From positions 1-64,000 of the forward strand of contig CAMYKZ010000003.1 of NCBI GenBank assembly GCA_947259045.1: 64,000 nucleotides of DNA. The letters are read 5' to 3'. Positions within the stretch are counted from its first letter, which is position 1. Every line of letters starts with the position of its first letter. Below are positions 1 through 64,000 of this stretch, piece after piece. The position numbers and the translations under genes were made by a program. The notes under the pieces were generated by a model that saw only the letters and a list, made by a program, of their open reading frames with translations, was not told where the DNA came from and ran no database searches. The stretch is from an uncultured Afifella sp. GTDB lineage: Bacteria > Pseudomonadota > Alphaproteobacteria > Rhizobiales > Afifellaceae.

Positions 1-334
1 TGCGCATGCCGGGTTCGCAAAACGCCATGATCGGGACGGTGACTGCGGCCAGACCCGACGGCACGAGTACCGTCCCCGTGGAATTTTCAAGCGTGTTCAT
101 TGCCTCCGTCAGCGCTTCGATCGTCGGTGTGTTCGTCAGTCCGTAGGAATATCGGACGCTGCCGCGGCCCTGCATGGATTCAACGTCCGGAAACAGAACC
201 GTCGATGCGCGCACCAGCGGCGGATTGACGAAACCGTAAAATTCCTGCGGATTTCTTCCGGCATGGGTCAGCACCGTATCGGCACGGTGTTTACCATGAG
301 CCGCAGCGGTTTTGGGGCTTTTTTGTTGTGTCAC
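1..334 (-). CDS. metC: Cystathionine beta-lyase MetC, N-terminal part (runs off window start)
   Basis: Only the first 111 codons are in the window; the gene continues beyond base 1. The translation has the N-terminal pattern of PLP-dependent Cys/Met-metabolism trans-sulfuration enzymes: an early TVLTHAGRNP stretch, then VNPPLVRASTVLFP, the SYGLTNTPT substrate-pocket region and LVPSGLAAVTV. Such enzymes cleave cystathionine to homocysteine, pyruvate and ammonia in methionine synthesis. The chosen start is a GTG (332-334) preceded by a purine-rich AAAGAGA; no in-frame ATG occurs before the conserved region. A related cystathionine gamma-lyase or synthase cannot be excluded because the catalytic lysine lies outside the window. 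It is divergent from aapJ. Confidence 0.85.
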   Translation of the reverse strand, partial: MTQQKSPKTAAAHGKHRADTVLTHAGRNPQEFYGFVNPPLVRASTVLFPDVESMQGRGSVRYSYGLTNTPTIEALTEAMNTLENSTGTVLVPSGLAAVTVPIMAFCEPGMR

Positions 335-410
335 GTCAATTCGTCTCTTTCGCTGTTCATCCTTTTTTGCGGTATTCTATCTGGAATTGCCAGTCAAACA
401 CCCTGTGGGC

Positions 411-439
411 TTGACGAAATCATACTTTTGTCATGTGAT
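411..439 (+). promoter_or_regulatory. Possible sigma-70-type promoter for aapJQMP
   Basis: TTGACG at 411-416 is followed after 17 bases by TGTGAT at 434-439, a good -35 with a weak -10. It lies about 130 bases upstream of aapJ in the 234-base metC-aapJ gap. The match is by eye only; in other rhizobia aap expression also responds to nitrogen status, but I see no clear NtrC or sigma-54 site here. Confidence 0.3.
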
Positions 440-568
440 GGCCGCCTGCGGGCGGGGTGACTGCTCGGATATTGTTGCAGGGAGGACAGAGCGAAACGCT
501 CTGCTTGTGGTGTATCTCAGTCAATCCGGTCCACTGATTTTGTAATGGTGAACAGGAAGCTACAACTC

Positions 569-1582
569 ATGAAAAAAATAATTTTGCCAATTGCCGCCGG
601 CGTTGCGCTCGGCCTTTCGGCCGCTGCATCCGCCGCGACACTTGATGATGTCAAGGCCAAGGGTTTTGTCCAGTGTGGCGTGAGCCAGGGTCTGCCGGGA
701 TTCTCTAACCCCGATTCAGCCGGTAACTGGTCCGGTCTCGATGTCGATTTCTGCAAGGCAGTCGCCGCAGCGGTCTTCGGCGATTCGGAAAAGGTCAAGT
801 TTACGCCGCTGTCGGCCAAGGAGCGTTTTACCGCGCTGCAGTCGGGTGAAGTGGATGTGCTGTCGCGCAACACCACCTGGACAATGACACGTGATACAAG
901 CCTTGGTCTGAACTTTGCCGGCGTCAACTATTACGACGGTCAGGGCTTCATGGTCCGAAAGGATCTCGGTGTTGCCGGAGCACTTGAACTTTCCGGCGCC
1001 AGCATCTGCACCAACACCGGTACGACGACCGAGTTGAACGTTGCTGATTATTTCCGTGCCAACAACATGGAATACGAGATTGTCGCGTTCGAAAAGGCTG
1101 ACGAAGTTGTCGGCGCATATGATTCCGGACGTTGTGACGTCTACACCACAGATGCGTCTGGTCTTTACGCCCAGCGCCTGAAACTGACGAATCCGGGCGA
1201 GCATATGGTACTTGGAGAAATCATCTCAAAGGAACCGCTTGGACCGGTTGTCCGTCAGGGCGACGATCAGTGGTTCAACGTCAACCGCTGGACGCTCAAT
1301 GCGATGATCAACGCTGAAGAACTCGGTGTTTCCTCGGCAAATGTCGGTGACATGATGGGTTCCGCCAATCCGGCGATCAAGCGTCTGCTCGGCGAGGAAG
1401 GCTCCTATGGCGAGGCGCTGGGTCTGGGCAACGACTGGGCGCTGAACATCATCAAGCAGGTCGGCAATTACGAAGAAAGCTTCAACCGCAATGTCGGCCC
1501 CGACACGGACCTCGGCATCGCACGCGGCGTGAATGCGTTGTGGAGCAACGGCGGCATCATGTATGCACCGCCAGTTCGCTAA
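569..1582 (+). CDS. aapJ: General L-amino acid ABC transporter, periplasmic substrate-binding protein AapJ
   Basis: A 337-residue secreted solute-binding protein of the polar amino-acid (HAAT) family. It begins with a Sec signal peptide (MKKIILPIAAGVALGLSAAA, cleavage near ASA-AT, residues 1-24). The mature part carries typical early motifs QCGVSQGLPGFS and SGLDVDFCKAVAAAVFG, and a ligand-site SRNTTWT. It captures amino acids in the periplasm and delivers them to AapQM. The start at 569 is preferred over an in-frame ATG at 545 because AGGAAG lies 10 bases upstream and the signal peptide begins exactly there. It heads the aapJQMP operon; a strong hairpin separates it from aapQ, as expected if the binding protein is made in excess. 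Confidence 0.93.
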   Translation: MKKIILPIAAGVALGLSAAASAATLDDVKAKGFVQCGVSQGLPGFSNPDSAGNWSGLDVDFCKAVAAAVFGDSEKVKFTPLSAKERFTALQSGEVDVLSRNTTWTMTRDTSLGLNFAGVNYYDGQGFMVRKDLGVAGALELSGASICTNTGTTTELNVADYFRANNMEYEIVAFEKADEVVGAYDSGRCDVYTTDASGLYAQRLKLTNPGEHMVLGEIISKEPLGPVVRQGDDQWFNVNRWTLNAMINAEELGVSSANVGDMMGSANPAIKRLLGEEGSYGEALGLGNDWALNIIKQVGNYEESFNRNVGPDTDLGIARGVNALWSNGGIMYAPPVR

Positions 1583-1590
1583 ATGATATA

Positions 1591-1620
1591 TGGCCCGGCT
1601 GAACCATCAGCCGGGCCATT
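1591..1620 (+). terminator. Hairpin between aapJ and aapQ (partial terminator or mRNA stabiliser)
   Basis: A perfect 12-bp stem TGGCCCGGCTGA (1591-1602) and TCAGCCGGGCCA (1607-1618) with a 4-base ACCA loop starts 9 bases after the aapJ stop. It has only TT after it, so it is more likely an attenuator or 3'-end protector than a full terminator. This arrangement after a binding-protein gene is common in ABC operons. Confidence 0.65.
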
Positions 1621-1707
1621 GCTTAAGGGGAGGCAGCCGGACTAACCGGCTCATCCGATAACCAGTCCGCGCAAGACGGACCGGGAACAAGAAGTGAGCG
1701 GGGAAAC

Positions 1708-2904
1708 ATGGCTGTTTCAGACAGTGCGGCGGTAGCCGTTGAGAAGCCGACGACATCAATTCTGAATGATCAGCGGATTCGCGGCCAGATATTTCAGGTG
1801 CTGCTGGTTATCGCGCTCGTCTGGTTTGGCTGGTCACTGATCGCCAACACCGCGGCGAACCTGCAGGCGCAGGGAACCCCGTTTGGATTTGGCATCCTCA
1901 AGGATGAATCCGGGTTTTCCATCAACCAGACTCTGATCGAATATTCGGAAACGTCCTCCTACGGACGTGTCTTTTGGGTCGGGTTGCTGAACACGATTCT
2001 CATTGCAGTTTTCGGAATTGTCTTCGCGACTTTGCTCGGTTTTATGATTGGTGTTGCGCGCCTGTCGACAAACTGGGTTATCTCCAGGGTGGCCTACGTC
2101 TATATCGAAGCGATCCGCAATATCCCGCTTCTGCTGCAGATCTTTATCTGGTATTTTGGCGTTCTTCGTCTTTTGCCGGCGAAACGGGAGGCAGCGGATC
2201 TGGGGATATTCGGCTTTCTCAATGTCGCCGGTCTTTACATGCCGGATCCGGTCACGGAGCCCGGCGCTGAGTGGATCGGATATGCGTTTATTTTTGGCGT
2301 CGTTGCCGCCATATTCATGCGCTCCTGGGCGCATAAGCGGCAGGAGGCGACCGGCCAGCAATTCCCGGTATTCTGGGCCTCCGTCGGCCTTATCGTCGGT
2401 CTGCCGTTTTTGGTCTATGTCCTCACCGGGTTCCCGATCAACCTGGTGTATCCGACAGCGGGTAATTTCGGCCCACGCGGCGGCCTGCGAATCCTCCCTG
2501 AATTCATCGCATTGCTACTGGCGCTGTCAATGTACACTGCGTCGTTCATTGCCGAAATTGTCCGGGCCGGCATCATGGCCGTCAGCAAGGGGCAGAGCGA
2601 GGCATCCCATTCGCTGGGTTTGAGGCCCGGTCCGACGCTTCAACTGGTCGTTATTCCGCAGGCGATGCGGGTCATCATCCCACCGCTGACAAGCCAATAC
2701 CTTAATCTGATCAAGAATTCCTCGCTTGCGGTAGCGATTGCCTATCCGGATCTTGTTTCGGTCTTCGCTGGTACAGCCTTGAACCAGTCGGGCAGGGCGG
2801 TTGAGTTTATTCTGATCACGATGCTGACCTATCTGACCATATCTCTGCTGACGTCGACTTTCATGAACTGGTACAATCGCCGAATGGCGTTGGTGGAGCG
2901 CTGA
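1708..2904 (+). CDS. aapQ: General L-amino acid ABC transporter permease AapQ
   Basis: A 398-residue inner-membrane permease of the HisM/AapQ type. Hydrophobic segments appear near residues 28-48, 92-115, 128-150, 192-210, 225-245, 270-290 and 355-380. The N-terminal part of the HAAT permease fold is seen in LLNTILIAVFGIVFATLLG and the conserved IEAIRNIPLLLQ; the cytoplasmic EAA loop reads EIVRAGIMAVSKGQSEASHS followed by LGL. It pairs with AapM to form the channel. RBS GGGGAA precedes the ATG. AapM follows after 2 bases, so the two subunits are probably translationally coupled. Confidence 0.93.
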   Translation: MAVSDSAAVAVEKPTTSILNDQRIRGQIFQVLLVIALVWFGWSLIANTAANLQAQGTPFGFGILKDESGFSINQTLIEYSETSSYGRVFWVGLLNTILIAVFGIVFATLLGFMIGVARLSTNWVISRVAYVYIEAIRNIPLLLQIFIWYFGVLRLLPAKREAADLGIFGFLNVAGLYMPDPVTEPGAEWIGYAFIFGVVAAIFMRSWAHKRQEATGQQFPVFWASVGLIVGLPFLVYVLTGFPINLVYPTAGNFGPRGGLRILPEFIALLLALSMYTASFIAEIVRAGIMAVSKGQSEASHSLGLRPGPTLQLVVIPQAMRVIIPPLTSQYLNLIKNSSLAVAIAYPDLVSVFAGTALNQSGRAVEFILITMLTYLTISLLTSTFMNWYNRRMALVER

Positions 2905-2906
2905 TC

Positions 2907-4298
2907 ATGGCCAACAAAAATGACAATGTCGCGTTTGTCCGCTCACAAATGCTGGAGGAGGCAGTGCCGCCGAACAAGACCAGCGGTGTCACGAAATGGA
3001 TCTGGGACAATGTTCTGGAATCCATGACGAATTATTCAACGGTGCCGGCTGCCATCGTGTCGGTTCTGATGATCATTCTCACGTTGGGGGCTGCGTATCT
3101 GGCATACGTGTTTGTCAGTTTTATCGTGAATTTCGCGTTCTTGAACGCAGTCTGGGAAGGAACAGGCCGCGCCGCCTGCGCCACAGAGGCCCAGGGCGGT
3201 ATACAGCCAAACGGCTGGTTTGGCGCCTGTTGGGCCTATGTCGGCGCTTATGCCGGGCAGTTCATCTATGGGCGCTATCCGGTTGACGAAATTTGGCGGA
3301 TCAATCTTGTTTTTGTGTTGTTCATCGCTGGTCTGGTGCCGATGCTCATCCCAACCGCGCCGCGCAAGCGCGAGACCATTGTTTATATGGCAGTGATATT
3401 TCCGTTACTGGCGCTTGTTCTTCTGACTGGCGGAAACTTTGAATTCGAACCTCGCTTTATCGGCTCGGGCGGCATTGGCTATGCCGTAGAATATTTCATC
3501 CTGGCAATTGTTATCGCCGGGCTTGCCGCCGGCTGGGCTAAAGCGACTGCCGGTGATCCGGTCCCAGCATTCATAAGTGCACTGGTTGTGATGTCGATCA
3601 TCGGCGTGATCCTGATCATGCTGGCTGTCGACTTTGGTCTTGAACATGTGGAGACGGAGGTCTGGGGCGGACTCACTCTGACATTGGTGATCGCCGTCAC
3701 CGGGATTGCTGTTTCTCTGCCGATCGGCATCGTGCTGGCGCTTGGCCGCCGGTCACAAATGCCAATCGTACGTGCGGTTTCGGTGATCTTCATTGAGTTC
3801 TGGCGCGGTGTTCCGCTGATCACCGTGTTGTTCATGTCTTCGGTGATGTTGCCTTTGTTCCTGCCGGAAGGCGTCACGTTCGACAAACTGCTCAGAGCAC
3901 TGATCGGCGTTGCGCTGTTTTCCGCCGCCTATATGGCGGAAGTCGTCCGTGGTGGTCTGCAGGCTATCCCCAAGGGTCAGTATGAAGGCGCTATGGCGGT
4001 TGGTCTGACCTTCTGGCAGAGCATGCGGATGATCATTCTGCCGCAGGCGTTGAAGCTGGTTATACCCGGAATCGTCAATACGTTTATTGGCCTGTTCAAG
4101 GATACAGTGTTGGTGTTGATCATCGGCCTGTTCGATTTCCTGGGCATGATTCAATCCAGTTTCACAGATGCAAGCTGGTCAACGCCTGTTCAGTCGCTGA
4201 CCGGGTATCTGTTTGCCGCTTTCGTCTTCTGGGTCTTCTGCTTCGCCATGTCCCGCTATTCAATCTACACAGAACGCCGCCTTCATACCGGCCACTAA
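2907..4298 (+). CDS. aapM: General L-amino acid ABC transporter permease AapM
   Basis: The second permease subunit, 463 residues, with a long N-terminal extension relative to short HAAT permeases, which is usual for AapM. Membrane segments are visible near residues 48-72, 130-150, 158-180, 195-215, 225-245, 255-280 and C-terminally. The conserved region IEFWRGVPLITVLFM and the EAA loop EVVRGGLQAIPKGQYEGA-AVGL contact the ATPase AapP. Located 2 bases after aapQ and 15 before aapP in one operon. It transports a broad range of L-amino acids across the inner membrane. Confidence 0.93.
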   Translation: MANKNDNVAFVRSQMLEEAVPPNKTSGVTKWIWDNVLESMTNYSTVPAAIVSVLMIILTLGAAYLAYVFVSFIVNFAFLNAVWEGTGRAACATEAQGGIQPNGWFGACWAYVGAYAGQFIYGRYPVDEIWRINLVFVLFIAGLVPMLIPTAPRKRETIVYMAVIFPLLALVLLTGGNFEFEPRFIGSGGIGYAVEYFILAIVIAGLAAGWAKATAGDPVPAFISALVVMSIIGVILIMLAVDFGLEHVETEVWGGLTLTLVIAVTGIAVSLPIGIVLALGRRSQMPIVRAVSVIFIEFWRGVPLITVLFMSSVMLPLFLPEGVTFDKLLRALIGVALFSAAYMAEVVRGGLQAIPKGQYEGAMAVGLTFWQSMRMIILPQALKLVIPGIVNTFIGLFKDTVLVLIIGLFDFLGMIQSSFTDASWSTPVQSLTGYLFAAFVFWVFCFAMSRYSIYTERRLHTGH

Positions 4299-4313
4299 AA
4301 AGAGGAAATCATA

Positions 4314-5090
4314 ATGTCTGAAACCGCCCAGGCCGCCACGATGAGCATGTCCGATACCGACGTCGCTGTGGAAATGAAAGACGTCAATAAATGGTATGGC
4401 GATTTCCATGTTCTGCGCGACATCAATCTGAAGGTCATGCGCGGCGAGCGCATCGTCATTGCCGGGCCTTCGGGCTCGGGCAAATCGACGATGATCCGCT
4501 GCATCAACAGGCTGGAGGAGCATCAGGCCGGACAGATTATCGTCGATGGCAACGAATTGACCAACGATCTGAAGAAGATCGACGAGATCCGCCGCGAAGT
4601 CGGCATGGTGTTCCAGCACTTCAACCTGTTTCCGCATCTCACCATCATAGAAAATTGCACACTTGCACCGATCTGGGTTCGCAAGATGCCCAAGAAGGAA
4701 GCCGAAGAGGTCGCCATGCACTATCTGGAGACGGTGAAAATCCCGGAGCAGGCGCACAAGTATCCCGGTCAATTGTCGGGAGGCCAGCAGCAGCGCGTGG
4801 CGATTGCCCGCTCTTTGTGCATGAGCCCGCGCATCATGCTGTTCGATGAGCCGACCTCAGCGCTCGATCCGGAGATGATCAAGGAAGTGCTGGATGTGAT
4901 GGTCAATCTTGCCGAATCCGGAATGACCATGCTTTGCGTCACTCATGAGATGGGCTTTGCCCGTCAGGTTGCCCACCGGGTGATTTTCATGGATGCTGGA
5001 CAGATTGTCGAAGAAAACGAACCGGAAGCCTTCTTCACCAATCCGCAGCATGAGCGGACCAAACTGTTCCTTAGCCAGATCCTGCACTAA
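4314..5090 (+). CDS. aapP: General L-amino acid ABC transporter ATP-binding protein AapP
   Basis: A 258-residue ABC ATPase that powers AapQM. Visible motifs are Walker [10 protein letters not shown] (about residues 53-61), Q-loop [10 protein letters not shown], signature LSGGQQQR, Walker [15 protein letters not shown] and the switch histidine in [11 protein letters not shown]. The length and the sequence around [20 protein letters not shown] are typical for polar amino-acid transporters. RBS AGAGGAAA lies 5 bases before the ATG. It is the last aap gene; a 30-base gap leads to the DUF2459 gene with no visible terminator. Confidence 0.95.
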
Positions 5091-5120
5091 AGCCGGCCAG
5101 ACCAGGACCTTGCGCTGCTG

Positions 5121-5822
5121 ATGGGCGTCGCGATCAGGCAGGTTGTCAAACTGAGTTTCCGTCTGACGGCTTTGCTTTGCCTGATTGCGGCTGCCTATCT
5201 CGTAGCAGCCATAATCGGCACCGTCTGGACACGCGCATCCGCGGGCGCGGAGCCCGGCCCCACGTCACAGAGCATTCTTATTCTGTCAAACGGCTATCAC
5301 ACCGATATCGCGCTCGCGATGATCGATGGCAAGCCGCCCGATGGATTGCCGGTTGAGGGCACGGATCTGCCGGGCGGATTTGCCAATGTGCGATACCTCG
5401 TTCTCGGCTGGGGCTCGGAAGCCGCCTACACCAGCTTGGGTTCGATCACCGATCTGACTGTCGGGACGGCATTGACGGCACTGGCCTTCGACCGATCGGT
5501 GATGCATGTCCTGCCGTTTTACGGCATTCCTCAAGGTGAGGGCGTATACCAGGTTGATTTGTCGGAGAGCCAATATCGCAGGCTCGTCGCCTTCATCGCG
5601 CAGACCTTTACCACCGATGATACAGGACGGTCGGAAAAGGTAATCGGTGCGAACCAGGGATATGGCGATGTGTTCTACCGCGCTGAACCCCGCTTCAGTC
5701 CGTTTTACAGCTGCAATGTCTGGACCGGCCAGGCGCTGCGGCAGGCGGGCGTTCGGATGGGTATCTGGACGCCCTTCTTCGTGCAGTCGCTTGAATGGAG
5801 CCTGACGGCCGTTTCGAAATAA
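5121..5822 (+). CDS. DUF2459 / TIGR02117 family membrane-anchored protein
   Basis: A 233-residue protein of unknown function. Residues 13-36 form one hydrophobic segment (LTALLCLIAAAYLVAAIIG) that could be an uncleaved signal anchor. The rest fits the DUF2459 pattern: an early LSNGYHTDIAL, then VLGWGSEAAYTS, and a C-terminal FYSCNVWTGQALRQAG, with candidate active-site His and Cys residues. Proteins of this family are conserved in Proteobacteria, sometimes near urease genes, but no reaction is established. It may be co-transcribed with aapP (30-base gap, same strand). A strong hairpin follows at 5831. Confidence 0.75.
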   Translation: MGVAIRQVVKLSFRLTALLCLIAAAYLVAAIIGTVWTRASAGAEPGPTSQSILILSNGYHTDIALAMIDGKPPDGLPVEGTDLPGGFANVRYLVLGWGSEAAYTSLGSITDLTVGTALTALAFDRSVMHVLPFYGIPQGEGVYQVDLSESQYRRLVAFIAQTFTTDDTGRSEKVIGANQGYGDVFYRAEPRFSPFYSCNVWTGQALRQAGVRMGIWTPFFVQSLEWSLTAVSK

Positions 5823-5830
5823 GGGATGAT

Positions 5831-5858
5831 CATTGGGCCGGCGATTGCCGGCCCAATG
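5831..5858. terminator. Bidirectional hairpin between convergent genes
   Basis: CATTGGGCCGGC (5831-5842), GATT loop, GCCGGCCCAATG (5847-5858): a perfect 12-bp stem between the DUF2459 gene (+) and the OmpA-family gene (-), each ending within 15 bases. There is no long T tract on either side. Confidence 0.7.
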
Positions 5859-5870
5859 AAAGTCTTGGCT

Positions 5871-7616
5871 TTACGAAGGTCTGATCAGGTCGGTAATCGG
5901 CCTGATCGTGACACGCCGGTTGCGTTGTTCAGGGCCTTCCGTCTGGATCTTCAGGAATTCCTCGCCATACCCCTGGGTGATCAGGTTCTCCGGCGGAATA
6001 TCGAAGTTTTCAGACAATACAATGGCGACTGATTCCGCACGCCTGTCCGACAATTCCAGATTGGAGTAATCGGAACCGACGGCATCAGTGTGGCCTTCAA
6101 CGAAGAACACCGCTTCGGGGTTTTCGATCAGGACCTCTTCCATTGCATAACCGATCTCGGCCAGGTCGAGCACCTGGTTCGGAGAGATCTCGGCGCTGCC
6201 GGTCGCGAAAGTGACCGTGTCGAGGTCAATGCGACGAACCTTGTCGCGCAGCCGTTCGCTCTGGCGGACCTCTTCCAGGGTATAGACCCGTTCCACCGGC
6301 TCAATCGGCGGCGCGATCAACGTTTCGCGAAGCTGGCGGCGGTCAGCCCGTTCCAGATCGACGATATATTCGTTGCGCGGAATCGGCACGATAAGGCGCG
6401 GAAGCTCGACATTGAAATTGATGCCTGGCCTGCGCTGGTAGTCGCGGTTATCGATCAGCACGATTTCCCGGCCGTTCGGCCGCCTGCGAACGCGGTACAA
6501 AATATCACCGTACCGGTTCTTGATGGTGATGATCTGGGTGCCATCAGGCCGGGTAATGGTCGTCCGTGTCCGGCCGCGCGGCAGATCCTCGACAATGACA
6601 TCACGTGCGTGACGCAGGAAGCGCTGGTCGTCGCCGGGGTCCTTGATGATCAACTGGTCATCGCGGCGAATGATGATCCGGCCATCGCGGGTCCTGCGGA
6701 CGACGTCCTCATTGGCGTCTGTCTCGGCGCTTTCCAGATCCCGGATTTGCCTGCGCTGTTCGCGCAGTTTCCGCCGCAGCCTCTCAACCTGACGCGAATC
6801 CTGATCATCAAGTTCGGTGCCGACAGCTTCCGATTCGCGGATGATCTCGACCGTGCCGTCATCCTTTCCGCCGGTGCGAGCTTCCTGTTCACGAAGGCGT
6901 TTGCGTCGTTCGGCCCGGCGCTCGCGCCGTTGCTCGTCTTCCCGCAACTGTTCATCGGCCGCTTTCTCTGTAGCTGCCGCTTCGGCCTTTTCATCGACCT
7001 TTGCATCTTCTGCCGCCTGGGCTTCTGTCGCCTGCTCGCGCTGGCGCCTGCGTTCGGCACGGCGTTTGCGGAGCTCTTCGTCGTCAGTAGCATTTTGTTC
7101 TGCGGCCTTTTCGGACGCGTCAGCATCGGATTTTGCATCCTCAGCTGCCTGGGCCTCTGCAGCCTCCTGTTCGCGCTGGCGGCGGCGCTCGGCACGCTGT
7201 TCGCGGATCTTTTCCTCTTCCGCGCGTTTTGTTTCGGCAGCCTCCGCAGATCCGTTATTTTCCAGGAGTTTTTCAACTGGGTCGGGCTGTTGCGCTGTTT
7301 CGGCACCGCCGGCGGGTTTTGCCGCCATGGCTGCCTGCAAACGCTGTTCAGCGCTGGAAAGGTTTTGCTGCGCATCTGCCAGAGCAGCCTCGGCCGCCTC
7401 GACGCCGTCGTTCTTTTTCTGCGCTTTCTGCAGCCGCTTTTCGGCCTGCTTGACCGCGTTGCGGGCCTGCTTCAGGTCCTTGGTTGCGTCTTTGCGGGCT
7501 TTTTTGATGTCCTGCACAGACATGTTCTGTGCGAGAGCAGGTGTAAATGAAACAGCAGCAGTGCCCAGCATGAGCGGTGCAGCGACTGTCGCCATTAGAA
7601 TGAATCTAATGCGCAT
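5871..7616 (-). CDS. OmpA-family envelope protein with charged coiled-coil repeats
   Basis: A 581-residue secreted protein. Residues 1-29 form a signal peptide ending TPALA. Residues 35-110 look like a coiled coil rich in Ala, Lys and Gln. Residues about 130-245 hold three imperfect repeats built on RAERRRQREQ plus EAQAAEDAK, extremely rich in Glu, Arg and Ala. A Tyr/Arg-rich beta region follows. The last 115 residues are an OmpA peptidoglycan-binding domain: VTFATGSAEIS, EGHTDAVGSDYSN, LSDRRAESV. It probably bridges outer membrane or periplasm to peptidoglycan. The start is the ATG at 7616, after GAGGAGAAT, in preference to an upstream start at 7664, because the signal peptide begins there. 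The central repeat is not part of classical OmpA. Confidence 0.85.
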   Translation of the reverse strand: MRIRFILMATVAAPLMLGTAAVSFTPALAQNMSVQDIKKARKDATKDLKQARNAVKQAEKRLQKAQKKNDGVEAAEAALADAQQNLSSAEQRLQAAMAAKPAGGAETAQQPDPVEKLLENNGSAEAAETKRAEEEKIREQRAERRRQREQEAAEAQAAEDAKSDADASEKAAEQNATDDEELRKRRAERRRQREQATEAQAAEDAKVDEKAEAAATEKAADEQLREDEQRRERRAERRKRLREQEARTGGKDDGTVEIIRESEAVGTELDDQDSRQVERLRRKLREQRRQIRDLESAETDANEDVVRRTRDGRIIIRRDDQLIIKDPGDDQRFLRHARDVIVEDLPRGRTRTTITRPDGTQIITIKNRYGDILYRVRRRPNGREIVLIDNRDYQRRPGINFNVELPRLIVPIPRNEYIVDLERADRRQLRETLIAPPIEPVERVYTLEEVRQSERLRDKVRRIDLDTVTFATGSAEISPNQVLDLAEIGYAMEEVLIENPEAVFFVEGHTDAVGSDYSNLELSDRRAESVAIVLSENFDIPPENLITQGYGEEFLKIQTEGPEQRNRRVTIRPITDLIRPS

Positions 7617-7713
7617 GATTATTCTCCTCAATTTTCTTATCCGGCCCATCCGTAATGATGGCAATCTGAATGCAGCATGAATGTGTTCAACGCAGGATTA
7701 TTGAAATGGTTGC

Positions 7714-8256
7714 CTAATTTTCGGCGAGCATGAAATCCGGGACCAATAATTCGCGCTGCTCCTGGCTGACCGGCTCGAAACCCATTTTCTGATACGACCG
7801 CAAGGCGGCGGGATGATCGAGCGTACAGGTGTTCAAGGTGATCCGTTTCGCGCCGCGCGAAAACGCCTCCGATAGGGCGCAACCGAGCAACCAGGGTCCG
7901 ATCTGCTGGCCCGTCCATTCAGGAAACAGGCCGAAGTAAGCCAGATCGACAATCGGCTCTGCGGAGAAATCCAGTTCAAAAAAGCCTGCGGGCGCTCCGT
8001 TGGCATAAAGGACTGAAATTTCGACACCGTTTTTGTGGATTTTCGAAGCCAGATCGTCATCATTCAGCGTCCTGCGTTCGACCCAGGTCCATTCGAAGCC
8101 GACAATGTCGTATATATAGCGGTAGAAATGAAGCGGCATGGGATCGACACGCATCAGCGCCAGCCTGTTGCCAATCGGTTGCGGCGGCAACCGCGACGGA
8201 GGCTTGTGCATCTCAAGATAAGTCACAGTCGTGCGGACCGCTGTTGTTGTCATCAC
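7714..8256 (-). CDS. GNAT-family N-acetyltransferase
   Basis: A 180-residue protein with a GNAT fold. The acetyl-CoA binding region is seen around residues 118-135 (FGLFPEWTGQQIGPWLLG) and the C-terminal substrate part around YQKMGFEPVSQEQ. It would transfer an acetyl group from acetyl-CoA to an amine, but the substrate is unknown. Its start overlaps the sseA stop by 4 bases, so it is probably coupled to sseA as the last gene of the cysK-alaX-sseA operon. The family assignment is secure, the substrate is not. Confidence 0.82.
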   Translation of the reverse strand: MMTTTAVRTTVTYLEMHKPPSRLPPQPIGNRLALMRVDPMPLHFYRYIYDIVGFEWTWVERRTLNDDDLASKIHKNGVEISVLYANGAPAGFFELDFSAEPIVDLAYFGLFPEWTGQQIGPWLLGCALSEAFSRGAKRITLNTCTLDHPAALRSYQKMGFEPVSQEQRELLVPDFMLAEN

Positions 8257-9095
8257 AACGCAGTTTCACGGGGGCAATCGTCGCGCGATGCCCATTCTGT
8301 CCAGGATCCGTCATAGAGCGAAAGGTCGCTGTGGCCGATTGAATGCAGCGCCAGGCTCAGAATTGCCGCGGTCACGCCCGATCCGCAGCTCGTCGTGATC
8401 GGCGCCGACAGATCAACGCCGGCTTTCTCGAAGGCCTGGCGGATTTCCGGGTTTGATTTCAACCGGCCATCCGCGTCGATCAGTTCGCCGAACGGCAGAT
8501 TGAGCGATCCCGGCATGTGCCCGGAAGGCAACTCCGGCCTCGGTTCCGGCGCCTGGCCGCGAAAACGTTCACCCGACCGCGCATCGACAACAAGCCGTTC
8601 ACCGGACCGCAGAGCCTGCTTGACATCGTCATGATCGCTGACGGTTCGTGGATCAAAGTGTATTTCGAAGTGCTTGGGTTCAACCGTAACCGGTCCGCTC
8701 TCGATTGGAAAACCACAGGCCTTCCAGGCCGGAAGTCCGCCATCAAGCACGGACACGTCTGCGGCGCCGAACACGGTAAATGTCCACCAGACACGCGCGG
8801 CGGAAAAAAGCCCGATGGCATCATAGACGACAATCCGGTCGGTTGCAGCAATGCCAAGCTTTCCGGCTGCATCGGCGAACTGATCCGGTGCGGGCAGCAT
8901 GTGCGGCAGCGGGTTTGTTCTGTCTGCGATGTCGTCAATCGGGAAATAGACAGCGCCCGGAATATGTCCCTGCAGATATTCTGCAAAACCATCCCGGCCC
9001 TGATTGGGCAAAAACCAGGAGGCATCGACAATTTTGACGCCATCGTTTCCGATCTGGTCGTGCATCCATTCGGCGGAAACCAGTGGGCGGGTCAT
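8253..9095 (-). CDS. sseA: 3-mercaptopyruvate sulfurtransferase SseA
   Basis: A 280-residue protein with two rhodanese domains (about residues 8-135 and 160-275). The N-terminal domain is inactive, with VVYDAIGL at the usual cysteine position. The C-terminal domain carries the active-site loop CGSGVT, which is the signature that separates mercaptopyruvate sulfurtransferases from thiosulfate rhodaneses (CRxGxT). It transfers sulfur from mercaptopyruvate to thiol acceptors in cysteine catabolism. It sits downstream of cysK and alaX and overlaps both alaX (4 bases) and the GNAT gene. Confidence 0.92.
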   Translation of the reverse strand: MTRPLVSAEWMHDQIGNDGVKIVDASWFLPNQGRDGFAEYLQGHIPGAVYFPIDDIADRTNPLPHMLPAPDQFADAAGKLGIAATDRIVVYDAIGLFSAARVWWTFTVFGAADVSVLDGGLPAWKACGFPIESGPVTVEPKHFEIHFDPRTVSDHDDVKQALRSGERLVVDARSGERFRGQAPEPRPELPSGHMPGSLNLPFGELIDADGRLKSNPEIRQAFEKAGVDLSAPITTSCGSGVTAAILSLALHSIGHSDLSLYDGSWTEWASRDDCPRETAL

Positions 9096-9826
9096 GCGGT
9101 CTCGCCGAAACGGACACGGATCCGTCTGTTCTGGCGTCCCTTCTTTTCGATTTTCGTAACGGCTACGGAACCGATTTCGGAGGTATTGGCGACATGGGTG
9201 CCGCCGCAGGGCTGCAGGTCGATTTCTTCCTCAGCGCCGATGCCGATGAGCCGGACCCTGCCGCTGCCCATGGGCGGCTTCACGCTCATCGTTCGAACCA
9301 TATCGGGGTTGGCGGCAAGTTCAGCATCGCTGATCCAGCGGCTGGCGACAGGGTGACCTGCAGCAACCAGCGCATTGAGTTGTTGCGTCAATGCTTCCTT
9401 GTCGATGGCGCCGGCGTCTTCAATGTCGAAGTCAAGCCGGCTTTCCGCCTCGCCGATCGAACCGCCGGTCACCGGAAACGGGACAATCGAACACAGAAGA
9501 TGAAGCGCTGTGTGCATCCGCATATGGTTGTGACGGCGGTCCCAGTCGAGGCGAAGTTCAACCGGTTCACCGGCTTCCGGCAGATTGTCCTGCAGGGTGG
9601 GCACATGGATAATTTCCGATTTGTCGGCGCCATAGATCGTTGCGCCGATCTCCACAGCCGTGCCGTCTGCACGGCATAGGGTTCCAGTGTCCCCCGGCTG
9701 GCCGCCGCTGGTGGCATAGAAATTGGTCCGGTCGACGATGATGCCGCCGCGATCATTCACCGCCAGTACCGACGCTGTCGTGCTTTTCAGAAATCCATCA
9801 GACAGAAAGAGTGGCTCAATTGTCAT
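9092..9826 (-). CDS. Alanyl-tRNA editing protein AlaX
   Basis: A 244-residue stand-alone homologue of the AlaRS editing and C-Ala-like regions. The zinc-binding motifs are the HxxxH in HTALHLL (near residue 105) and CGGTH near residue 208, preceded by the strand region SGGQPGDTG. Such proteins hydrolyse Ser-tRNA(Ala) or Gly-tRNA(Ala) in trans. The family is usually annotated as threonyl/alanyl-tRNA editing. It lies between cysK (2-base gap) and sseA (4-base overlap), probably in one operon. Confidence 0.9.
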   Translation of the reverse strand: MTIEPLFLSDGFLKSTTASVLAVNDRGGIIVDRTNFYATSGGQPGDTGTLCRADGTAVEIGATIYGADKSEIIHVPTLQDNLPEAGEPVELRLDWDRRHNHMRMHTALHLLCSIVPFPVTGGSIGEAESRLDFDIEDAGAIDKEALTQQLNALVAAGHPVASRWISDAELAANPDMVRTMSVKPPMGSGRVRLIGIGAEEEIDLQPCGGTHVANTSEIGSVAVTKIEKKGRQNRRIRVRFGETA

Positions 9827-9828
9827 GG

Positions 9829-10872
9829 TCAGCCTTCGGCATGCTCATAGGGGACGGAGATGGTGCGGGCATTGTCGATCCAGTCCGGCACCGGCAGATC
9901 CTTGCTGCGCAGGAATTGCGGGTTGAACATCTTGCTGGCATAGCGGAAGCCGTAGTCGCAAAGGACGGTCACGATGGTGTGCCCGGGCCCGAGTTCCCGC
10001 GCCATCCGGATCGCGCCGGCGACGTTGACGCCGGTCGAGCCACCCATGCACATGCCCTCATGCTCCAGAAGATCAAACGCAACAGGGATCGCTTCTGAGT
10101 CGGGAATCGAATAGGCGATATCGATCGGGGCGCCTTCGAGGTTTGCCGTGATACGGCCGTTGCCGATGCCCTCCGTTATCGAACCGCCTTCGGCCTTGAG
10201 TTCACCGTTCGCATAATGGTTGTAAAGGGCAGAGCCCTTCGGATCGGACAGACCGATCCTGATATCCGCATTACGTTCTTTCAGGAACATGCCCGTGCCG
10301 GCCAGCGTTCCGCCTGTTCCCACAGCGCAGATAAATCCATCGACCTTGCCATCCGTCTGTTGCCAGATCTCCGGGCCCGTCGTGTTGATATGTGCCTGGC
10401 GGTTGGCAACATTGTCAAACTGGTTTGCCCAGATTGCGCCATTGGGATTCTCAAGAGCGATCTGCTCCGCCAGGCGGCCTGAAACTTTGACGTAATTGTT
10501 CGGGTTTCTATATGGAACGGCCGGAACTTCGACCAGGGTGGCGCCGCCGATACGCAGTGTCTGTTTCTTTTCTTCCGACTGGGTTTCGGGGATCACGATA
10601 ACTGTCTTGTACCCGAGAGCCGACGCAACCAGGGTCAGGCCTATCCCGGTATTCCCAGCCGTCCCTTCAACGATTGTGCCGCCTGGTCTCAACTGGCCCT
10701 GGGCTTCCGCGTCGCGAACGATCTGCAATGCCGCCCGGTCTTTGACAGACTGGCCGGGATTGAGAAATTCGGCTTTGCCGTAAATGTCGCAGCCGGTTGT
10801 CTCGGAGGCTTTCGTGAGGCGGATGAGCGGCGTGTTGCCGATCACATCGATAACGGAAAGAGCATTTTTCAT
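9829..10872 (-). CDS. cysK: Cysteine synthase A (O-acetylserine sulfhydrylase)
   Basis: A 347-residue PLP enzyme making L-cysteine from O-acetylserine and sulfide. The PLP lysine is in NPGQSVKDRAAL (about residues 37-48), the substrate loop is GTAGNTGIGL, and the phosphate-binding loop is GTGGTLAGTG. The protein is somewhat longer than the roughly 320-residue enteric CysK, mainly at the C-terminus (PVPDWIDNARTI). ATG at 10870-10872 overlaps the stop of a tiny upstream reading frame (see findings). It heads the cysK-alaX-sseA-GNAT operon, which ties sulfur assimilation, sulfur transfer and translation quality control together. Confidence 0.93.
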   Translation of the reverse strand: MKNALSVIDVIGNTPLIRLTKASETTGCDIYGKAEFLNPGQSVKDRAALQIVRDAEAQGQLRPGGTIVEGTAGNTGIGLTLVASALGYKTVIVIPETQSEEKKQTLRIGGATLVEVPAVPYRNPNNYVKVSGRLAEQIALENPNGAIWANQFDNVANRQAHINTTGPEIWQQTDGKVDGFICAVGTGGTLAGTGMFLKERNADIRIGLSDPKGSALYNHYANGELKAEGGSITEGIGNGRITANLEGAPIDIAYSIPDSEAIPVAFDLLEHEGMCMGGSTGVNVAGAIRMARELGPGHTIVTVLCDYGFRYASKMFNPQFLRSKDLPVPDWIDNARTISVPYEHAEG

Positions 10873-11106
10873 CGGAACTTCACTGCAAGATAACTGGGAT
10901 ATTCGGCTTTGAAGCTATGACGCATGCCGCTGATCGGCAAGTCGAAACTGTCTAGCATGCGCGGGCTGGACGAAACCATTTGCTGTCGTTTGCCGTTGCT
11001 GTAGCACATTCGTCGATCTGGAGGATCAGGGTGGGCAGATATATCGCTAAAGTAGGAGATGGTTGCGCTTCGGGAATGCAGCACACGCCGGTTCGATGTG
11101 TCCGGA

Positions 11107-12564
11107 TCACAAGGCTACATTTTTCGCATTTTCGAATGCAGCCAGCGCGCGGTCGCGGGCTGTGCGGTGGTCAACGATCGGATGAGGGTAGGTCTTGCCG
11201 AGCCTGACGCCTGCTGCCTTCAGATCATCATCGGTCGCCGTCCAGGGTTCATGGATCTTCTTATTGTCCAGGGCGGCGAGCTCCGGGCAATAGGTCCGGA
11301 TATAGTCACCATCGGGGTCAAACCTGCAGCTCTGGAGAACGGGATTGAAGACCCGGAAATAGGGGGCGGCGTCTGCGCCGGTTCCGGCAATCCATTGCCA
11401 TCCGGCAGGATTGTTAGCCTGGTCAGCGTCGACGAGCGTATCCCAGAACCATTCTTCACCATGACGCCAATCGGTCAGGAGATGTTTGACCAGAAACGAA
11501 CCGACGACCAGCCGGCAGCGATTGTGCATCCAGCCGGTTTGCCATAATTGCCGCATGGCTGCGTCGATAATCGGATAACCGGTCTGACCGTCTTGCCACG
11601 CACGAAGGTTGGAACCCGGCGTTTTCCACTGAATCCCGTTGAACTTCGACTGGAAATTGGCCGTTGCGAGATCCGGATTGTAATAAAGCAGATGGTAGGC
11701 AAATTCCCGCCAACCGATTTCGGACAGGAATTTGGAGACGTTGTGATCACCGGCGGCCAGGTCGGGTCTGTGCACGGACCACCAGATTTGCCGTGGCGAA
11801 ATTTCACCGAATGCGAGGTGGGGCGACAGCCGTGACGTCTGGTCGGTGGCCGGTTCGTCGCGGTGTTCCGCATAGCGCGGAATCTTGCTCGTTACGAACT
11901 CTTCCAGCTTTTGACGGGCTCCTGTTTCGCCCGGGGTCCAGATTTTGGCAAAACCCCTGCTCCAGTTCGGCCGCGCTGGGAGAAGATCCCAGTCATCCAG
12001 AATATCTGAAGCCATGCCCTCGGATGCCGTTTCCAGCCGGGCAGGTGCTTTTAACGGTCTTTCGGGCTTGCAGCTCGCCAGACATTTTTTCCAGTACGGG
12101 GTGAAGACCCTGAATGGCTGGCCGGCCTGGCTGGCAACGTCCCAGGGTTCATTCAACAATCTGCCGCTGAAACTTTCCACTTCAACGCCCTGTGACCTCA
12201 GCGTCGATTTGAGATTACCGTCCAGTCGCCTTTCGACATCTCCATATCGCCGGTTCCAGACAATGTGCCTGGAACCGGTTTCTCGAACGAGCGTTTCCAA
12301 TATCCGGCCGGTCTGACCCCGCTGCACAATCAGCCGGCCGCCGCGTCGCCGGATGCTGGAACCGAGACTTTTCAGTGAATGGTGCAGCCACCAGCGGGAG
12401 GCGCCGCCCAGTTGGCGCAAACCGTCCGTTTCGTCGTCCAGGATAAACAGTGGAATGATCGGCGAACCTGTCGCCAGCGCCGATGCAAGAGCGGGGTTGT
12501 CGTTGAGACGAAGATCTTCGCGAAACCAGACAATAATCGGATTGCTTTTGTTGCTAGTGCGCAT
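11107..12564 (-). CDS. phrB: Deoxyribodipyrimidine photo-lyase (CPD photolyase)
   Basis: A 485-residue class I photolyase of the cryptochrome/photolyase family. The N-terminal antenna domain (residues 8-135) begins IVWFREDLRLNDNPAL. The FAD domain carries SRLSPHLAFGEISPRQIW, GWREFAYHLLYYNPDL and DWRHGEEWFWDTLVDAD with ANNPAGWQWIAG, and it ends in PYFRVFNPVLQ. It repairs UV-induced cyclobutane dimers using blue light and reduced FAD. ATG at 12562-12564. It lies downstream of the BON-LysM gene across two hairpins, so it probably has its own promoter. Confidence 0.94.
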   Translation of the reverse strand: MRTSNKSNPIIVWFREDLRLNDNPALASALATGSPIIPLFILDDETDGLRQLGGASRWWLHHSLKSLGSSIRRRGGRLIVQRGQTGRILETLVRETGSRHIVWNRRYGDVERRLDGNLKSTLRSQGVEVESFSGRLLNEPWDVASQAGQPFRVFTPYWKKCLASCKPERPLKAPARLETASEGMASDILDDWDLLPARPNWSRGFAKIWTPGETGARQKLEEFVTSKIPRYAEHRDEPATDQTSRLSPHLAFGEISPRQIWWSVHRPDLAAGDHNVSKFLSEIGWREFAYHLLYYNPDLATANFQSKFNGIQWKTPGSNLRAWQDGQTGYPIIDAAMRQLWQTGWMHNRCRLVVGSFLVKHLLTDWRHGEEWFWDTLVDADQANNPAGWQWIAGTGADAAPYFRVFNPVLQSCRFDPDGDYIRTYCPELAALDNKKIHEPWTATDDDLKAAGVRLGKTYPHPIVDHRTARDRALAAFENAKNVAL

Positions 12565-12586
12565 TCCGCTTCATCCCGCTCCAGAA

Positions 12587-12607
12587 CTGCCAGGCAATTG
12601 CTGGCAG
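12587..12607. terminator. Short inverted repeat downstream of the BON-LysM gene
   Basis: CTGCCAG (12587-12593), GCAATTG, CTGGCAG (12601-12607). The inner bases are also palindromic. It is adjacent to a second inverted repeat and has no T tract, so its role is uncertain. Confidence 0.4.
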
Positions 12608-12613
12608 TAAACC

Positions 12614-12645
12614 ATGGTCCGGAATTGTTTTTCAGACCGGACCAT
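12614..12645. terminator. Hairpin downstream of the BON-LysM gene
   Basis: ATGGTCCGG (12614-12622) pairs with CCGGACCAT (12637-12645) over a 14-base loop. It lies 34 bases past the stop of the minus-strand BON-LysM gene and before phrB, so a transcription end is plausible. Confidence 0.5.
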
Positions 12646-12678
12646 TTGGGAATCTACGGCGTCTATCCGGAAATGGTT

Positions 12679-13110
12679 TCAGATTTTCGGAATTCGCAGA
12701 ACCTGGCCTGGATAAATCTTGTCCGGGTCGCTCAACATCGGCTTGTTCGCTTCGAAGATTTCCGTGTATTTGGAGCCGTCGTCGTAATGTTTGGCGGCGA
12801 TCTTCCACAACGAATCGCCGCTTGCAACGGTATGGAAGACGGGATCTTTCTCGCCCGGCGTGGTGACTTCCGTTTCGACTTTGGAGATGCCCGTGACATT
12901 GCCGGCAGCGATGATAATTTTCTCAAGTGCGGTCTGGTCAGTGACATTGCCTTTGATGATCGCTTTGTCGCCGTCGACCTCGACCGTAACATCCTCCGAC
13001 CCGATGTCGTGGCTGTCGATTTCGGCTTTCAGGTCATCTGCTGACGGCGCTTCATCATCACCAAACCCAAGTTTTTTTCCTGCCGATTTTACAAAATCAA
13101 ACAATCCCAT
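12679..13110 (-). CDS. BON and LysM domain protein (Kbp/YgaU-like)
   Basis: A 143-residue soluble protein with no signal peptide. Residues about 25-85 form a BON domain (VEVDGDKAIIKGNV, then LEKIIIAAGNVTGISKVE). Residues 92-142 form a LysM domain (HTVASGDSLWKIAAKHYDD, then IFEANKPML and YPGQVLRIP). The two-domain architecture and length match the potassium-binding protein Kbp (YgaU) of E. coli, which senses cytoplasmic potassium. Potassium binding here is an inference by homology. A strong RBS GAGGAGAG precedes the ATG. Confidence 0.88.
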   Translation of the reverse strand: MGLFDFVKSAGKKLGFGDDEAPSADDLKAEIDSHDIGSEDVTVEVDGDKAIIKGNVTDQTALEKIIIAAGNVTGISKVETEVTTPGEKDPVFHTVASGDSLWKIAAKHYDDGSKYTEIFEANKPMLSDPDKIYPGQVLRIPKI

Positions 13111-13190
13111 ATTATGCTCTCCTCTTAAACAATCTGCACAACCTTAACTGGCGGCAGGCATTTCGCAAGCCGATTCTCGACATGTGGCAT

Positions 13191-14039
13191 TCATTCGTCT
13201 GCGACAAACGCCTCAAACCGCTCTGAGTAATCAGGATGCCAGCGGGACAGAGGCTCACGGTTTTCGATGATGTCCTGCGCAGCCCATAAGATGCGCTTCT
13301 CGTCAAGACTTCTGGGGACATCATTATCGGGGCAGAGAATGTAAAAATCGCCGCGCTGCAGGCTTTCGTACATGAAGTCGGCGTTCTGCTCCGGTGTCCA
13401 GGCTCCTTCAGGCTTTTGGGTGCGTCCATTCGCGTTGAGCGGCGTAAACACGAAGCCGGGTATCAGCAAATGCGCGGAGATCTGACAATTTATCGTACTG
13501 CGAAGCTCGTGTTGCAGCGCCTCGGTGAAGGTTTTCACGCCGGCTTTCGAAATGTTGTAGGCCGGATCACCCGGCGGGCTGGTAATGCCCTGTTTTGAGC
13601 CCGTGTTGATAATCATCCCGGGTTTGCCACGCTCGATCATGCCGGGAACGAATGCCTGACAACCGTTAATCACGCCCCACAAATTAACATCGATCACGCG
13701 CTGCCAGTTTTCCCTGTCAAAAATCGCGCTGCCTGGCTGAATGCCGGCGTTGTTCATGACGATGTCGACGATACCGAAATGGGCAAGGACTACATCCTCC
13801 AGCCGTTTCAGATCTTCAAACTTGCTGACATCTGTTGCCACGGCAAGAACCTGTTCCTCGCCGTTGGGTGCGCTGGCTGCAATCTGATTGGCCGCGGCGG
13901 CAAGTTTGTCGTCATCGAGATCGGCAAGGCACACCTTGATCCCGGCTGCGGCAAACCGTTTTGCCGACGCAAGGCCTATTCCGGACGCAGCGCCGGTGAT
14001 GACGGCAACATTGAATTTGGTCAGATCATGGTCCGGCAA
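13191..14039 (-). CDS. SDR-family NAD(P)-dependent oxidoreductase
   Basis: A short-chain dehydrogenase with Rossmann motif VITGAASGIGLA, NNAG, catalytic Ser region NTGSKQG and the YNISKAG catalytic Tyr-Lys pair. The substrate is unknown. The start is uncertain. The frame opens at a GTG at 14177, which would overlap the upstream permease gene by 55 bases, has no RBS and would place a hairpin (14072-14094) inside the coding region. I prefer TTG at 14037-14039: GGGGAG lies 6 bases upstream and the protein then begins a few residues before the nucleotide-binding strand, as is normal for SDRs (282 residues). Confidence 0.8.
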   Translation of the reverse strand: MPDHDLTKFNVAVITGAASGIGLASAKRFAAAGIKVCLADLDDDKLAAAANQIAASAPNGEEQVLAVATDVSKFEDLKRLEDVVLAHFGIVDIVMNNAGIQPGSAIFDRENWQRVIDVNLWGVINGCQAFVPGMIERGKPGMIINTGSKQGITSPPGDPAYNISKAGVKTFTEALQHELRSTINCQISAHLLIPGFVFTPLNANGRTQKPEGAWTPEQNADFMYESLQRGDFYILCPDNDVPRSLDEKRILWAAQDIIENREPLSRWHPDYSERFEAFVADE

Positions 14040-14071
14040 TCGCAGCTCCCCGTTTTTCCTTATCCGCCAGT

Positions 14072-14094
14072 CCGCCAGTTTTACTAACTGGCGG
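14072..14094 (-). terminator. Hairpin between the exporter permease and SDR genes
   Basis: CCGCCAGTT (14072-14080), TTACT, AACTGGCGG (14086-14094): a perfect 9-bp stem about 30 bases past the permease stop. An extra partial copy of CCGCCAG lies at 14064-14070. There is no T tract after it on the minus strand. Confidence 0.5.
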
Positions 14095-14122
14095 TAGAGA
14101 TGCAAGGCCGGTTCGGATGGCT

Positions 14123-14884
14123 CTAGCTCCGGATCTGATACCCGGTCCTGAAAATCCACCAGATTATCGTCAGGCACAAGGCCAGAAACAGGCCAATCAC
14201 CGTCAGGCTGATTGTGACGTCGACATCAGAGATTTCGTAGAAACTCCAACGGAATCCGCTGATCAGGTAAACGACCGGATTGAACAGGGTTATCGTCTGC
14301 CAGAGCGGCGGCAGCATGTTGACGGAATAGAAACTGCCGCCCAGAAACACCAGCGGCGTTATAACCAGAAGTGGAATGATCTGAAGCTTTTCGAAACTGG
14401 TTGCCCAGATGCCGATGATAAAGCCGAACAGGCTGAATGTGATGCAGGTCAGCACCAGGAACAGCGCCATCCAGACCGGGTGCGCAATTTCAAGCGGCAC
14501 GAACAGGCCTGCGGTCGCAAGGATGATCAGACCGAGGATCAGCGACTTTGTGGCGGCAGCGCCGACATATCCGAGAACAATTTCAAGAAACGACACCGGC
14601 GCTGAAAGCAGTTCATACATCGAGCCGGTGAATTTCGGCATGTAAATCCCAAAGGAGGCGTTGGAAATGCTCTGGGTCAGCAATGACAGCATCATCAGGC
14701 CCGGTACGATGAAAGCGCCATAGGGTACGCCGTCAATATCAGTGATGCGGGAGCCGATCGCCGCGCCGAAGACGACAAAATACAGCGATGTGGATATGAC
14801 AGGCGCAACGACGCTTTGAAACAGGGTTCGGGCGGTTCGGGCCATTTCGTATTTGTAGATTGCCTGCACGGCATAAATGTTCAT
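14123..14884 (-). CDS. ABC-2 type exporter permease
   Basis: A 253-residue ABC-2 family membrane protein of the YadH/NodJ kind. About six hydrophobic segments are visible: residues 24-46, 56-78, 100-125, 135-165, 170-190 and 225-245. The conserved ABC-2 stretch [18 protein letters not shown] lies near residues 178-195. It forms a transporter with the ATPase gene just upstream (4-base ATGA overlap). The substrate is unknown; homologues export lipids, polysaccharide or drugs. Confidence 0.88.
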
Positions 14885-15819
14885 GACCTCTGCTCTCCGC
14901 CCTCGTTGACAAGTGTTACGAAAATGTCTTCCAGCGAACTCTGTGTCGTATTGAGATCGCGAAACCGGATGCCGGCATCGTTAAGGGCGCCGAGCAGTGC
15001 GGTAATGCCGGTACGGTCTGCCTGGGTGTCATAGGTGTAGGTCAGTTGCGACCCGCTTGATGCCAACGCAAGATCATAGGCCTTCAATTCAGAGGGGATA
15101 GCCGCCAGAGGTGTCTGCAGGTCCAGCGTCAGTTCCTTTTTGCCGAGCTTTTGCATCAGTTCGCGTTTGCCGTCGACGAGGACGATTTCGCCATGATTGA
15201 TCACAGCAACGCGATCGGCAATTTCTTCTGCCTCTTCGATATAGTGGGTCGTGAGGATGATGGTGACGCCGTCGTCGCGCAGCGATCGGACAAGCTGCCA
15301 CATGTCCCGGCGCAATTCCACGTCGACGCCGGCGGTCGGTTCGTCGAGGAACAGGATGCGCGGCTCGTGCGAAAGCGCCTTGGCGATGAGCACCCGGCGT
15401 TTCATGCCACCCGACAGCGTGATGATCTTTTCGTCTTTCTTGTCCCAAAGCGAAAGCGATTTCAGAACCTTTTCGATATGGCCCGGGTCCGCTTTCCTGC
15501 CGAACAGACCGCGGCTGAAACTGACCGTTGCCCAGACGGTTTCGAAAACCTCCATTGTCAGTTCCTGCGGGACCAGACCGATCAGTGAGCGGGTTGCCCG
15601 GTAATCGGCGACTATGTCATGGCCGGCCACTGTGACAGATCCGTCTGTCGCAGAAACGATTCCGCAAACGATGCCGATCAGGGTCGTCTTGCCGGCGCCG
15701 TTGGGTCCAAGAAGAGCGAGGATTTCTCCTTGCTCGATATCAAGACTGACATTCGTCAGCGCCGTGAAGCCGGTATCGTATGTTTTCGACAGGTCGGAGA
15801 TGGATATGAGAGTGGACAT
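14881..15819 (-). CDS. ABC exporter ATP-binding protein
   Basis: A 312-residue ATPase of the DrrA/YadG class. Motifs: Walker [10 protein letters not shown] (near residue 38), signature LSGGMKRR, Walker [13 protein letters not shown] and switch region [10 protein letters not shown]. The C-terminal 80 residues are the divergent extension common in this class ([20 protein letters not shown]). It energises the permease encoded next to it. I chose the ATG at 15819 ([12 protein letters not shown]) over an upstream start at 15870 because the conserved domain begins there; the RBS is weak (CGAGA). Confidence 0.9.
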
Positions 15820-15911
15820 CGGGTCTCGGCGGTCTGAGTCTGTTGAACTGGATATATGGTGTTTGTGCACCTATATGCGCCAGCACATGATCATTCATCA
15901 GACGACAAACG

Positions 15912-15950
15912 AAAAAGGGTCCGGCGGAACAATCACACTGGACCCTTTTT
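15912..15950. terminator. Rho-independent terminator after tRNA-Asn
   Basis: AAAAAGGGTCC (15912-15922) and GGACCCTTTTT (15940-15950) form an 11-bp stem that ends in a T run on both strands. On the minus strand it begins 6 bases after the CCA of tRNA-Asn, so it closes that transcript. Confidence 0.85.
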
Positions 15951-15955
15951 GAAAC

Positions 15956-16030
15956 TGGCTCCCCGGGCCGGATTCGAACCAGCGACCGGTCGATTAACAG
16001 TCGACTGCTCTACCACTGAGCTACCGAGGA
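15956..16030 (-). tRNA. tRNA-Asn (GTT)
   Basis: Reading the minus strand, TCCTCGG pairs with CCGGGGA in the acceptor stem, with discriminator G and an encoded CCA (15956-15958). The D arm AGCTCAGTGGTAGAGC, anticodon loop CTGTTAA with GTT, and the T arm with GGTTCGAATCC are all intact; 75 bases with CCA. Confidence 0.97.
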
Positions 16031-16077
16031 ATAGACGCTCGCATATATCAAGCCGGTGGTGATATGCAAGCCGTGGA

Positions 16078-16434
16078 TTGCCTGTTGAGCGAAAAAAGTT
16101 GGAATCGGTAAAATTGAGCAGCAACGAATTTGAGCCATCGCCCCGACGCCACCGGATCCGGATCGGGTCGAGGTCAATCAATCTGCCGGACAGCCGCTAT
16201 TGGAGGATGGGGTTCGGTTGCGCCCTCATACTATCCGGAATTCTGGGGTTTTTGCCGATCCTGGGATTCTGGATGATTCCGCTTGGGCTGTTTGTCCTGT
16301 CGATCGATCTGCACTGGGCGCGCCGGTTGCGGCGGCGGGCAGGGGTCTGGCTGACCCGCAAATTTCCGAAACTGGCTGAAAAAGAAAACGGCAGGTCGCA
16401 AACACGCTTGCCGGACGATGACGAATCCGGATAG
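16078..16434 (+). CDS. Conserved small membrane protein
   Basis: Up to 118 residues with one long hydrophobic stretch at about residues 45-75 (GCALILSGILGFLPILGFWM plus following) that may form two membrane passes, and a basic segment HWARRLRRRAGVWLTR after it. Small proteins with this LPVLGFWMIPLGL-type core and Arg-rich tail are widespread in rhizobia without an established function. The open frame starts with TTG at 16078; later TTG codons are also possible, so the N-terminus is uncertain. It lies between tRNA-Asn and the cobalamin riboswitch. Confidence 0.65.
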   Translation: MPVERKKLESVKLSSNEFEPSPRRHRIRIGSRSINLPDSRYWRMGFGCALILSGILGFLPILGFWMIPLGLFVLSIDLHWARRLRRRAGVWLTRKFPKLAEKENGRSQTRLPDDDESG

Positions 16435-16440
16435 TGTGGC

Positions 16441-16640
16441 GGATTGGTGAAGGTTCCCCGCCGACGCTGAGCGTTTGGGGATCAAAAGGGAACATGGTAT
16501 GAGGCGACCCAATTCGGGGCCTTGAAACCATGGCTGCCCCCGCAACTGTGAGCGGTTAGTTCCTCCGCACGATGCCACCGGAAACGGGAAGGCGCGGCAG
16601 GGACGGTGATCCGCAAGCCAGGAGACCTGCCTCACCTCAA
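16441..16640 (+). ncRNA. Cobalamin (B12) riboswitch
   Basis: The region has the conserved elements in order: GGGAACATGGT (about 16489), CCGCAACTGTGAGCGG (about 16540-16555), GGAAACGGGAAGG (about 16580) and the B12 box GCAAGCCAGGAGACCTGCC ending near 16631. The outer stem may be GGTGAAGG (about 16446) with CCTCACC. It would bind adenosylcobalamin and shut off the downstream cbtB-cbtA-cobUWNOQ operon when cobalamin is plentiful. Its 3' end is about 40 bases before cbtB, close enough to mask the RBS. Confidence 0.93.
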
Positions 16641-16678
16641 CCCCGAACGCCGTCGGTGGGACGGTGAAGGAGATTGAT

Positions 16679-16855
16679 ATGAATGTGAATTCCGCTTCCG
16701 TTACTCATCCGCTGACAGATTCCAGGAAAATGGCCGGGATGCTGATTCTGGCACTGGGGTTATTTGTCGTCGTTGGCGCCGGGTTCGTTCAGGCCCATGC
16801 CCTGCATGAGGGAACGCACGATACGCGGCACGCCTTCGGCCTGCCCTGCCACTGA
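16679..16855 (+). CDS. cbtB: Cobalt transporter subunit CbtB
   Basis: A 58-residue single-pass membrane protein. The hydrophobic segment is at about residues 18-38 (MLILALGLFVVVGAGFV) and the C-terminal histidine-rich tail HALHEGTHDTRHAFGLPCH is the CbtB metal-binding signature. With CbtA it forms a B12-regulated cobalt uptake system. AAGGAG lies 6 bases before the ATG at 16679, which decides this start over the upstream in-frame codon at 16664. First gene after the riboswitch. Confidence 0.93.
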   Translation: MNVNSASVTHPLTDSRKMAGMLILALGLFVVVGAGFVQAHALHEGTHDTRHAFGLPCH

Positions 16856-16870
16856 CCAGGGGACATTCTC

Positions 16871-17518
16871 ATGTTTCGCGCGCTGATTTTCAGCGCCGTG
16901 GCGGCAGGCTGCGTCGGCGGCCTGCTGGTTTCCGTCTTTCAATGGGCGGTGGTGACACCTCTGATCCTTGAAGCGGAGGTGTTCGAAAACGGCGTCACGG
17001 CAAGCCACGGTTCGACCGGGTTAGACTTTTCACGCACTGCACTGACAGCGCTGGCGTCCGTCGTCTACGCGTCCGGACTGGCGCTAGTTCTGCTGGGCCT
17101 GATGACAATTACCGGCGAAAAGATCCAAATGCGTTCCTGCCTGGCATGGGGTCTGGCAGGATTTTTTGCCGTCGGCCTCGCGCCGGCGCTTGGTTTGCCG
17201 CCTGTCGTTCCGGGCATTCCGGAAGCGCCCTTGCTGGACCGGCAGATCTGGTGGTTCGGAACGGTTTTGGCGACCGGGTTCGGGCTGTGGGTTATGCTGC
17301 GCCGGACAGGTCCTGGATGGATTGTCGCCGGTTTCGCTGCCATTATCGCCCCGCATCTGATCGGCGCGCCGCATGTCGCACTGGTTGCGACAGAGGTTCC
17401 GGCGGCTTTGGCTGCCCACTTCGTATCCGCGTCGCTGGTTGCCAGTCTGCTGTTGTGGATATGCGTTTCCGGCGTTGCCGGCCTGGCCTTCGAGCGATTT
17501 GGAGACGCCGGCGAATGA
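16871..17518 (+). CDS. cbtA: Cobalt transporter subunit CbtA
   Basis: A 215-residue membrane protein with about five hydrophobic segments (residues 5-28, 55-80, 90-115, 128-145, 158-205). It starts MFRALIFSAVAAGCVGGLL, typical of CbtA, and contains the conserved LGLPPVVPG-P region. CbtA is the proposed cobalt permease paired with CbtB. It follows cbtB by 15 bases and its stop overlaps the cobU start (ATGA), linking cobalt import to cobalamin synthesis. Confidence 0.92.
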   Translation: MFRALIFSAVAAGCVGGLLVSVFQWAVVTPLILEAEVFENGVTASHGSTGLDFSRTALTALASVVYASGLALVLLGLMTITGEKIQMRSCLAWGLAGFFAVGLAPALGLPPVVPGIPEAPLLDRQIWWFGTVLATGFGLWVMLRRTGPGWIVAGFAAIIAPHLIGAPHVALVATEVPAALAAHFVSASLVASLLLWICVSGVAGLAFERFGDAGE

Positions 17519-18042
17519 CCGGCACCTCCGTTCTGCTGCTCGGCGGCGCGAGGTCCGGCAAGAGCCATTATGCGGAAGACATCGCAGGGCGAAGCGGACT
17601 TGAGAAGATCTATTTCGCGACAGCGCAGGCGTTCGACGACGAAATGCGCGAGCGGATTGACGGGCACAAAGCGCGGCGCGGCGCGGACTGGACAAATTTT
17701 GATGTGCCGCTCGATCTGGCGACTGCCCTGGAAGAACGGACTGCGGCGGAGAAAGTGATCCTGGTTGATTGCCTGACTTTGTGGCTGAGCAATCATCTGT
17801 TGAATGAAAACGATGTCGAGAGCGAAAGCCTGCGGCTTGCCGAATGCGTAACAAAACTGTCGGGCCTGACATTGTTCGTTTCCAACGAGGTCGGATCGGG
17901 GATTGTTCCCGACAATGCGTTGAGCCGGCGGTTCCGGGATGCCCAGGGCCGGTTGAACCAGATGATTGCGAAAGCCTGCGACAGCGTCGTGCTGGTGGTT
18001 GCGGGCCTGCCGCTGATGCTGAAAGGAAAACAGTTATTATGA
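17515..18042 (+). CDS. cobU: Adenosylcobinamide kinase / adenosylcobinamide-phosphate guanylyltransferase
   Basis: A 175-residue bifunctional enzyme (also called CobP) that phosphorylates adenosylcobinamide and then attaches GMP. The P-loop is GGARSGKS (residues 10-17) and the region GHKARRGADW holds the histidine that is guanylylated in the family. DCLTLWLSNHL and SNEVGSGIVP are further conserved stretches. ATG at 17515 overlaps the cbtA stop; the longer open frame upstream is only read-through of cbtA in another frame. Its stop overlaps the cobW start. Confidence 0.94.
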   Translation: MTGTSVLLLGGARSGKSHYAEDIAGRSGLEKIYFATAQAFDDEMRERIDGHKARRGADWTNFDVPLDLATALEERTAAEKVILVDCLTLWLSNHLLNENDVESESLRLAECVTKLSGLTLFVSNEVGSGIVPDNALSRRFRDAQGRLNQMIAKACDSVVLVVAGLPLMLKGKQLL

Positions 18043-19070
18043 GTTTGTCTGATACCGGACGCATTCCGGCGACGATTGTGACCGGGTTCCTGGGTGCAGG
18101 AAAAACCACCCTGATCCAGACCCTTCTGCGAGAGGCAAATGGCCGCCGCATTGCGCTGATCGTCAACGAATTCGGTGATGTCGGCTTTGACGGCAAGGTG
18201 TTGGCCGATTGCGGTGTCGAGGGCTGCAGTGAAGACGAAATCGTCGAACTGGCCAACGGCTGTATCTGCTGCACGGTTGCCGATGATTTTCTGCCGGCCA
18301 TGGAGGCGCTTCTGGCCCGGGACGAACCGCCGGAGCATATTGTCATCGAAACGTCCGGCCTTGCCCTGCCGCAACCGCTGGTGAAGGCCTTCGGCTGGCC
18401 GGGAGTTCGAAACCGGGTCACGGTCGACGGCGTGGTGACAATCGTCGACGGACTGGCGGTGTCGCAAGGACGGGTCGCCCATGACGAGGCCGAGGTTGCC
18501 CGACAGCGCGCCGCAGATGACGCGCTCGACCATGATGATCCGATTGAGGAATTGTTTGAGGACCAACTGCGCTGTGCCGATCTGGTCATCATTTCCAAGA
18601 CTGACCTTGTCGACGAAGACGGGCTTGAACGGGTTCGGGCGACAATCGACCGCGATCGCCGGCCGCAGGCGAAAGTCCTGACCAAGCCTGATGGCAATCA
18701 TCTGATCGCTGCCGTGTTTGGTATCGGCGCAGAAGCGGAAGCAGATCGCGAAACCCGCCAGAGCCACCATGAACTGGCGGGCGCCGAAGACCATGAGCAT
18801 GATGACTTCACCAGTTTCTCGCTTCCGGTCAATTTCCCTGACCGCGAAACTGCCATTGCCCGTATCAACTCAGCGCTGGCACTGGACGGTATTCTTCGCA
18901 TCAAGGGGCTGGCGGCGATAGACGGCAAAACAGCGCCACTGGCGGTTCAGGGTGTCGGGTCCCGGCTGGAGACTTGGTTCGCAGAGAGCGGCAATTTCGC
19001 GGCGCAGCTTGTCGTCATCGGGCTGGCGGACCTCGACAGACCGGCTGTCGAAGCCGAATTGGCGGGATAG
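18039..19070 (+). CDS. cobW: Cobalamin biosynthesis GTPase CobW
   Basis: A 343-residue G3E-family GTPase. It has the P-loop GFLGAGKTTL (near residue 17), the metal-binding CxCC motif in NGCICCTV, the NKxD-like SKTDLVD, and a His/Asp-rich loop near residues 240-255 (HHELAGAEDHEHDD). CobW proteins are thought to deliver cobalt to the CobN chelatase. ATG at 18039 overlaps the cobU stop. The gene order cobU-cobW-cobN is standard in alphaproteobacteria. Confidence 0.94.
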   Translation: MSLSDTGRIPATIVTGFLGAGKTTLIQTLLREANGRRIALIVNEFGDVGFDGKVLADCGVEGCSEDEIVELANGCICCTVADDFLPAMEALLARDEPPEHIVIETSGLALPQPLVKAFGWPGVRNRVTVDGVVTIVDGLAVSQGRVAHDEAEVARQRAADDALDHDDPIEELFEDQLRCADLVIISKTDLVDEDGLERVRATIDRDRRPQAKVLTKPDGNHLIAAVFGIGAEAEADRETRQSHHELAGAEDHEHDDFTSFSLPVNFPDRETAIARINSALALDGILRIKGLAAIDGKTAPLAVQGVGSRLETWFAESGNFAAQLVVIGLADLDRPAVEAELAG

Positions 19071-19071
19071 A

Positions 19072-22000
19072 TTGCATATTCTCACCGGACAGACGCGGGG
19101 ATTGGACGCCGGTGAAGAGGCGGTCGACCTGCAGCAAAGCAGCGGTGATATTGTCATCCTGAGCGCGGCCGATACGGAGATCGCGGGACTTGCAGCAGCA
19201 CGGCGGATGCTGCCCGATGACTTCGCCTCGGTGCGGCTTGCCAACTGGATGGCGCTGGCCCATCCCTATTCGGTTGATCTTTACTGCGAACAGGTGATTT
19301 CCGGCGCGAAGCTGGTTGTGTTGCGGCTTCTGGGCGGCGTGTCCTACTGGCGCTACGGTGTAGAGGAAACGCTGAGACTTTGCCGTGGCTCAAACATTCC
19401 TGTCACCGTCCTTTCAGGCGACACGAACTGGGATGAAACGCTTGCAGCGGAAGGGACGATGCCGCTCGAACAGAGCCGGGTATTGTTTGACTATTTCGCC
19501 GAGGGCGGATCCGGCAATCTGAAAAACGCGCTGAACTATTGCCGGCATCTGATCGGGCAGGGGCCGGCGCCCGAACCGGCGCTGATATTGCCCACGGCAG
19601 GCCGGTATTGTTGGGCCAAGGCCGGGTCTGCAGATGCGCCCGATCCGGATGCGTCAGATTCAGATGCCCCAGGCGTCGCGATCGTATTTTACCGGGCGCT
19701 GGTGCAATCGGGTCAGACCGGCCCGGTTGATGCGCTGTGTGAAGCCTTGTCGTCTCGCGGAACAAGGCCGATCCCGGTCTTTGTCTCCAGTCTGAAAAAC
19801 GCTGATGATGCCAGAATGCTGTCGGATATCTTCAACCAGGGTCGGCCGTCTCTGGTTCTGAACGCGACGGCCTTTGCTTTGAGCAAGGCCGGCTCGGCGT
19901 TTTCGGGAACGGTTCTGGATAACGGTGCGAGACCGGTGATGCAGATCACCTTCGCCGGCGTAGCCGAAGCACAGTGGGCGGCAAGCAGTCAGGGCTTGTC
20001 ACCCAAAGACCTGACGATGAACGTCGTCCTGCCGGAACTGGACGGCCGGATCATCTCGCGGGCGGTGTCGTTCAAGGAGGACGGCGACTGGGATGACCTG
20101 ACCGAGTGCCGGCCTGTGCGGTTTGTGGCAAAGCCGGACAGGGTCTGGTTTGTAGCCGAACTGGCGCAGGCGTGGGTCCGGCTGAACCGCAAGCCCAATG
20201 GCGAAAAATCCGTTGCCATCGTTTTGTCCAACTACCCGAACCGCGATGGCCGGATCGCCAATGGCGTCGGCCTGGATGCACCGGCGTCCACCATCAACCT
20301 TGTCCGGGCGATGGAGGCCGCAGGGTATCGAATCGACGATGCGCCGGAAAATTCAGCGGATCTGATGACCCTGATTTTGGCGGGCCGCACCAACAGCGGG
20401 TCGGCTGCAGGGGCAAATGCTTTCAGCGAAAGACTGGGGCTGGACGATTACGTCCGCAACTTCGCAATGTTGCCGGACGCAATAAGATCGGAGGTCAACA
20501 ATCAATGGGGCGCGCCGAAGACCGATCCGTTTTTCCTGAACGGTGGTTTTGAGCTTCCGGTGATCCGGTTCGGAAATCTTGTTGTCGGAATTCAGCCGGC
20601 GCGCGGCTATAATGTTGATCCGAAAGCAACGTACCACAGCCCGGATCTGGTTCCGCCGCACGGTTATTTTGCCTTCTATTTCTGGCTTCGCCGGTCATTC
20701 GGCGCGGATGCGATCGTTCACATGGGCAAACACGGCAATCTGGAATGGCTGCCGGGCAAGGCGCTGGCGCTTTCCTCGTCCTGTTATCCGGAAGCGGCTC
20801 TGGGGCCGATGCCATTGGTCTATCCGTTTATCGTCAATGATCCGGGCGAGGGCGCGCAGGCCAAGCGACGGTCGTCTGCGGTTATCGTCGATCATCTGAT
20901 GCCGGCATTGGCACGGGCAGAGAGCCACGGCGCTGCAATAGAGCTGGAGCAGCTGATCGACGAATATGCCGGCGCCCAACTGACAGACACTCCGCGTGCG
21001 AATCGGCTTGCAAAGTCTGCGATCGATCTGGCGTGCGAACACGGCTTTGACAAGGATCTTGGGTTCAGCGCCACTGACAATGCCGATCTGGCGCTGACGA
21101 CACTGGACGAGCACCTGTGCGACCTCAAAGAACTGCAGATCCGCGACGGTCTGCATATCCTTGGCCGATCTCCAATGGATGGCCTGCGCAACAGTACGCT
21201 GGTCAGCCTGGCACGGGTGCCGCGTGGCAACAGACCGGGTGACGACTCAATCCTGCGGGCCCTTTCAGCCGACCTCGGATTTCTTCCCTTTGACCCGCTG
21301 GACTGCGACATGGCGGAAACATGGACCAGGCCCAGGGCATCGGCGCTATCGGATCTTTCAGACGGCGTCTGGCGGACAAACGGCGACACGGTGGAGCGGC
21401 TTGAGGCAATGGCGGACTTGCTGGTCGCCGGCGAACGTGCGCCGGATGAGGCATGGGCGAAGACCAATTCCGTGCTTGAATCCGTGGCAAATGACATCGC
21501 ACCGTCGCTTGACGGATCCGGCGCCGCGGAAATCGTATCAGTCCTGACTGCGCTTGAGGGGAAGTTCGTGCTGCCTGGTCCCTCCGGTGCACCCTCGCGC
21601 GGGCGCCCTGATTGTCTGCCGACCGGCCGGAATTTCTTTTCCGTCGATGTGCGCGCAGTTCCAACGCCGACAGCCTGGGATCTGGGCTGGCGCTCGGCAA
21701 ATCTTCTGGCGGAACGTTATTTCCAGGATGAAGGCGAATGGCCAAAGGCGATCGCCCTGACCGCCTGGGGCACGTCGAACATGCGCACCGGCGGTGATGA
21801 CATTGCCCAGGCACTGGCGTTGATCGGTGCACGTCCGGTCTGGCAGCAAGCGTCCGGCCGGGTCACCGGTATCGAAGTCATTCCGCTTTCAGAACTCAAA
21901 CGGCCCCGGGTCGATGTCACGCTCCGGATTTCTGGTTTCTTCCGCGATGCTTTCCCGACCCAGATTGCACTGTTTCATGAGGCGGTGCAGGCGATTTCAG

Positions 22001-22815
22001 CTTGTGATGAACCGGACGACGCCAATCCGATTGCAGCCCGAATCCGGACCGACAGCACGGCCATGAGTGGTAATGGCATCTCCGTGGATGATGCTCGAAA
22101 GGCCGCCGCCTTCCGTGTGTTCGGATCGAAGCCGGGTGCCTACGGCGCCGGGTTGCAGGCCTTGATTGACGGGGGGATCTGGTCTGAGCGTTCCGATCTC
22201 GGAGCAGCATTTCTGGAATGGTCTGCCTATGCTTACGGCGGCGGCGCTGAGGGTACCGGCGCCCGGGACCTTCTGGAAAGCCGGCTGAAGGTTACGGACG
22301 CTATTGTGCACAACCAGGACAATCGAGAGCACGACATTCTCGACTCCGACGATTATTACCAGTTTCAGGGAGGGCTTGCCTCCGCCGTTGAGAGCCTGAA
22401 GGGCGAAGCGCCGCAGATCTATCACAACGACCATTCGCGGCCCGAGCGCCCGGTGATCCGTGCGCTCGACGAGGAAATGGCCCGTGTCGTGCGCGGCCGC
22501 GCCGCCAATCCGAAATGGATCGCCGGCGTCATGCGGCATGGATACAAAGGCGCGTTCGAAATGGCGGCGACAGTCGATTACCTGTTTGCGTTTGCGGCAA
22601 GTACGAATGCCGTGCAATCGCATCATTTCGACCAGCTCTATGACGCCTATCTGGCCGACGATACGGTCAGGGATTTCATCGAACACCATAACAGGCCGGC
22701 GCTGAATGAGATGGCGGACCGGTTCCGCGAGGCGATCGACCGCGGCCTGTGGGCGCCGCGGCGCAACAGCACCTATAATGAATTGATCAACCTGACCGGT
22801 GGAGCATTGTCATGA
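19072..22815 (+). CDS. cobN: Cobaltochelatase subunit CobN
   Basis: The large subunit (1247 residues) of the aerobic ATP-dependent cobalt chelatase, which inserts cobalt into hydrogenobyrinic acid a,c-diamide together with CobS and CobT (not in the window). Conserved stretches include VRLANWMALAHPYSVD, HMGKHGNLEWLPGK (about residue 555) and MRHGYKGAFEMAATVDYLFAF near the C-terminus. The start is TTG at 19072, one base after the cobW stop, with GGCGGGA upstream; the product then begins MHILTGQTRGLD, matching the usual CobN N-terminus. An ATG-type start 40 codons upstream would lie inside cobW. Its stop overlaps the cobO start. Confidence 0.94.
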   Translation: MHILTGQTRGLDAGEEAVDLQQSSGDIVILSAADTEIAGLAAARRMLPDDFASVRLANWMALAHPYSVDLYCEQVISGAKLVVLRLLGGVSYWRYGVEETLRLCRGSNIPVTVLSGDTNWDETLAAEGTMPLEQSRVLFDYFAEGGSGNLKNALNYCRHLIGQGPAPEPALILPTAGRYCWAKAGSADAPDPDASDSDAPGVAIVFYRALVQSGQTGPVDALCEALSSRGTRPIPVFVSSLKNADDARMLSDIFNQGRPSLVLNATAFALSKAGSAFSGTVLDNGARPVMQITFAGVAEAQWAASSQGLSPKDLTMNVVLPELDGRIISRAVSFKEDGDWDDLTECRPVRFVAKPDRVWFVAELAQAWVRLNRKPNGEKSVAIVLSNYPNRDGRIANGVGLDAPASTINLVRAMEAAGYRIDDAPENSADLMTLILAGRTNSGSAAGANAFSERLGLDDYVRNFAMLPDAIRSEVNNQWGAPKTDPFFLNGGFELPVIRFGNLVVGIQPARGYNVDPKATYHSPDLVPPHGYFAFYFWLRRSFGADAIVHMGKHGNLEWLPGKALALSSSCYPEAALGPMPLVYPFIVNDPGEGAQAKRRSSAVIVDHLMPALARAESHGAAIELEQLIDEYAGAQLTDTPRANRLAKSAIDLACEHGFDKDLGFSATDNADLALTTLDEHLCDLKELQIRDGLHILGRSPMDGLRNSTLVSLARVPRGNRPGDDSILRALSADLGFLPFDPLDCDMAETWTRPRASALSDLSDGVWRTNGDTVERLEAMADLLVAGERAPDEAWAKTNSVLESVANDIAPSLDGSGAAEIVSVLTALEGKFVLPGPSGAPSRGRPDCLPTGRNFFSVDVRAVPTPTAWDLGWRSANLLAERYFQDEGEWPKAIALTAWGTSNMRTGGDDIAQALALIGARPVWQQASGRVTGIEVIPLSELKRPRVDVTLRISGFFRDAFPTQIALFHEAVQAISACDEPDDANPIAARIRTDSTAMSGNGISVDDARKAAAFRVFGSKPGAYGAGLQALIDGGIWSERSDLGAAFLEWSAYAYGGGAEGTGARDLLESRLKVTDAIVHNQDNREHDILDSDDYYQFQGGLASAVESLKGEAPQIYHNDHSRPERPVIRALDEEMARVVRGRAANPKWIAGVMRHGYKGAFEMAATVDYLFAFAASTNAVQSHHFDQLYDAYLADDTVRDFIEHHNRPALNEMADRFREAIDRGLWAPRRNSTYNELINLTGGALS

Positions 22816-23435
22816 AAAAATCCGAAATGAGCGAATCCGAACTGGATGCGCGCCATGCTGAAAAGATGCGCCGCAAGAAGGAAGCCCGCGACAAGATTAT
22901 CGCCACCAAGACGGTCGAGAAGGGTTTGCTGATCGTCCATACCGGCAAGGGCAAGGGCAAATCCACCGCTGCATTCGGCCTCGTTTTCCGGGCGCTTGGA
23001 AACGGCATGAAGGTCGGCATCGTGCAGTTCGTAAAAGGCAAATGGGAAACAGGCGAACGGGCGGCGCTCGACAGGTTCGGCGACCAGGTGACGATCAATA
23101 CGATGGGGGAGGGTTTCACCTGGGAAACCCAGGACAGGCAGCGCGACATCGAAGCCGCGCGTCAGGCCTGGGAGACGGCAAAGAAACTGATCGCCGATGA
23201 TGACTATCAGATGGTTCTGCTCGATGAACTCAATATTGTTCTGCGTTACGATTATCTTGATGTGGCCGAAATCGTCGAGACGCTGAAATCGAAGCCTGAG
23301 ATGAAACATGTCATCGTCACGGGCCGCAACGCCAAGGACGAACTGATCGAGGCGGCCGATCTGGTGACCGACATGACCCAGATCAAACATCCGTTCCGCT
23401 CCGGCGTCAAAGCGCAAGTCGGAATTGAGTTCTGA
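22812..23435 (+). CDS. cobO: Cob(I)yrinic acid a,c-diamide adenosyltransferase
   Basis: A 207-residue CobA/CobO-type corrinoid adenosyltransferase that attaches the 5'-deoxyadenosyl group to cobalt. The modified P-loop [15 protein letters not shown] lies near residues 37-51; [12 protein letters not shown] and [13 protein letters not shown] are the other family markers. ATG overlaps the cobN stop (ATGA), and cobQ follows directly. It acts between CobN and CobQ in the aerobic pathway, consistent with the gene order. Confidence 0.95.
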
Positions 23436-23442
23436 TGATCCG

Positions 23443-24924
23443 ATGGGCACGCAACCGGATCCCGCCGAACCTGCCTGCCTGATGGTTCAGGGCACGGGGT
23501 CAAATGTCGGCAAATCGGTTATCGTTGCCGGCCTCGCCCGTGCCTATGCCAATCAGGGGCTGAACGTGCGGCCGTTCAAACCGCAGAACATGTCAAACAA
23601 TGCCGGCGTCACTGAGGACGGCGGTGAGATCGGCCGCGCACAGATGACCCAGGCGCTTGCCGCGCGTGTTGCGCCGTCCGTGCATATGAACCCGGTCCTT
23701 CTGAAGCCGGAATCGGAAACCGGCGCGCAGGTGATCGTTCAGGGCCGGCGGTTTGCCACCATGAAGGCGCGTGAATATGGCGCGCGGAAGCCGGAATTGA
23801 TGGGGGCGGTGTTGGACAGTTTCGGCCGGCTTGGAAAAAACGCCGACCTGGTGCTGGTTGAAGGCGCGGGATCGCCGGCTGAAATCAATCTGCGCGATGG
23901 CGACATTGCCAATATGGGGTTTGCCGAAGCGGCGGATGTGCCGGTCATACTGGTCGGCGATATCGATCGCGGCGGGGTGATTGCAAGCATCGTCGGGACC
24001 CATGCTGTCCTGCCGGATGGTGAGCGGCAACGGATCAGGGGGTTCGTGATCAACCGGTTTCGCGGCGATGTCAGCCTCTTCGACGATGGCGTGCGGGAAA
24101 TAGAAGCGCGAACAGGCTGGCCGTGCCTCGGTGTCGTGCCGCATTTCGCGGATGCAGTGAAACTTCCGGCTGAAGATGTTCTGGGGCTGGAGGAGGGGCG
24201 CTCCGCCAATTCCGCCCGGTTGCGGATCGTCGTTCCACAGCTTGGCCGCATTGCGAACTTTGACGATCTGGATCCGTTGCGGGCCGAACCGTCTGTCGAT
24301 CTGATCATAGTGCCGCCGGGCGCGGCCCTGCCGGGTGACGCGGATCTTGTGCTTCTTCCAGGCTCAAAATCGACCATCGCCGATCTGCGGCATTTGCGCG
24401 AGCAGGGCTGGGACATTGATATCGCCGCCCATGTCAGGCGCGGCGGCTCCGTTCTCGGTGTCTGTGGCGGGTATCAGATGCTGGGCGTGCGTGTCAGTGA
24501 CCCGGACGGTATCGAGGGCAAGCCGGGCGACATGACCGAAGGCCTCGGCCTGCTGGAGGTTGAGACAGTTCTGATCGGCGAAAAGACAACAATGTCCGTG
24601 CAGGGTGTCCACCTGGCCAGCGGCGAAGTTCTGTCGGGATATGAAATCCATATCGGCCGGACGCAGGGGACTGATTGTGCGCGTCCGTTCGCCCGGATCG
24701 AAGATCGTTTCGATGGCGCCCAGTCGTCAGATGGGACAATCGCCGGAACCTATCTGCATGGCATCTTTGCCTCGGATTCATTTCGCCGCGCGTTTCTCGG
24801 CGCATCCTGTTCTGCGCTGGATTATCGAACGGGCGTCGACATGGCGCTCGACGCTCTCGCGGTCCATCTTGCGGCCCATCTCGATCTGAAGCAGCTGCTT
24901 CAGATCGCGCAAAAAGCGCTTTGA
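23443..24924 (+). CDS. cobQ: Cobyric acid synthase CobQ
   Basis: A 493-residue glutamine-dependent amidotransferase that amidates four side chains of adenosylcobyrinic acid a,c-diamide. The N-terminal dethiobiotin-synthetase-like domain starts [18 protein letters not shown] and has [11 protein letters not shown]. The C-terminal type-1 glutaminase domain has the nucleophile in [10 protein letters not shown] and a distal GTYLHGIF. I chose the ATG at 23443; a TTG at 23425 in the same frame, overlapping cobO, is also possible. Last gene of the plus-strand cob operon, ending 3 bases from convergent cobD. Confidence 0.94.
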
Positions 24925-24927
24925 GTT

Positions 24928-25902
24928 TCAGATCATCAGAAGCTGGGCGGCAATCAGGGCGATCAGCATGAACAGCCATGCCGTGCCGATAAGCCCAAGC
25001 GCCGCATTGATGTGAACATGGGAAACCTTGCGCTCGCCACTGGCATTCAGCCACGGCGCCTGCAGTTTCCGGTTGCCGTAGGAGCGCGGACCTCCGAGCG
25101 CAATATCAAGGGCGGCCGCCGTTGCCGCTTCCGGCCAGCCGGCGTTGGGGGAGGCGTGGCTCGATGCGTCGCGGGCAATAATATGGCCTGCATGGATCAG
25201 CGATCCGCCCTGCAGAGGCGCCGCCAGGGCGATCAGGCCAGCAGAAATTCTGGCCGGAAAATAGTTCAGGAAATCATCCAGCCGGGCAGATGCAAAGCCG
25301 AACTGGAGGTAGTTCTCGTTTTTATGGCCGATCATCGAATCGGCGGTATTGACCAGTTTGTAAACAAGCAATCCCGGCAGGCCGAATATCAGGTAAAACA
25401 ACACCGGCGCGACCGTTCCATCGGAAAAGTTCTCCGCTGCCGATTCGATCGCAGCTCTTGATATATCGGCCTCCTGCATGGCGTTGACATCGCGGCCGAC
25501 GATCCGGGAGACGGCCTCCCGACCGGCCTTGACGCCGGCCTGCTGCAATCGGTCGGCGACGGTCTGCACATGATCGATCAGACTCTTTTGCGCAATCAGC
25601 ATGGAAACCAGAACCGTTTCGAGAAAAGCGAAATAGCTGAAGGTTTCTGTCAGCAAGGTTATTGCCGCACCAATCAGCACAGCGGCGGCTGCGAGGCCGA
25701 CAATGGCAATGACCCCGTTACGCCGCCGGACAGGATCGCTCATATCCGGCCGATTGAGGGTGTTGTCGAGCCAGCCGATGGCGAACCCGAACAGCACGAC
25801 CGGATGTTTCAGCCGGGACCATAGCCAATCCGGGTCGCCAATGATCCGGTCTATGATCAATGCAAGGATGAGGATGCTGATAGCCTGGTCGCTGAACAGC
25901 AT
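24928..25902 (-). CDS. cobD: Adenosylcobinamide-phosphate synthase CobD (CbiB)
   Basis: A 324-residue integral membrane protein that joins (R)-1-amino-2-propanol O-phosphate to adenosylcobyric acid. The CbiB pattern is visible: ALIIDRIIGDPDWLW at the N-terminus, ISRAAIESAAENFSDG-VAPV near residue 150, and GHKNENYLQFG near 205. Several membrane segments lie at residues 50-80, 85-105 and 295-322. It is the minus-strand partner of the cob locus; the ATG lies 3 bases after the stop of the short cobC-like frame. Confidence 0.93.
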   Translation of the reverse strand: MLFSDQAISILILALIIDRIIGDPDWLWSRLKHPVVLFGFAIGWLDNTLNRPDMSDPVRRRNGVIAIVGLAAAAVLIGAAITLLTETFSYFAFLETVLVSMLIAQKSLIDHVQTVADRLQQAGVKAGREAVSRIVGRDVNAMQEADISRAAIESAAENFSDGTVAPVLFYLIFGLPGLLVYKLVNTADSMIGHKNENYLQFGFASARLDDFLNYFPARISAGLIALAAPLQGGSLIHAGHIIARDASSHASPNAGWPEAATAAALDIALGGPRSYGNRKLQAPWLNASGERKVSHVHINAALGLIGTAWLFMLIALIAAQLLMI

Positions 25903-25905
25903 CGC

Positions 25906-26088
25906 TCAGCCCGGTATGACGGAAAGTGCGGCCCGAAGGCGGCCAAACGCCGAAACGGGCCAGTCGCCTGGAAATCCTTCTATTGGCGGGTCGCCAATCG
26001 GATTGATCCCTGTCGACAGATCGAGCCTGTCGTCGGCTGCAAAGCCGTAGGTATCGATGGCCCGTGCCAGATCTCCGCCATGCAGCAT
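25906..26088 (-). pseudogene. cobC: Truncated cobC (threonine-phosphate decarboxylase) remnant
   Basis: A 60-codon reading frame whose product matches the N-terminus of CobC: MLHGGDLARAIDTYG followed by LDLSTGINPIG, the substrate-loop signature of this PLP aminotransferase-fold enzyme. A full CobC has about 330 residues, yet here the frame stops with TGA 3 bases before cobD. No other reading frame in or near cobD encodes the missing catalytic part, so this is a deletion rather than a simple frameshift. The last residues (FGRLRAALSVIPG) might derive from the C-terminus, which would suggest an internal deletion, but that is a guess. CobC normally makes aminopropanol phosphate for CobD. Confidence 0.72.
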
Positions 26089-26219
26089 TTCTGTTATCCG
26101 GTCTATCCATACAATCTGATGAACGGCCTATCAGGGAATCGCGAAAATCGCCAATCGGAATGTTTCCATGACATCTGTGGCTTGAGATGATGTTCGACCT
26201 CTGCTAACGAACCGCTGCT

Positions 26220-26293
26220 GGCGTCGTGGCGGAGTGGTTACGCAGCGGATTGCAAATCCGTGCACCCCGGTTCGATTCCGGGCGACGCCTCCA
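26220..26293 (+). tRNA. tRNA-Cys (GCA)
   Basis: GGCGTCG pairs with CGACGCC, discriminator T, encoded CCA at 26291-26293. The anticodon stem-loop CGGATTGCAAATCCG has GCA, and the T arm GGTTCGATTCC is intact. 74 bases with CCA, single copy, no neighbouring tRNA. Confidence 0.97.
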
Positions 26294-26403
26294 GCAATCC
26301 CCGAATTTTCAATGCCGGTTTCCGGCCGGACGGCACGCTTGCCGCCGGCGGATGATCACGATAAAGATCAGGAATATCTTATTTGCCCAGACAGAAAGCG
26401 CCG

Positions 26404-27069
26404 ATGTCCGATTTCTCGCAACTACGCCTCAACATGGTGGACAATCAGGTCCGGCCGAGCGACGTGACCGACCGCAAACTGATCGCTGCGATGCTGGAAA
26501 TTCCACGCGATCTTTTTGTACCCTCGGCGGAGCGGCCGCTGGCCTATGTTGACCGCGATATTCGTGTCGGTTCCGACGAGCATGGCGACAGGTTCCTGAT
26601 TGCGCCGGCCGGCCTGGCGCGCCTGGTGCAGGCGCTTGAACTGACGCCGAACGATGTGGTGCTCGATCTTGCCTGTAATACCGGATATTCATCGGCGATC
26701 CTGGCTCGGCTTGCGGGTTCCGTGGTAGCTGTCGATCAGGACCCGGAATTGGTACGGATTGCAGAGGCCAATCTTGCCGGCCTTGAGATCGACAATGTTG
26801 CCGTCGTGCAGTCCAGCCTTGCAGACGGATATCCCTCTGAGGGTCCCTATGACGGGATTCTTGTCGCAGCCGGCGTCGATTTCGTCCCCGATGCGTTGAC
26901 CGGACAATTGAGTGATAATGGCCGTCTGGTGGTCGTTGAGGTGGATCAGAGACCGGGCCGGGCCGTTCTATATGAGCGTTCCGGTTCTACCACTGCCAGC
27001 CGGCCGCTGTTCGATCTTGCAGCGCCGGTATTGGCCGATTTCCGCCGGAAACCGGAATTCGCGTTCTGA
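26404..27069 (+). CDS. Pcm-like protein-L-isoaspartate O-methyltransferase family protein (first copy)
   Basis: A 221-residue class I SAM methyltransferase of the Pcm family. It begins MSDFSQLRLNMVDNQVRPSD, typical of the rhizobial paralogue found next to tolC. Motif I is DLACNTGYSS rather than the classical Pcm form, followed by VVAVDQDPELV. It may repair isoaspartyl proteins, or it may have another target. ATG at 26404 is preferred over the frame start at 26383. The order pcm-like, tolC, popZ, valS is a familiar one in Rhizobiales. A second, more canonical Pcm lies at 49780. Confidence 0.85.
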   Translation: MSDFSQLRLNMVDNQVRPSDVTDRKLIAAMLEIPRDLFVPSAERPLAYVDRDIRVGSDEHGDRFLIAPAGLARLVQALELTPNDVVLDLACNTGYSSAILARLAGSVVAVDQDPELVRIAEANLAGLEIDNVAVVQSSLADGYPSEGPYDGILVAAGVDFVPDALTGQLSDNGRLVVVEVDQRPGRAVLYERSGSTTASRPLFDLAAPVLADFRRKPEFAF

Positions 27070-27202
27070 TGCTGTTGCATTTCCGCCGCGGTGGCCGTTA
27101 ATCGGTTGGATTTACACATTCTTTGATTGCCTGCGTTACTGTGGTCGGATTATCTGTTGGGTAACCTTTTACAGCGTATCCGATTTGCAGGGCGGGGGAG
27201 CC

Positions 27203-28570
27203 ATGATTCGGCTGAGTTTCTCGATTTTGATTTTCGTGGTTTGGAGCGGATTCGGCTCGCCCGCTTCTGCGGAGTCGCTTTCTGAAGCGCTTGCCGCTGC
27301 CTACCAGAATAATCCGTCGCTGAACGTTGCACGGGCTCGGACCCGGGCGGTCGATGAGAATATTCCCATCGCCAGATCGTCTATCTTGCCGAATGTGTCG
27401 GGCTCCGCATCGGCAACTTCGATAGCGCGTCGTTCCCGGTCAGCAGGTTTCGGAAGCAATCTGACAACGGAAACGGATGCGGCTGTTGGCGTCACCGCAA
27501 CGCAGAACCTGTTTCGCGGATTCCGCACGAAAAACGCATTGCGCGAGGCTAAATCGTCTGTGCTGGCAAGTCGGGAAGAATTGCGCAGCGTCGTGCAGGA
27601 CGTTCTCGCATCTGCGGCTGAAGTCTACATGAATGTGCTGCGCGATCAGGCGCTTCTGCGGTTGAGCCAGCGCAATGTCGGATTTCTGCAGGAACAATTG
27701 CGTGCGGCGCAGGACCGGTTTGAGGTTGGAGAGAATACCCGGACGGATGTTGCCCAGACGCAGGCCCGGCTCGCCGCTGCCCAGTCCGACGTCAGCGTCG
27801 TGCGCGCCAACCTGAATGCCAGCCGTGCGGTTTACCGGCAGATTATCGGCAATGATCCGGGTCGTCTCAGGCTGAGTTTTCCCTACACAAAGACGCTGCC
27901 GGGTTCCCTGAGCGCAGCCATTGCGTCCGGGGAAGATCTTCATCCCGACATTCTGGTCGCGGTTCACGATGCGGACGCTGCCGCCTATCTGGTGAAGCAG
28001 GTCGAGGGCGAACTGCTGCCGACCGTCAGTGTGGAGGGCAATGTGCAAACGTCTTTCGGCATTGATGACGCGGAATATAACAATTCTGCGTCAATTACAG
28101 GGCGGGTGTCCATCCCGATCTATCAGGGCGGCGGCGTTTCCGCTCGTGTCCGGCAGGCGAAGGAAAATCTCGGCTTGTCCAGGATACAGATCGATGTTTC
28201 CAGGGTGCAGGTTCGCGCAGCTGTTGTTTCCGCCTGGGGTGATCTTGATGCGGCAAAGGCGGTGACCATATCTGCGGTCGCGCAGGTCAAGTCATCGCAA
28301 ATCGCGCTCGACGGTGTCCAGGAAGAACAGCGTGTCGGCCAGCGCACAACGCTCGACGTGCTGGATGCGCAGCAGGAATTGCTTGATGCCCAGGTCAATC
28401 AGGTGCTTGCACAGCGCGACAGGATTGTTGCTTCATTCAATCTGATTGCTGCAATAGGGCGCTTGAATGAGGATGTACTCGGTCTGTCCGTCGCTCGTTA
28501 CGATCCCAAGCAGCATCATAAGGCGGTCAAGGACAAATGGTTCGGATTGCGGACGCCTGACGGACGGTGA
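27203..28570 (+). CDS. tolC: TolC-family outer-membrane channel protein
   Basis: A 455-residue outer-membrane factor for type I secretion and drug efflux. Signal peptide at residues 1-24 (LSFSILIFVVWSGFGSPASA). Two related halves form the TolC barrel-plus-helix repeat: LSEALAAAYQNNPSL, TATQNLFRGFRTK, VYMNVLRDQALL, then ISIPIYQGGG-like VSIPIYQGGGVSARVRQAK and VLDAQQELLDAQVN. The ATG at 27203 is preceded by GGGGGAG only 2 bases away, so translation may be inefficient; the frame is open upstream but encodes no signal-like sequence there. It probably works with inner-membrane pumps encoded elsewhere. Confidence 0.92.
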   Translation: MIRLSFSILIFVVWSGFGSPASAESLSEALAAAYQNNPSLNVARARTRAVDENIPIARSSILPNVSGSASATSIARRSRSAGFGSNLTTETDAAVGVTATQNLFRGFRTKNALREAKSSVLASREELRSVVQDVLASAAEVYMNVLRDQALLRLSQRNVGFLQEQLRAAQDRFEVGENTRTDVAQTQARLAAAQSDVSVVRANLNASRAVYRQIIGNDPGRLRLSFPYTKTLPGSLSAAIASGEDLHPDILVAVHDADAAAYLVKQVEGELLPTVSVEGNVQTSFGIDDAEYNNSASITGRVSIPIYQGGGVSARVRQAKENLGLSRIQIDVSRVQVRAAVVSAWGDLDAAKAVTISAVAQVKSSQIALDGVQEEQRVGQRTTLDVLDAQQELLDAQVNQVLAQRDRIVASFNLIAAIGRLNEDVLGLSVARYDPKQHHKAVKDKWFGLRTPDGR

Positions 28571-28704
28571 CGGGCGGCTGTCTTTTCTGTGAGAACCTTT
28601 CTCCCGATATAGGAACATTTTCTTAACGGTCTTGGGTTCATGTAATATTGCTGGGATTCGGGCGCGAATCGGGCATATTGCAGATATCCAAAGGGACCTG
28701 GAAA

Positions 28705-29541
28705 ATGGGCAATCCAAGCGCAGCACAAGAACCATCGATGGAAGAGATCCTGGCCTCGATTCGTCAGATCATTTCAGAAGACGGCGACGGTGCAAATCAA
28801 GATAAAGACGACGCTTCGGCAGATAAAGCCGCCGAACCGGATGCGATTTCCGATCCTGTCGAGGCGACAGCGGACCTCTCGCAGGACGATGCCGACAGCG
28901 AACCGTCTGAACCGGAAGATTCTTCCGAACAGCCGGATGCAGAACCTTTCGAAACCGCTTCGGTGACGGAGCCGGAACCGTCAGACTCGCGCAGTGCATT
29001 TGAAACCATGGACAGTTCGGATGATGACGAGGAGGCTGCGCCCGATGATCTCATTGACACTGGACCTTATGAAAACCCGTTCGATACCTTTTCCGAAAAG
29101 TCAAAGAAATCTGAGGCGGCGAATATCGAGACCGCCCTGGTAGAGGAGGCTCACTCAGAAACGCCTGAGGTTGCCGAGCCTGAAGTTGTTGCCGAACTTG
29201 AACCTGAACCTGAAGCACCTGCCGTTCAGTCTTTTGCTGAGACCGGTGGTTCCAATTCGATTGTTGAAACAGAAAGCCCTGCCATGTCTGCATCTGCACC
29301 CAAGCCTGCCGAATATGAGAGTGATGAAAAACTGATTTCGCCTGAATCCGGCGCCAGTGTTGCGAATGCATTCAGCGCATTGACGCACACAATCCTGTCC
29401 CAGAATGCCCGCACCCTTGATGATCTTGTCAGCGACATGCTGCAGCCGATGCTGAAAGAGTGGCTTGACGAAAATCTGCCGACTCTGGTGGAGAGGATGG
29501 TCAAGCAGGAGATCGACAGGATGGCCCGCGGCGGCCGTTAA
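28705..29541 (+). CDS. popZ: Polar organizing protein PopZ (DUF2497)
   Basis: A 278-residue protein with the PopZ layout. Residues 10-28 form the N-terminal helix (EPSMEEILASIRQIISEDG) that binds client proteins. Residues 30-200 are disordered and very acidic (Glu, Asp, Pro, Ser rich). Residues 215-278 form the C-terminal oligomerisation helices (VANAFSALTHTILS, LVSDMLQPMLKEWLDENLP, MVKQEIDRMARGGR). PopZ forms a polar matrix that anchors the chromosome origin and cell-cycle regulators. ATG at 28705. A strong terminator follows, separating it from valS. Confidence 0.92.
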   Translation: MGNPSAAQEPSMEEILASIRQIISEDGDGANQDKDDASADKAAEPDAISDPVEATADLSQDDADSEPSEPEDSSEQPDAEPFETASVTEPEPSDSRSAFETMDSSDDDEEAAPDDLIDTGPYENPFDTFSEKSKKSEAANIETALVEEAHSETPEVAEPEVVAELEPEPEAPAVQSFAETGGSNSIVETESPAMSASAPKPAEYESDEKLISPESGASVANAFSALTHTILSQNARTLDDLVSDMLQPMLKEWLDENLPTLVERMVKQEIDRMARGGR

Positions 29542-29566
29542 TCCTCCAGCGAAATTTCAGATCAAG

Positions 29567-29596
29567 GCGCCGCGGTTCACGCGGCGCTTTTTCTTT
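29567..29596 (+). terminator. Rho-independent terminator after popZ
   Basis: GCGCCGCG (29567-29574), GTTCA, CGCGGCGC (29580-29587), then TTTTTCTTTTT. A textbook intrinsic terminator 25 bases past the popZ stop, so valS is transcribed separately. Confidence 0.9.
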
Positions 29597-29669
29597 TTGT
29601 GCAATCTGTTGACAGGCCTGCTGCTGCGCGCTTAACCGGCAGTCGCCATGTTTCTATGAAAAGATGATA

Positions 29670-32378
29670 ATGCTGGACAAATCATACGACGCTGCGCGCG
29701 TCGAACCGCTTATTCGCGAGCGTTGGGAAGACGCAGATGCATTCCGCGCCGGTGCAGGGGCAGCGGCCGACGCGGACCCCTATTGTATTGTCATTCCACC
29801 GCCGAACGTGACCGGTTCGCTTCATATGGGGCATGCGCTCAACAACACACTGCAGGATGTCCTCGTACGCTTTGAGCGGATGCGCGGCCGAAATGTGCTT
29901 TGGCAACCGGGCATGGACCATGCCGGCATCGCCACGCAGATGGTCGTCGAACGTCAGATGATGGAACGGCAGGAACCGGACCGCAGAGCGATTGGCCGGG
30001 ATGCGTTTGTCGAGAAAATCTGGGAATGGAAAGCCGAATCCGGCGGCATTATCGGCAACCAATTGAAGCGTCTTGGTGCATCGTGCGACTGGTCGCGCGA
30101 GCGATTTACGATGGATGAGGGGCTTTCACGCGCCGTTCTTAAAGTGTTTGTGGAGCTTTATCAGCACGGCCTGATCTATAAGGACAAACGGCTGGTCAAC
30201 TGGGATCCGAAGCTTTTAACGGCAATCTCGGACCTTGAAGTGGAGCAGATGGAGACCAATGGTCATCTCTGGCATTTCAAATACCCGATCGAAGGCGAGA
30301 GTGGCCGGTTCATAAATGTGGCGACGACGCGTCCGGAGACAATGCTTGGCGATACGGGGATTGCCGTGCATCCGGATGACGAACGGTATAAGGAACTTGT
30401 CGGCAGGTTCGCAGTCTTGCCGCTTGTCGGTCGCCGAATTCGGATTGTTGCCGATGAATATGCCGATCCGGAAGCAGGCTCCGGTGCTGTCAAAATTACG
30501 CCCGCGCATGATTTTAACGACTTCGACGTCGGCCGGCGGAACGATCTGCCGGCAATCAGTATCATGGATATAGCAGCGAAAATCACGCTTGCCGACAATA
30601 CTGGGTTCCTTGAGGGCGTGGTTCAATCGGATGAACTGTCGACGACCATTGAGCGTCTTGATGGACTTGATCGGTTTGCAGCCCGAAAAGCGATCGTTGA
30701 GATGATGGACGACAGGGGCCTGCTGGCTGAGGTCGAAGATCATCTCCATTCAATTCCCCATGGCGACAGGGGCGGCGTACCGATCGAACCGTTTTTGACC
30801 GACCAATGGTATGTTGACGCCAAAACACTTGCGAAACCGGCAATTGCCAGTGTTCGCGAAGGGCGCACGGTTTTTGTCCCCAAGAACTGGGAAAAGACCT
30901 ATTTCGACTGGATGGAGAATATCCAGCCCTGGTGCATCTCCCGGCAATTGTGGTGGGGACACAGGATACCGGCCTGGTACGGGCCGGACGGAGAAATATT
31001 TGTCGCGTTGACTGAGGCGGAGGCGGCCAGCGCCGCCGAACAACATTATGGCTCGCCCGTTGAACTGAGGCGGGACGAGGATGTTCTCGATACCTGGTTT
31101 TCGTCAGCGCTGTGGCCGTTTTCGACCCTAGGCTGGCCAGATAAAACTGCGGAACTGGAATCCTACTACCCGACAAATGTGTTGGTCACCGGGTTCGACA
31201 TTATCTTCTTCTGGGTCGCCAGGATGATGATGTTCGGCCTTCAGTTCATGGAAAAAGAGCCTTTCGATACGGTCTATATCCACGCGCTGGTTCGCGACGA
31301 GCACGGCGCGAAAATGTCGAAGTCCAAGGGTAATGTGATCGATCCCCTGCAACTCATCGATGAATATGGCGCAGACGCGCTGCGCTTCACATTATCCGCC
31401 ATGGCGGCTCAGGGGCGGGACATCAAACTGTCGACCGGACGGGTCGCCGGATATCGCAATTTCGGCACGAAACTTTGGAATGCATCCCGGTTCTGCGAGA
31501 TGAACGAATGCCGGCCGGTTGCCGGTTATGATCCCTCAAGCGCTGTTGAGCCGGTCAACCGGTGGATTGCCACCGAAGCGGTCAAGACCGCAGCCGCTGT
31601 CACTGCAGCGATTGAAGGTTACCGCTTCAACGAAGCAGCCGATGCGATCTACCATTTTGTCTGGGACCAGTATTGCGACTGGTATCTGGAACTGATCAAG
31701 CCGGTTCTTTACGGGACCGATGAGACGGCAAAAGCGGAAACCCGCGCCAATGCGGCCTGGGTTCTGGAAGCGATCCTGAAGACCTTGCATCCGTTCATGC
31801 CCTATATCACGGAAGAGCTATGGGCCGCGTTCGGGTTCGGCGAAACCGTTCTGGCGCTCGGCGACTGGCCGGAAAGCGAATTTCAGGATCCGGTCGCGGC
31901 CGCCGACATCAACTGGCTTGTCGATCTTGTCACGGCAATCCGGTCGGTACGCGCGGAGATGAATGTTCCTGCGGCGGCAAAGACGGATCTGGTTCTTGTC
32001 GGCGCAACGAACGAAAACGCTGACAGGCTGTCGCGCCACATGGTGGCGATCCAGCAACTCGCTCGTGTCGAGACGGTGGAGACCGCCGAGACAGCGCCGG
32101 CGGCGTCCGCCCAGGTTCTCGTTGGCGAAGCGACCGCAGCGTTGCCGCTGGAAGGTGTCATCGACTTTGACGCGGAACAACAGCGTCTTGAAAAGGAAAT
32201 TTCGAAGATCGACGGCGAAATTGCCCGGTTGGACAAAAAACTGGGCAACCAGGGTTTTGTGGCCAAGGCGCCGGAATCCGTTGTTGCGGCAGAACGGGCC
32301 AAACGGGAAGATTATGTGTCTAGCCGGGGCAAGCTGGATGCGGCGCTGGCCCGGCTTGCAAATACATTGTCGGGATAG
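29670..32378 (+). CDS. valS: Valyl-tRNA synthetase
   Basis: A 902-residue class Ia aminoacyl-tRNA synthetase. The HIGH motif appears in PPNVTGSLHMGHALNNT (near residue 48) and KMSKS in GAKMSKSKGN (near residue 550). The editing CP1 domain occupies about residues 200-360 (TTRPETMLGDTGIAV) and a C-terminal coiled coil with EKEISKIDGEIARLDKKLGN binds tRNA. Two in-frame ATGs occur; the one at 29670 (MLDKSYDAARVEP) is chosen from RBS spacing and the family N-terminus. It ends 3 bases from a convergent methyltransferase gene. Confidence 0.96.
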   Translation: MLDKSYDAARVEPLIRERWEDADAFRAGAGAAADADPYCIVIPPPNVTGSLHMGHALNNTLQDVLVRFERMRGRNVLWQPGMDHAGIATQMVVERQMMERQEPDRRAIGRDAFVEKIWEWKAESGGIIGNQLKRLGASCDWSRERFTMDEGLSRAVLKVFVELYQHGLIYKDKRLVNWDPKLLTAISDLEVEQMETNGHLWHFKYPIEGESGRFINVATTRPETMLGDTGIAVHPDDERYKELVGRFAVLPLVGRRIRIVADEYADPEAGSGAVKITPAHDFNDFDVGRRNDLPAISIMDIAAKITLADNTGFLEGVVQSDELSTTIERLDGLDRFAARKAIVEMMDDRGLLAEVEDHLHSIPHGDRGGVPIEPFLTDQWYVDAKTLAKPAIASVREGRTVFVPKNWEKTYFDWMENIQPWCISRQLWWGHRIPAWYGPDGEIFVALTEAEAASAAEQHYGSPVELRRDEDVLDTWFSSALWPFSTLGWPDKTAELESYYPTNVLVTGFDIIFFWVARMMMFGLQFMEKEPFDTVYIHALVRDEHGAKMSKSKGNVIDPLQLIDEYGADALRFTLSAMAAQGRDIKLSTGRVAGYRNFGTKLWNASRFCEMNECRPVAGYDPSSAVEPVNRWIATEAVKTAAAVTAAIEGYRFNEAADAIYHFVWDQYCDWYLELIKPVLYGTDETAKAETRANAAWVLEAILKTLHPFMPYITEELWAAFGFGETVLALGDWPESEFQDPVAAADINWLVDLVTAIRSVRAEMNVPAAAKTDLVLVGATNENADRLSRHMVAIQQLARVETVETAETAPAASAQVLVGEATAALPLEGVIDFDAEQQRLEKEISKIDGEIARLDKKLGNQGFVAKAPESVVAAERAKREDYVSSRGKLDAALARLANTLSG

Positions 32379-32381
32379 GAT

Positions 32382-33005
32382 TCAGCCGGCTTTCGCCGAT
32401 TTCAAGACCCAGCCGTCGATATCGGCGCCCGGGATATGCTCGCCGCGTTCCCAGACGTGGACGACGATCCGGTTTTCCGCGGCAAGCGCGTCCACCTTGG
32501 CGCACAGCGACCCTTCATCATAGAAATGCGCGTTTACCCCGATGATCAAAGCGCCGCCGGGTTTGAGGATACGCAGGATCTCGTCCAGTGAATCCGGAGA
32601 AACGTGGCCATAGGAAAATACGCCGACGGCGAGGGCCGCGTGATACATTTCGGCGTCTTCAACAATCGGCGGCCGGTTGAGATTGGCCTGGAAAAGCCTG
32701 TTGTAGATCTTCCGGTCGCCGGCTTTCCGCAACATTTCTTCGGAAAAATCACAACCGTCGATCCGTTCATATCCCGCCTGTGAAAGAGCGGCGCCGGAAA
32801 GTCCCGTTCCGCAGCCAAGGTCAATGATCGGCGCCGCGAGGTCGTGCAGCTGCTCAAGAAGCGCTGCGGCGCATCTGCCGGGCTGGGCGTATCCCTGCTG
32901 TTGCAATTCGTCGTCATAGGTCTCCGCCCAATTGCGATAGAACGCTTCGGTCTCCGCGCCGGTTCTCACATTGTAAGCCTTGCTCAGAAACGATTTAGCA
33001 GACAT
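32382..33005 (-). CDS. Class I SAM-dependent methyltransferase
   Basis: A 207-residue enzyme with SAM motif I IIDLGCGTGLSGAAL (near residue 60), acidic loop DGCDFSEEMLRKA and motif at LRILKPGGALIIGVN. An N-terminal FYRNWAETYDDEL is common in small-molecule methyltransferases of the ubiE-like group. The substrate is unknown. ATG with GGAG about 7 bases upstream. It is isolated: valS converges on it and ilvD diverges. Confidence 0.83.
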   Translation of the reverse strand: MSAKSFLSKAYNVRTGAETEAFYRNWAETYDDELQQQGYAQPGRCAAALLEQLHDLAAPIIDLGCGTGLSGAALSQAGYERIDGCDFSEEMLRKAGDRKIYNRLFQANLNRPPIVEDAEMYHAALAVGVFSYGHVSPDSLDEILRILKPGGALIIGVNAHFYDEGSLCAKVDALAAENRIVVHVWERGEHIPGADIDGWVLKSAKAG

Positions 33006-33271
33006 TGACGGCTCCGGCGATTGTGTATCGGTCTGGCATTTCTATCTGAAGTCGATATTTCGGCATAATTAGGGTTAGCAGGGTGTAAATTGTGACCGTT
33101 TGGCAACAGGTGGTTAACAGTGTTTCAGATAATAGCAGATTTGAATAAACTCTGCCGCTTTTCGGACATAAAATAACATCAACACAATATGGTTCTCGCA
33201 TGTCGACGGAAAAACCACCTTGGCTGGGTCAGCCCGGGTCGTGCCTGTTTTGGTATGCGCAAGGAGATAAA

Positions 33272-34996
33272 ATGGACGCCAAGACCTTCGACAAATCGAA
33301 ATTGCCCAGCCGTCATGTTACCGAAGGTCCGCAGCGCGCGCCCCATCGCTCTTATTATTATGCGATGGGCCTTTCCCGCGAACAGATCCATCAGCCGTTT
33401 GTCGGTGTTGCAACATGCTGGAATGAGGCCGCGCCGTGCAACATTGCTCTGAGCCGCCAGGCCCAGGCTGTTAAACAGGGTGTTTCCGCTGCATCTGGAA
33501 CGCCCCGCGAATTCACCACGATCACCGTGACCGACGGTATTGCCATGGGTCACCAGGGCATGAAATCGTCTCTGGTATCGCGTGATTGCATTACCGATTC
33601 CGTCGAATTGACGATGCGCGGCCATTGTTACGATGCTCTGGTCGGTCTGGCCGGTTGCGACAAGTCGCTTCCCGGCATGATGATGGCGATGTGCCGGCTC
33701 AACGTGCCGTCTATCTTCATTTACGGCGGATCGATATTGCCGGGTAATTTCCGCGGTAATCCAGTGACCGTGCAGGATGTATTTGAGGCCGTGGGCATGC
33801 ATTCGGTCGGCAAGATGGACGATGCCACGCTTGAGGAACTTGAGCAGGTTGCCTGTCCGTCAGCCGGCGCCTGCGGCGCGCAGTTTACGGCAAACACGAT
33901 GGCGACGGTTTCTGAAGCGATCGGTCTGGCCTTGCCCTATTCGGCCGGCGCGCCGGCGCCTTATGAGATCCGGGACCGGTTCTGCATGGCCGCAGGTGAA
34001 AAGGTGATGGAGCTGATTGCCCGCAACATCCGCCCGCGCGATATTGTAACGCTGAAGGCGCTGGAGAACGCGGCGACCGTGGTTGCAGCCTCCGGCGGGT
34101 CCACGAATGCGGCACTGCACCTGCCGGCGATCGCGCATGAATGCGGCATCAAGTTCGATCTGTTCGACGTCGCGGAAATATTCCGCAGAACGCCCTATAT
34201 CGCTGACCTCAAGCCGGGTGGCCGTTACGTTGCCAAGGACATGTTTGAGGCAGGCGGCATCCCACAGCTGATGAAAACGCTTCTCGATGAAGGTTTTCTG
34301 CATGGAGACTGTTTGACGGTCACTGGCCGCACAATTGCCGAAAACATGGAATATGTTGAGTGGAATTCGGATCAGGATGTTGTCCGTCCTGCAAGTGATC
34401 CGATTACTCCCACAGGCGGTGTGGTCGGCCTCAAAGGCAATCTTGCTCCCGAAGGCGCCATCGTGAAGGTCGCCGGCATGACAAACCAGGTGTTTTCTGG
34501 TCCCGCCCGCTGTTTCGACAGCGAAGAGGCGTGCTTTGAAGCCGTGGCGAACCAGAGTTATAAAGAAGGCGAGGTTCTGGTGATACGCTATGAAGGCCCT
34601 AAAGGCGGCCCCGGAATGCGCGAAATGCTGTCGACGACCGCTGCCCTGCACGGGCAGGGAATGGGCAGCAAGGTCGCCTTGATCACCGACGGACGGTTTT
34701 CCGGTGCGACGCGTGGATTCTGTATCGGCCATGTCGGGCCTGAGGCCGCTGTCGGCGGCCCGATCGCGCTTCTGCGTGATGGCGATATCATTGATATCAA
34801 TGCGGAAACCGGAACGCTGGACGTACAACTGGATGAACAGGAACTGGAAAAACGCAGAAGCGAATGGACCCCGCGGGAAACCGATTTCGGCAGTGGTGCG
34901 ATCTGGAAATATGCACAGACGGTCGGAAATGCCCGCGATGGTGCGGTGACGCATCCAGGTGGCTCTGCCGAAAGGGTGTGCTATGCTGATCAATAA
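33272..34996 (+). CDS. ilvD: Dihydroxy-acid dehydratase
   Basis: A 574-residue iron-sulfur enzyme in branched-chain amino-acid synthesis, converting 2,3-dihydroxy-3-methylbutanoate to 2-oxoisovalerate. Conserved sites: [12 protein letters not shown] near residue 48, the cluster cysteine in [10 protein letters not shown] near residue 128, [14 protein letters not shown] near 198 and the C-terminal [21 protein letters not shown] lies 5 bases before the ATG at 33272, which fixes the start over an open frame beginning at 33200. The 3' end overlaps the exoR-like gene by 14 bases. Confidence 0.95.
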
Positions 34997-35759
34997 ATTC
35001 GGCGCCGCTCTGCTTGCGTTCCTGGTTTTGCCGGTAACCGGCAATCAAGCATTCGAGACTGATCTGACACCCGGCGAAGCGTTTCGCATGGGATACAGAT
35101 CCTATAAGGCCGGTGACACCGAGACAGCCCTTGAAGCGTTGAATTTTGCAGGTGAACAGGGCCACACGGCAGCGCTTTGGAAGCTCGGCCGAATCCACGC
35201 CAGCGGCGATGGCGTCGAGCAGAACGACAGCAAGGCTTATGATATTTTTGTGCGGATCGCGCGCGCCGGTGCCGAAACCCTTCCCCATAGCCGCGACGCA
35301 CCTTACGTTGCCGATGCACTTGTTTCCCTGGGGCTGTATTACGAAACGGGCATTGTCGACCGCATTGAACCCAATCCCGCTGCTGCCCGGCAGATTCTTT
35401 CTCATGCAGCGGCGTATTTCGGCGATGCCGATGCCCAGTTTGAACTTGCCCGCATGTATCACGACGGCATTGGCGGCGAGGCTAATTCTCGCCTGGCCGC
35501 GCGCTGGTACAAGCTGGCTGCCCGCAAGGGACATGCCGGAGCCCAGGCCCAGTTCGGCCTGTTGCTGCTGAAGGGCGAAGGGATGCGGCGCGATTCGGTC
35601 AAAGGCCTGATGTGGCTGGCGCTTGCAAGACGCCAGACGGCGGATAATGCATTTATTGTGGATGTTCACCAGCAGGCATTTGCGGCCGCAGAGGAAGACG
35701 AGCGTAAAACGGCAATCGTCATGGCCGACAAATGGATGGAGAAACGCGTCAAACGATAA
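34983..35759 (+). CDS. exoR: ExoR-type periplasmic regulator (Sel1-like repeats)
   Basis: A 258-residue protein with a signal peptide ([20 protein letters not shown]) and Sel1/TPR-like repeats. The repeat units are [51 protein letters not shown] and [20 protein letters not shown]. The overall pattern, including the central [17 protein letters not shown] and [10 protein letters not shown], matches ExoR, the periplasmic inhibitor of the ExoS-ChvI two-component system that controls exopolysaccharide, motility and acid response in rhizobia. The start ATG at 34983 lies inside the ilvD end, and AAAGGGTG precedes it. Identification is by pattern recognition; exoS/chvI are not in the window. Confidence 0.82.
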
Positions 35760-35765
35760 TTCGCT

Positions 35766-36044
35766 TCAGGATCCCGACTTTTCCGGCTGATCATTGGGCG
35801 CTGTTGACTGTCTGAACTCATTGGACAGGCCCGATACCGGGCACGGCGTTCCCAGAAATGTCCATGACGTATTGTTCAACACCCGCTCGCACCGCGCCAT
35901 CTGCGATCCGCCAGGCGTTATCAGGCAAACAGTCTGACCTTCGCGTGCTTCAACGTCGCGCGCCCGGCAGGTACAATCCTGCCCGCCAAGGGCCGGGCCG
36001 GGAATTGATGCAAATCCGATTGCAATAAGAAGACCATACTTCAT
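35766..36044 (-). CDS. Small secreted Cys-rich protein of unknown function
   Basis: A 92-residue protein with an N-terminal signal peptide (MKYGLLIAIGFASIPGPALG). The mature part has five cysteines (residues 24, 26, 40, 52 and 68), starting DCTCRARDVEAREGQ, suggesting disulfides or metal binding in the periplasm, and a disordered polar tail. No family recognised. The ATG at 36044 is chosen because it begins the signal peptide; the frame stays open far upstream but overlaps xthA there. It lies 45 bases after the xthA stop, probably in the erpA-xthA operon, and converges on exoR with a 6-base gap. Confidence 0.65.
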   Translation of the reverse strand: MKYGLLIAIGFASIPGPALGGQDCTCRARDVEAREGQTVCLITPGGSQMARCERVLNNTSWTFLGTPCPVSGLSNEFRQSTAPNDQPEKSGS

Positions 36045-36088
36045 CTGGCGAGTATAACACGAAATTGCGCGTTCGTCAGGTCCGGCGG

Positions 36089-36871
36089 TTATCCGGCAAG
36101 ATTGATCCAGACCGGGACATGATCGGAGGGTTTTTCCCAGGCTCGGACATGCTTGTCGATTCCCGCCGAAATCAGCCGGTCCGAGGCTTCCGGGGAAAGC
36201 AGCATATGATCGATGCGTATGCCGTTGTTCTTCTGCCATGCGCCGGCCTGATAGTCCCAGAATGTATAGGTTTCGGCATCATCGCAGACTGACCGGACAG
36301 CATCGACAAATCCCAGCGCCATCATTTTCCGCAGCGCTTGCCGCGAGCCGGGAAGGAACAGCGCATCGCCGACCCAGTTCTGCGGGTTGCGGGCATCAAC
36401 TGCTTCCGGGATGATATTGTAATCGCCGGCGATAACCAGCGGTTCTTCAAGCCTGATCCGCTCCTGCGCCCAGTGCTGCAACCGTTCCATCCAGGCCAGC
36501 TTGTAATCCAGTTTCGGACTGTCGACGGGGTTTCCGTTCGGCATATAGGCTCCGGCGATCCGCACGGCTCCATTGTCGGTGATCGCCACAGCTTCGATAA
36601 AGCGGGCCTGTTCGTCCCGGTCATCGCCGGGCAATCCGCGGCGGACGTCTTCAAGCGGGCACTTCGACAACAGGGCGACGCCATTGAAGCCCTTCTGGCC
36701 ATGGGTTTCGACCTTGTAGCCGAGTTCCTCAATGGCGGCTGCGGGGAAACCCTCGTCGACCGACTTGATTTCCTGCAGGCAGACAACATCCGGCTCCGCC
36801 TCGTCCAGCCATGACAGAAGGCCGTCAATGCGCGCTTTGATCCCGTTGATATTCCAGGTTGCGATTTTCAC
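36089..36871 (-). CDS. xthA: Exodeoxyribonuclease III (AP endonuclease)
   Basis: A 260-residue member of the endonuclease/exonuclease/phosphatase family. Motifs: MKIATWNINGIKARI, VVCLQEIKS, AGDYNIIPEAVD, and the C-terminal RIDHMLLSPEA and SDHVPVWINL with the catalytic Asp-His pair. It cleaves DNA at abasic sites during base-excision repair. It sits 12 bases downstream of erpA in the same orientation. Confidence 0.94.
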   Translation of the reverse strand: MKIATWNINGIKARIDGLLSWLDEAEPDVVCLQEIKSVDEGFPAAAIEELGYKVETHGQKGFNGVALLSKCPLEDVRRGLPGDDRDEQARFIEAVAITDNGAVRIAGAYMPNGNPVDSPKLDYKLAWMERLQHWAQERIRLEEPLVIAGDYNIIPEAVDARNPQNWVGDALFLPGSRQALRKMMALGFVDAVRSVCDDAETYTFWDYQAGAWQKNNGIRIDHMLLSPEASDRLISAGIDKHVRAWEKPSDHVPVWINLAG

Positions 36872-36883
36872 CGGGCGTTCCGC

Positions 36884-37219
36884 CTAGAGAGCGAAACTGG
36901 TGCCGCAGCCGCAGGACGCGACCGCGTTGGGATTGCGGATCTGGAACGACTGACCGATCAGATCATCGACAAAATCGATCTGCGAACCGGCCATGAACTG
37001 CGCCGAGACCGCATCGACAAGCACAGTGGCGTCATCGCGCTTGATGATGATGTCGTCTTCGGCGGCCGTTTCCTGCACCAGATCGAACTTGTACTGAAAA
37101 CCGGAGCAGCCGCCGCCCTCGACACTGATCCGCAGGATCGTGCCGTCAGGTTCTGCCGATATGATCTTCGCGACCCGCTTTGCGGCCCGTTCGGTCAATT
37201 CAACATTGTTTTCTGTCAT
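36884..37219 (-). CDS. erpA: Iron-sulfur cluster insertion protein ErpA
   Basis: A 111-residue A-type carrier. The three cluster cysteines are in EGGGCSGFQYKF (near residue 37) and the C-terminal CGCGTSF. It passes Fe-S clusters to apo-enzymes; IlvD in this window is one possible client type. Divergent from dgt with a 78-base gap that must hold both promoters. The gene order erpA-xthA is common in rhizobia. Confidence 0.92.
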   Translation of the reverse strand: MTENNVELTERAAKRVAKIISAEPDGTILRISVEGGGCSGFQYKFDLVQETAAEDDIIIKRDDATVLVDAVSAQFMAGSQIDFVDDLIGQSFQIRNPNAVASCGCGTSFAL

Positions 37220-37297
37220 GGCAATGGCTCCGCGCTTGCATGCGCTTGTCCCTAATAGCTAAGAAGGCGCTAACAACAAGTCAATCTGGTATCGCAA

Positions 37298-38560
37298 ATG
37301 CAGGGAGCCGGTTCATTGAAGGACGCGACCGCACCGATCCCGGATTGGTTGAAATCTTCGCGCATCCGCCTTGGCGGGACGCGCTGGCGCGCGCCTTATG
37401 CATCCGATCCTGCAACAAGCCGGGGCAGGCTCCACGCAGAGCCGGAAAGTGCGTTGCGCTCGCCATTCCAGCGCGACCGGGACCGGATTATCCATTCCAA
37501 TGCCTTCCGCCGGCTGAAGCACAAGACCCAGGTCTTTATCTATCACGAAGGCGATCATTTCCGGACCAGGCTCACCCATACGCTGGAAGTCGCGCAGATC
37601 GCCCGCTCGATTGCCCGGCCCATGGGGCTCGATGAGGATCTGGCTGAAGCCATTGCGCTGGCGCATGATCTCGGGCATCCGCCCTTCGGTCACGCCGGGG
37701 AGCGTTCGCTGAACCGGTCGTTGCTCCGGTATGGCGGGTTTGACCACAATGCGCAGAGCCTGAGGGCCGTGACACAGCTGGAAAAGCGATATCCGGATTT
37801 TGACGGTCTCAACCTGACATGGGAAACCCTTGAAGGGCTTGTCAAACACAATGGACCGCTGACTGACGTTGCAGGCAATCCGCTGAGTGCCGACCAGGCT
37901 GCCTCAATACCCTATGCGATCGACTGCTATCGGCAGGTGCATGATCTTGACCTGCACGGCTGGCCGGGGCTGGAGGCTCAGGTAGCGTCGATATCAGATG
38001 ACATCGCCTATGATTCCCATGACATCGAAGACGGGTTGCGGGCCGGGCTCCTGACGCTCGACGATCTGCATTCCGTTCCGATCACCGGGCGCCTGATCGA
38101 TGCGATCCGGGAGGATAATCCCGATCTTGAGGAAACCCGGCAGGTGCATGAACTGGTCCGCAGATTGATCACGGTGATGGTTGAAGACGTCATCTGCGAG
38201 ACCTGCCGCAGGCTTGATGCCGCCGCAATTTCAACGATTGCCGACATCCGTGATCAGAGTGGAGCACTGAGCGGATTTTCGGCAGGCATGAAGGTGGATG
38301 AAGCGGATTTGAAGCAGTTTCTGTTCGCCAACCTTTATCGCTCCGCCCCGGTGCGCGAACAGGTCAAATCGGCAGAAATTATGGTCGACGCGCTGTTCAT
38401 GAAGTTGCATGACCGACCGGATCTGCTTCCTGATCCCTGGCGGGAGGATCTTGACCTGAATAATGCGTCAGACACCGCGCGGCGGGTTGCAGACTATATT
38501 GCCGGAATGACCGACCGGTTTGCAGCCGTCGAACACAGTCGGCTGTTTGACGCCGGCTGA
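37298..38560 (+). CDS. dgt: Deoxyguanosinetriphosphate triphosphohydrolase-like protein
   Basis: A 420-residue HD-domain dNTPase. The metal-binding residues are in [15 protein letters not shown] (first His), [18 protein letters not shown] (HD pair, near residue 122) and [14 protein letters not shown] (last Asp, near 235). [20 protein letters not shown] is the family N-terminal signature. It hydrolyses dNTPs to nucleoside and triphosphate. The ATG at 37298 has a weak RBS. argS follows after 51 bases, as in many rhizobia. Confidence 0.93.
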
Positions 38561-38611
38561 TAACTGGTTTACCTGCGGCTGCATTCCTCCCAATCGACCC
38601 TGAGAAGCAAA

Positions 38612-40372
38612 ATGGACCTCTTCCGGATCTTTGAAGAAAAGATTAAAAATTACGTCCAGACAATTGATCTTGTTGCAGATAATGAGAATGCTGTTGATTT
38701 GGTCCAGCGGATCAGTGCGGAACCTCCGCGCGACCGCTCCCATGGTGATATCGCCACGAATGCGGCGATGGTCCTGGCGAAACCGCTCAAAGTGAAGCCG
38801 CGAGACATTGCGGTGCGTCTGGCGCTGGCGCTTGAGCGCGATGACGATGTGGCCTCGGTCGAAGTGGCAGGCCCCGGATTTGTGAACATCCGCCTGTCCG
38901 ACGCGTTCTGGGCCGGTTTTCTGAGCAAGGTCCTGCAGGCCGGAGCGGAATATGGCCGGTCCGGCGCCGGCGGCGGCCGCAAGGTGAATGTGGAATATGT
39001 GTCGGCAAATCCGACGGGGCCGATGCACGTCGGCCATTGCCGGGGCGCCGTTGTCGGCGATGCGATTGCCAACCTGCTGGAATGCACCGGGCATGATGTG
39101 ACGCGGGAATATTACATCAACGATGCCGGGGCGCAGGTGGACAAGCTGGCGCGGTCGGTTTTCGATCGCTACCGCCAGGCCCTGGGCGAAACCATTGAAA
39201 CGAAGGACCTTGAATATCCCGGCGATTACCTTGTTGCCGCCGGAGAAGCACTGGCGGCGGAATTCAAGGCTGAACTTGTTTCGATGAATGAAGATCAATG
39301 GCTGCCGATTGTCAGGGAGAAGGCGATCGCGGCGATGATGGATATGATCCGTGCTGATCTTGACCGGATCGGCGTGAGCCACGATGTCTATTATTCGGAA
39401 AAGTCGCTACGCGACGGGGATACCGACCGGGTTTCTGAGGCGATAGCGGCCCTGCGCGCCCGCGATCTGATTTATCAGGGAACATTACCGCCGCCCAAGG
39501 GAAAGCCCCCGGAAGACTGGGAAGACAGGGAGCAGACATTGTTCCGCTCGACGCAATTCGGCGACGATGTCGACCGGGCGCTGATGAAATCGGACGGCAG
39601 TTACACTTACTTCGCATCCGATATCGCCTACCATTACGACAAATATCTGCGCGGCTTCCGCGAGCAGATCGATGTGCTGGGCGCCGATCATGGCGGTTAT
39701 GTCAAGCGCATGAAGGCAGCCGTTACCGCAATGTCCGGCGGCGAAGCGACACTCGAAGTGCAGCTTGTTCAGCTTGTCAAACTTCTGCGTGGCGGCAAGC
39801 CGGTGGCCATGGGCAAGCGGACCGGCAATCTGATCACGCTGGGCGAAGTGGTCGATGAGGTCGGCCGCGATGCCGTGCGGTTCATGATGTTGTTCCGCAA
39901 AGCCGACGCGCCGCTGGATTTCGATTTCGATGCGGTGACTGAAAAATCGAAAGAAAACCCGGTTTTTTATGTTCAATATGGGCACGCCCGCGTTGCGTCG
40001 GTTCGCAGGCAGGCGAAGGAGACGATACCGGATATCGACTTGGATATTGCAAATCTCCTGCAGGCGGATCTGTCGCTTTTATCCGATGAGGGTGAGAGGG
40101 CTATTGTGCGTTCTATTGCTGATTGGCCACGAATCGTTTCCACTGCGGCACGTACGCGAGAGCCGCACCGGGTTGCATATTATCTGTATGATCTGGCAAG
40201 CTCGTTTCATGCCCATTGGAACAGGGGCAAAGATATGCCGCATTTACGTTTCATTATCCCTACCGATTTATCAATGACTTGCGCCCGTTTGGCTCTTGTT
40301 AGATGTGTTGGAAATGTTTTGCGCTCAGGTCTTGCAGTTCTTGGGGTCGATGCGCCAGATGAAATGCGTTAG
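38612..40372 (+). CDS. argS: Arginyl-tRNA synthetase
   Basis: A 586-residue class Ia synthetase. The N-terminal Add1 domain covers residues 1-110; the HIGH motif is in [13 protein letters not shown] (about 132-143); the late catalytic loop contains [16 protein letters not shown]. The C-terminal anticodon-binding DALR domain is seen in [22 protein letters not shown] follows GAGAAGCAAA. The 3' third (from about 39970) uses noticeably more T- and A-ending codons than the rest, see findings. SPOR-domain gene follows after 54 bases. Confidence 0.95.
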
Positions 40373-40426
40373 AATTTTGCCGTGCAGGCAAGATTCGTTT
40401 GCGAAAATTAATAAAGAGGCCTTTTG

Positions 40427-42343
40427 ATGGCTGATAATCATTCCCGAAATTCCCGCGCCCGGACAACCCAGGCGGATCCGTCTTATGACGTCTATGATGA
40501 AGATCCACTGGTGGAACTGGCCCGGATCGTCAGCGAAGACGGCGGCTATTTCAATATTTCGGAACATCCGGAACCGGAAGCCGAGCCCGACCCGGAGCTG
40601 GATATTGGTTATGCCGATGAAGAAATGGATCTTGGCATCGACCTGGAAGGGCAGATCATGGAAGAGCTGGAGCTTTCCATGGCGTCGCCGGATGGTGATT
40701 TCCAGGAACCGGACAATACGCCACGGCCGGCCGCGCGATATCACAATCATGCCTATGCACCTGAAGATTCCGCAGCGCTTTCACAGATGACAGCCGGTCC
40801 GGTGGAGCAATCGGTCGAATACGATTCTGAGTTTGAGGCCGACGACTGGCCTGAAGATTTGCCGGAACAAGACGACGGTTATGCCGGTGGCGTTCAGGCG
40901 GGAATGTCTCCGCAGCAGCATGTTGGCTCAGACGGCGTTATTTCGGTCGAAGATCTTTCCGATCTTGAACAGGCGCTTTCGGAGCTGGATGAAAATCCAT
41001 CCTACGAGGGCGGAATAAACGGCCAGTTTGCAGACGATGTCGAATACGACACGGATTGGCCGGACGATGACACAGCCGATGCCGACATAGGCGTTGCGCC
41101 ATTCGTTCCCGCTGGTGACGGCTATGCCGGCCATCACGTCCCGCACGAAGGGCGCTCGGGCCGAAAGGTCTTTGCCGTCGCGGCCGTGTTGAGCATTGCC
41201 GTGCTCGGCGGCGGTGTTGTGGCGATGATGAATTCCACGTCAAACACGTCGCTGGAAGGTGCTCCGCCGGTGTTCAAGGCTGACGCCAGTCCGGTCAAGG
41301 TCGCGCCGGATGCAAAGGATGATGCCGGTTCGGAAGACGCCGTTTTCGATGTCGCCGACGGCCCGGTGAAGGAAGAACTGGTCGATCGTACGGAGACACC
41401 TGTGCGGCAGATTATTCCGGCTGAGGGGACTCAGCAGGCGGAAGTCCTGCGGCCCGTGGGTGACGAAAGCAGTAAGAACGACGCCCGATTGTCGGAGAAC
41501 AGCACGTCTGCTGCTACCGATTCTCCCAGATTTGATCCGATCGGACCGAAACAGGTTCGGACGGTTAAAGTCGGCGCCGATGGCACAATTATCCGTCCGT
41601 CGCTGGACGATAGCGCCGTGGTTTCCAATAATGTTGACAGTGAAATCGTCGGCGGTTTGCCGACCCCGGTCGATGTCAGCGTGAACGAGTCCGCAACAGC
41701 CGAACCGCAACCCGTGCCGGTCAAAGTCGTCGATATCAAGTCCGGGACAGTTGGCAGCGATGCACTGTCTGTCGTCGAGCCGAAACCGTCACCGCTGGAG
41801 ACAGTGATTGCGGGATTGCCGGCAGACGAGACGCCACTGGAAAATAATGCAGCGACCGAAAGCGGCGATGCTGCTGCAGATGCCGGCATCCCGCTGCCCA
41901 GGGAACGTCCTGCAAATGCGCCGCAGGCCGTTGCCCGAGCAGCACCTGCCCTCGTCGCGCAGCCTGCTCAGCAGAATGCCGCACCCGTCAATTTGCTTGA
42001 AGCGGCGAGGACGCCCGCGGCGCGACAGGTTGCCCCGACACCCGTCAGCACAGGCAGCACCGGCTCTGACAGCACAAACTCCGGCAGCACTGGCTCTGGC
42101 AGCCATCTTGTGCAACTGAGTTCACAGCGCACCGAAGAGCAGGCGAGGGCCGCATTCAATGGACTTAAAGTGCGGTATCCGTCGCTTTTGGGGAATTATG
42201 ACCCCAACATCCAGAGAGCGGATCTCGGTGACCGGGGCGTGTATTACCGTGTTCGTGTCGGTCCGATGTCTGATCAGACTGCAGCGGTTCAATTTTGCGA
42301 GCAGCTGAAATCATCCGGCGGAAGCTGTTTTGTGACCCGCTGA
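40427..42343 (+). CDS. SPOR-domain inner-membrane protein
   Basis: A 638-residue bitopic protein. Residues 1-243 are an acidic, low-complexity cytoplasmic part; residues about 245-268 form one membrane helix (KVFAVAAVLSIAVLGGGVV); a long Pro/Ala/Ser-rich periplasmic linker follows; residues about 558-638 form a SPOR domain (GSHLVQLSSQRTEEQARAAF, then YYRVRVGPM and SGGSCFVTR). SPOR domains bind denuded septal glycan, so a role in cell division is likely. ATG at 40427 (AAAGAGG upstream) rather than an in-frame TTG one codon before. It probably forms an operon with argS and nagZ. Confidence 0.88.
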   Translation: MADNHSRNSRARTTQADPSYDVYDEDPLVELARIVSEDGGYFNISEHPEPEAEPDPELDIGYADEEMDLGIDLEGQIMEELELSMASPDGDFQEPDNTPRPAARYHNHAYAPEDSAALSQMTAGPVEQSVEYDSEFEADDWPEDLPEQDDGYAGGVQAGMSPQQHVGSDGVISVEDLSDLEQALSELDENPSYEGGINGQFADDVEYDTDWPDDDTADADIGVAPFVPAGDGYAGHHVPHEGRSGRKVFAVAAVLSIAVLGGGVVAMMNSTSNTSLEGAPPVFKADASPVKVAPDAKDDAGSEDAVFDVADGPVKEELVDRTETPVRQIIPAEGTQQAEVLRPVGDESSKNDARLSENSTSAATDSPRFDPIGPKQVRTVKVGADGTIIRPSLDDSAVVSNNVDSEIVGGLPTPVDVSVNESATAEPQPVPVKVVDIKSGTVGSDALSVVEPKPSPLETVIAGLPADETPLENNAATESGDAAADAGIPLPRERPANAPQAVARAAPALVAQPAQQNAAPVNLLEAARTPAARQVAPTPVSTGSTGSDSTNSGSTGSGSHLVQLSSQRTEEQARAAFNGLKVRYPSLLGNYDPNIQRADLGDRGVYYRVRVGPMSDQTAAVQFCEQLKSSGGSCFVTR

Positions 42344-42370
42344 CGGCTGCGTTTTCGGACATCAAATCGG

Positions 42371-43417
42371 TTGGACAAAAAAGCGTTTATCTGCGGTCTG
42401 GAGGGCCTTTCGCTCACCGATGACGAGCGGGAGTTCATATCCCGACACCGTCCCTGGGGCGGTATCCTGTTTGCCCGCAACATAAGCTCACCACCCCAGG
42501 TCCATGAGCTCTGCCAGGCGTTCCGGGAGTGTCTTGAGGATCCCGAGGCGCCGATTTTCATCGATCAGGAGGGTGGCCGCGTCCAGCGGATCAAGCCGCC
42601 GAACGTGCGCGCCTATCCAGCTGGACGTGTCTATGGCGAGATCTACGAAAAGGATAAAATCGCCGGTGTCGAAGCGGCCAGGCTCGGTGCCAAGCTGATC
42701 GGGCTCGATCTTGCCAGTCTTGGCATTACCGGCAATTGCCTGCCGGTTCTCGATATGCCGTCCGACGGGAGCGATCCGGCGATCGGCGATCGTGCATTCG
42801 GTTTCGACGTTGACACGGTTTCGACATTGGGTGCGGCGGCGATTGGCGGCCTCTCCAGCGCCGGCGTACTGCCGGTCATGAAACATCTGCCCGGACACGG
42901 CCGGGCCATTGTCGACAGCCACATGGATCTGCCGGTCGTCGATTGCGACATCGAGACGCTCGACGCCAGCGATTTTGTTCCCTTCCGGTTGAACGCAAAC
43001 CGCACGCCGCTCGCAATGAGTGCGCATATCGTGTTTTCGGCAGTGGATGAAGACAATCCGGCAACGCTTTCCAAGCGGGTGATTGATAGCGTCATCAGAG
43101 GACGAATCGGTTATTCGGGTGTTCTGATGAGTGATGACCTGTCGATGGGCGCGCTTTCGGGGTCACTGGCGGAGCGAACAAGCAAGGCGCTGGCGGCCGG
43201 TTGCGATCTGGCGCTGCACTGCAACGGAGTAATGGACGAAATGATCGATGTTGCCGAAAACAGCCCTGTTCTTTCAGGCGATGCCCTGATCCGCACGGAA
43301 GCAGCGCTTGCCTGGATTGACGCGGAAAAAAGCGAGCAGATCTCCAGTGACGACCAGCAAGCGCTTTCGGCGCGGCTGGATGCGCTGATTGCCAGCGCCG
43401 GGATTGCCGATGTCTGA
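42371..43417 (+). CDS. nagZ: Beta-N-acetylhexosaminidase NagZ
   Basis: A 348-residue family GH3 glycosidase that cuts GlcNAc from anhydro-muropeptides during cell-wall recycling. Family markers: PWGGILFARN, FIDQEGGRVQRIKPP (near residue 60), MKHLPGHGRAIVDSHMDLP (near 170, with the catalytic His loop) and SDDLSMGAL (catalytic Asp, near 255). The start is a TTG at 42371 without a strong RBS, 27 bases after the SPOR gene, which suggests coupling. Its stop overlaps the scpA start. Confidence 0.93.
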   Translation: MDKKAFICGLEGLSLTDDEREFISRHRPWGGILFARNISSPPQVHELCQAFRECLEDPEAPIFIDQEGGRVQRIKPPNVRAYPAGRVYGEIYEKDKIAGVEAARLGAKLIGLDLASLGITGNCLPVLDMPSDGSDPAIGDRAFGFDVDTVSTLGAAAIGGLSSAGVLPVMKHLPGHGRAIVDSHMDLPVVDCDIETLDASDFVPFRLNANRTPLAMSAHIVFSAVDEDNPATLSKRVIDSVIRGRIGYSGVLMSDDLSMGALSGSLAERTSKALAAGCDLALHCNGVMDEMIDVAENSPVLSGDALIRTEAALAWIDAEKSEQISSDDQQALSARLDALIASAGIADV

Positions 43418-44267
43418 ATTGCCCGAACCCACCGCATCGAGCGTCATTGATGGCAGCTTTGAGGAAGATTCGCGGCCGGACCGGTCGGCAGATGAAACGC
43501 TTGTCATCGATATTGACGGATTTGAGGGGCCGCTTGACCTGCTTCTCAATATGGCCCGCGACCAGAAGGTTGATTTGACGCGGATATCGATCCTCGCACT
43601 GGCGGAACAATATTTGCGGTTTATCGACGATGCCCGGCAGATGCGGCTGGAAATTGCCGCTGACTATCTGGTGATGGCGGCATGGCTGGCCTATCTGAAA
43701 TCGCGTTTGTTGCTGCCCGATAATGACGAGAGCGATGAACCGAGCGGCGACGCACTGGCGGCAGCGCTGGCGTTCCGGCTGCAGCGGCTTGAAGCCATGC
43801 GGGATGCGGCGGCAAAGCTGACGAACCGGGATAGGCTTGGCCGCAACAGGTTTGCACGGGGAATGCCGGAACCGGTCATCGTTTTGACCTCAAAGGCCTG
43901 GGAGGCGGGCCTTTACGATCTGCTGGAAGCCTATGGCTCGATGCGGCAGCGGCAGATGGTGACACAGGTGCAGATCGCTCCCCGTTCCGTCATGTCACTG
44001 CAGCAGGCGCGGCAACGATTGATGGAACTGATCGGCACAGCCGTTGATTGGACGCCTATCGACAGTTTTCTGACCGATTATCTTGTTTCGCCTGAATTGC
44101 GGGCAACGGTTCGCGCCAGTTCGTTTTCAGCCAGCCTTGAACTGGTCAGGGAAGGTGAACTGGAGCTGCGCCAAAGCGAGGCGTTCTCGCCGCTCTATCT
44201 GCGCCGGAAATCGGATCCCCAGAAAGTACCGGAACCCCACAAATTAACGGGAACAGAAAATGCCTGA
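43410..44267 (+). CDS. scpA: Segregation and condensation protein ScpA
   Basis: A 285-residue kleisin. The N-terminal Smc-binding region has DGFEGPLDLLLNMARDQKVD (near residue 33), then ALAEQYLRFID and AADYLVMAAWLAYLKSRLLL; the C-terminal winged helix contains FSASLELVREGELELRQ. With ScpB it bridges SMC to condense and segregate the chromosome. ATG at 43410 overlaps the nagZ stop; scpB overlaps its own stop by 8 bases. Confidence 0.95.
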   Translation: MSELPEPTASSVIDGSFEEDSRPDRSADETLVIDIDGFEGPLDLLLNMARDQKVDLTRISILALAEQYLRFIDDARQMRLEIAADYLVMAAWLAYLKSRLLLPDNDESDEPSGDALAAALAFRLQRLEAMRDAAAKLTNRDRLGRNRFARGMPEPVIVLTSKAWEAGLYDLLEAYGSMRQRQMVTQVQIAPRSVMSLQQARQRLMELIGTAVDWTPIDSFLTDYLVSPELRATVRASSFSASLELVREGELELRQSEAFSPLYLRRKSDPQKVPEPHKLTGTENA

Positions 44268-44946
44268 TCTATTTTTGGTCGACGGCGGCGAGAATGTCAC
44301 AAGCCTTTCACCGGACGAGACGCGCACCCATTTGCGCATGCTGGAAGCGATGCTGTTTGCATCGACAGCGCCTGTGGCGACCGCAGAACTGACGCGGCGA
44401 CTGCCGGCCGGCATCGACATCGATCATCTGATCAAGGAATTGCAGCAGGCCTATGCGGGCCGCGGCGTCAATCTGGAAGCTGTCGACGGCTGCTGGGCTT
44501 TCCGCACTGCGTCAGATCTGTCGTTCCTGCTTCAGAACGAAGTTGAAGAGCAGAAGAAGCTTTCGCGCGTTGCGCTGGAGACACTGGCGATCATTGCCTA
44601 CCATCAGCCTGTAACCCGGGCGGAAATCGAGGAAATACGCGGCGTCAGTACGTCAAAGGGAACACTGGATGTGTTGCTGGAGACCGGTTGGATCCGTTTG
44701 CGCGGCAGGCGCCGAACGCCTGGTCGCCCGGTCACCTTCGGAACAACGCCTGACTTTCTCGATCACTTTGATCTGGAGCAGGTGGCCGATCTTCCCGGCT
44801 TGTCGGAACTGAAGGGCGCCGGGTTGCTCGATGCGGCGATTCCGAACGGTTTTGAAGTGCCGGTTCCCAGCGATGCCGACGATCTGCAGGAAGACGAAGA
44901 CCCGCTGGAATTTGAACCGGATCTGGATTCGGAAGCTGCAATCTGA
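44260..44946 (+). CDS. scpB: Segregation and condensation protein ScpB
   Basis: A 228-residue protein of two winged-helix domains. Markers: RMLEAMLFASTAPV, RGVNLEAVDGCWAFRTA, the second domain LETLAIIAYHQPVTRAEIEEIRGV and LIRGRKK-type WIRLRGRRRTPGRPV. It binds ScpA in the SMC complex. The C-terminal 30 residues are acidic (DADDLQEDEDPLEFEPDLD). ATG lies within the scpA end, so the pair is translationally coupled. Confidence 0.95.
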   Translation: MPDLFLVDGGENVTSLSPDETRTHLRMLEAMLFASTAPVATAELTRRLPAGIDIDHLIKELQQAYAGRGVNLEAVDGCWAFRTASDLSFLLQNEVEEQKKLSRVALETLAIIAYHQPVTRAEIEEIRGVSTSKGTLDVLLETGWIRLRGRRRTPGRPVTFGTTPDFLDHFDLEQVADLPGLSELKGAGLLDAAIPNGFEVPVPSDADDLQEDEDPLEFEPDLDSEAAI

Positions 44947-44993
44947 CGGGTTATGGTTGCAGGAGCGGTCGGTTCCGGCCATAAGCGCGACCG

Positions 44994-46097
44994 ATGTCCA
45001 GTCAAACCAACATGTCGCCGGCAAGGCGGCGCCGCGCAACGGCAACATTCGCATCTCGTCTCAGCCTTCGCGCTTTGACGCGGCGATACGGTGAATCGGT
45101 CGCTCTGAAATCGATCGACCTCGATGTCGAGCCGGGCGAGGTAGTCTCGCTGCTCGGTCATTCAGGGTGCGGCAAGACGACCTTGCTGCGCATTGCAGCC
45201 GGCGTTGAAACGGCTTCGGAAGGAACGGTGCTGATCGACGACAAGCCGGTTGCATCCGATGATGTTTTCCTGCCGCCGGAAAAGCGCAATATCGGCTTGA
45301 TGTTTCAGGATTACGCGCTGTTTCCGCATCTGACGCTCTTGAAGAATGTGATGTTCGGGCTTTCTGCGCTGAACCGCAATGTAGCCATGGATGAAGCCCG
45401 GGCGGCATTGGCGCGTGTCGGGCTTGAGCGGTTGATGAATTCCTACCCGCATGAGGTTTCCGGCGGCGAGCAGCAGCGCGCCGCGCTGGCAAGGGCGATT
45501 GTGCCGCGGCCGGGAATCCTGCTGATGGATGAGCCGTTTTCAGGCCTCGATGCAAGGTTGCGGGATTCGGTGCGTGACGAAACCATGGCGGTTCTGCGCG
45601 AAACGGGGGCAACGGCACTGATCGTCACCCATGATCCGGAAGAAGCGATGCGCATGAGCGACCGGATCGTGCTCATGCGCCGTGGCGCTATCATGCAGAA
45701 CGGCTCCGCGGAAGAACTCTACAACACCCCTCAGAGCCTGTTTGCTGCCCGGTTTTTCAGCGAATTGAATGAAATTGACGGGATTGTTAACAATGATCGC
45801 GTTTTGACGGCGATCGGTGATTTTGATGCGGGGGGGCGGGCCGATGGATCAAACGTGACTGTGGCAATCCGGCCGCAAGGGGTGTTATTATCAGCCGGAT
45901 CGGACGGCGAGGGGATTGCCGGACGTATCATGTCGCGGCGGTTTCTGGGCGAAGTTGATCATTTTGATGTAGCGGTCGACGGTCTGGAGGCCTATCTGTT
46001 GGCAAGAGCGCGAACCGACGGAATTCTGACGCCCGGCGCAGAAGTTGAAGTGCAATTCGATCCGCGCGACGTTCTGGTGTTCGCATCTGAGACTTGA
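44994..46097 (+). CDS. Orphan ABC transporter ATP-binding protein (Fe3+/polyamine class)
   Basis: A 367-residue ABC ATPase of the FbpC/PotA/UgpC class. Motifs: Walker A LLGHSGCGKTTLLR (near residue 54), MFQDYALFPHLTLLKNV, signature VSGGEQQRAALARAI, Walker B LLMDEPFSGLDARLRD and switch IVTHDPEEAMRMSDRI. The C-terminal TOBE-like domain starts near residue 265 (NVTVAIRPQGVLLS). No permease or binding protein is nearby, so the substrate is unknown; proteins of this class often import iron, polyamines or sugars. The Arg/Ser-rich N-terminus (residues 1-30) is unusual and may indicate a start further downstream. Confidence 0.88.
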   Translation: MSSQTNMSPARRRRATATFASRLSLRALTRRYGESVALKSIDLDVEPGEVVSLLGHSGCGKTTLLRIAAGVETASEGTVLIDDKPVASDDVFLPPEKRNIGLMFQDYALFPHLTLLKNVMFGLSALNRNVAMDEARAALARVGLERLMNSYPHEVSGGEQQRAALARAIVPRPGILLMDEPFSGLDARLRDSVRDETMAVLRETGATALIVTHDPEEAMRMSDRIVLMRRGAIMQNGSAEELYNTPQSLFAARFFSELNEIDGIVNNDRVLTAIGDFDAGGRADGSNVTVAIRPQGVLLSAGSDGEGIAGRIMSRRFLGEVDHFDVAVDGLEAYLLARARTDGILTPGAEVEVQFDPRDVLVFASET

Positions 46098-46175
46098 GTC
46101 TGGTTGAAGGACACCGGGCAATCTGCAATAGTCCGGCAAAACTCGCTGAACGCGAGACGTGAAAGGTTGAGTATC

Positions 46176-46394
46176 ATGGGAAATATCGGACCCTGGCAAA
46201 TTATCATCGTTGCTGTCGTTGTTGTTCTGCTGTTTGGCAGAGGCAAGATTTCAGAGCTGATGGGCGATGTCGCCAAGGGCATCAAGAGCTTCAAGAAGGG
46301 CCTGAAGGACGAAGAGGCTGATGCTGCGGCAACGATCCAGCACAGCGATGCGCAAGTCGTCGAACCGGCCGAGAAAAAGACTGAAGCCAGCTGA
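46176..46394 (+). CDS. tatA: Twin-arginine translocase subunit TatA
   Basis: A 72-residue protein: membrane helix at residues 6-22 ([19 protein letters not shown]), hinge FG, amphipathic helix [17 protein letters not shown] and an acidic tail. It forms the protein-conducting assembly for folded Tat substrates. ATG at 46176, with GAAAGG upstream; the frame start at 46104 would add an unrelated N-terminus. tatB and tatC follow. Confidence 0.95.
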
Positions 46395-46425
46395 AAAGCC
46401 GGCCTGTTGAAGGCGGGCGCCGAAC

Positions 46426-46860
46426 ATGTTTGATATTGGCTGGAGCGAACTTCTCGTTGTCGCTGTGGTAATGATTCTCGTTGTGGGTCCAAAAGACCTG
46501 CCGGGAATGCTGCGCGCATTTGGCAAGACGATGAGCCAGGTCCGCAGCACGGCCAATGATTTCCGGCGCCAGTTCAACGACGCTCTGCGTGAGGCGGAGA
46601 ATGAATCGGGGCTGAAGGACGCCGGCGATCAGTTGAATTCCATCGGTTCGGTAAACCCGATGGCAGAGGTGACCAAGGGTCTGAACGATCTGAAGCGCGA
46701 CGTGACTGCCGATGATGACGGCGAAGCCGGGACCCGGACTGAGGCCGATACAGCAACCGATGTCGGCAAAACCCAGTCTGAAGCCGCTTCCGACCATGTT
46801 CCAGCGGGTGAAAAAAACGAACCGAAGGCGCTCAAGGAAAGTGGAAGTGACGCCGCATGA
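46426..46860 (+). CDS. tatB: Twin-arginine translocase subunit TatB
   Basis: A 144-residue protein that begins MFDIGWSELLVVAVVMILV, the TatB-type N-terminus with its early Glu and membrane helix, then VGPKDLPGMLRAFGK and an amphipathic helix to residue 70. The rest is a polar, acidic tail. It binds Tat signal peptides together with TatC. The stop overlaps the tatC start (ATGA). Confidence 0.94.
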   Translation: MFDIGWSELLVVAVVMILVVGPKDLPGMLRAFGKTMSQVRSTANDFRRQFNDALREAENESGLKDAGDQLNSIGSVNPMAEVTKGLNDLKRDVTADDDGEAGTRTEADTATDVGKTQSEAASDHVPAGEKNEPKALKESGSDAA

Positions 46861-47645
46861 CCCTTGGCGATATCGAAGATTCCAAAGCTCCGCTCGTTGA
46901 GCACCTGATTGAGTTGCGGCAGCGCCTGTTTCGGTCGGTGATCGCAATCGCCATCGCGTTTGTCGTCTGTTATTATTTTGCCGATGACATCTTCAATCTG
47001 CTGGTCATTCCCTACGAACGTGCCGCAGGCGCGGAACGGGATATAAAGCTGATTTTCACGGCACCCCAGGAATATTTCTTCACCCAATTGAAGCTGGGTT
47101 TGTTTGGCGCTCTGTTTATCGCCTTTCCGATCCTTGCCAATCAAATTTACAAGTTTGTTGCGCCGGGCCTTTACAAGCACGAACGCGGTGCTTTTCTGCC
47201 TTATCTGATTGCAACGCCGATCCTGTTTTCTGCTGGGGCCGCGCTCGTCTTCTTTCTTGTCATGCCGCTCGCATTGCAGTTTTTTCTCTCATTTGAACAA
47301 ACAGGCGGCGTTGGCAGGGCGACCATCGAGCTGCTTCCGAAGGTCAACGAATATCTCAGCCTGATCATGACGCTGATCTTTGCATTCGGGCTGGTATTCC
47401 AGTTGCCGGTCGTTCTGACGCTGCTTGCGCGGGCGGGCCTGGTTTCTGCCGATACGCTGAAAACGAAACGCAAATATGCCATCGTTCTGACCTTCGTCGC
47501 CGCGGCGGTCCTGACCCCGCCTGATCCGATCAGCCAATTGGGTCTTGCGATCCCGACTTTGCTTCTCTACGAGTTTTCCATCCTGGCCGTGCGGTATGTC
47601 GAATCCCGCCGCAAGGAACGGGAAGCCGCCGAGGACGCCGCCTGA
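46857..47645 (+). CDS. tatC: Twin-arginine translocase subunit TatC
   Basis: A 262-residue polytopic membrane protein with six expected helices. Markers: APLVEHLIELRQRLFRSVI near residue 12 (signal-peptide contact), FKLGLFGALFIAFP-like LKLGLFGALFIAFPILA, FIAPGLYKHE-like FVAPGLYKHERG and PPDPISQ near the C-terminus. It recognises the twin-arginine motif. serS follows after 21 bases, possibly in the same transcript. Confidence 0.95.
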   Translation: MTLGDIEDSKAPLVEHLIELRQRLFRSVIAIAIAFVVCYYFADDIFNLLVIPYERAAGAERDIKLIFTAPQEYFFTQLKLGLFGALFIAFPILANQIYKFVAPGLYKHERGAFLPYLIATPILFSAGAALVFFLVMPLALQFFLSFEQTGGVGRATIELLPKVNEYLSLIMTLIFAFGLVFQLPVVLTLLARAGLVSADTLKTKRKYAIVLTFVAAAVLTPPDPISQLGLAIPTLLLYEFSILAVRYVESRRKEREAAEDAA

Positions 47646-47666
47646 CACGCCCAATCGGAGCGAACA

Positions 47667-48938
47667 ATGCTTGATATCAAATGGGTCCGGGACAATCCGG
47701 ACGCACTGGATAACGCGCTGAAAGCGCGTTACACGGAGCCGCTCGCCGCCGGTCTGATGGCGCTGGATGACCGGCGCAAAGCGCACATCGCCAAGCTTCA
47801 GGACGCCCAGACCCGGCGCAACGCCGCCTCCAAGGATATCGGCAAGGCCAAGGCGTCCGGTGATGATGCCGCAGCTCAAAAACTGATCGATGAAATCGCC
47901 GAATTGAAATCGTTCGTTCAGACCGGCGAGGAAGAAAGCCGCAGGCTGGACGTCGCCCTGAATGACGCTTTGGCGGGAATTCCGAACATTCCGCTCGACG
48001 ACGTGCCGGTTGGCAAAGACGAATCGGCCAACCTGGAACTGCGCAAGGTTGGCGAACCACGCGATCTGGCCGATGCAAAAGAGCATTTCGAAATCGGCGA
48101 AAATCTCGGCATGATGGACTTCGAGATCGCCGCGAAACTTGCCGGATCCCGTTTTGTCGTGCTGAAGGGGCAACTGGCCCGGCTGGAGCGGGCGCTTGGC
48201 CAGTTCATGCTGGATCTGCATACAGGCGAGCACGGATATACCGAAGTGGCGCCGCCATTGCTGGTGCGCGACGAAATCCTGTTTGGCACGGCGCAATTGC
48301 CGAAGTTCGCCGAAGACCAGTTCCGCACGACCGATGACCGCTGGCTTATCCCAACGGCCGAAGTTCCGCTCACCAACCTCGTGCGTGAAGAGATCATCGA
48401 TGCGGACCGGCTTCCGCTTCGGGTAACGGCTCTGACCCCCTGTTTCAGGTCCGAGGCCGGTTCGGCTGGCCGCGATACCCGCGGCATGCTGCGCCAGCAT
48501 CAGTTCACCAAGGTGGAACTCGTCTCCATTACTGAGCCGGAAAACAGCCTGGATGAACATGAACGCATGACGCAATGCGCCGAAGAGGTGCTCAAGCGCC
48601 TCGGGCTTGCCTATCGGGTCGTCGTGCTGTCGACCGGCGACATGGGTTTCGGCGCCCGCAAGACCCATGATATCGAAGTCTGGCTGCCCGGGCAGAAGGC
48701 CTACCGGGAAATTTCGAGCTGTTCTGTCTGCGGCGATTTCCAGGCCCGGCGGATGAATGCCAGATACCGGCCCGCCGACGGGGCAGGTCCGCAATATGTT
48801 CATACGCTGAACGGATCCGGCGTTGCCGTCGGCCGGGCGCTGATTGCGGTCATGGAAACCTATCAGAATCCTGACGGAACCATTACTGTCCCCGATTGCC
48901 TGGCGCCCTATATGGGCGGGCTTGAAAGGATCGGCTGA
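47667..48938 (+). CDS. serS: Seryl-tRNA synthetase
   Basis: A 423-residue class II synthetase. The N-terminal tRNA-binding coiled coil covers residues 30-100 ([17 protein letters not shown] and more). Motif 2 is [18 protein letters not shown] (near 255), with [10 protein letters not shown], and motif 3 is [16 protein letters not shown] near the C-terminus. ATG follows AGCGAAC. It also supplies seryl-tRNA(Sec) where present, but there is no sign of selenocysteine genes here. Confidence 0.96.
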
Positions 48939-48942
48939 GCGC

Positions 48943-49701
48943 ATGCGCATTCTGGTAACCAATGATGACGGCATCCACGCACCCGGTCTTGAGGTCGCTG
49001 AGCGCATTGCCAGGCAACTTTCCGATGATGTCTGGATCATCGCCCCGGAGACGGATCAGTCCGGTGTCGCCCATGCGCTGACGCTGAGCGATCCGATCCG
49101 GGTCCGGCAGGCCGGCGAGAAAAGATTCGCCGTGCGCGGAACGCCGACGGACTGCGTGATCATGGGTTTCAAGGAAGTGATCGGAGAAAGGCCGGATCTG
49201 GTTCTTTCCGGCGTCAATCGCGGCCAGAACATCGCTGATGACGTTACCTATTCCGGAACCATCGCCGCGGCGATGGAGGGGACCCTTCTGGGTATCCCCT
49301 CGATTGCCCTGTCTCAGGCTTACGGCATAGACACCCGCGATAAACCCTATTGGCAGAATGGCGAGACCCATGCGCCGAAGTTGATCGACAAGATCATGTC
49401 CGACGGTATTCGCGCGGGAACGCTGATCAACATCAACTTTCCGAACTGCCTTCCAGACGATGTCGTGTCTGTTTCGGTGACCCATCAGGGCCGGCGCATC
49501 CCCGACTGGCTGAAGATCGACAGCCGGATCGACGGACGTGGCCATCCTTATTACTGGATCGGATTTCAGCGCACTGACACCAAACCCGACGCCGGCAGTG
49601 ATCTTGCCGCGATTGCCGAAAACCGGATTTCGGTGACCCCGCTGACACTGGATCTGACTGATCGAGGCCAGTTTGAGCGGTTGCAGGGCCTGCTCGGCTA
49701 G
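48943..49701 (+). CDS. surE: 5'/3'-nucleotidase SurE
   Basis: A 252-residue metal-dependent phosphatase. The N-terminal [15 protein letters not shown] holds the metal-binding Asp pair; [10 protein letters not shown] and [19 protein letters not shown] follow. It dephosphorylates nucleoside monophosphates and can act on short polyphosphate. The ATG at 48943 is 5 bases after the serS stop. surE-pcm-nlpD here repeats the gene order seen in enteric bacteria upstream of rpoS. Confidence 0.94.
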
Positions 49702-49779
49702 GCCGGAATCACTCGACAAGCACGATCAAAACAGTATTTATTATCAAAGACCTGAGTCGAAAATCGGCGAGTGGCAGCG

Positions 49780-50457
49780 ATGGATGACGATCCCACAACG
49801 CAGTCAGCGAATGATGATGACGGCCGGATCCTCGTTGCCTCGCTTCTGTTGAAACTGCGCTCCATCGGGATATCCGATCGCAAGGTGCTCAATGCGATCG
49901 AGGCGATCCCGCGCAATCTTTTCGTTCCTGAAGAACTGATGCATCTGGCATACGAAGACCGGGCGCTTCCGATTGAATGCGGTCAGACGATCAGCGCGCC
50001 CTCGGTTGTCGCCATGATGACGGCCGCTCTGGATCTGGGGGACCGCCACAAGGTTCTGGAGATCGGTACCGGGTCGGGCTATCAGACGGCTATTCTTTCG
50101 CGGCTCGCGCGCCGGGTGACGAGTCTTGAGCGTTTTCGCACACTGATCCCGCTTGCGGAAGCGCGCTGGGCTGTCCTCGGCATATCCAATATCAGCGTCG
50201 TCCAGGCGGACGGTAACCAGGGTTGGAGCCGGCAGGCGCCGTTTGACCGGATAATTATCACCGCTGCCTGCGAGACGGCTCCGTCAAAGCTGGTTGCACA
50301 GCTTGTCGATGAAGGCATCCTGATCGCGCCGATCGGCAGCAGCGACACTGTGCAGCGTCTGACGCTGTTTCAGAAATACGGAACCCGCGTCGATACGCGT
50401 GATCTGGGCGGAGTCCGGTTTGTACCGATGATGTCGGGAGTTGCCCAGAACCTGTAA
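49780..50457 (+). CDS. pcm: Protein-L-isoaspartate O-methyltransferase Pcm (second copy)
   Basis: A 225-residue Pcm with classical motifs: IPRNLFVPEELMHLAYEDRAL, the active-site loop ECGQTISAPSVVAMM, motif I VLEIGTGSGYQTAIL, and PFDRIIITAACE. It methylates L-isoaspartyl residues to start repair of damaged proteins. I chose ATG 49780 over a GTG at 49771. It lies between surE and nlpD, the standard place, and is more canonical than the copy at 26404. Confidence 0.92.
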   Translation: MDDDPTTQSANDDDGRILVASLLLKLRSIGISDRKVLNAIEAIPRNLFVPEELMHLAYEDRALPIECGQTISAPSVVAMMTAALDLGDRHKVLEIGTGSGYQTAILSRLARRVTSLERFRTLIPLAEARWAVLGISNISVVQADGNQGWSRQAPFDRIIITAACETAPSKLVAQLVDEGILIAPIGSSDTVQRLTLFQKYGTRVDTRDLGGVRFVPMMSGVAQNL

Positions 50458-50576
50458 CGGATGATGCAATCTGGCAGAATCTCGAATCTGGACGACATTT
50501 CCCCATCGGTCTTAACACCTTCTCAACGTTAATGGTTTCTAATCAGGATACATCAAATTTAGTGTGAGTTAGAAAT

Positions 50577-51782
50577 ATGCGTTGCGGTAACCCCACGAAA
50601 TCAGCCAAACAAACCCATTGCGGATCTCTGCTCCGGTTCGGAGCGATCGCCGTTTTTGCAGGTCTTGGCGCCGGTTGCAGCGCTGACGCAGTCCGGCTGA
50701 CCGACCCGATCTTTACAAGTTCAACGGCCAATCAACAGGCGATTGTCTCCGGTCAGGCGGCCTATAGCCAGCCGACTCCGCCGCGGCCGACCAATGTCGC
50801 CGCAGCTCAAGCCGGTACGATCCAGCGTCAGCCGCTTCCGGAGCCGACAGCTCAGGCTTACCAGCCGGTCCGTTCCGCGCCGGTTCAAACGGCTGCCGTC
50901 CAGCCGGAGAGCGCTGCGCCGCGCCCATATACACCGCCGAAGCCCTACGCGGCATCGGGGCAGCCGAAACCGCTTGGACGATTGCCGGCCAAATCCGTTG
51001 CCAGTGCGCCGAAAGCCGATGGCGGCTCTTCAGGTTCGTACATCGTCCAGCCGGGCGACTCTTTGTGGGGCATTGCCAACAAGCATGGAACCAGTGTTGC
51101 AGCGCTGCAATCGGCGAATAACCTGTCCGGTTCGGCGCTTCGCCCGGGCCAACGGCTGACGCTGTCAGGGCCGGCGGGCGTCCAGGTTGCTTCTGTTTCC
51201 ACCGGTACCATGACGGATGCGCCACGTCCGGTCCCGGCGCCGCGAAAGGTCCAGGCTCAGGATGTCGCGGCGGTTCAGCCGCGCAAAGAACCTGTCATAT
51301 CGAAACAGCCTGAATTGCCGCGAACGCAGACAAAGCCAGCCGCCCCGGCCGCAGTCAGCAAGCCTGAGAACGCCGCCACGGTCAACACCGCGACCGCAAG
51401 CGGATCAGGTTTCCGCTGGCCGGTTCAGGGTCGGATCATTTCCGGATTTGGCAAGAAGCCGAACGGCGAACGCAACGACGGTATCGACCTTGCCGTTCCA
51501 GAGGGCACCAACGTCAAGGCGGCTGAGTCAGGCGTTGTGATTTATGCCGGCAACGAACTGAAAAGCTACGGAAATCTCGTACTTGTGCGGCACGAAAACG
51601 GCTGGGTTTCGGCCTATGCGCACAACAAGGATCTGCTCGTCAAGCGCGGCGACAAGGTTCAGCGCGGCCAGGTGATATCACGTGCCGGCCGCTCCGGTGG
51701 CGTGGATACGCCACAGGTTCATTTTGAACTGCGCAAGGGCGCAACCCCTGTCGACCCGATGAAACATCTGTCGCAGGTCTGA
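50577..51782 (+). CDS. nlpD: NlpD-like LysM and degenerate M23 (LytM) lipoprotein
   Basis: A 401-residue protein. A lipoprotein-type signal ends near residue 34 (AVFAGLGAGCS). A Pro/Gln/Ala-rich linker is followed by a LysM domain at about 155-198 (YIVQPGDSLWGIANKHGTS) and a C-terminal M23 domain (about 278-401). Two metal ligands of active M23 peptidases are missing: the HxxxD position reads NDGID (Asn300) and the HxH position reads QVH (Gln380), as in E. coli NlpD, which activates amidase AmiC rather than cutting peptidoglycan. Hence it is likely a division-linked amidase activator. It follows surE-pcm. Confidence 0.88.
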   Translation: MRCGNPTKSAKQTHCGSLLRFGAIAVFAGLGAGCSADAVRLTDPIFTSSTANQQAIVSGQAAYSQPTPPRPTNVAAAQAGTIQRQPLPEPTAQAYQPVRSAPVQTAAVQPESAAPRPYTPPKPYAASGQPKPLGRLPAKSVASAPKADGGSSGSYIVQPGDSLWGIANKHGTSVAALQSANNLSGSALRPGQRLTLSGPAGVQVASVSTGTMTDAPRPVPAPRKVQAQDVAAVQPRKEPVISKQPELPRTQTKPAAPAAVSKPENAATVNTATASGSGFRWPVQGRIISGFGKKPNGERNDGIDLAVPEGTNVKAAESGVVIYAGNELKSYGNLVLVRHENGWVSAYAHNKDLLVKRGDKVQRGQVISRAGRSGGVDTPQVHFELRKGATPVDPMKHLSQV

Positions 51783-51812
51783 TTTCAAAGATCTGCTATC
51801 GAGGCTTTAAAG

Positions 51813-51840
51813 CGGCGTCAGCTTAACCTGACGCCGTTTC
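51813..51840. terminator. Hairpin between nlpD and convergent DUF815 gene
   Basis: CGGCGTCAG (51813-51821), CTTAAC, CTGACGCCG (51828-51836), then TTTC on the plus strand and AAAG before it. It lies 31 bases after the nlpD stop and overlaps the last codons of the minus-strand ATPase gene, so it may end both transcripts. Confidence 0.75.
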
Positions 51841-52693
51841 TGCCTGCATAATCCTGCACATATTGCCATGCGACGCGGCCCGAGCGGGCCCCACGGGTCG
51901 TCGACCATTCAAGCGCGTCTGCGCGCCAGGTTTCATCCTTGTCGGTGATGCCGAAATGGTCGAAATAACCGCGGATCATCTGCAGATACTGATCCTGACT
52001 GCAATTGTGAAATCCGAGCCACAGGCCGAACCGGTCGGACAGGGACACTTTTTCCTGCACGGCTTCCGACGGGTTGATTGCTGTGGACCGTTCGTTTTCG
52101 ATCATGTCGCGCGGCAACAGATGCCGGCGGTTGGAAGTCGCATAGAAAATCACATTGTCCGGCCGGCCTTCGATACCGCCGTCGAGTGCGGCCTTGAGGG
52201 ATTTGTAGCTGGTATCGCCGCCGTCGAACGACAGATCATCGCAAAACAGGATTGTCTGTTCGGGCCGCTCTCTCAGGAAGCCCAGCAATGACGGCAGGGT
52301 TTCGATATCCTCGCGGTGGATTTCGATCAGTTTCAAGGCCGGATATCCACCGTCGATTGCTTCCGCGGCAATGGCCGCATGGGTGGCCTTGACCAGCGAA
52401 CTCTTGCCCATGCCGCGCGCGCCCCACAAAAGCGCGTTGTTTGCCGGGAAGCCATGCGAGAACCGTCTCGTATTGTCGATCAGCGTATCGCGAGCCCTGT
52501 CAATTCCATGCAACAGGGGCAGGTCGATGCGGCTGACCTTGGGAACAGGCTGGAGCACCGGAGGCGAGGGGTGCCAGACAAAGGCATCTGCGGCATCGAG
52601 ATCGATTCGCGGACGATGATCGCCGCTGAGTGTCTCAAGCGCTTTTGCGATGCGTTCCAGCAGCGGAATCATCCCGTTAGTCTCGTTTTTCAA
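51818..52693 (-). CDS. DUF815 family ATP-binding protein
   Basis: A 291-residue AAA-type ATPase. Walker A is GARGMGKSSLVKA (near residue 92); ILFCDDLSFD near 150 looks like Walker B; YATSNRRHLLPRDMIEN and EKVSLSDRFGLWLGFH are the DUF815 signatures, and the C-terminal GARSGRVAWQYVQDY is conserved in rhizobia. Function unknown. The start at 52693 is a TTG with GGAG 7 bases upstream; an in-frame ATG at 52672 has poor RBS spacing. It stands alone between nlpD and the divergent yajC operon. Confidence 0.85.
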   Translation of the reverse strand: MKNETNGMIPLLERIAKALETLSGDHRPRIDLDAADAFVWHPSPPVLQPVPKVSRIDLPLLHGIDRARDTLIDNTRRFSHGFPANNALLWGARGMGKSSLVKATHAAIAAEAIDGGYPALKLIEIHREDIETLPSLLGFLRERPEQTILFCDDLSFDGGDTSYKSLKAALDGGIEGRPDNVIFYATSNRRHLLPRDMIENERSTAINPSEAVQEKVSLSDRFGLWLGFHNCSQDQYLQMIRGYFDHFGITDKDETWRADALEWSTTRGARSGRVAWQYVQDYAGRNGVRLS

Positions 52694-52787
52694 CCCTGTT
52701 CTCCAAAAAAGTGGCGTGAAAGGCGGATATCATGCCCTAAAGGGCTGGCAAAGAGCGAATTGAATATCCACTTGGGTGATCATGTTG

Positions 52788-52815
52788 TTGCAATGGCGTT
52801 TGGCGTGACTATAGT
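52788..52815 (+). promoter_or_regulatory. Candidate promoter for yajC-secDF
   Basis: TTGCAA at 52788-52793, a 16-base spacer, and TATAGT at 52810-52815 form a reasonable sigma-70-type promoter about 55 bases upstream of yajC. By-eye match only. Confidence 0.4.
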
Positions 52816-52869
52816 CCGCAAAAAATTATGGCAGGCCGAAACGGCCGGGCAAGAGGGCAGTCAGTTTCC

Positions 52870-53205
52870 ATGTTTATAACTCCGGCATACGCACAGAGCG
52901 GCGGCGGTAATCCGTTCGACCCAAGCTTCATCATCATGATGGTGCTTATTTTTTCAATCTTCTATTTTCTCATCATCCGGCCACAGCGCCAGCAGGTCCG
53001 CCGGCGCGAAGAGATGCTGAAGGCGATCCGGCGCAATGATTCCATCACCACCAACGGCGGCATCATCGGCAAGGTGACCAAGGTGATCGACGACAATGAA
53101 GTCGAGGTGCAGATTGCCGACGGGGTCAAGGTGCGTGTTCAGCGTGGCATGATCTATGAAGTCCGGTCAAAATCGGAACCTGTTTCCGGCAACTCCAATT
53201 CATGA
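52870..53205 (+). CDS. yajC: Preprotein translocase accessory subunit YajC
   Basis: A 111-residue inner-membrane protein with one helix at residues 20-38 (IIMMVLIFSIFYFLIIRPQ), followed by RRREEMLKAIRRNDSITTNG and a small beta domain. It joins SecDF in the holo-translocon. ATG at 52870, after CAGTTTCC with no strong RBS; the frame start at 52828 would add 14 residues before the normal N-terminus. secD follows after 15 bases. Confidence 0.94.
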   Translation: MFITPAYAQSGGGNPFDPSFIIMMVLIFSIFYFLIIRPQRQQVRRREEMLKAIRRNDSITTNGGIIGKVTKVIDDNEVEVQIADGVKVRVQRGMIYEVRSKSEPVSGNSNS

Positions 53206-53220
53206 TCGGGTAAAAGTTAC

Positions 53221-54825
53221 ATGCTTTATTTTGCGCGGTGGAAGATCGGCCTGATCGTACTGCTGGTGGTCGCCGCAATTGCGACAGTGCTGCCGAATTT
53301 CTTCTCCGAAGAACAGGTCGAAAGCTGGCCCGGTTTCCTGCCGAACAAGCAGGTCGTGCTGGGTCTGGATCTGCGCGGCGGAGCCCATCTGCTTTATCAG
53401 GTAGACCGGCAAAAACTGATCGATGACCGGAAAAAGACGTTTCTGAGCGACATCCGGCAAAATCTTCGTGCAGAGCGTTTGCGGTTTACACCGCCGCGGA
53501 TGAGCGGTCTGACTGTCCAGTTTGCGGTTCGCGATGTTGCCGATGTCGACAAGGCGCGAGAAGCGATTAGACCTTTGCTGGACCCGGTTCAGGCCGGGTT
53601 TTTCGGCCAGGGCTCGGTCCGCGAAGTCAATTTGAGCGTCGACGGACCGAAATTTTCCCTTGAACTGACCGAAGAAGGGTTGGCGGAACGGCTTCGCCAA
53701 GCCCTGCAGCAGGCGCGGGAAGTGATGCTGATCCGGCTCGATGCCTTTGGGACGACCGAACCGTCCATTCAGATCCAGGGTGAGGACAGGTTGCTTGTCG
53801 AGGTGCCAGGCGTTGAAAATGTCGAGGAACTGAAGAGGCAGGTCGGTAAAACCGCGAAGATGACATTCCACCTGCTTTGTCCGGAAGGCAGTGTCGGAGA
53901 AGCGCGCGTCTCCGGGCCACCACCGGATTGTGAGATCGTGGAATCCGACGAGCCTGGCGAACCGGCGCTTCTCATTCAATCTGGTTCCAGGCTTTCCGGC
54001 GGTGATCTTGCTGACGCACAAGCGGCGTTCGACCAGCAGACGAATGAGCCGGTCGTGAATTTCCGGTTCAATTCCCGCGGTGGCGCAATTTTTGCCGAAC
54101 TGACGGCTGCAAATGTGAACCGTCGGTTCGCAGTTGTGCTGGATGGCAAAGTCATTACTGCGCCGGTTATCCGAACCGCGATCCTGCAGGGGAACGGGCA
54201 GATTTCGGGCAATTTTACAGTTCAGTCCGCCAATGATCTGTCAATTTTGCTGCGCGCCGGCGCGTTGCCTGCCGACCTTGAGGTTATCCAGGAACGCACA
54301 GTCGGGCCGAGCCTCGGCCAGGATTCGATCGACGCCGGCAAGATCGCTGCGGTGATTGGCATGATAGCGGTGATTGTTTTCATGTTGGCGGTTTATGGCC
54401 TGTTTGGCGTATTTGCCAATATTGCGCTGTTTGCGAACATATTCCTGATCTTTGCAGTCATTACGATCACTCAATCGACGCTGACGCTGCCGGGTATTGC
54501 CGGTATCGTTCTGACGATCGGCATGGCGGTGGATGCCAATGTGCTGATTTTTGAACGCATTCGCGAAGAAGCCCGGTTGGGGCGCTCGGCGATCAATGCG
54601 ATCGAGGCGGGATTCAGCCGGGCTCTGTCGACAATTCTGGATGCGAATATCACCACATTGTTTGCGGCGGCTGCGCTGTTTATGCTCGGTTCCGGTCCGA
54701 TACAGGGTTTTGCCGTTACATTGGTGATCGGTATCCTGACAACAATTTTCACAGCATTCCTGCTGACACGGATGATCGTGGCGCTTTGGGTCGATTCGAC
54801 GCGACCCAAGGCGGTGCCGATCTGA
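53221..54825 (+). CDS. secD: Protein translocase subunit SecD
   Basis: A 534-residue RND-like subunit. The first membrane helix is at residues 8-26; LGLDLRGGAHLLYQ (near residue 43) is the SecD signature; the large periplasmic P1 domain follows; and the C-terminal five helices include AAVIGMIAVIVFMLAVYG and GMAVDANVLIFERIREE. It uses the proton gradient to pull exported proteins. secF follows after 13 bases. Confidence 0.96.
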   Translation: MLYFARWKIGLIVLLVVAAIATVLPNFFSEEQVESWPGFLPNKQVVLGLDLRGGAHLLYQVDRQKLIDDRKKTFLSDIRQNLRAERLRFTPPRMSGLTVQFAVRDVADVDKAREAIRPLLDPVQAGFFGQGSVREVNLSVDGPKFSLELTEEGLAERLRQALQQAREVMLIRLDAFGTTEPSIQIQGEDRLLVEVPGVENVEELKRQVGKTAKMTFHLLCPEGSVGEARVSGPPPDCEIVESDEPGEPALLIQSGSRLSGGDLADAQAAFDQQTNEPVVNFRFNSRGGAIFAELTAANVNRRFAVVLDGKVITAPVIRTAILQGNGQISGNFTVQSANDLSILLRAGALPADLEVIQERTVGPSLGQDSIDAGKIAAVIGMIAVIVFMLAVYGLFGVFANIALFANIFLIFAVITITQSTLTLPGIAGIVLTIGMAVDANVLIFERIREEARLGRSAINAIEAGFSRALSTILDANITTLFAAAALFMLGSGPIQGFAVTLVIGILTTIFTAFLLTRMIVALWVDSTRPKAVPI

Positions 54826-54838
54826 CAAGGATTTTCTG

Positions 54839-55771
<933 letters not shown>

Positions 55772-55775
55772 TCAG

Positions 55776-56183
55776 GTGGAAGAAGGGCAGCGCGGCGTCA
55801 TCCTGACGGAGGCCCGTTTTCCCGGCCGGGCGCCGATTGATGCTTATGGCAATGGCGGTTTTCGTTTCGCCGACATGTCGCACAAGGGTTCGATCCTGGT
55901 CCTGCCCGGCGGCATTCAGGCATGGCGTCTCAGCACGGTTGACGACCTGAACGTCGATCTCCTGCAGCCAGTTGTCCGGGAACGGAAATCGATTGAAATC
56001 CTGCTTTTCGGCACCGGATCGTCATTTCAGACGTTGCCGGATGCAGCCGCCGAATTGCTGGAATCGATCGGGCTGATGCCGGACCTGATGAATACCGGGT
56101 CGGCGGTGCGGACCTACAATGTGCTTCTGTCGGAGGGACGGGCCGTGGCGGCAGCCTTGATCGCCGTCGATTCGCCCCGGTGA
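55776..56183 (+). CDS. Mth938-like domain-containing protein (DUF498/DUF598)
   Basis: A 135-residue protein of the Mth938/NDUFAF3-like family. Conserved stretches: TEARFPGRAPIDAYGNGGFR, GSILVLPGGIQAW, EILLFGTGSSFQTLP and NTGSAVRTYNVLLSEGRAV. The mitochondrial homologue NDUFAF3 helps build respiratory complex I; the bacterial role is unproven. The start is GTG at 55776, just after the secF stop; the open frame runs further up inside secF. It is followed by an NDUFAF6-like gene, so both complex-I-assembly-like proteins sit together. Confidence 0.85.
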   Translation: MEEGQRGVILTEARFPGRAPIDAYGNGGFRFADMSHKGSILVLPGGIQAWRLSTVDDLNVDLLQPVVRERKSIEILLFGTGSSFQTLPDAAAELLESIGLMPDLMNTGSAVRTYNVLLSEGRAVAAALIAVDSPR

Positions 56184-57043
56184 CCCTTGGAGTGACCCAG
56201 GCGGGGCAGGCCGCCGATGATGCCGGTTATCTGACAAGCCTGGTGCGCAACCACGACCGTCCGCGCTATTATTCCGGCCTTTTTGCGCCGGCGGAAAAAC
56301 GTGAGCATCTGATTGCCCTTTACGCAATGAATTCGGAGATCTGCCGGATACCGGCAAGCGTTGCCGAGCTAGGTCTTGGCGATATCCGCTTGCAATGGTG
56401 GCTGGATGCCATAACGGCTGCAGACGATGGTGGTGATACGCCGGTGATGCGCGGCCTGATCCGGGCGATGCAATCTTGCCGATTACCGGCGGATGCGCTT
56501 AAGCAGATTGTCGAGACGCACCGCAACGATCTCTATGGCGATCCGCCGGCGACACTGCAGGATCTTGAAGCCTATTTCGGCCAGACCGACTCAGCCCTGT
56601 TTCAGCTTGCAAGTCTCATATTGGGGAGCCAAGGTGCAGAAACGGCAGATGCGGCCGGTCACGCCGGGATTGCCTACGGTCTTGTCCTGCAGCTTGGCGC
56701 GCTCTGCAGTCTGCGCCGACAAGGGCGGCAGATCGTGTCCGCCGATCTGTTGGATATCTATGGAATCGATCCGGACACCATGTTTCTGAAAAACCCGCCG
56801 GTCGGCTTCAAGGCTTTGCTCGACCATCTTCTGGATATGGCGACCGAACATGTGGATCAGGCGAAAGCCGCGATCGGCCTGGTTCCAAGCCAATGCCGGC
56901 CGGCGTTTTTGCCGTTGGCAATCCTGCCGATGCAGATCCGGCGGATCTCGGCAGCCGGCGACAGACTCTGGCATCAGCCGGTTGTCCAGTCGGATCTGTC
57001 GGTGCTTTTCCGGATTGCCCGGGCTGGCATTTTCGGTCTTTGA
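56180..57043 (+). CDS. Squalene/phytoene synthase-like protein, NDUFAF6-like group
   Basis: A 287-residue protein of the isoprenoid synthase fold. It lacks the two aspartate-rich DxxxD motifs of true squalene synthases: the first reads LGDIRLQWWLDAI (residues 67-78) and the second region reads GIAYGLVLQLGALCSL. The FQWW-type first motif is typical of NDUFAF6, a complex I assembly factor, so it is probably not a terpenoid enzyme. GTG start overlaps the upstream Mth938-like gene by 4 bases. Convergent with trmFO. Confidence 0.82.
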   Translation: MTLGVTQAGQAADDAGYLTSLVRNHDRPRYYSGLFAPAEKREHLIALYAMNSEICRIPASVAELGLGDIRLQWWLDAITAADDGGDTPVMRGLIRAMQSCRLPADALKQIVETHRNDLYGDPPATLQDLEAYFGQTDSALFQLASLILGSQGAETADAAGHAGIAYGLVLQLGALCSLRRQGRQIVSADLLDIYGIDPDTMFLKNPPVGFKALLDHLLDMATEHVDQAKAAIGLVPSQCRPAFLPLAILPMQIRRISAAGDRLWHQPVVQSDLSVLFRIARAGIFGL

Positions 57044-57052
57044 ACGGTCTCG

Positions 57053-58465
57053 TCAGGCCGCGGCCTTTTCATTCCGGCGCTCGGCAATCCAGGCATCCAT
57101 GTCCTGCAGTGCCCTTGCCGATATGGCCTGACGGCGTGAAACGGTCTTTTCCTTGCCCTTCATGCGTTTGCCGTCTGGATGTTTGGTCGGAGCCTCGACG
57201 GGCGGAAACAGGCCGAAATTGACATTCATCGGCTGGAAGGTGGATTTTTTCTCAAGCGGATCGATCAGGTGGCCGCCGGTAATGTGGGCCAGCAAAGCGC
57301 CGTGCGCAGTCGTTTGCGGCGGAACCGTCGCTTTCAGGCCGGACAGTTCGGCCGCACAGAAGCGGGCCGCGAGAAGTCCGATTGCAGCCGATTCCACATA
57401 ACCCTCGCAGCCGGTAATCTGACCGGCAAAACGGATATGCGGCGCCGCTTTGAGGCGCAGAGTCGGATCGAGCAATTTCGGTGAATTGATAAACGTGTTG
57501 CGGTGCAATCCGCCCAGCCGCGCAAATTCGGCGTTTTCCAGCCCCGGCACTGCTCGCAGGATCTGCACCTGTTCGCCATATTTCATCTTGGTCTGGAATC
57601 CGACCATGTTGTAGAGCGTTCCAAGCGCATTATCCTGCCGCAGCTGAATGATCGCGTGAGATTTGACGGCCGGATCGTGCGGATTGGTCAGGCCGACCGG
57701 TTTCATCGGCCCGTGGCGCAGGGTTTCGCGTCCGCGGGTCGCCATCACTTCGATCGGCAGGCAGCCGTCAAAATAAGGCGTATCCTTTTCCCATTCATGG
57801 AAATCTGCGGTTTCGGCGGCAAGCAGGGCATCGATAAACGCGTCATACTGCTGCTTGTTCAGCGGACAGTTGATATAATCGGCGCCGGTTCCGCCCGGAC
57901 CGGCCTTGTCATAGCGCGACTGGAACCATGCTTTGTCCATGTCGATGCTTTCGCGGTGGATAATCGGCGCGATAGCATCGAAAAAAGCCAGCTGGTCCTG
58001 TCCGCTTGCCGATCTGATGGAGTCAGCCAGAGATGGTGAGGTGAGGGGACCCGTGGCAACGATCACGTGGCCCCAATCGGCCGGTGGCAGGCTTTCCACT
58101 GGTCCGATTTCAATTCGGATCATCGGATGATGCCGCAACCGTTCACTGACCCCGTCGGAGAAACCGATGCGGTCGACGGCAAGCGCACCGCCCGCCGGGA
58201 CCTGATTGGCATCGCCTATTTGCATGATCAATGAACCCGCCCGGCGCATTTCCTCGTGCAGCAGGCCAACGGCATTGTTCTGGGCGTCGTCTGAGCGGAA
58301 TGAATTGGAACAGACCAGTTCGGCAAATCCGTCGGTCTGATGCGCGGCCGTCTTTACCGCCGGGCGCATTTCATGCAGGACGACGGAATGGCCGGCTTCC
58401 GCCAGCTGCCATGCCGCTTCAGAGCCGGCAAGGCCCGCGCCGATAATGTGTACCGGATTGATCAT
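57053..58465 (-). CDS. trmFO: Methylenetetrahydrofolate-tRNA-(uracil-5-)-methyltransferase TrmFO
   Basis: A 470-residue flavoprotein that makes ribothymidine-54 in tRNA from methylene-folate. FAD site: [20 protein letters not shown] at the N-terminus, then [26 protein letters not shown], and [16 protein letters not shown]. The C-terminus has [20 protein letters not shown]. The ATG at 58465 is chosen over a frame start at 58528 because the FAD motif follows at once. Divergent from the lipoprotein gene at 58566. Confidence 0.95.
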
Positions 58466-58565
58466 GGATTGGATATGGGGCATGACAGAGGCGATTGACA
58501 AGGTCCAACTGACATGGGGGTTTTGCAATCTTCTGTTTCGTTACGCGGTGAAAAATTGTAAACTG

Positions 58566-59189
58566 ATGCGCATGAGCCTTTTTCGATCCCTCCCGATGCT
58601 GTTTGCCATTGTTATCCTCAGCGGATGCGCTTCCCAGTCCCTTTCGAGCCATGGCGGCTGGTTTGACGAGCGTCAGGCTCGCATGCCGATCGGCAGCAAG
58701 ATCTATGTCTGTCACGCGTTTATGTGCAGTTTGACAACGCCGGTCACGCTGAGTGCGGCAGAACTGGCTGAAATCAGCGCACCATTGAAGAACCCGGTAG
58801 AAAATGCTGCGGCGGAACGGCTGGCATTGTCCAGTTCAGTACAGATCTTCGAACGGATCATCGGCAATCGGATCGGTACGGCAAACGACCGTGGCGGCCT
58901 TGATATCGGCGGCGGCGATCCGAGCCAGATGGATTGCATTGACGAAGCGACCAATACGACCAGCCTGATGCTTGTCCTTGTGGCCAGGGGCGATCTGAGA
59001 TTTCACGAAGTTGCCCGTCCGGTGTCACGCGGGTTTTTCCTCGATGGCCGCTATCCCCATGCGACCGCGGTATTGCGGGAAACGGGCACCGATCTGAGTT
59101 GGGCGATCGATTCCTGGCAGACCGCAAATGCAAAACCCCCGGTGATCCAGGACCTAGATGTCTGGATCGTTACCCGGGGGTCGGTGTGA
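58566..59189 (+). CDS. Putative lipoprotein of unknown function
   Basis: A 207-residue protein with a lipoprotein signal: MRMSLFRSLPMLFAIVILSGC, with lipobox LSGC at residues 18-21, so it should be anchored in the outer or inner membrane. Conserved-looking stretches include MPIGSKIYVCHAFMCSLTTPV and QMDCIDEATNTTSLML-L, with several cysteines, then FFLDGRYPHATAVLRE. Similar proteins are common in rhizobia without known function. A second ATG two codons later is also possible. Confidence 0.75.
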   Translation: MRMSLFRSLPMLFAIVILSGCASQSLSSHGGWFDERQARMPIGSKIYVCHAFMCSLTTPVTLSAAELAEISAPLKNPVENAAAERLALSSSVQIFERIIGNRIGTANDRGGLDIGGGDPSQMDCIDEATNTTSLMLVLVARGDLRFHEVARPVSRGFFLDGRYPHATAVLRETGTDLSWAIDSWQTANAKPPVIQDLDVWIVTRGSV

Positions 59190-59238
59190 CGCACTGCCTG
59201 TTGCGTGCGTCTTCTACTCTTGGAAAATGTGTCGCCGT

Positions 59239-59391
59239 TTAGAACGCAGATGCCTGACGGGCGACGCGATCGATATCACCGCGGCTAAGGCCAAGGTCTT
59301 CCAGTTCACGAACAGTCAGATTTTCCAGTTCCCGGACGGTTGTCCGGTACCGGCGCCAGCGCTGCAGGCGGTTGATCAAAGTCGATTTCAT
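59239..59391 (-). CDS. DUF1127 small protein
   Basis: A 50-residue protein reading MKSTLINRLQRWRRYRTTV and then RELENLTVRELEDLGLSRGD, ending VARQASAF. The Arg-rich start and the LxxLxxRELEDLGLSR core are the DUF1127 (YjiS-like) pattern. Such mini-proteins in rhizobia and Agrobacterium bind RNA or affect phosphate and carbon responses, but the function here is unknown. It lies alone in the gap between the lipoprotein and the membrane-protein gene. Confidence 0.85.
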   Translation of the reverse strand: MKSTLINRLQRWRRYRTTVRELENLTVRELEDLGLSRGDIDRVARQASAF

Positions 59392-59576
59392 TTTTGCTAC
59401 TCCGCAATATGTTCTTTATTCCTCCCTCATATAGGTCAGTTTGCAAAAATGTTGCAGTGCAATATTCGCATGGCAGTCCCGGCGAAAGAACAGAGCCGCT
59501 TAATCGACTCTTAACGCGAAAGCGGCGCGATTCGACCGTCAATATTAAATTAGTGTTTCTAGCCCAGCCTGAGGGG

Positions 59577-60707
59577 ATGGCCACTGCTCGTCTTCCCACA
59601 CTGACCAAAGGCGCAATATGGCTTGCGCTGCGTTTGCTCGGGCTTCACGGCGTGAAGAGTATAATCGTTTGCCTTCCGGCCATTGCCGGCCTGGTGCTTT
59701 GCGGGCTGGTCTATCAATCGCACCTGCTGCTGCTGGGCCTCTTCAAGGTTGGAATTCCTGCTTTCGTTGCCCGCCAAATTGAATCGTTTCTGCTGCTTGG
59801 GCTGATTGGCGGACTGCTGGTGTTGATCGCGGTCCTCGCCCAGCGCGGCATTATCATAAGCGCTGCCGGGGACAATCCGACGGTCGACGTGGAAACCAGC
59901 AGCTTCGCTCATCCGACGATTTTTTTCGCCCTGCGCCGTGGCTGGCTCGTGCTGGTGATTGTCGCCTCCGTCTACCTTGCTATCCACATGATCGGCGGGA
60001 ATGTTGCGCATAACGGGCCAAAGGCGCTGATATTCATTGGCGCCGCGATCGCATTTACCCTCATGTCGGTGCTGTCGCAGCCGCTTGGTCTGGTCCTGCT
60101 CGCGCTATTGCTCGGCATGATCTATTTACTTGGTCGGATCGCCCTCAGGCTGTTTAACGACACACTGATCCATTTTGGTGCGGCAGGCGCATCCGGCATC
60201 GACGTATTTTCCGTCGCAAAGGCCAAATGGGGGCAGTTTACGCGCCTGGTCATCAATCTTCTGCTGCTGCTGGGCATTCCCTTCATTCTCGCCCAGTCCT
60301 GGTTGCCGAAGCAATATACCGCGCCACAGGCAATGCCATCGTTCAGCCAGGTCGAAACCGCGCCCTCGAGCGGCCTGCCGTCTGCGGCTGGTGACAACCT
60401 GTTTTTTGCGATTGCCGATCTGCCGGCTCTTTTCGGCGCCGCGTATATCATGCTGATGGTCGGCCTCGGCATGATCCTCATTGCCTATGCCGCTGCCGTC
60501 ATTTGGATCAAGAGCGCCGAGGTGGCGCAAAGCTGGTCGCTGGAAAAGGATGACGGTTCAACCGTCACCCGTGCGCCCAGGGAAGGCGATCCGACGAATG
60601 TCCTTGAGGCTATTCTGCGGCGTCCAGACCAAGCTGGATTTCCTGCTCAACCTGTTTTCGGGGCTTCGCAGCCCGCGCAGTTCGGCCAGCGCCGGACTTC
60701 CGCTTAA
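59577..60707 (+). CDS. Polytopic membrane protein of unknown function, overlapping uvrA
   Basis: A 376-residue protein with about seven hydrophobic segments (near residues 28-48, 55-75, 80-95, 118-138, 150-190, 220-240 and 285-315) and a polar C-terminal tail. No family recognised. The ATG at 59577 directly follows GAGGGG, which is too close for a good RBS; the start is therefore uncertain, and a GTG at 59553 is in frame. Its last 98 bases overlap the 3' end of uvrA on the other strand, so the two tails share sequence. Confidence 0.65.
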
Positions 60708-63564
60708 GAACGGGTTTCAGAAACTTGCCGGTGTAGGATTTTTTGCTGGCGGCAATATCTTCAGGCGTTCCGACAGCGACGATTTCGCCGCCGCCGTCGC
60801 CGCCTTCCGGTCCCAGATCGATGATCCAGTCAGCCGTCTTGATGACCTCAAGATTATGCTCGATCACCACCACCGTATTGCCCTGTTCGACCAGCTCATG
60901 CAGCACATCGAGCAGCTTCGCCACATCGTGAAAATGCAGGCCGGTTGTCGGTTCATCCAGGATATAGAGAGTTCGGCCTGTTGCGCGCTTGGACAATTCC
61001 TTCGACAGTTTCACGCGCTGGGCTTCGCCGCCTGACAGGGTCGTCGCCTGTTGGCCGACCTTGATATAGCCGAGCCCCACGCGGGCCAGGGTTTGAAGCT
61101 TGTCACGCACCGCCGGCACTGCGGAAAAGAATATTGCGCCCTCGTCGACGGTCATATCCAGAATATCGGCAATCGACTGGCCCTTGAACAGTACTTCCAG
61201 GGTCTCGCGGTTGTAGCGTTTGCCGTCACAGACATCGCAGGTGACATAGACATCGGGCAGGAAATGCATCTCGATCTTGATGACGCCGTCACCCTGACAT
61301 GCTTCGCAGCGTCCGCCCTTGACGTTGAACGAAAACCGGCCGGGCTGGTAACCGCGCGCCTTGGCTTCCGGAAGACCGGCAAACCAGTCACGGATCGGCG
61401 TAAAGGCGCCGGTGTACGTCGCCGGGTTTGATCTCGGCGTTCGGCCGATCGGCGACTGATCGATATCGATGACCTTGTCGAGATGTTCCAGCCCGGTCAG
61501 GGATTCATGCGGCGACGGCAATTCGCGGGAACCATTGAGCCGGCGGGCGACGGACCGGTAAATCGTATCGATCAGCAGGGTCGATTTGCCGCCGCCGGAA
61601 ACCCCGGTGACACAGGTGAATGTGCCCAATGGTATCTCGGCGCTGACATTCTTCAGATTGTTGCCTGTCGCGCCGGTCACTTTGATCCGGCGCTGCTTCG
61701 ACGGTTTTCGGCGCTTGGCCGGCAGCGGGATTGCAACGGCGCCCGACATATACTGGCCGGTTAGCGACTGATCATTCGCCATAATATCGGCCGGCGTTCC
61801 CTCAGCGACGATCCGTCCGCCATGAATACCGGCGCCTGGACCGATATCGACGACATGGTCGGCTGAGCGGATGGCATCCTCGTCATGTTCGACAACGATC
61901 ACGGTGTTTCCGAGATCGCGGAGATGTTTCAGCGTGTCGAGCAACCGGTCATTGTCGCGCTGGTGAAGGCCGATTGAGGGTTCATCGAGCACATAGAGCA
62001 CGCCCGTCAGGCCGGAGCCGATCTGCGAGGCAAGACGGATACGCTGGCTTTCGCCGCCCGATAACGTGCCGGAGTTGCGCGACAATGTCAGATAGTCGAG
62101 GCCAACATCGTTCAGAAATGCAAGCCGTTCCCGGATTTCCTTCAGAATTCGGGCTGCTATCTCCATCTGCTTGTCGTTCAAATTTTCAGGCAGCGTTTCA
62201 AACCATTGTCCGGCCGCGCGGATCGACAATTCGGAGATCTGGCCGATGTGCCGGTTATCGATCTTCACCGCCTTGGCTTCCGGCTTGAGGCGGTAACCGC
62301 CGCAGCTCTCGCACGGCGAGGCGGACATGTAGCGGCTGAATTCGTCGCGAACCCAGGATGAATCGGTTTCCTTCCAGCGGCGTTCGAGGTTCGGGATGAC
62401 GCCCTCGAACGGCTTGCTGGTCTGGTAGGAGCGCTGACCGTCGTTATAAACGAGGGTGACCTTTTCCTTCTTCGTTCCGAACAGGATGGCCTGCTGCGCC
62501 TTGGCCGGCAGATCCGACCAGGCCGTGTCGACGCTGAAACCGTAATGGCGGGCAAGCCCTTCCAGTGTCTGGAGATAGTAGGGCGATGATGATTTCGCCC
62601 ATGGCAGGATTGCGCCCTTGCGCAACGTCAGGTGATGGTCGGGAACCACGAGATCCGCATCCGCACCCTGTTGCGTTCCCAGTCCGTCGCAGTCGGGACA
62701 GGCGCCGACCGGGTTGTTGAAGGAAAACAATCTCGGTTCGATTTCCGCTATCGTGAAACCGGAAACGGGGCAGGCGAATTTTTCTGAAAACAAAATCTGC
62801 CGCGGCTGGCCCTTATCATCTTTTTCGTCTGCAAACTCTGCTATCGCAATGCCGTCGGCGACAGAGAGCGCCGTCTGCATGGAATCGGCCAGCCTGGTTG
62901 CGATATCGGGGCGGACAACAAGCCGGTCGACGACAATGTCGATATCGTGCTTGAATTTCTTGTCCAGTGCAGGGGCTTCGGCAATTTCGTAAAGTTCGCC
63001 GTCAATGCGCGCGCGCTGGAAACCGCGTTTCATGAATTCAGCCAACTCCTTGCGGAATTCACCCTTGCGGTTGCGGGCAATCGGCGCCAGCAGATAGAGC
63101 CGGGTGCCTTTGTCAAGCTCCATGACCCGGTCAACCATCTGGCTGACGGTCTGGCTCTGGATCGGCAGGCCCGTTGCCGGCGAATAGGGGACGCCGACCC
63201 GGGCAAACAGCAGCCGCATATAATCATAAATCTCGGTGACCGTTCCCACCGTGGAACGCGGATTTCGCGAGGTGGTTTTCTGTTCGATGGAAATGGCCGG
63301 CGACAGGCCGTCGATCTGATCCACATCCGGTTTCTGCATCATTTCCAGAAACTGGCGGGCGTAGGCTGAAAGCGATTCCACATACCGGCGCTGGCCTTCG
63401 GCGTAGATTGTATCGAAAGCAAGCGAAGACTTGCCGGAACCCGACAGTCCGGTCATCACAATCAGACTGTCGCGCGGCAGGTCGACATCAACATTTTTCA
63501 GATTATGTTCGCGGGCACCCCGGACCGATATAGTCTTTTGCCCGTTTCTCTCATTGATCTTCAT
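60610..63564 (-). CDS. uvrA: Excinuclease ABC subunit A
   Basis: A 984-residue UvrA, the damage-recognition ATPase of nucleotide excision repair. Two ABC modules: [14 protein letters not shown] near residue 39 and [10 protein letters not shown] near 660, signatures [12 protein letters not shown] and [12 protein letters not shown], and zinc-binding CxxC motifs ([33 protein letters not shown]). The chosen ATG at 63564 begins [17 protein letters not shown]; an upstream start at 63606 is less likely. The C-terminal tail ([15 protein letters not shown]) overlaps the neighbouring membrane-protein gene. A LexA box lies upstream. Confidence 0.97.
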
Positions 63565-63717
63565 CTGAACCCATATTGCCCGGCACGGGCATATTAAACG
63601 CCACAAGGTGTTTAGCTAATGCGCCGGCCACTGAAAACAAACGAATAAGCGCTGGCAACCCTCAACTTGAAGAAGTCTGGGGAAAGCCGGTCTTGATTCG
63701 GCTTGTCTGTCATTGTA

Positions 63718-63732
63718 GAACATATGTGGAAC
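63718..63732. promoter_or_regulatory. LexA (SOS) box between uvrA and ssb
   Basis: GAAC-N7-GAAC at 63718-63732, which reads GTTCCACATATGTTC on the minus strand, matches the alphaproteobacterial LexA operator GTTC-N7-GTTC. It sits in the 286-base divergent gap, so it could repress uvrA, ssb or both. Coupling of uvrA and ssb by one SOS box is known in other bacteria. Confidence 0.8.
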
Positions 63733-63850
63733 AAATGCTCCAGACAATCCTGCCTGCAGTATAAAACCCTTGTGGACAGGGGCTGATGCACACTGGTTCT
63801 GCCGTGCAATCGGTCTATATGGAGCGATATTCGATCAGGAGGACAAGATT

Positions 63851-64000
63851 ATGGCAGGCAGTGTGAACAAGGTGACCCTGGTCGGCAATCTGGGTGCGGA
63901 TCCGGAAGTGCGCAAGCTGAATTCGGGTGACCCGGTCGTCAATCTGCGGATTGCGACATCGGAAAGCTGGCGCGACAAGCAAAGTGGCGAACGCCGGGAA
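63851..64000 (+). CDS. ssb: Single-stranded DNA-binding protein, N-terminal part (runs off window end)
   Basis: The first 50 codons, beginning [20 protein letters not shown], followed by [18 protein letters not shown], the OB-fold start of bacterial SSB. A strong AGGAGGAC precedes the ATG. The gene continues beyond the window. SSB protects single-stranded DNA in replication and repair, and it is divergent from uvrA as in many bacteria. Confidence 0.94.

Follow-up and report, generated by a model that had tools for sequence, protein, structure and literature searches.

A cobC remnant between tRNA-Cys and cbiB in an Afifella cobalamin locus, probably left by in-frame internal deletions

Introduction

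In Rhodobacter capsulatus, the part of the published account available to us (PMC6249242) assigns threonine kinase activity to BluE and threonine-phosphate decarboxylase activity to CobC, and equates CobD with CbiB. The closest described system to the short frame reported here is this CobC family (TIGR01140), whose Salmonella member is named CobD. Frame and family share an N-terminal block, the GDWPVS motif, a C-terminal end and a site between tRNA-Cys and cbiB. They differ in that the frame lacks about 270 of 330 residues, including the PLP lysine, and on sequence grounds the activity is impossible for it. Cobamide producers without annotated cobD or pduX are described in the accessible part of Shelton et al. 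2018 (PMC6461909). As far as that part goes, theirs is a count of annotations, whereas the present case shows the broken gene itself at its site.

We analyzed a stretch of 64,000 nucleotides from an uncultured Afifella sp. (contig CAMYKZ010000003.1 of draft genome GCA_947259045.1), referred to as the window. With a probability of roughly 0.87, we interpret the frame as a dead cobC remnant left by two or more internal deletions that kept the reading frame, in a cell whose linker probably comes from a route that we do not recognise as CobC. As a scar of gene loss the remnant is ordinary. Its value is that of a pointer, marking a recent loss in which cobC was dispensed with while earlier and later steps of the pathway were kept.

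Results

Structure of the cobC remnant

The cobalamin locus runs on the forward strand from a riboswitch through cbtA, cobP, cobW, cobN, cobO and cobQ. These are followed by cbiB and the remnant on the reverse strand and then by tRNA-Cys, as follows:

16434-16648, forward strand: cobalamin riboswitch (RF00174, 108.5 bits)
16871-17518, forward strand: cbtA, probable cobalt transporter subunit (PF09490, 121.9 bits; TIGR02458, 181.1 bits, just under the cut-off of 182.9)
17146-18042, forward strand: frame holding cobP (kinase/guanylyltransferase) in residues 128-294 (NF004469, 200.7 bits)
17844-19070, forward strand: frame holding cobW (TIGR02475, 442.3 bits, residues 73-406)
18952-22815, forward strand: cobN, cobaltochelatase subunit (PF02514, 1222.9 bits)
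22812-23435, forward strand: cobO, adenosyltransferase
23425-24924, forward strand: cobQ, cobyric acid synthase (NF001989, 632.3 bits)
24928-25902, reverse strand: cobD/cbiB, adenosylcobinamide-phosphate synthase, full length (PF03186, 309.7 bits; TIGR00380, 213.3 bits, cut-off 165.9)
26220-26290, forward strand: tRNA-Cys, marker of the orthologous site tRNA-Cys/cobC/cbiB

Among the further pathway genes searched for, the genome contains cobS, cobT, cobH, cobI, a cbiG-cobJ fusion and cobM.

The remnant is a 60-codon frame at 25906-26088 on the reverse strand, with an ATG start, a TGA stop and a product of 60 residues. As originally predicted, it ends just before cobD, with three bases (25903-25905) separating its stop from the cbiB/cobD ATG at 25902. 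Its parts are listed below with the evidence for each:

25906-26088, reverse strand: cobC remnant, comprising in one frame the beginning of CobC, seven residues from its middle and its end (TIGR01140, CobC HMM, C-terminal alignment, DNA comparison)
25981-26088, reverse strand: N-terminal block, residues 1-36, MLHGGDL...LDLSTGINP... (TIGR01140 match, alignment with relatives)
25948-25968, reverse strand: middle block GDWPVSA, residues 41-47, corresponding to CobC positions 219-225 (CobC HMM, shuffles, DNA comparison)
25906-25947, reverse strand: C-terminal block FGRLRAALSVIPG and stop, resembling FARLEAALASL of the family genome G001 (alignment, shuffles, DNA comparison)

Residues 3-36 matched positions 1-35 of 331 in the threonine-phosphate decarboxylase model TIGR01140 (30.3 bits, E = 2.3e-7), and a Pfam search of the frame returned no match at E up to 1. 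The TIGR01140 score is below the curated whole-protein cut-off of 290.55 bits, as are the scores of the seven intact same-family proteins described in the next section, so that membership of the family is not settled by score alone. This N-terminal match was the one originally reported, whereas the accompanying claim that only the N-terminal part survives was too narrow, because a middle motif and the C-terminal end are kept as well. A CobC HMM built from 17 relatives found a second domain in the remnant, GDWPVS, at HMM positions 219-226, and the GDWPVSA block was identical to cobC of G001 at 20 of 21 bases (counted by eye). The tail FGRLRAALS aligned with the CobC C-terminus, which reads FARLEAALA in G001.

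When the remnant tail was shuffled and scored against a profile of the seven same-family CobC proteins, the whole-tail score was reached by 1 of 2000 shuffles. The best ungapped middle patch was equalled by 0, 1 and 1 of 1000 shuffles at lengths of 7, 9 and 11 residues, respectively. The C-terminal patch was the weakest of the remnant's patches, being equalled by 9 of 5000 shuffles, and its codons agreed poorly with those of G002 (3, 6 and 0 of 9 by codon position). Residues 31-40 aligned poorly, so that the breakpoints in this part are uncertain.

The presence of the N-terminal, middle and C-terminal blocks in their CobC order, together with the tRNA-Cys/cbiB synteny, indicated common descent with cobC. 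Because the three pieces stand in the right order, the frame represents an internally deleted gene rather than a simple truncation; a gene of about 330 codons has shrunk to 60, with both ends and a scrap of the middle retained. Its core would have been lost through at least two in-frame internal deletions, the number and order of which we infer. The SFGK and NPNNPDG stretches of the relatives, which we take to be the PLP-binding lysine and the aminotransferase core, were absent from the remnant, and the 60-residue product contains no lysine. Judged from its sequence and established chemistry, a product without lysine forms no PLP Schiff base and is not a threonine-phosphate decarboxylase; the predicted protein has no PLP site and cannot decarboxylate threonine phosphate. 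A CobC HMM search of positions 20001-31000 of the window at E up to 1e-3 returned the remnant frame as its sole match, in agreement with the original prediction that no nearby frame encodes the catalytic part.

The orthologous site in same-family genomes

CobC was searched for in 41 genomes, consisting of the source genome and 40 relatives, none of which belongs to the source genus. Comparison of the cobC-cobD junction, which had been proposed at the outset, showed a full cobC in seven of the ten other genomes of the family (G001, G002, G005 and G007-G010) and a complete loss in G003 and G006. The seven CobC proteins scored 258-280 bits over positions 1-330 or 1-331 of TIGR01140, far higher than HisC, whose best score in the 41-genome search was 201 bits. 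In all seven genomes the order was tRNA-Cys, cobC, cbiB, and the stop codon of cobC shares bases with the ATG start of cbiB in the sequence ATGA. The TIGR01140 search found no CobC in G003, G004 and G006. In G003 and G006, which belong to one genus, tRNA-Cys is followed by cbiB with no cobC between them, and the best trace of cobC at this site was non-significant (G006, E = 1.8, at about 186-290 of L132, where the flank is 349 bases long).

The source genome thus resembles G003 and G006 in the site, the kept cbiB and the lack of CobC in the genome, and differs from them in that a remnant is found only here. Among close kin, this site carries the full gene in some genomes and has lost it completely in others, and the source genome stands between the two. 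In a CbiB tree of 19 rows, the source genome did not group with G003 and G006 and paired weakly with the long-branched G013, in a part of the tree with poor resolution; the loss may be shared with G003 and G006 or separate from theirs.

Several minor features were noted in these relatives. A six-codon frame, read by eye, is present in G003 (MTEIAQ, L131 2515-2535, reverse strand) and G006 (MTEIAR, L132 332-352, forward strand); its end overlaps the cbiB GTG start, and it may be the last trace of cobC, a leader or a chance frame. In G004, a 94% draft of 430 contigs, CobS and a piece of CbiC were found near a contig start, with no match to CbiB or CobC, a state that reflects either pathway loss or an incomplete draft. 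A second CobC/HisC-like protein is encoded in G007 (L154 2922-3938, reverse strand), and similar matches were found in G005 and G008. The G007 protein scored 227.8 bits to TIGR01140 and 248.9 bits to TIGR01141, below both cut-offs, and its gene adjoins an arylmalonate-decarboxylase-like gene near a UbiD-type gene.

The comparison also bears on whether the true genome holds a full cobC that was collapsed by an assembly or binning artefact. Such an artefact might be suspected in a draft of 275 contigs (4.77 Mb, 96.27% complete) with 5.33% contamination. However, the window is free of N, the contig is 81 kb long with the site about 26 kb into it, and a single frame runs through at least two joins with its start, stop and block order intact. 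In addition, two same-family genomes of one genus are without cobC at the same site. We therefore consider an artefact highly unlikely.

The 60-residue frame could instead encode a small protein with a function of its own, such as a leader peptide whose translation starts cbiB, and be kept in frame by selection. The putative deletions did preserve the frame and the stop beside cbiB, and the ATGA overlap in the seven intact relatives is a layout usual for coupled translation. Shine-Dalgarno matches of the remnant and cbiB were no better than random (-3.3 and -3.0 kcal/mol, respectively, versus a random 22-mer median of -3.3 kcal/mol), which speaks neither for nor against coupling to cbiB. Nevertheless, counterparts were found neither in 24 other cbiB flanks without an adjacent cobC (noise at E 1.4 to 5; three of the flanks are from genomes with CobC elsewhere) nor in 16 further loci of CobC-lacking genomes (E up to 1). 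Furthermore, position 21 is R in the remnant and W in all seven same-family CobC proteins, as may be expected in a decaying gene. A selected small protein is thus very improbable.

Over the first 30 codons, the remnant shared 21-27 first-position, 20-23 second-position and 13-19 third-position bases with the intact genes of the seven relatives. The corresponding values for G001 and G002, compared with each other and with the rest, were 20-25, 19-24 and 11-17. Conservation of the surviving codons is therefore close to that seen among intact cobC genes, indicating that the break is recent relative to the splits from these relatives and bearing out the recent loss that was originally suggested. 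Most of the divergence of the remnant would thus have arisen while cobC still worked.

On the reading of the frame as a dead remnant, an ancestor would have had, like the relatives, a normal cobC of some 330 codons with tRNA-Cys on one side and cbiB on the other. In-frame internal deletions may then have removed roughly CobC positions 37-218 and 226-314 and spared the start, the heptapeptide from the middle and, beside cbiB, the end and its stop codon. The short frame might survive passively or, more speculatively, because translation to its stop helps to start cbiB.

Source of the linker

The original prediction listed a second enzyme copy, another linker source or salvage as ways around the loss. 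When the whole draft genome was searched with TIGR01140, ten places were returned at E up to 10, one of them the remnant, and no other CobC was detected; a second cobC could sit in the missing part of the draft. The best other match (L001, 173.8 bits) proved to be HisC, scoring 295 bits to TIGR01141. By NCBIfam, L002 is a PRK08153-type aminotransferase, L003-L006 are other aminotransferases, and L007 and L008 are MocR-type regulators. The tenth place (G000:C5:9453-9632) scored 16.9 bits to TIGR01140. A shift in the lower-ligand pathway had also been proposed as a cause. This does not fit the roles given for R. capsulatus in the accessible part of PMC6249242, by which CobC serves the aminopropanol linker rather than the lower ligand; cobT, which belongs to the lower-ligand branch, is intact.

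Since genes are kept on both sides of the CobC step, aminopropanol phosphate is probably supplied by another route, one not recognisable as CobC, as seems to be the case in many CbiB-bearing relatives. The many ring and loop genes that were kept suggest another linker source; a second enzyme copy was not detected in the draft genome. From the lack of a recognisable CobC we infer that another route exists, and the chief rival is dependence on outside cobinamide or linker. A cell without linker synthesis might live on salvaged cobinamide, for which CobP, CobT and CobS would suffice, while the rest of its cobalamin locus decays; this would be compatible with the remnant reading. However, cbiB, cobQ, cobO, cobN, cobH, cobI, cbiG-cobJ and cobM are all open and high-scoring, and in such a cell they would serve no purpose and would be expected to decay as well. 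We regard reliance on salvage as unlikely, although it deserves to be kept in mind.

Candidates for a replacement enzyme were examined in several ways. The PRK08153-type aminotransferase (NF006014), which is present here, occurred in 8 of 38 CobC-lacking and 14 of 70 CobC-bearing genomes, indicating no association (Fisher p = 1.0). A route through a GHMP-type threonine kinase (PduX) gained no support, as no second GHMP kinase was found in the nine family genomes searched with PF00288. Each of the nine, CobC-bearing and CobC-lacking, gave one match to this model, which may not see BluE; presumably this single GHMP kinase is the one expected for isoprenoid synthesis. A PduX-like kinase motif had no match in the cbiB loci.

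The neighbours of cbiB were compared twice. The first comparison set 23 loci without an adjacent cobC against 62 others. Among the 62 is L132, a locus without cobC, and among the 23 are two Kaistia and Rhodopseudomonas palustris 2.1.18, whose CobC is encoded elsewhere, and at least 10 that were not checked genome-wide. One family, cluster 21, was skewed (5/23 versus 1/62, Fisher p = 0.005). Its frames occupy the interval between cobQ and cobN, the expected place of cobO, on the strand opposite to these two genes, and gave no Pfam match (two were run); they are probably spurious antisense frames, and we rejected them as a replacement. In the second comparison, between 23 loci from CobC-lacking and 16 from CobC-bearing genomes, the strongest skew was that of CobU/CobP (PF02283; 7/23 versus 1/16, p = 0.11), followed by DUF1636 (PF07845; 5/23 versus 1/16, p = 0.37), and neither was significant. 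Neither comparison yielded a convincing CobC replacement near cbiB. In the CobC-lacking genome G014, a gene for an M81/MlrC-type metallopeptidase lies directly before cbiB (L135 3112-4569, forward strand). G064, from the same genus, also has a homologue close to cbiB.

CobC absence across the order

From the order (Hyphomicrobiales), an even sample of 121 genomes was scored for CobC with TIGR01140 at E up to 1e-60, a threshold that a very divergent CobC could escape. Up to 16 candidates were scored per genome (G046 has 29 and G047 has 26). Within these bounds, CbiB was found in 108 of the 121 genomes and CobC in 70, all of which were CbiB-bearing, while 38 of the 108 genomes with CbiB had no recognisable CobC among the up to 16 candidates scored. 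With CbiC required in addition to CbiB, the fraction without recognisable CobC was 34/100, and 31/93 among those at least 90% complete, again for up to 16 candidates per genome. Genomes entered the draw irrespective of contamination, and in one of the 34 (G127) cbiB is represented only by a fragment at the end of a contig.

These counts indicate that cobC loss is common in the order and that the gap is broader than the source genome. The 34/100 count points to one of two things, a still missing enzyme that makes the B12 linker or widespread reliance on external supplies of linker or cobinamide. Tentatively, and with somewhat more doubt than belief, we propose that much of the order builds complete cobamides with no CobC, either supplying aminopropanol phosphate by an enzyme or route still unrecognised or using a different linker, and that the source lineage may have been caught soon after cobC became dispensable.

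Ten records without cobC beside cbiB, including some metagenome bins and some from outside the order, were searched genome-wide. Three of them (Kaistia dalseonensis, Kaistia granuli and R. palustris 2.1.18) hold CobC elsewhere in the genome. No CobC was found genome-wide in the other seven (best scores 171-197 bits), among them Nisaea denitrificans, Methylopila sp. Yamaguchi and Aurantimonas sp. VKM B-3413. In three controls with an adjacent CobC, the same search recovered CobC as expected.

In another family of the order, cbiB stands beside tRNA-Cys and cobC is missing in G069 and G105 (L157 and L158). Homologues of the genes flanking cbiB in the source genome, PCMT and outer-membrane efflux, are present at both loci. 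G022, from the same genus as these two, has CobC beside cbiB in a different neighbourhood.
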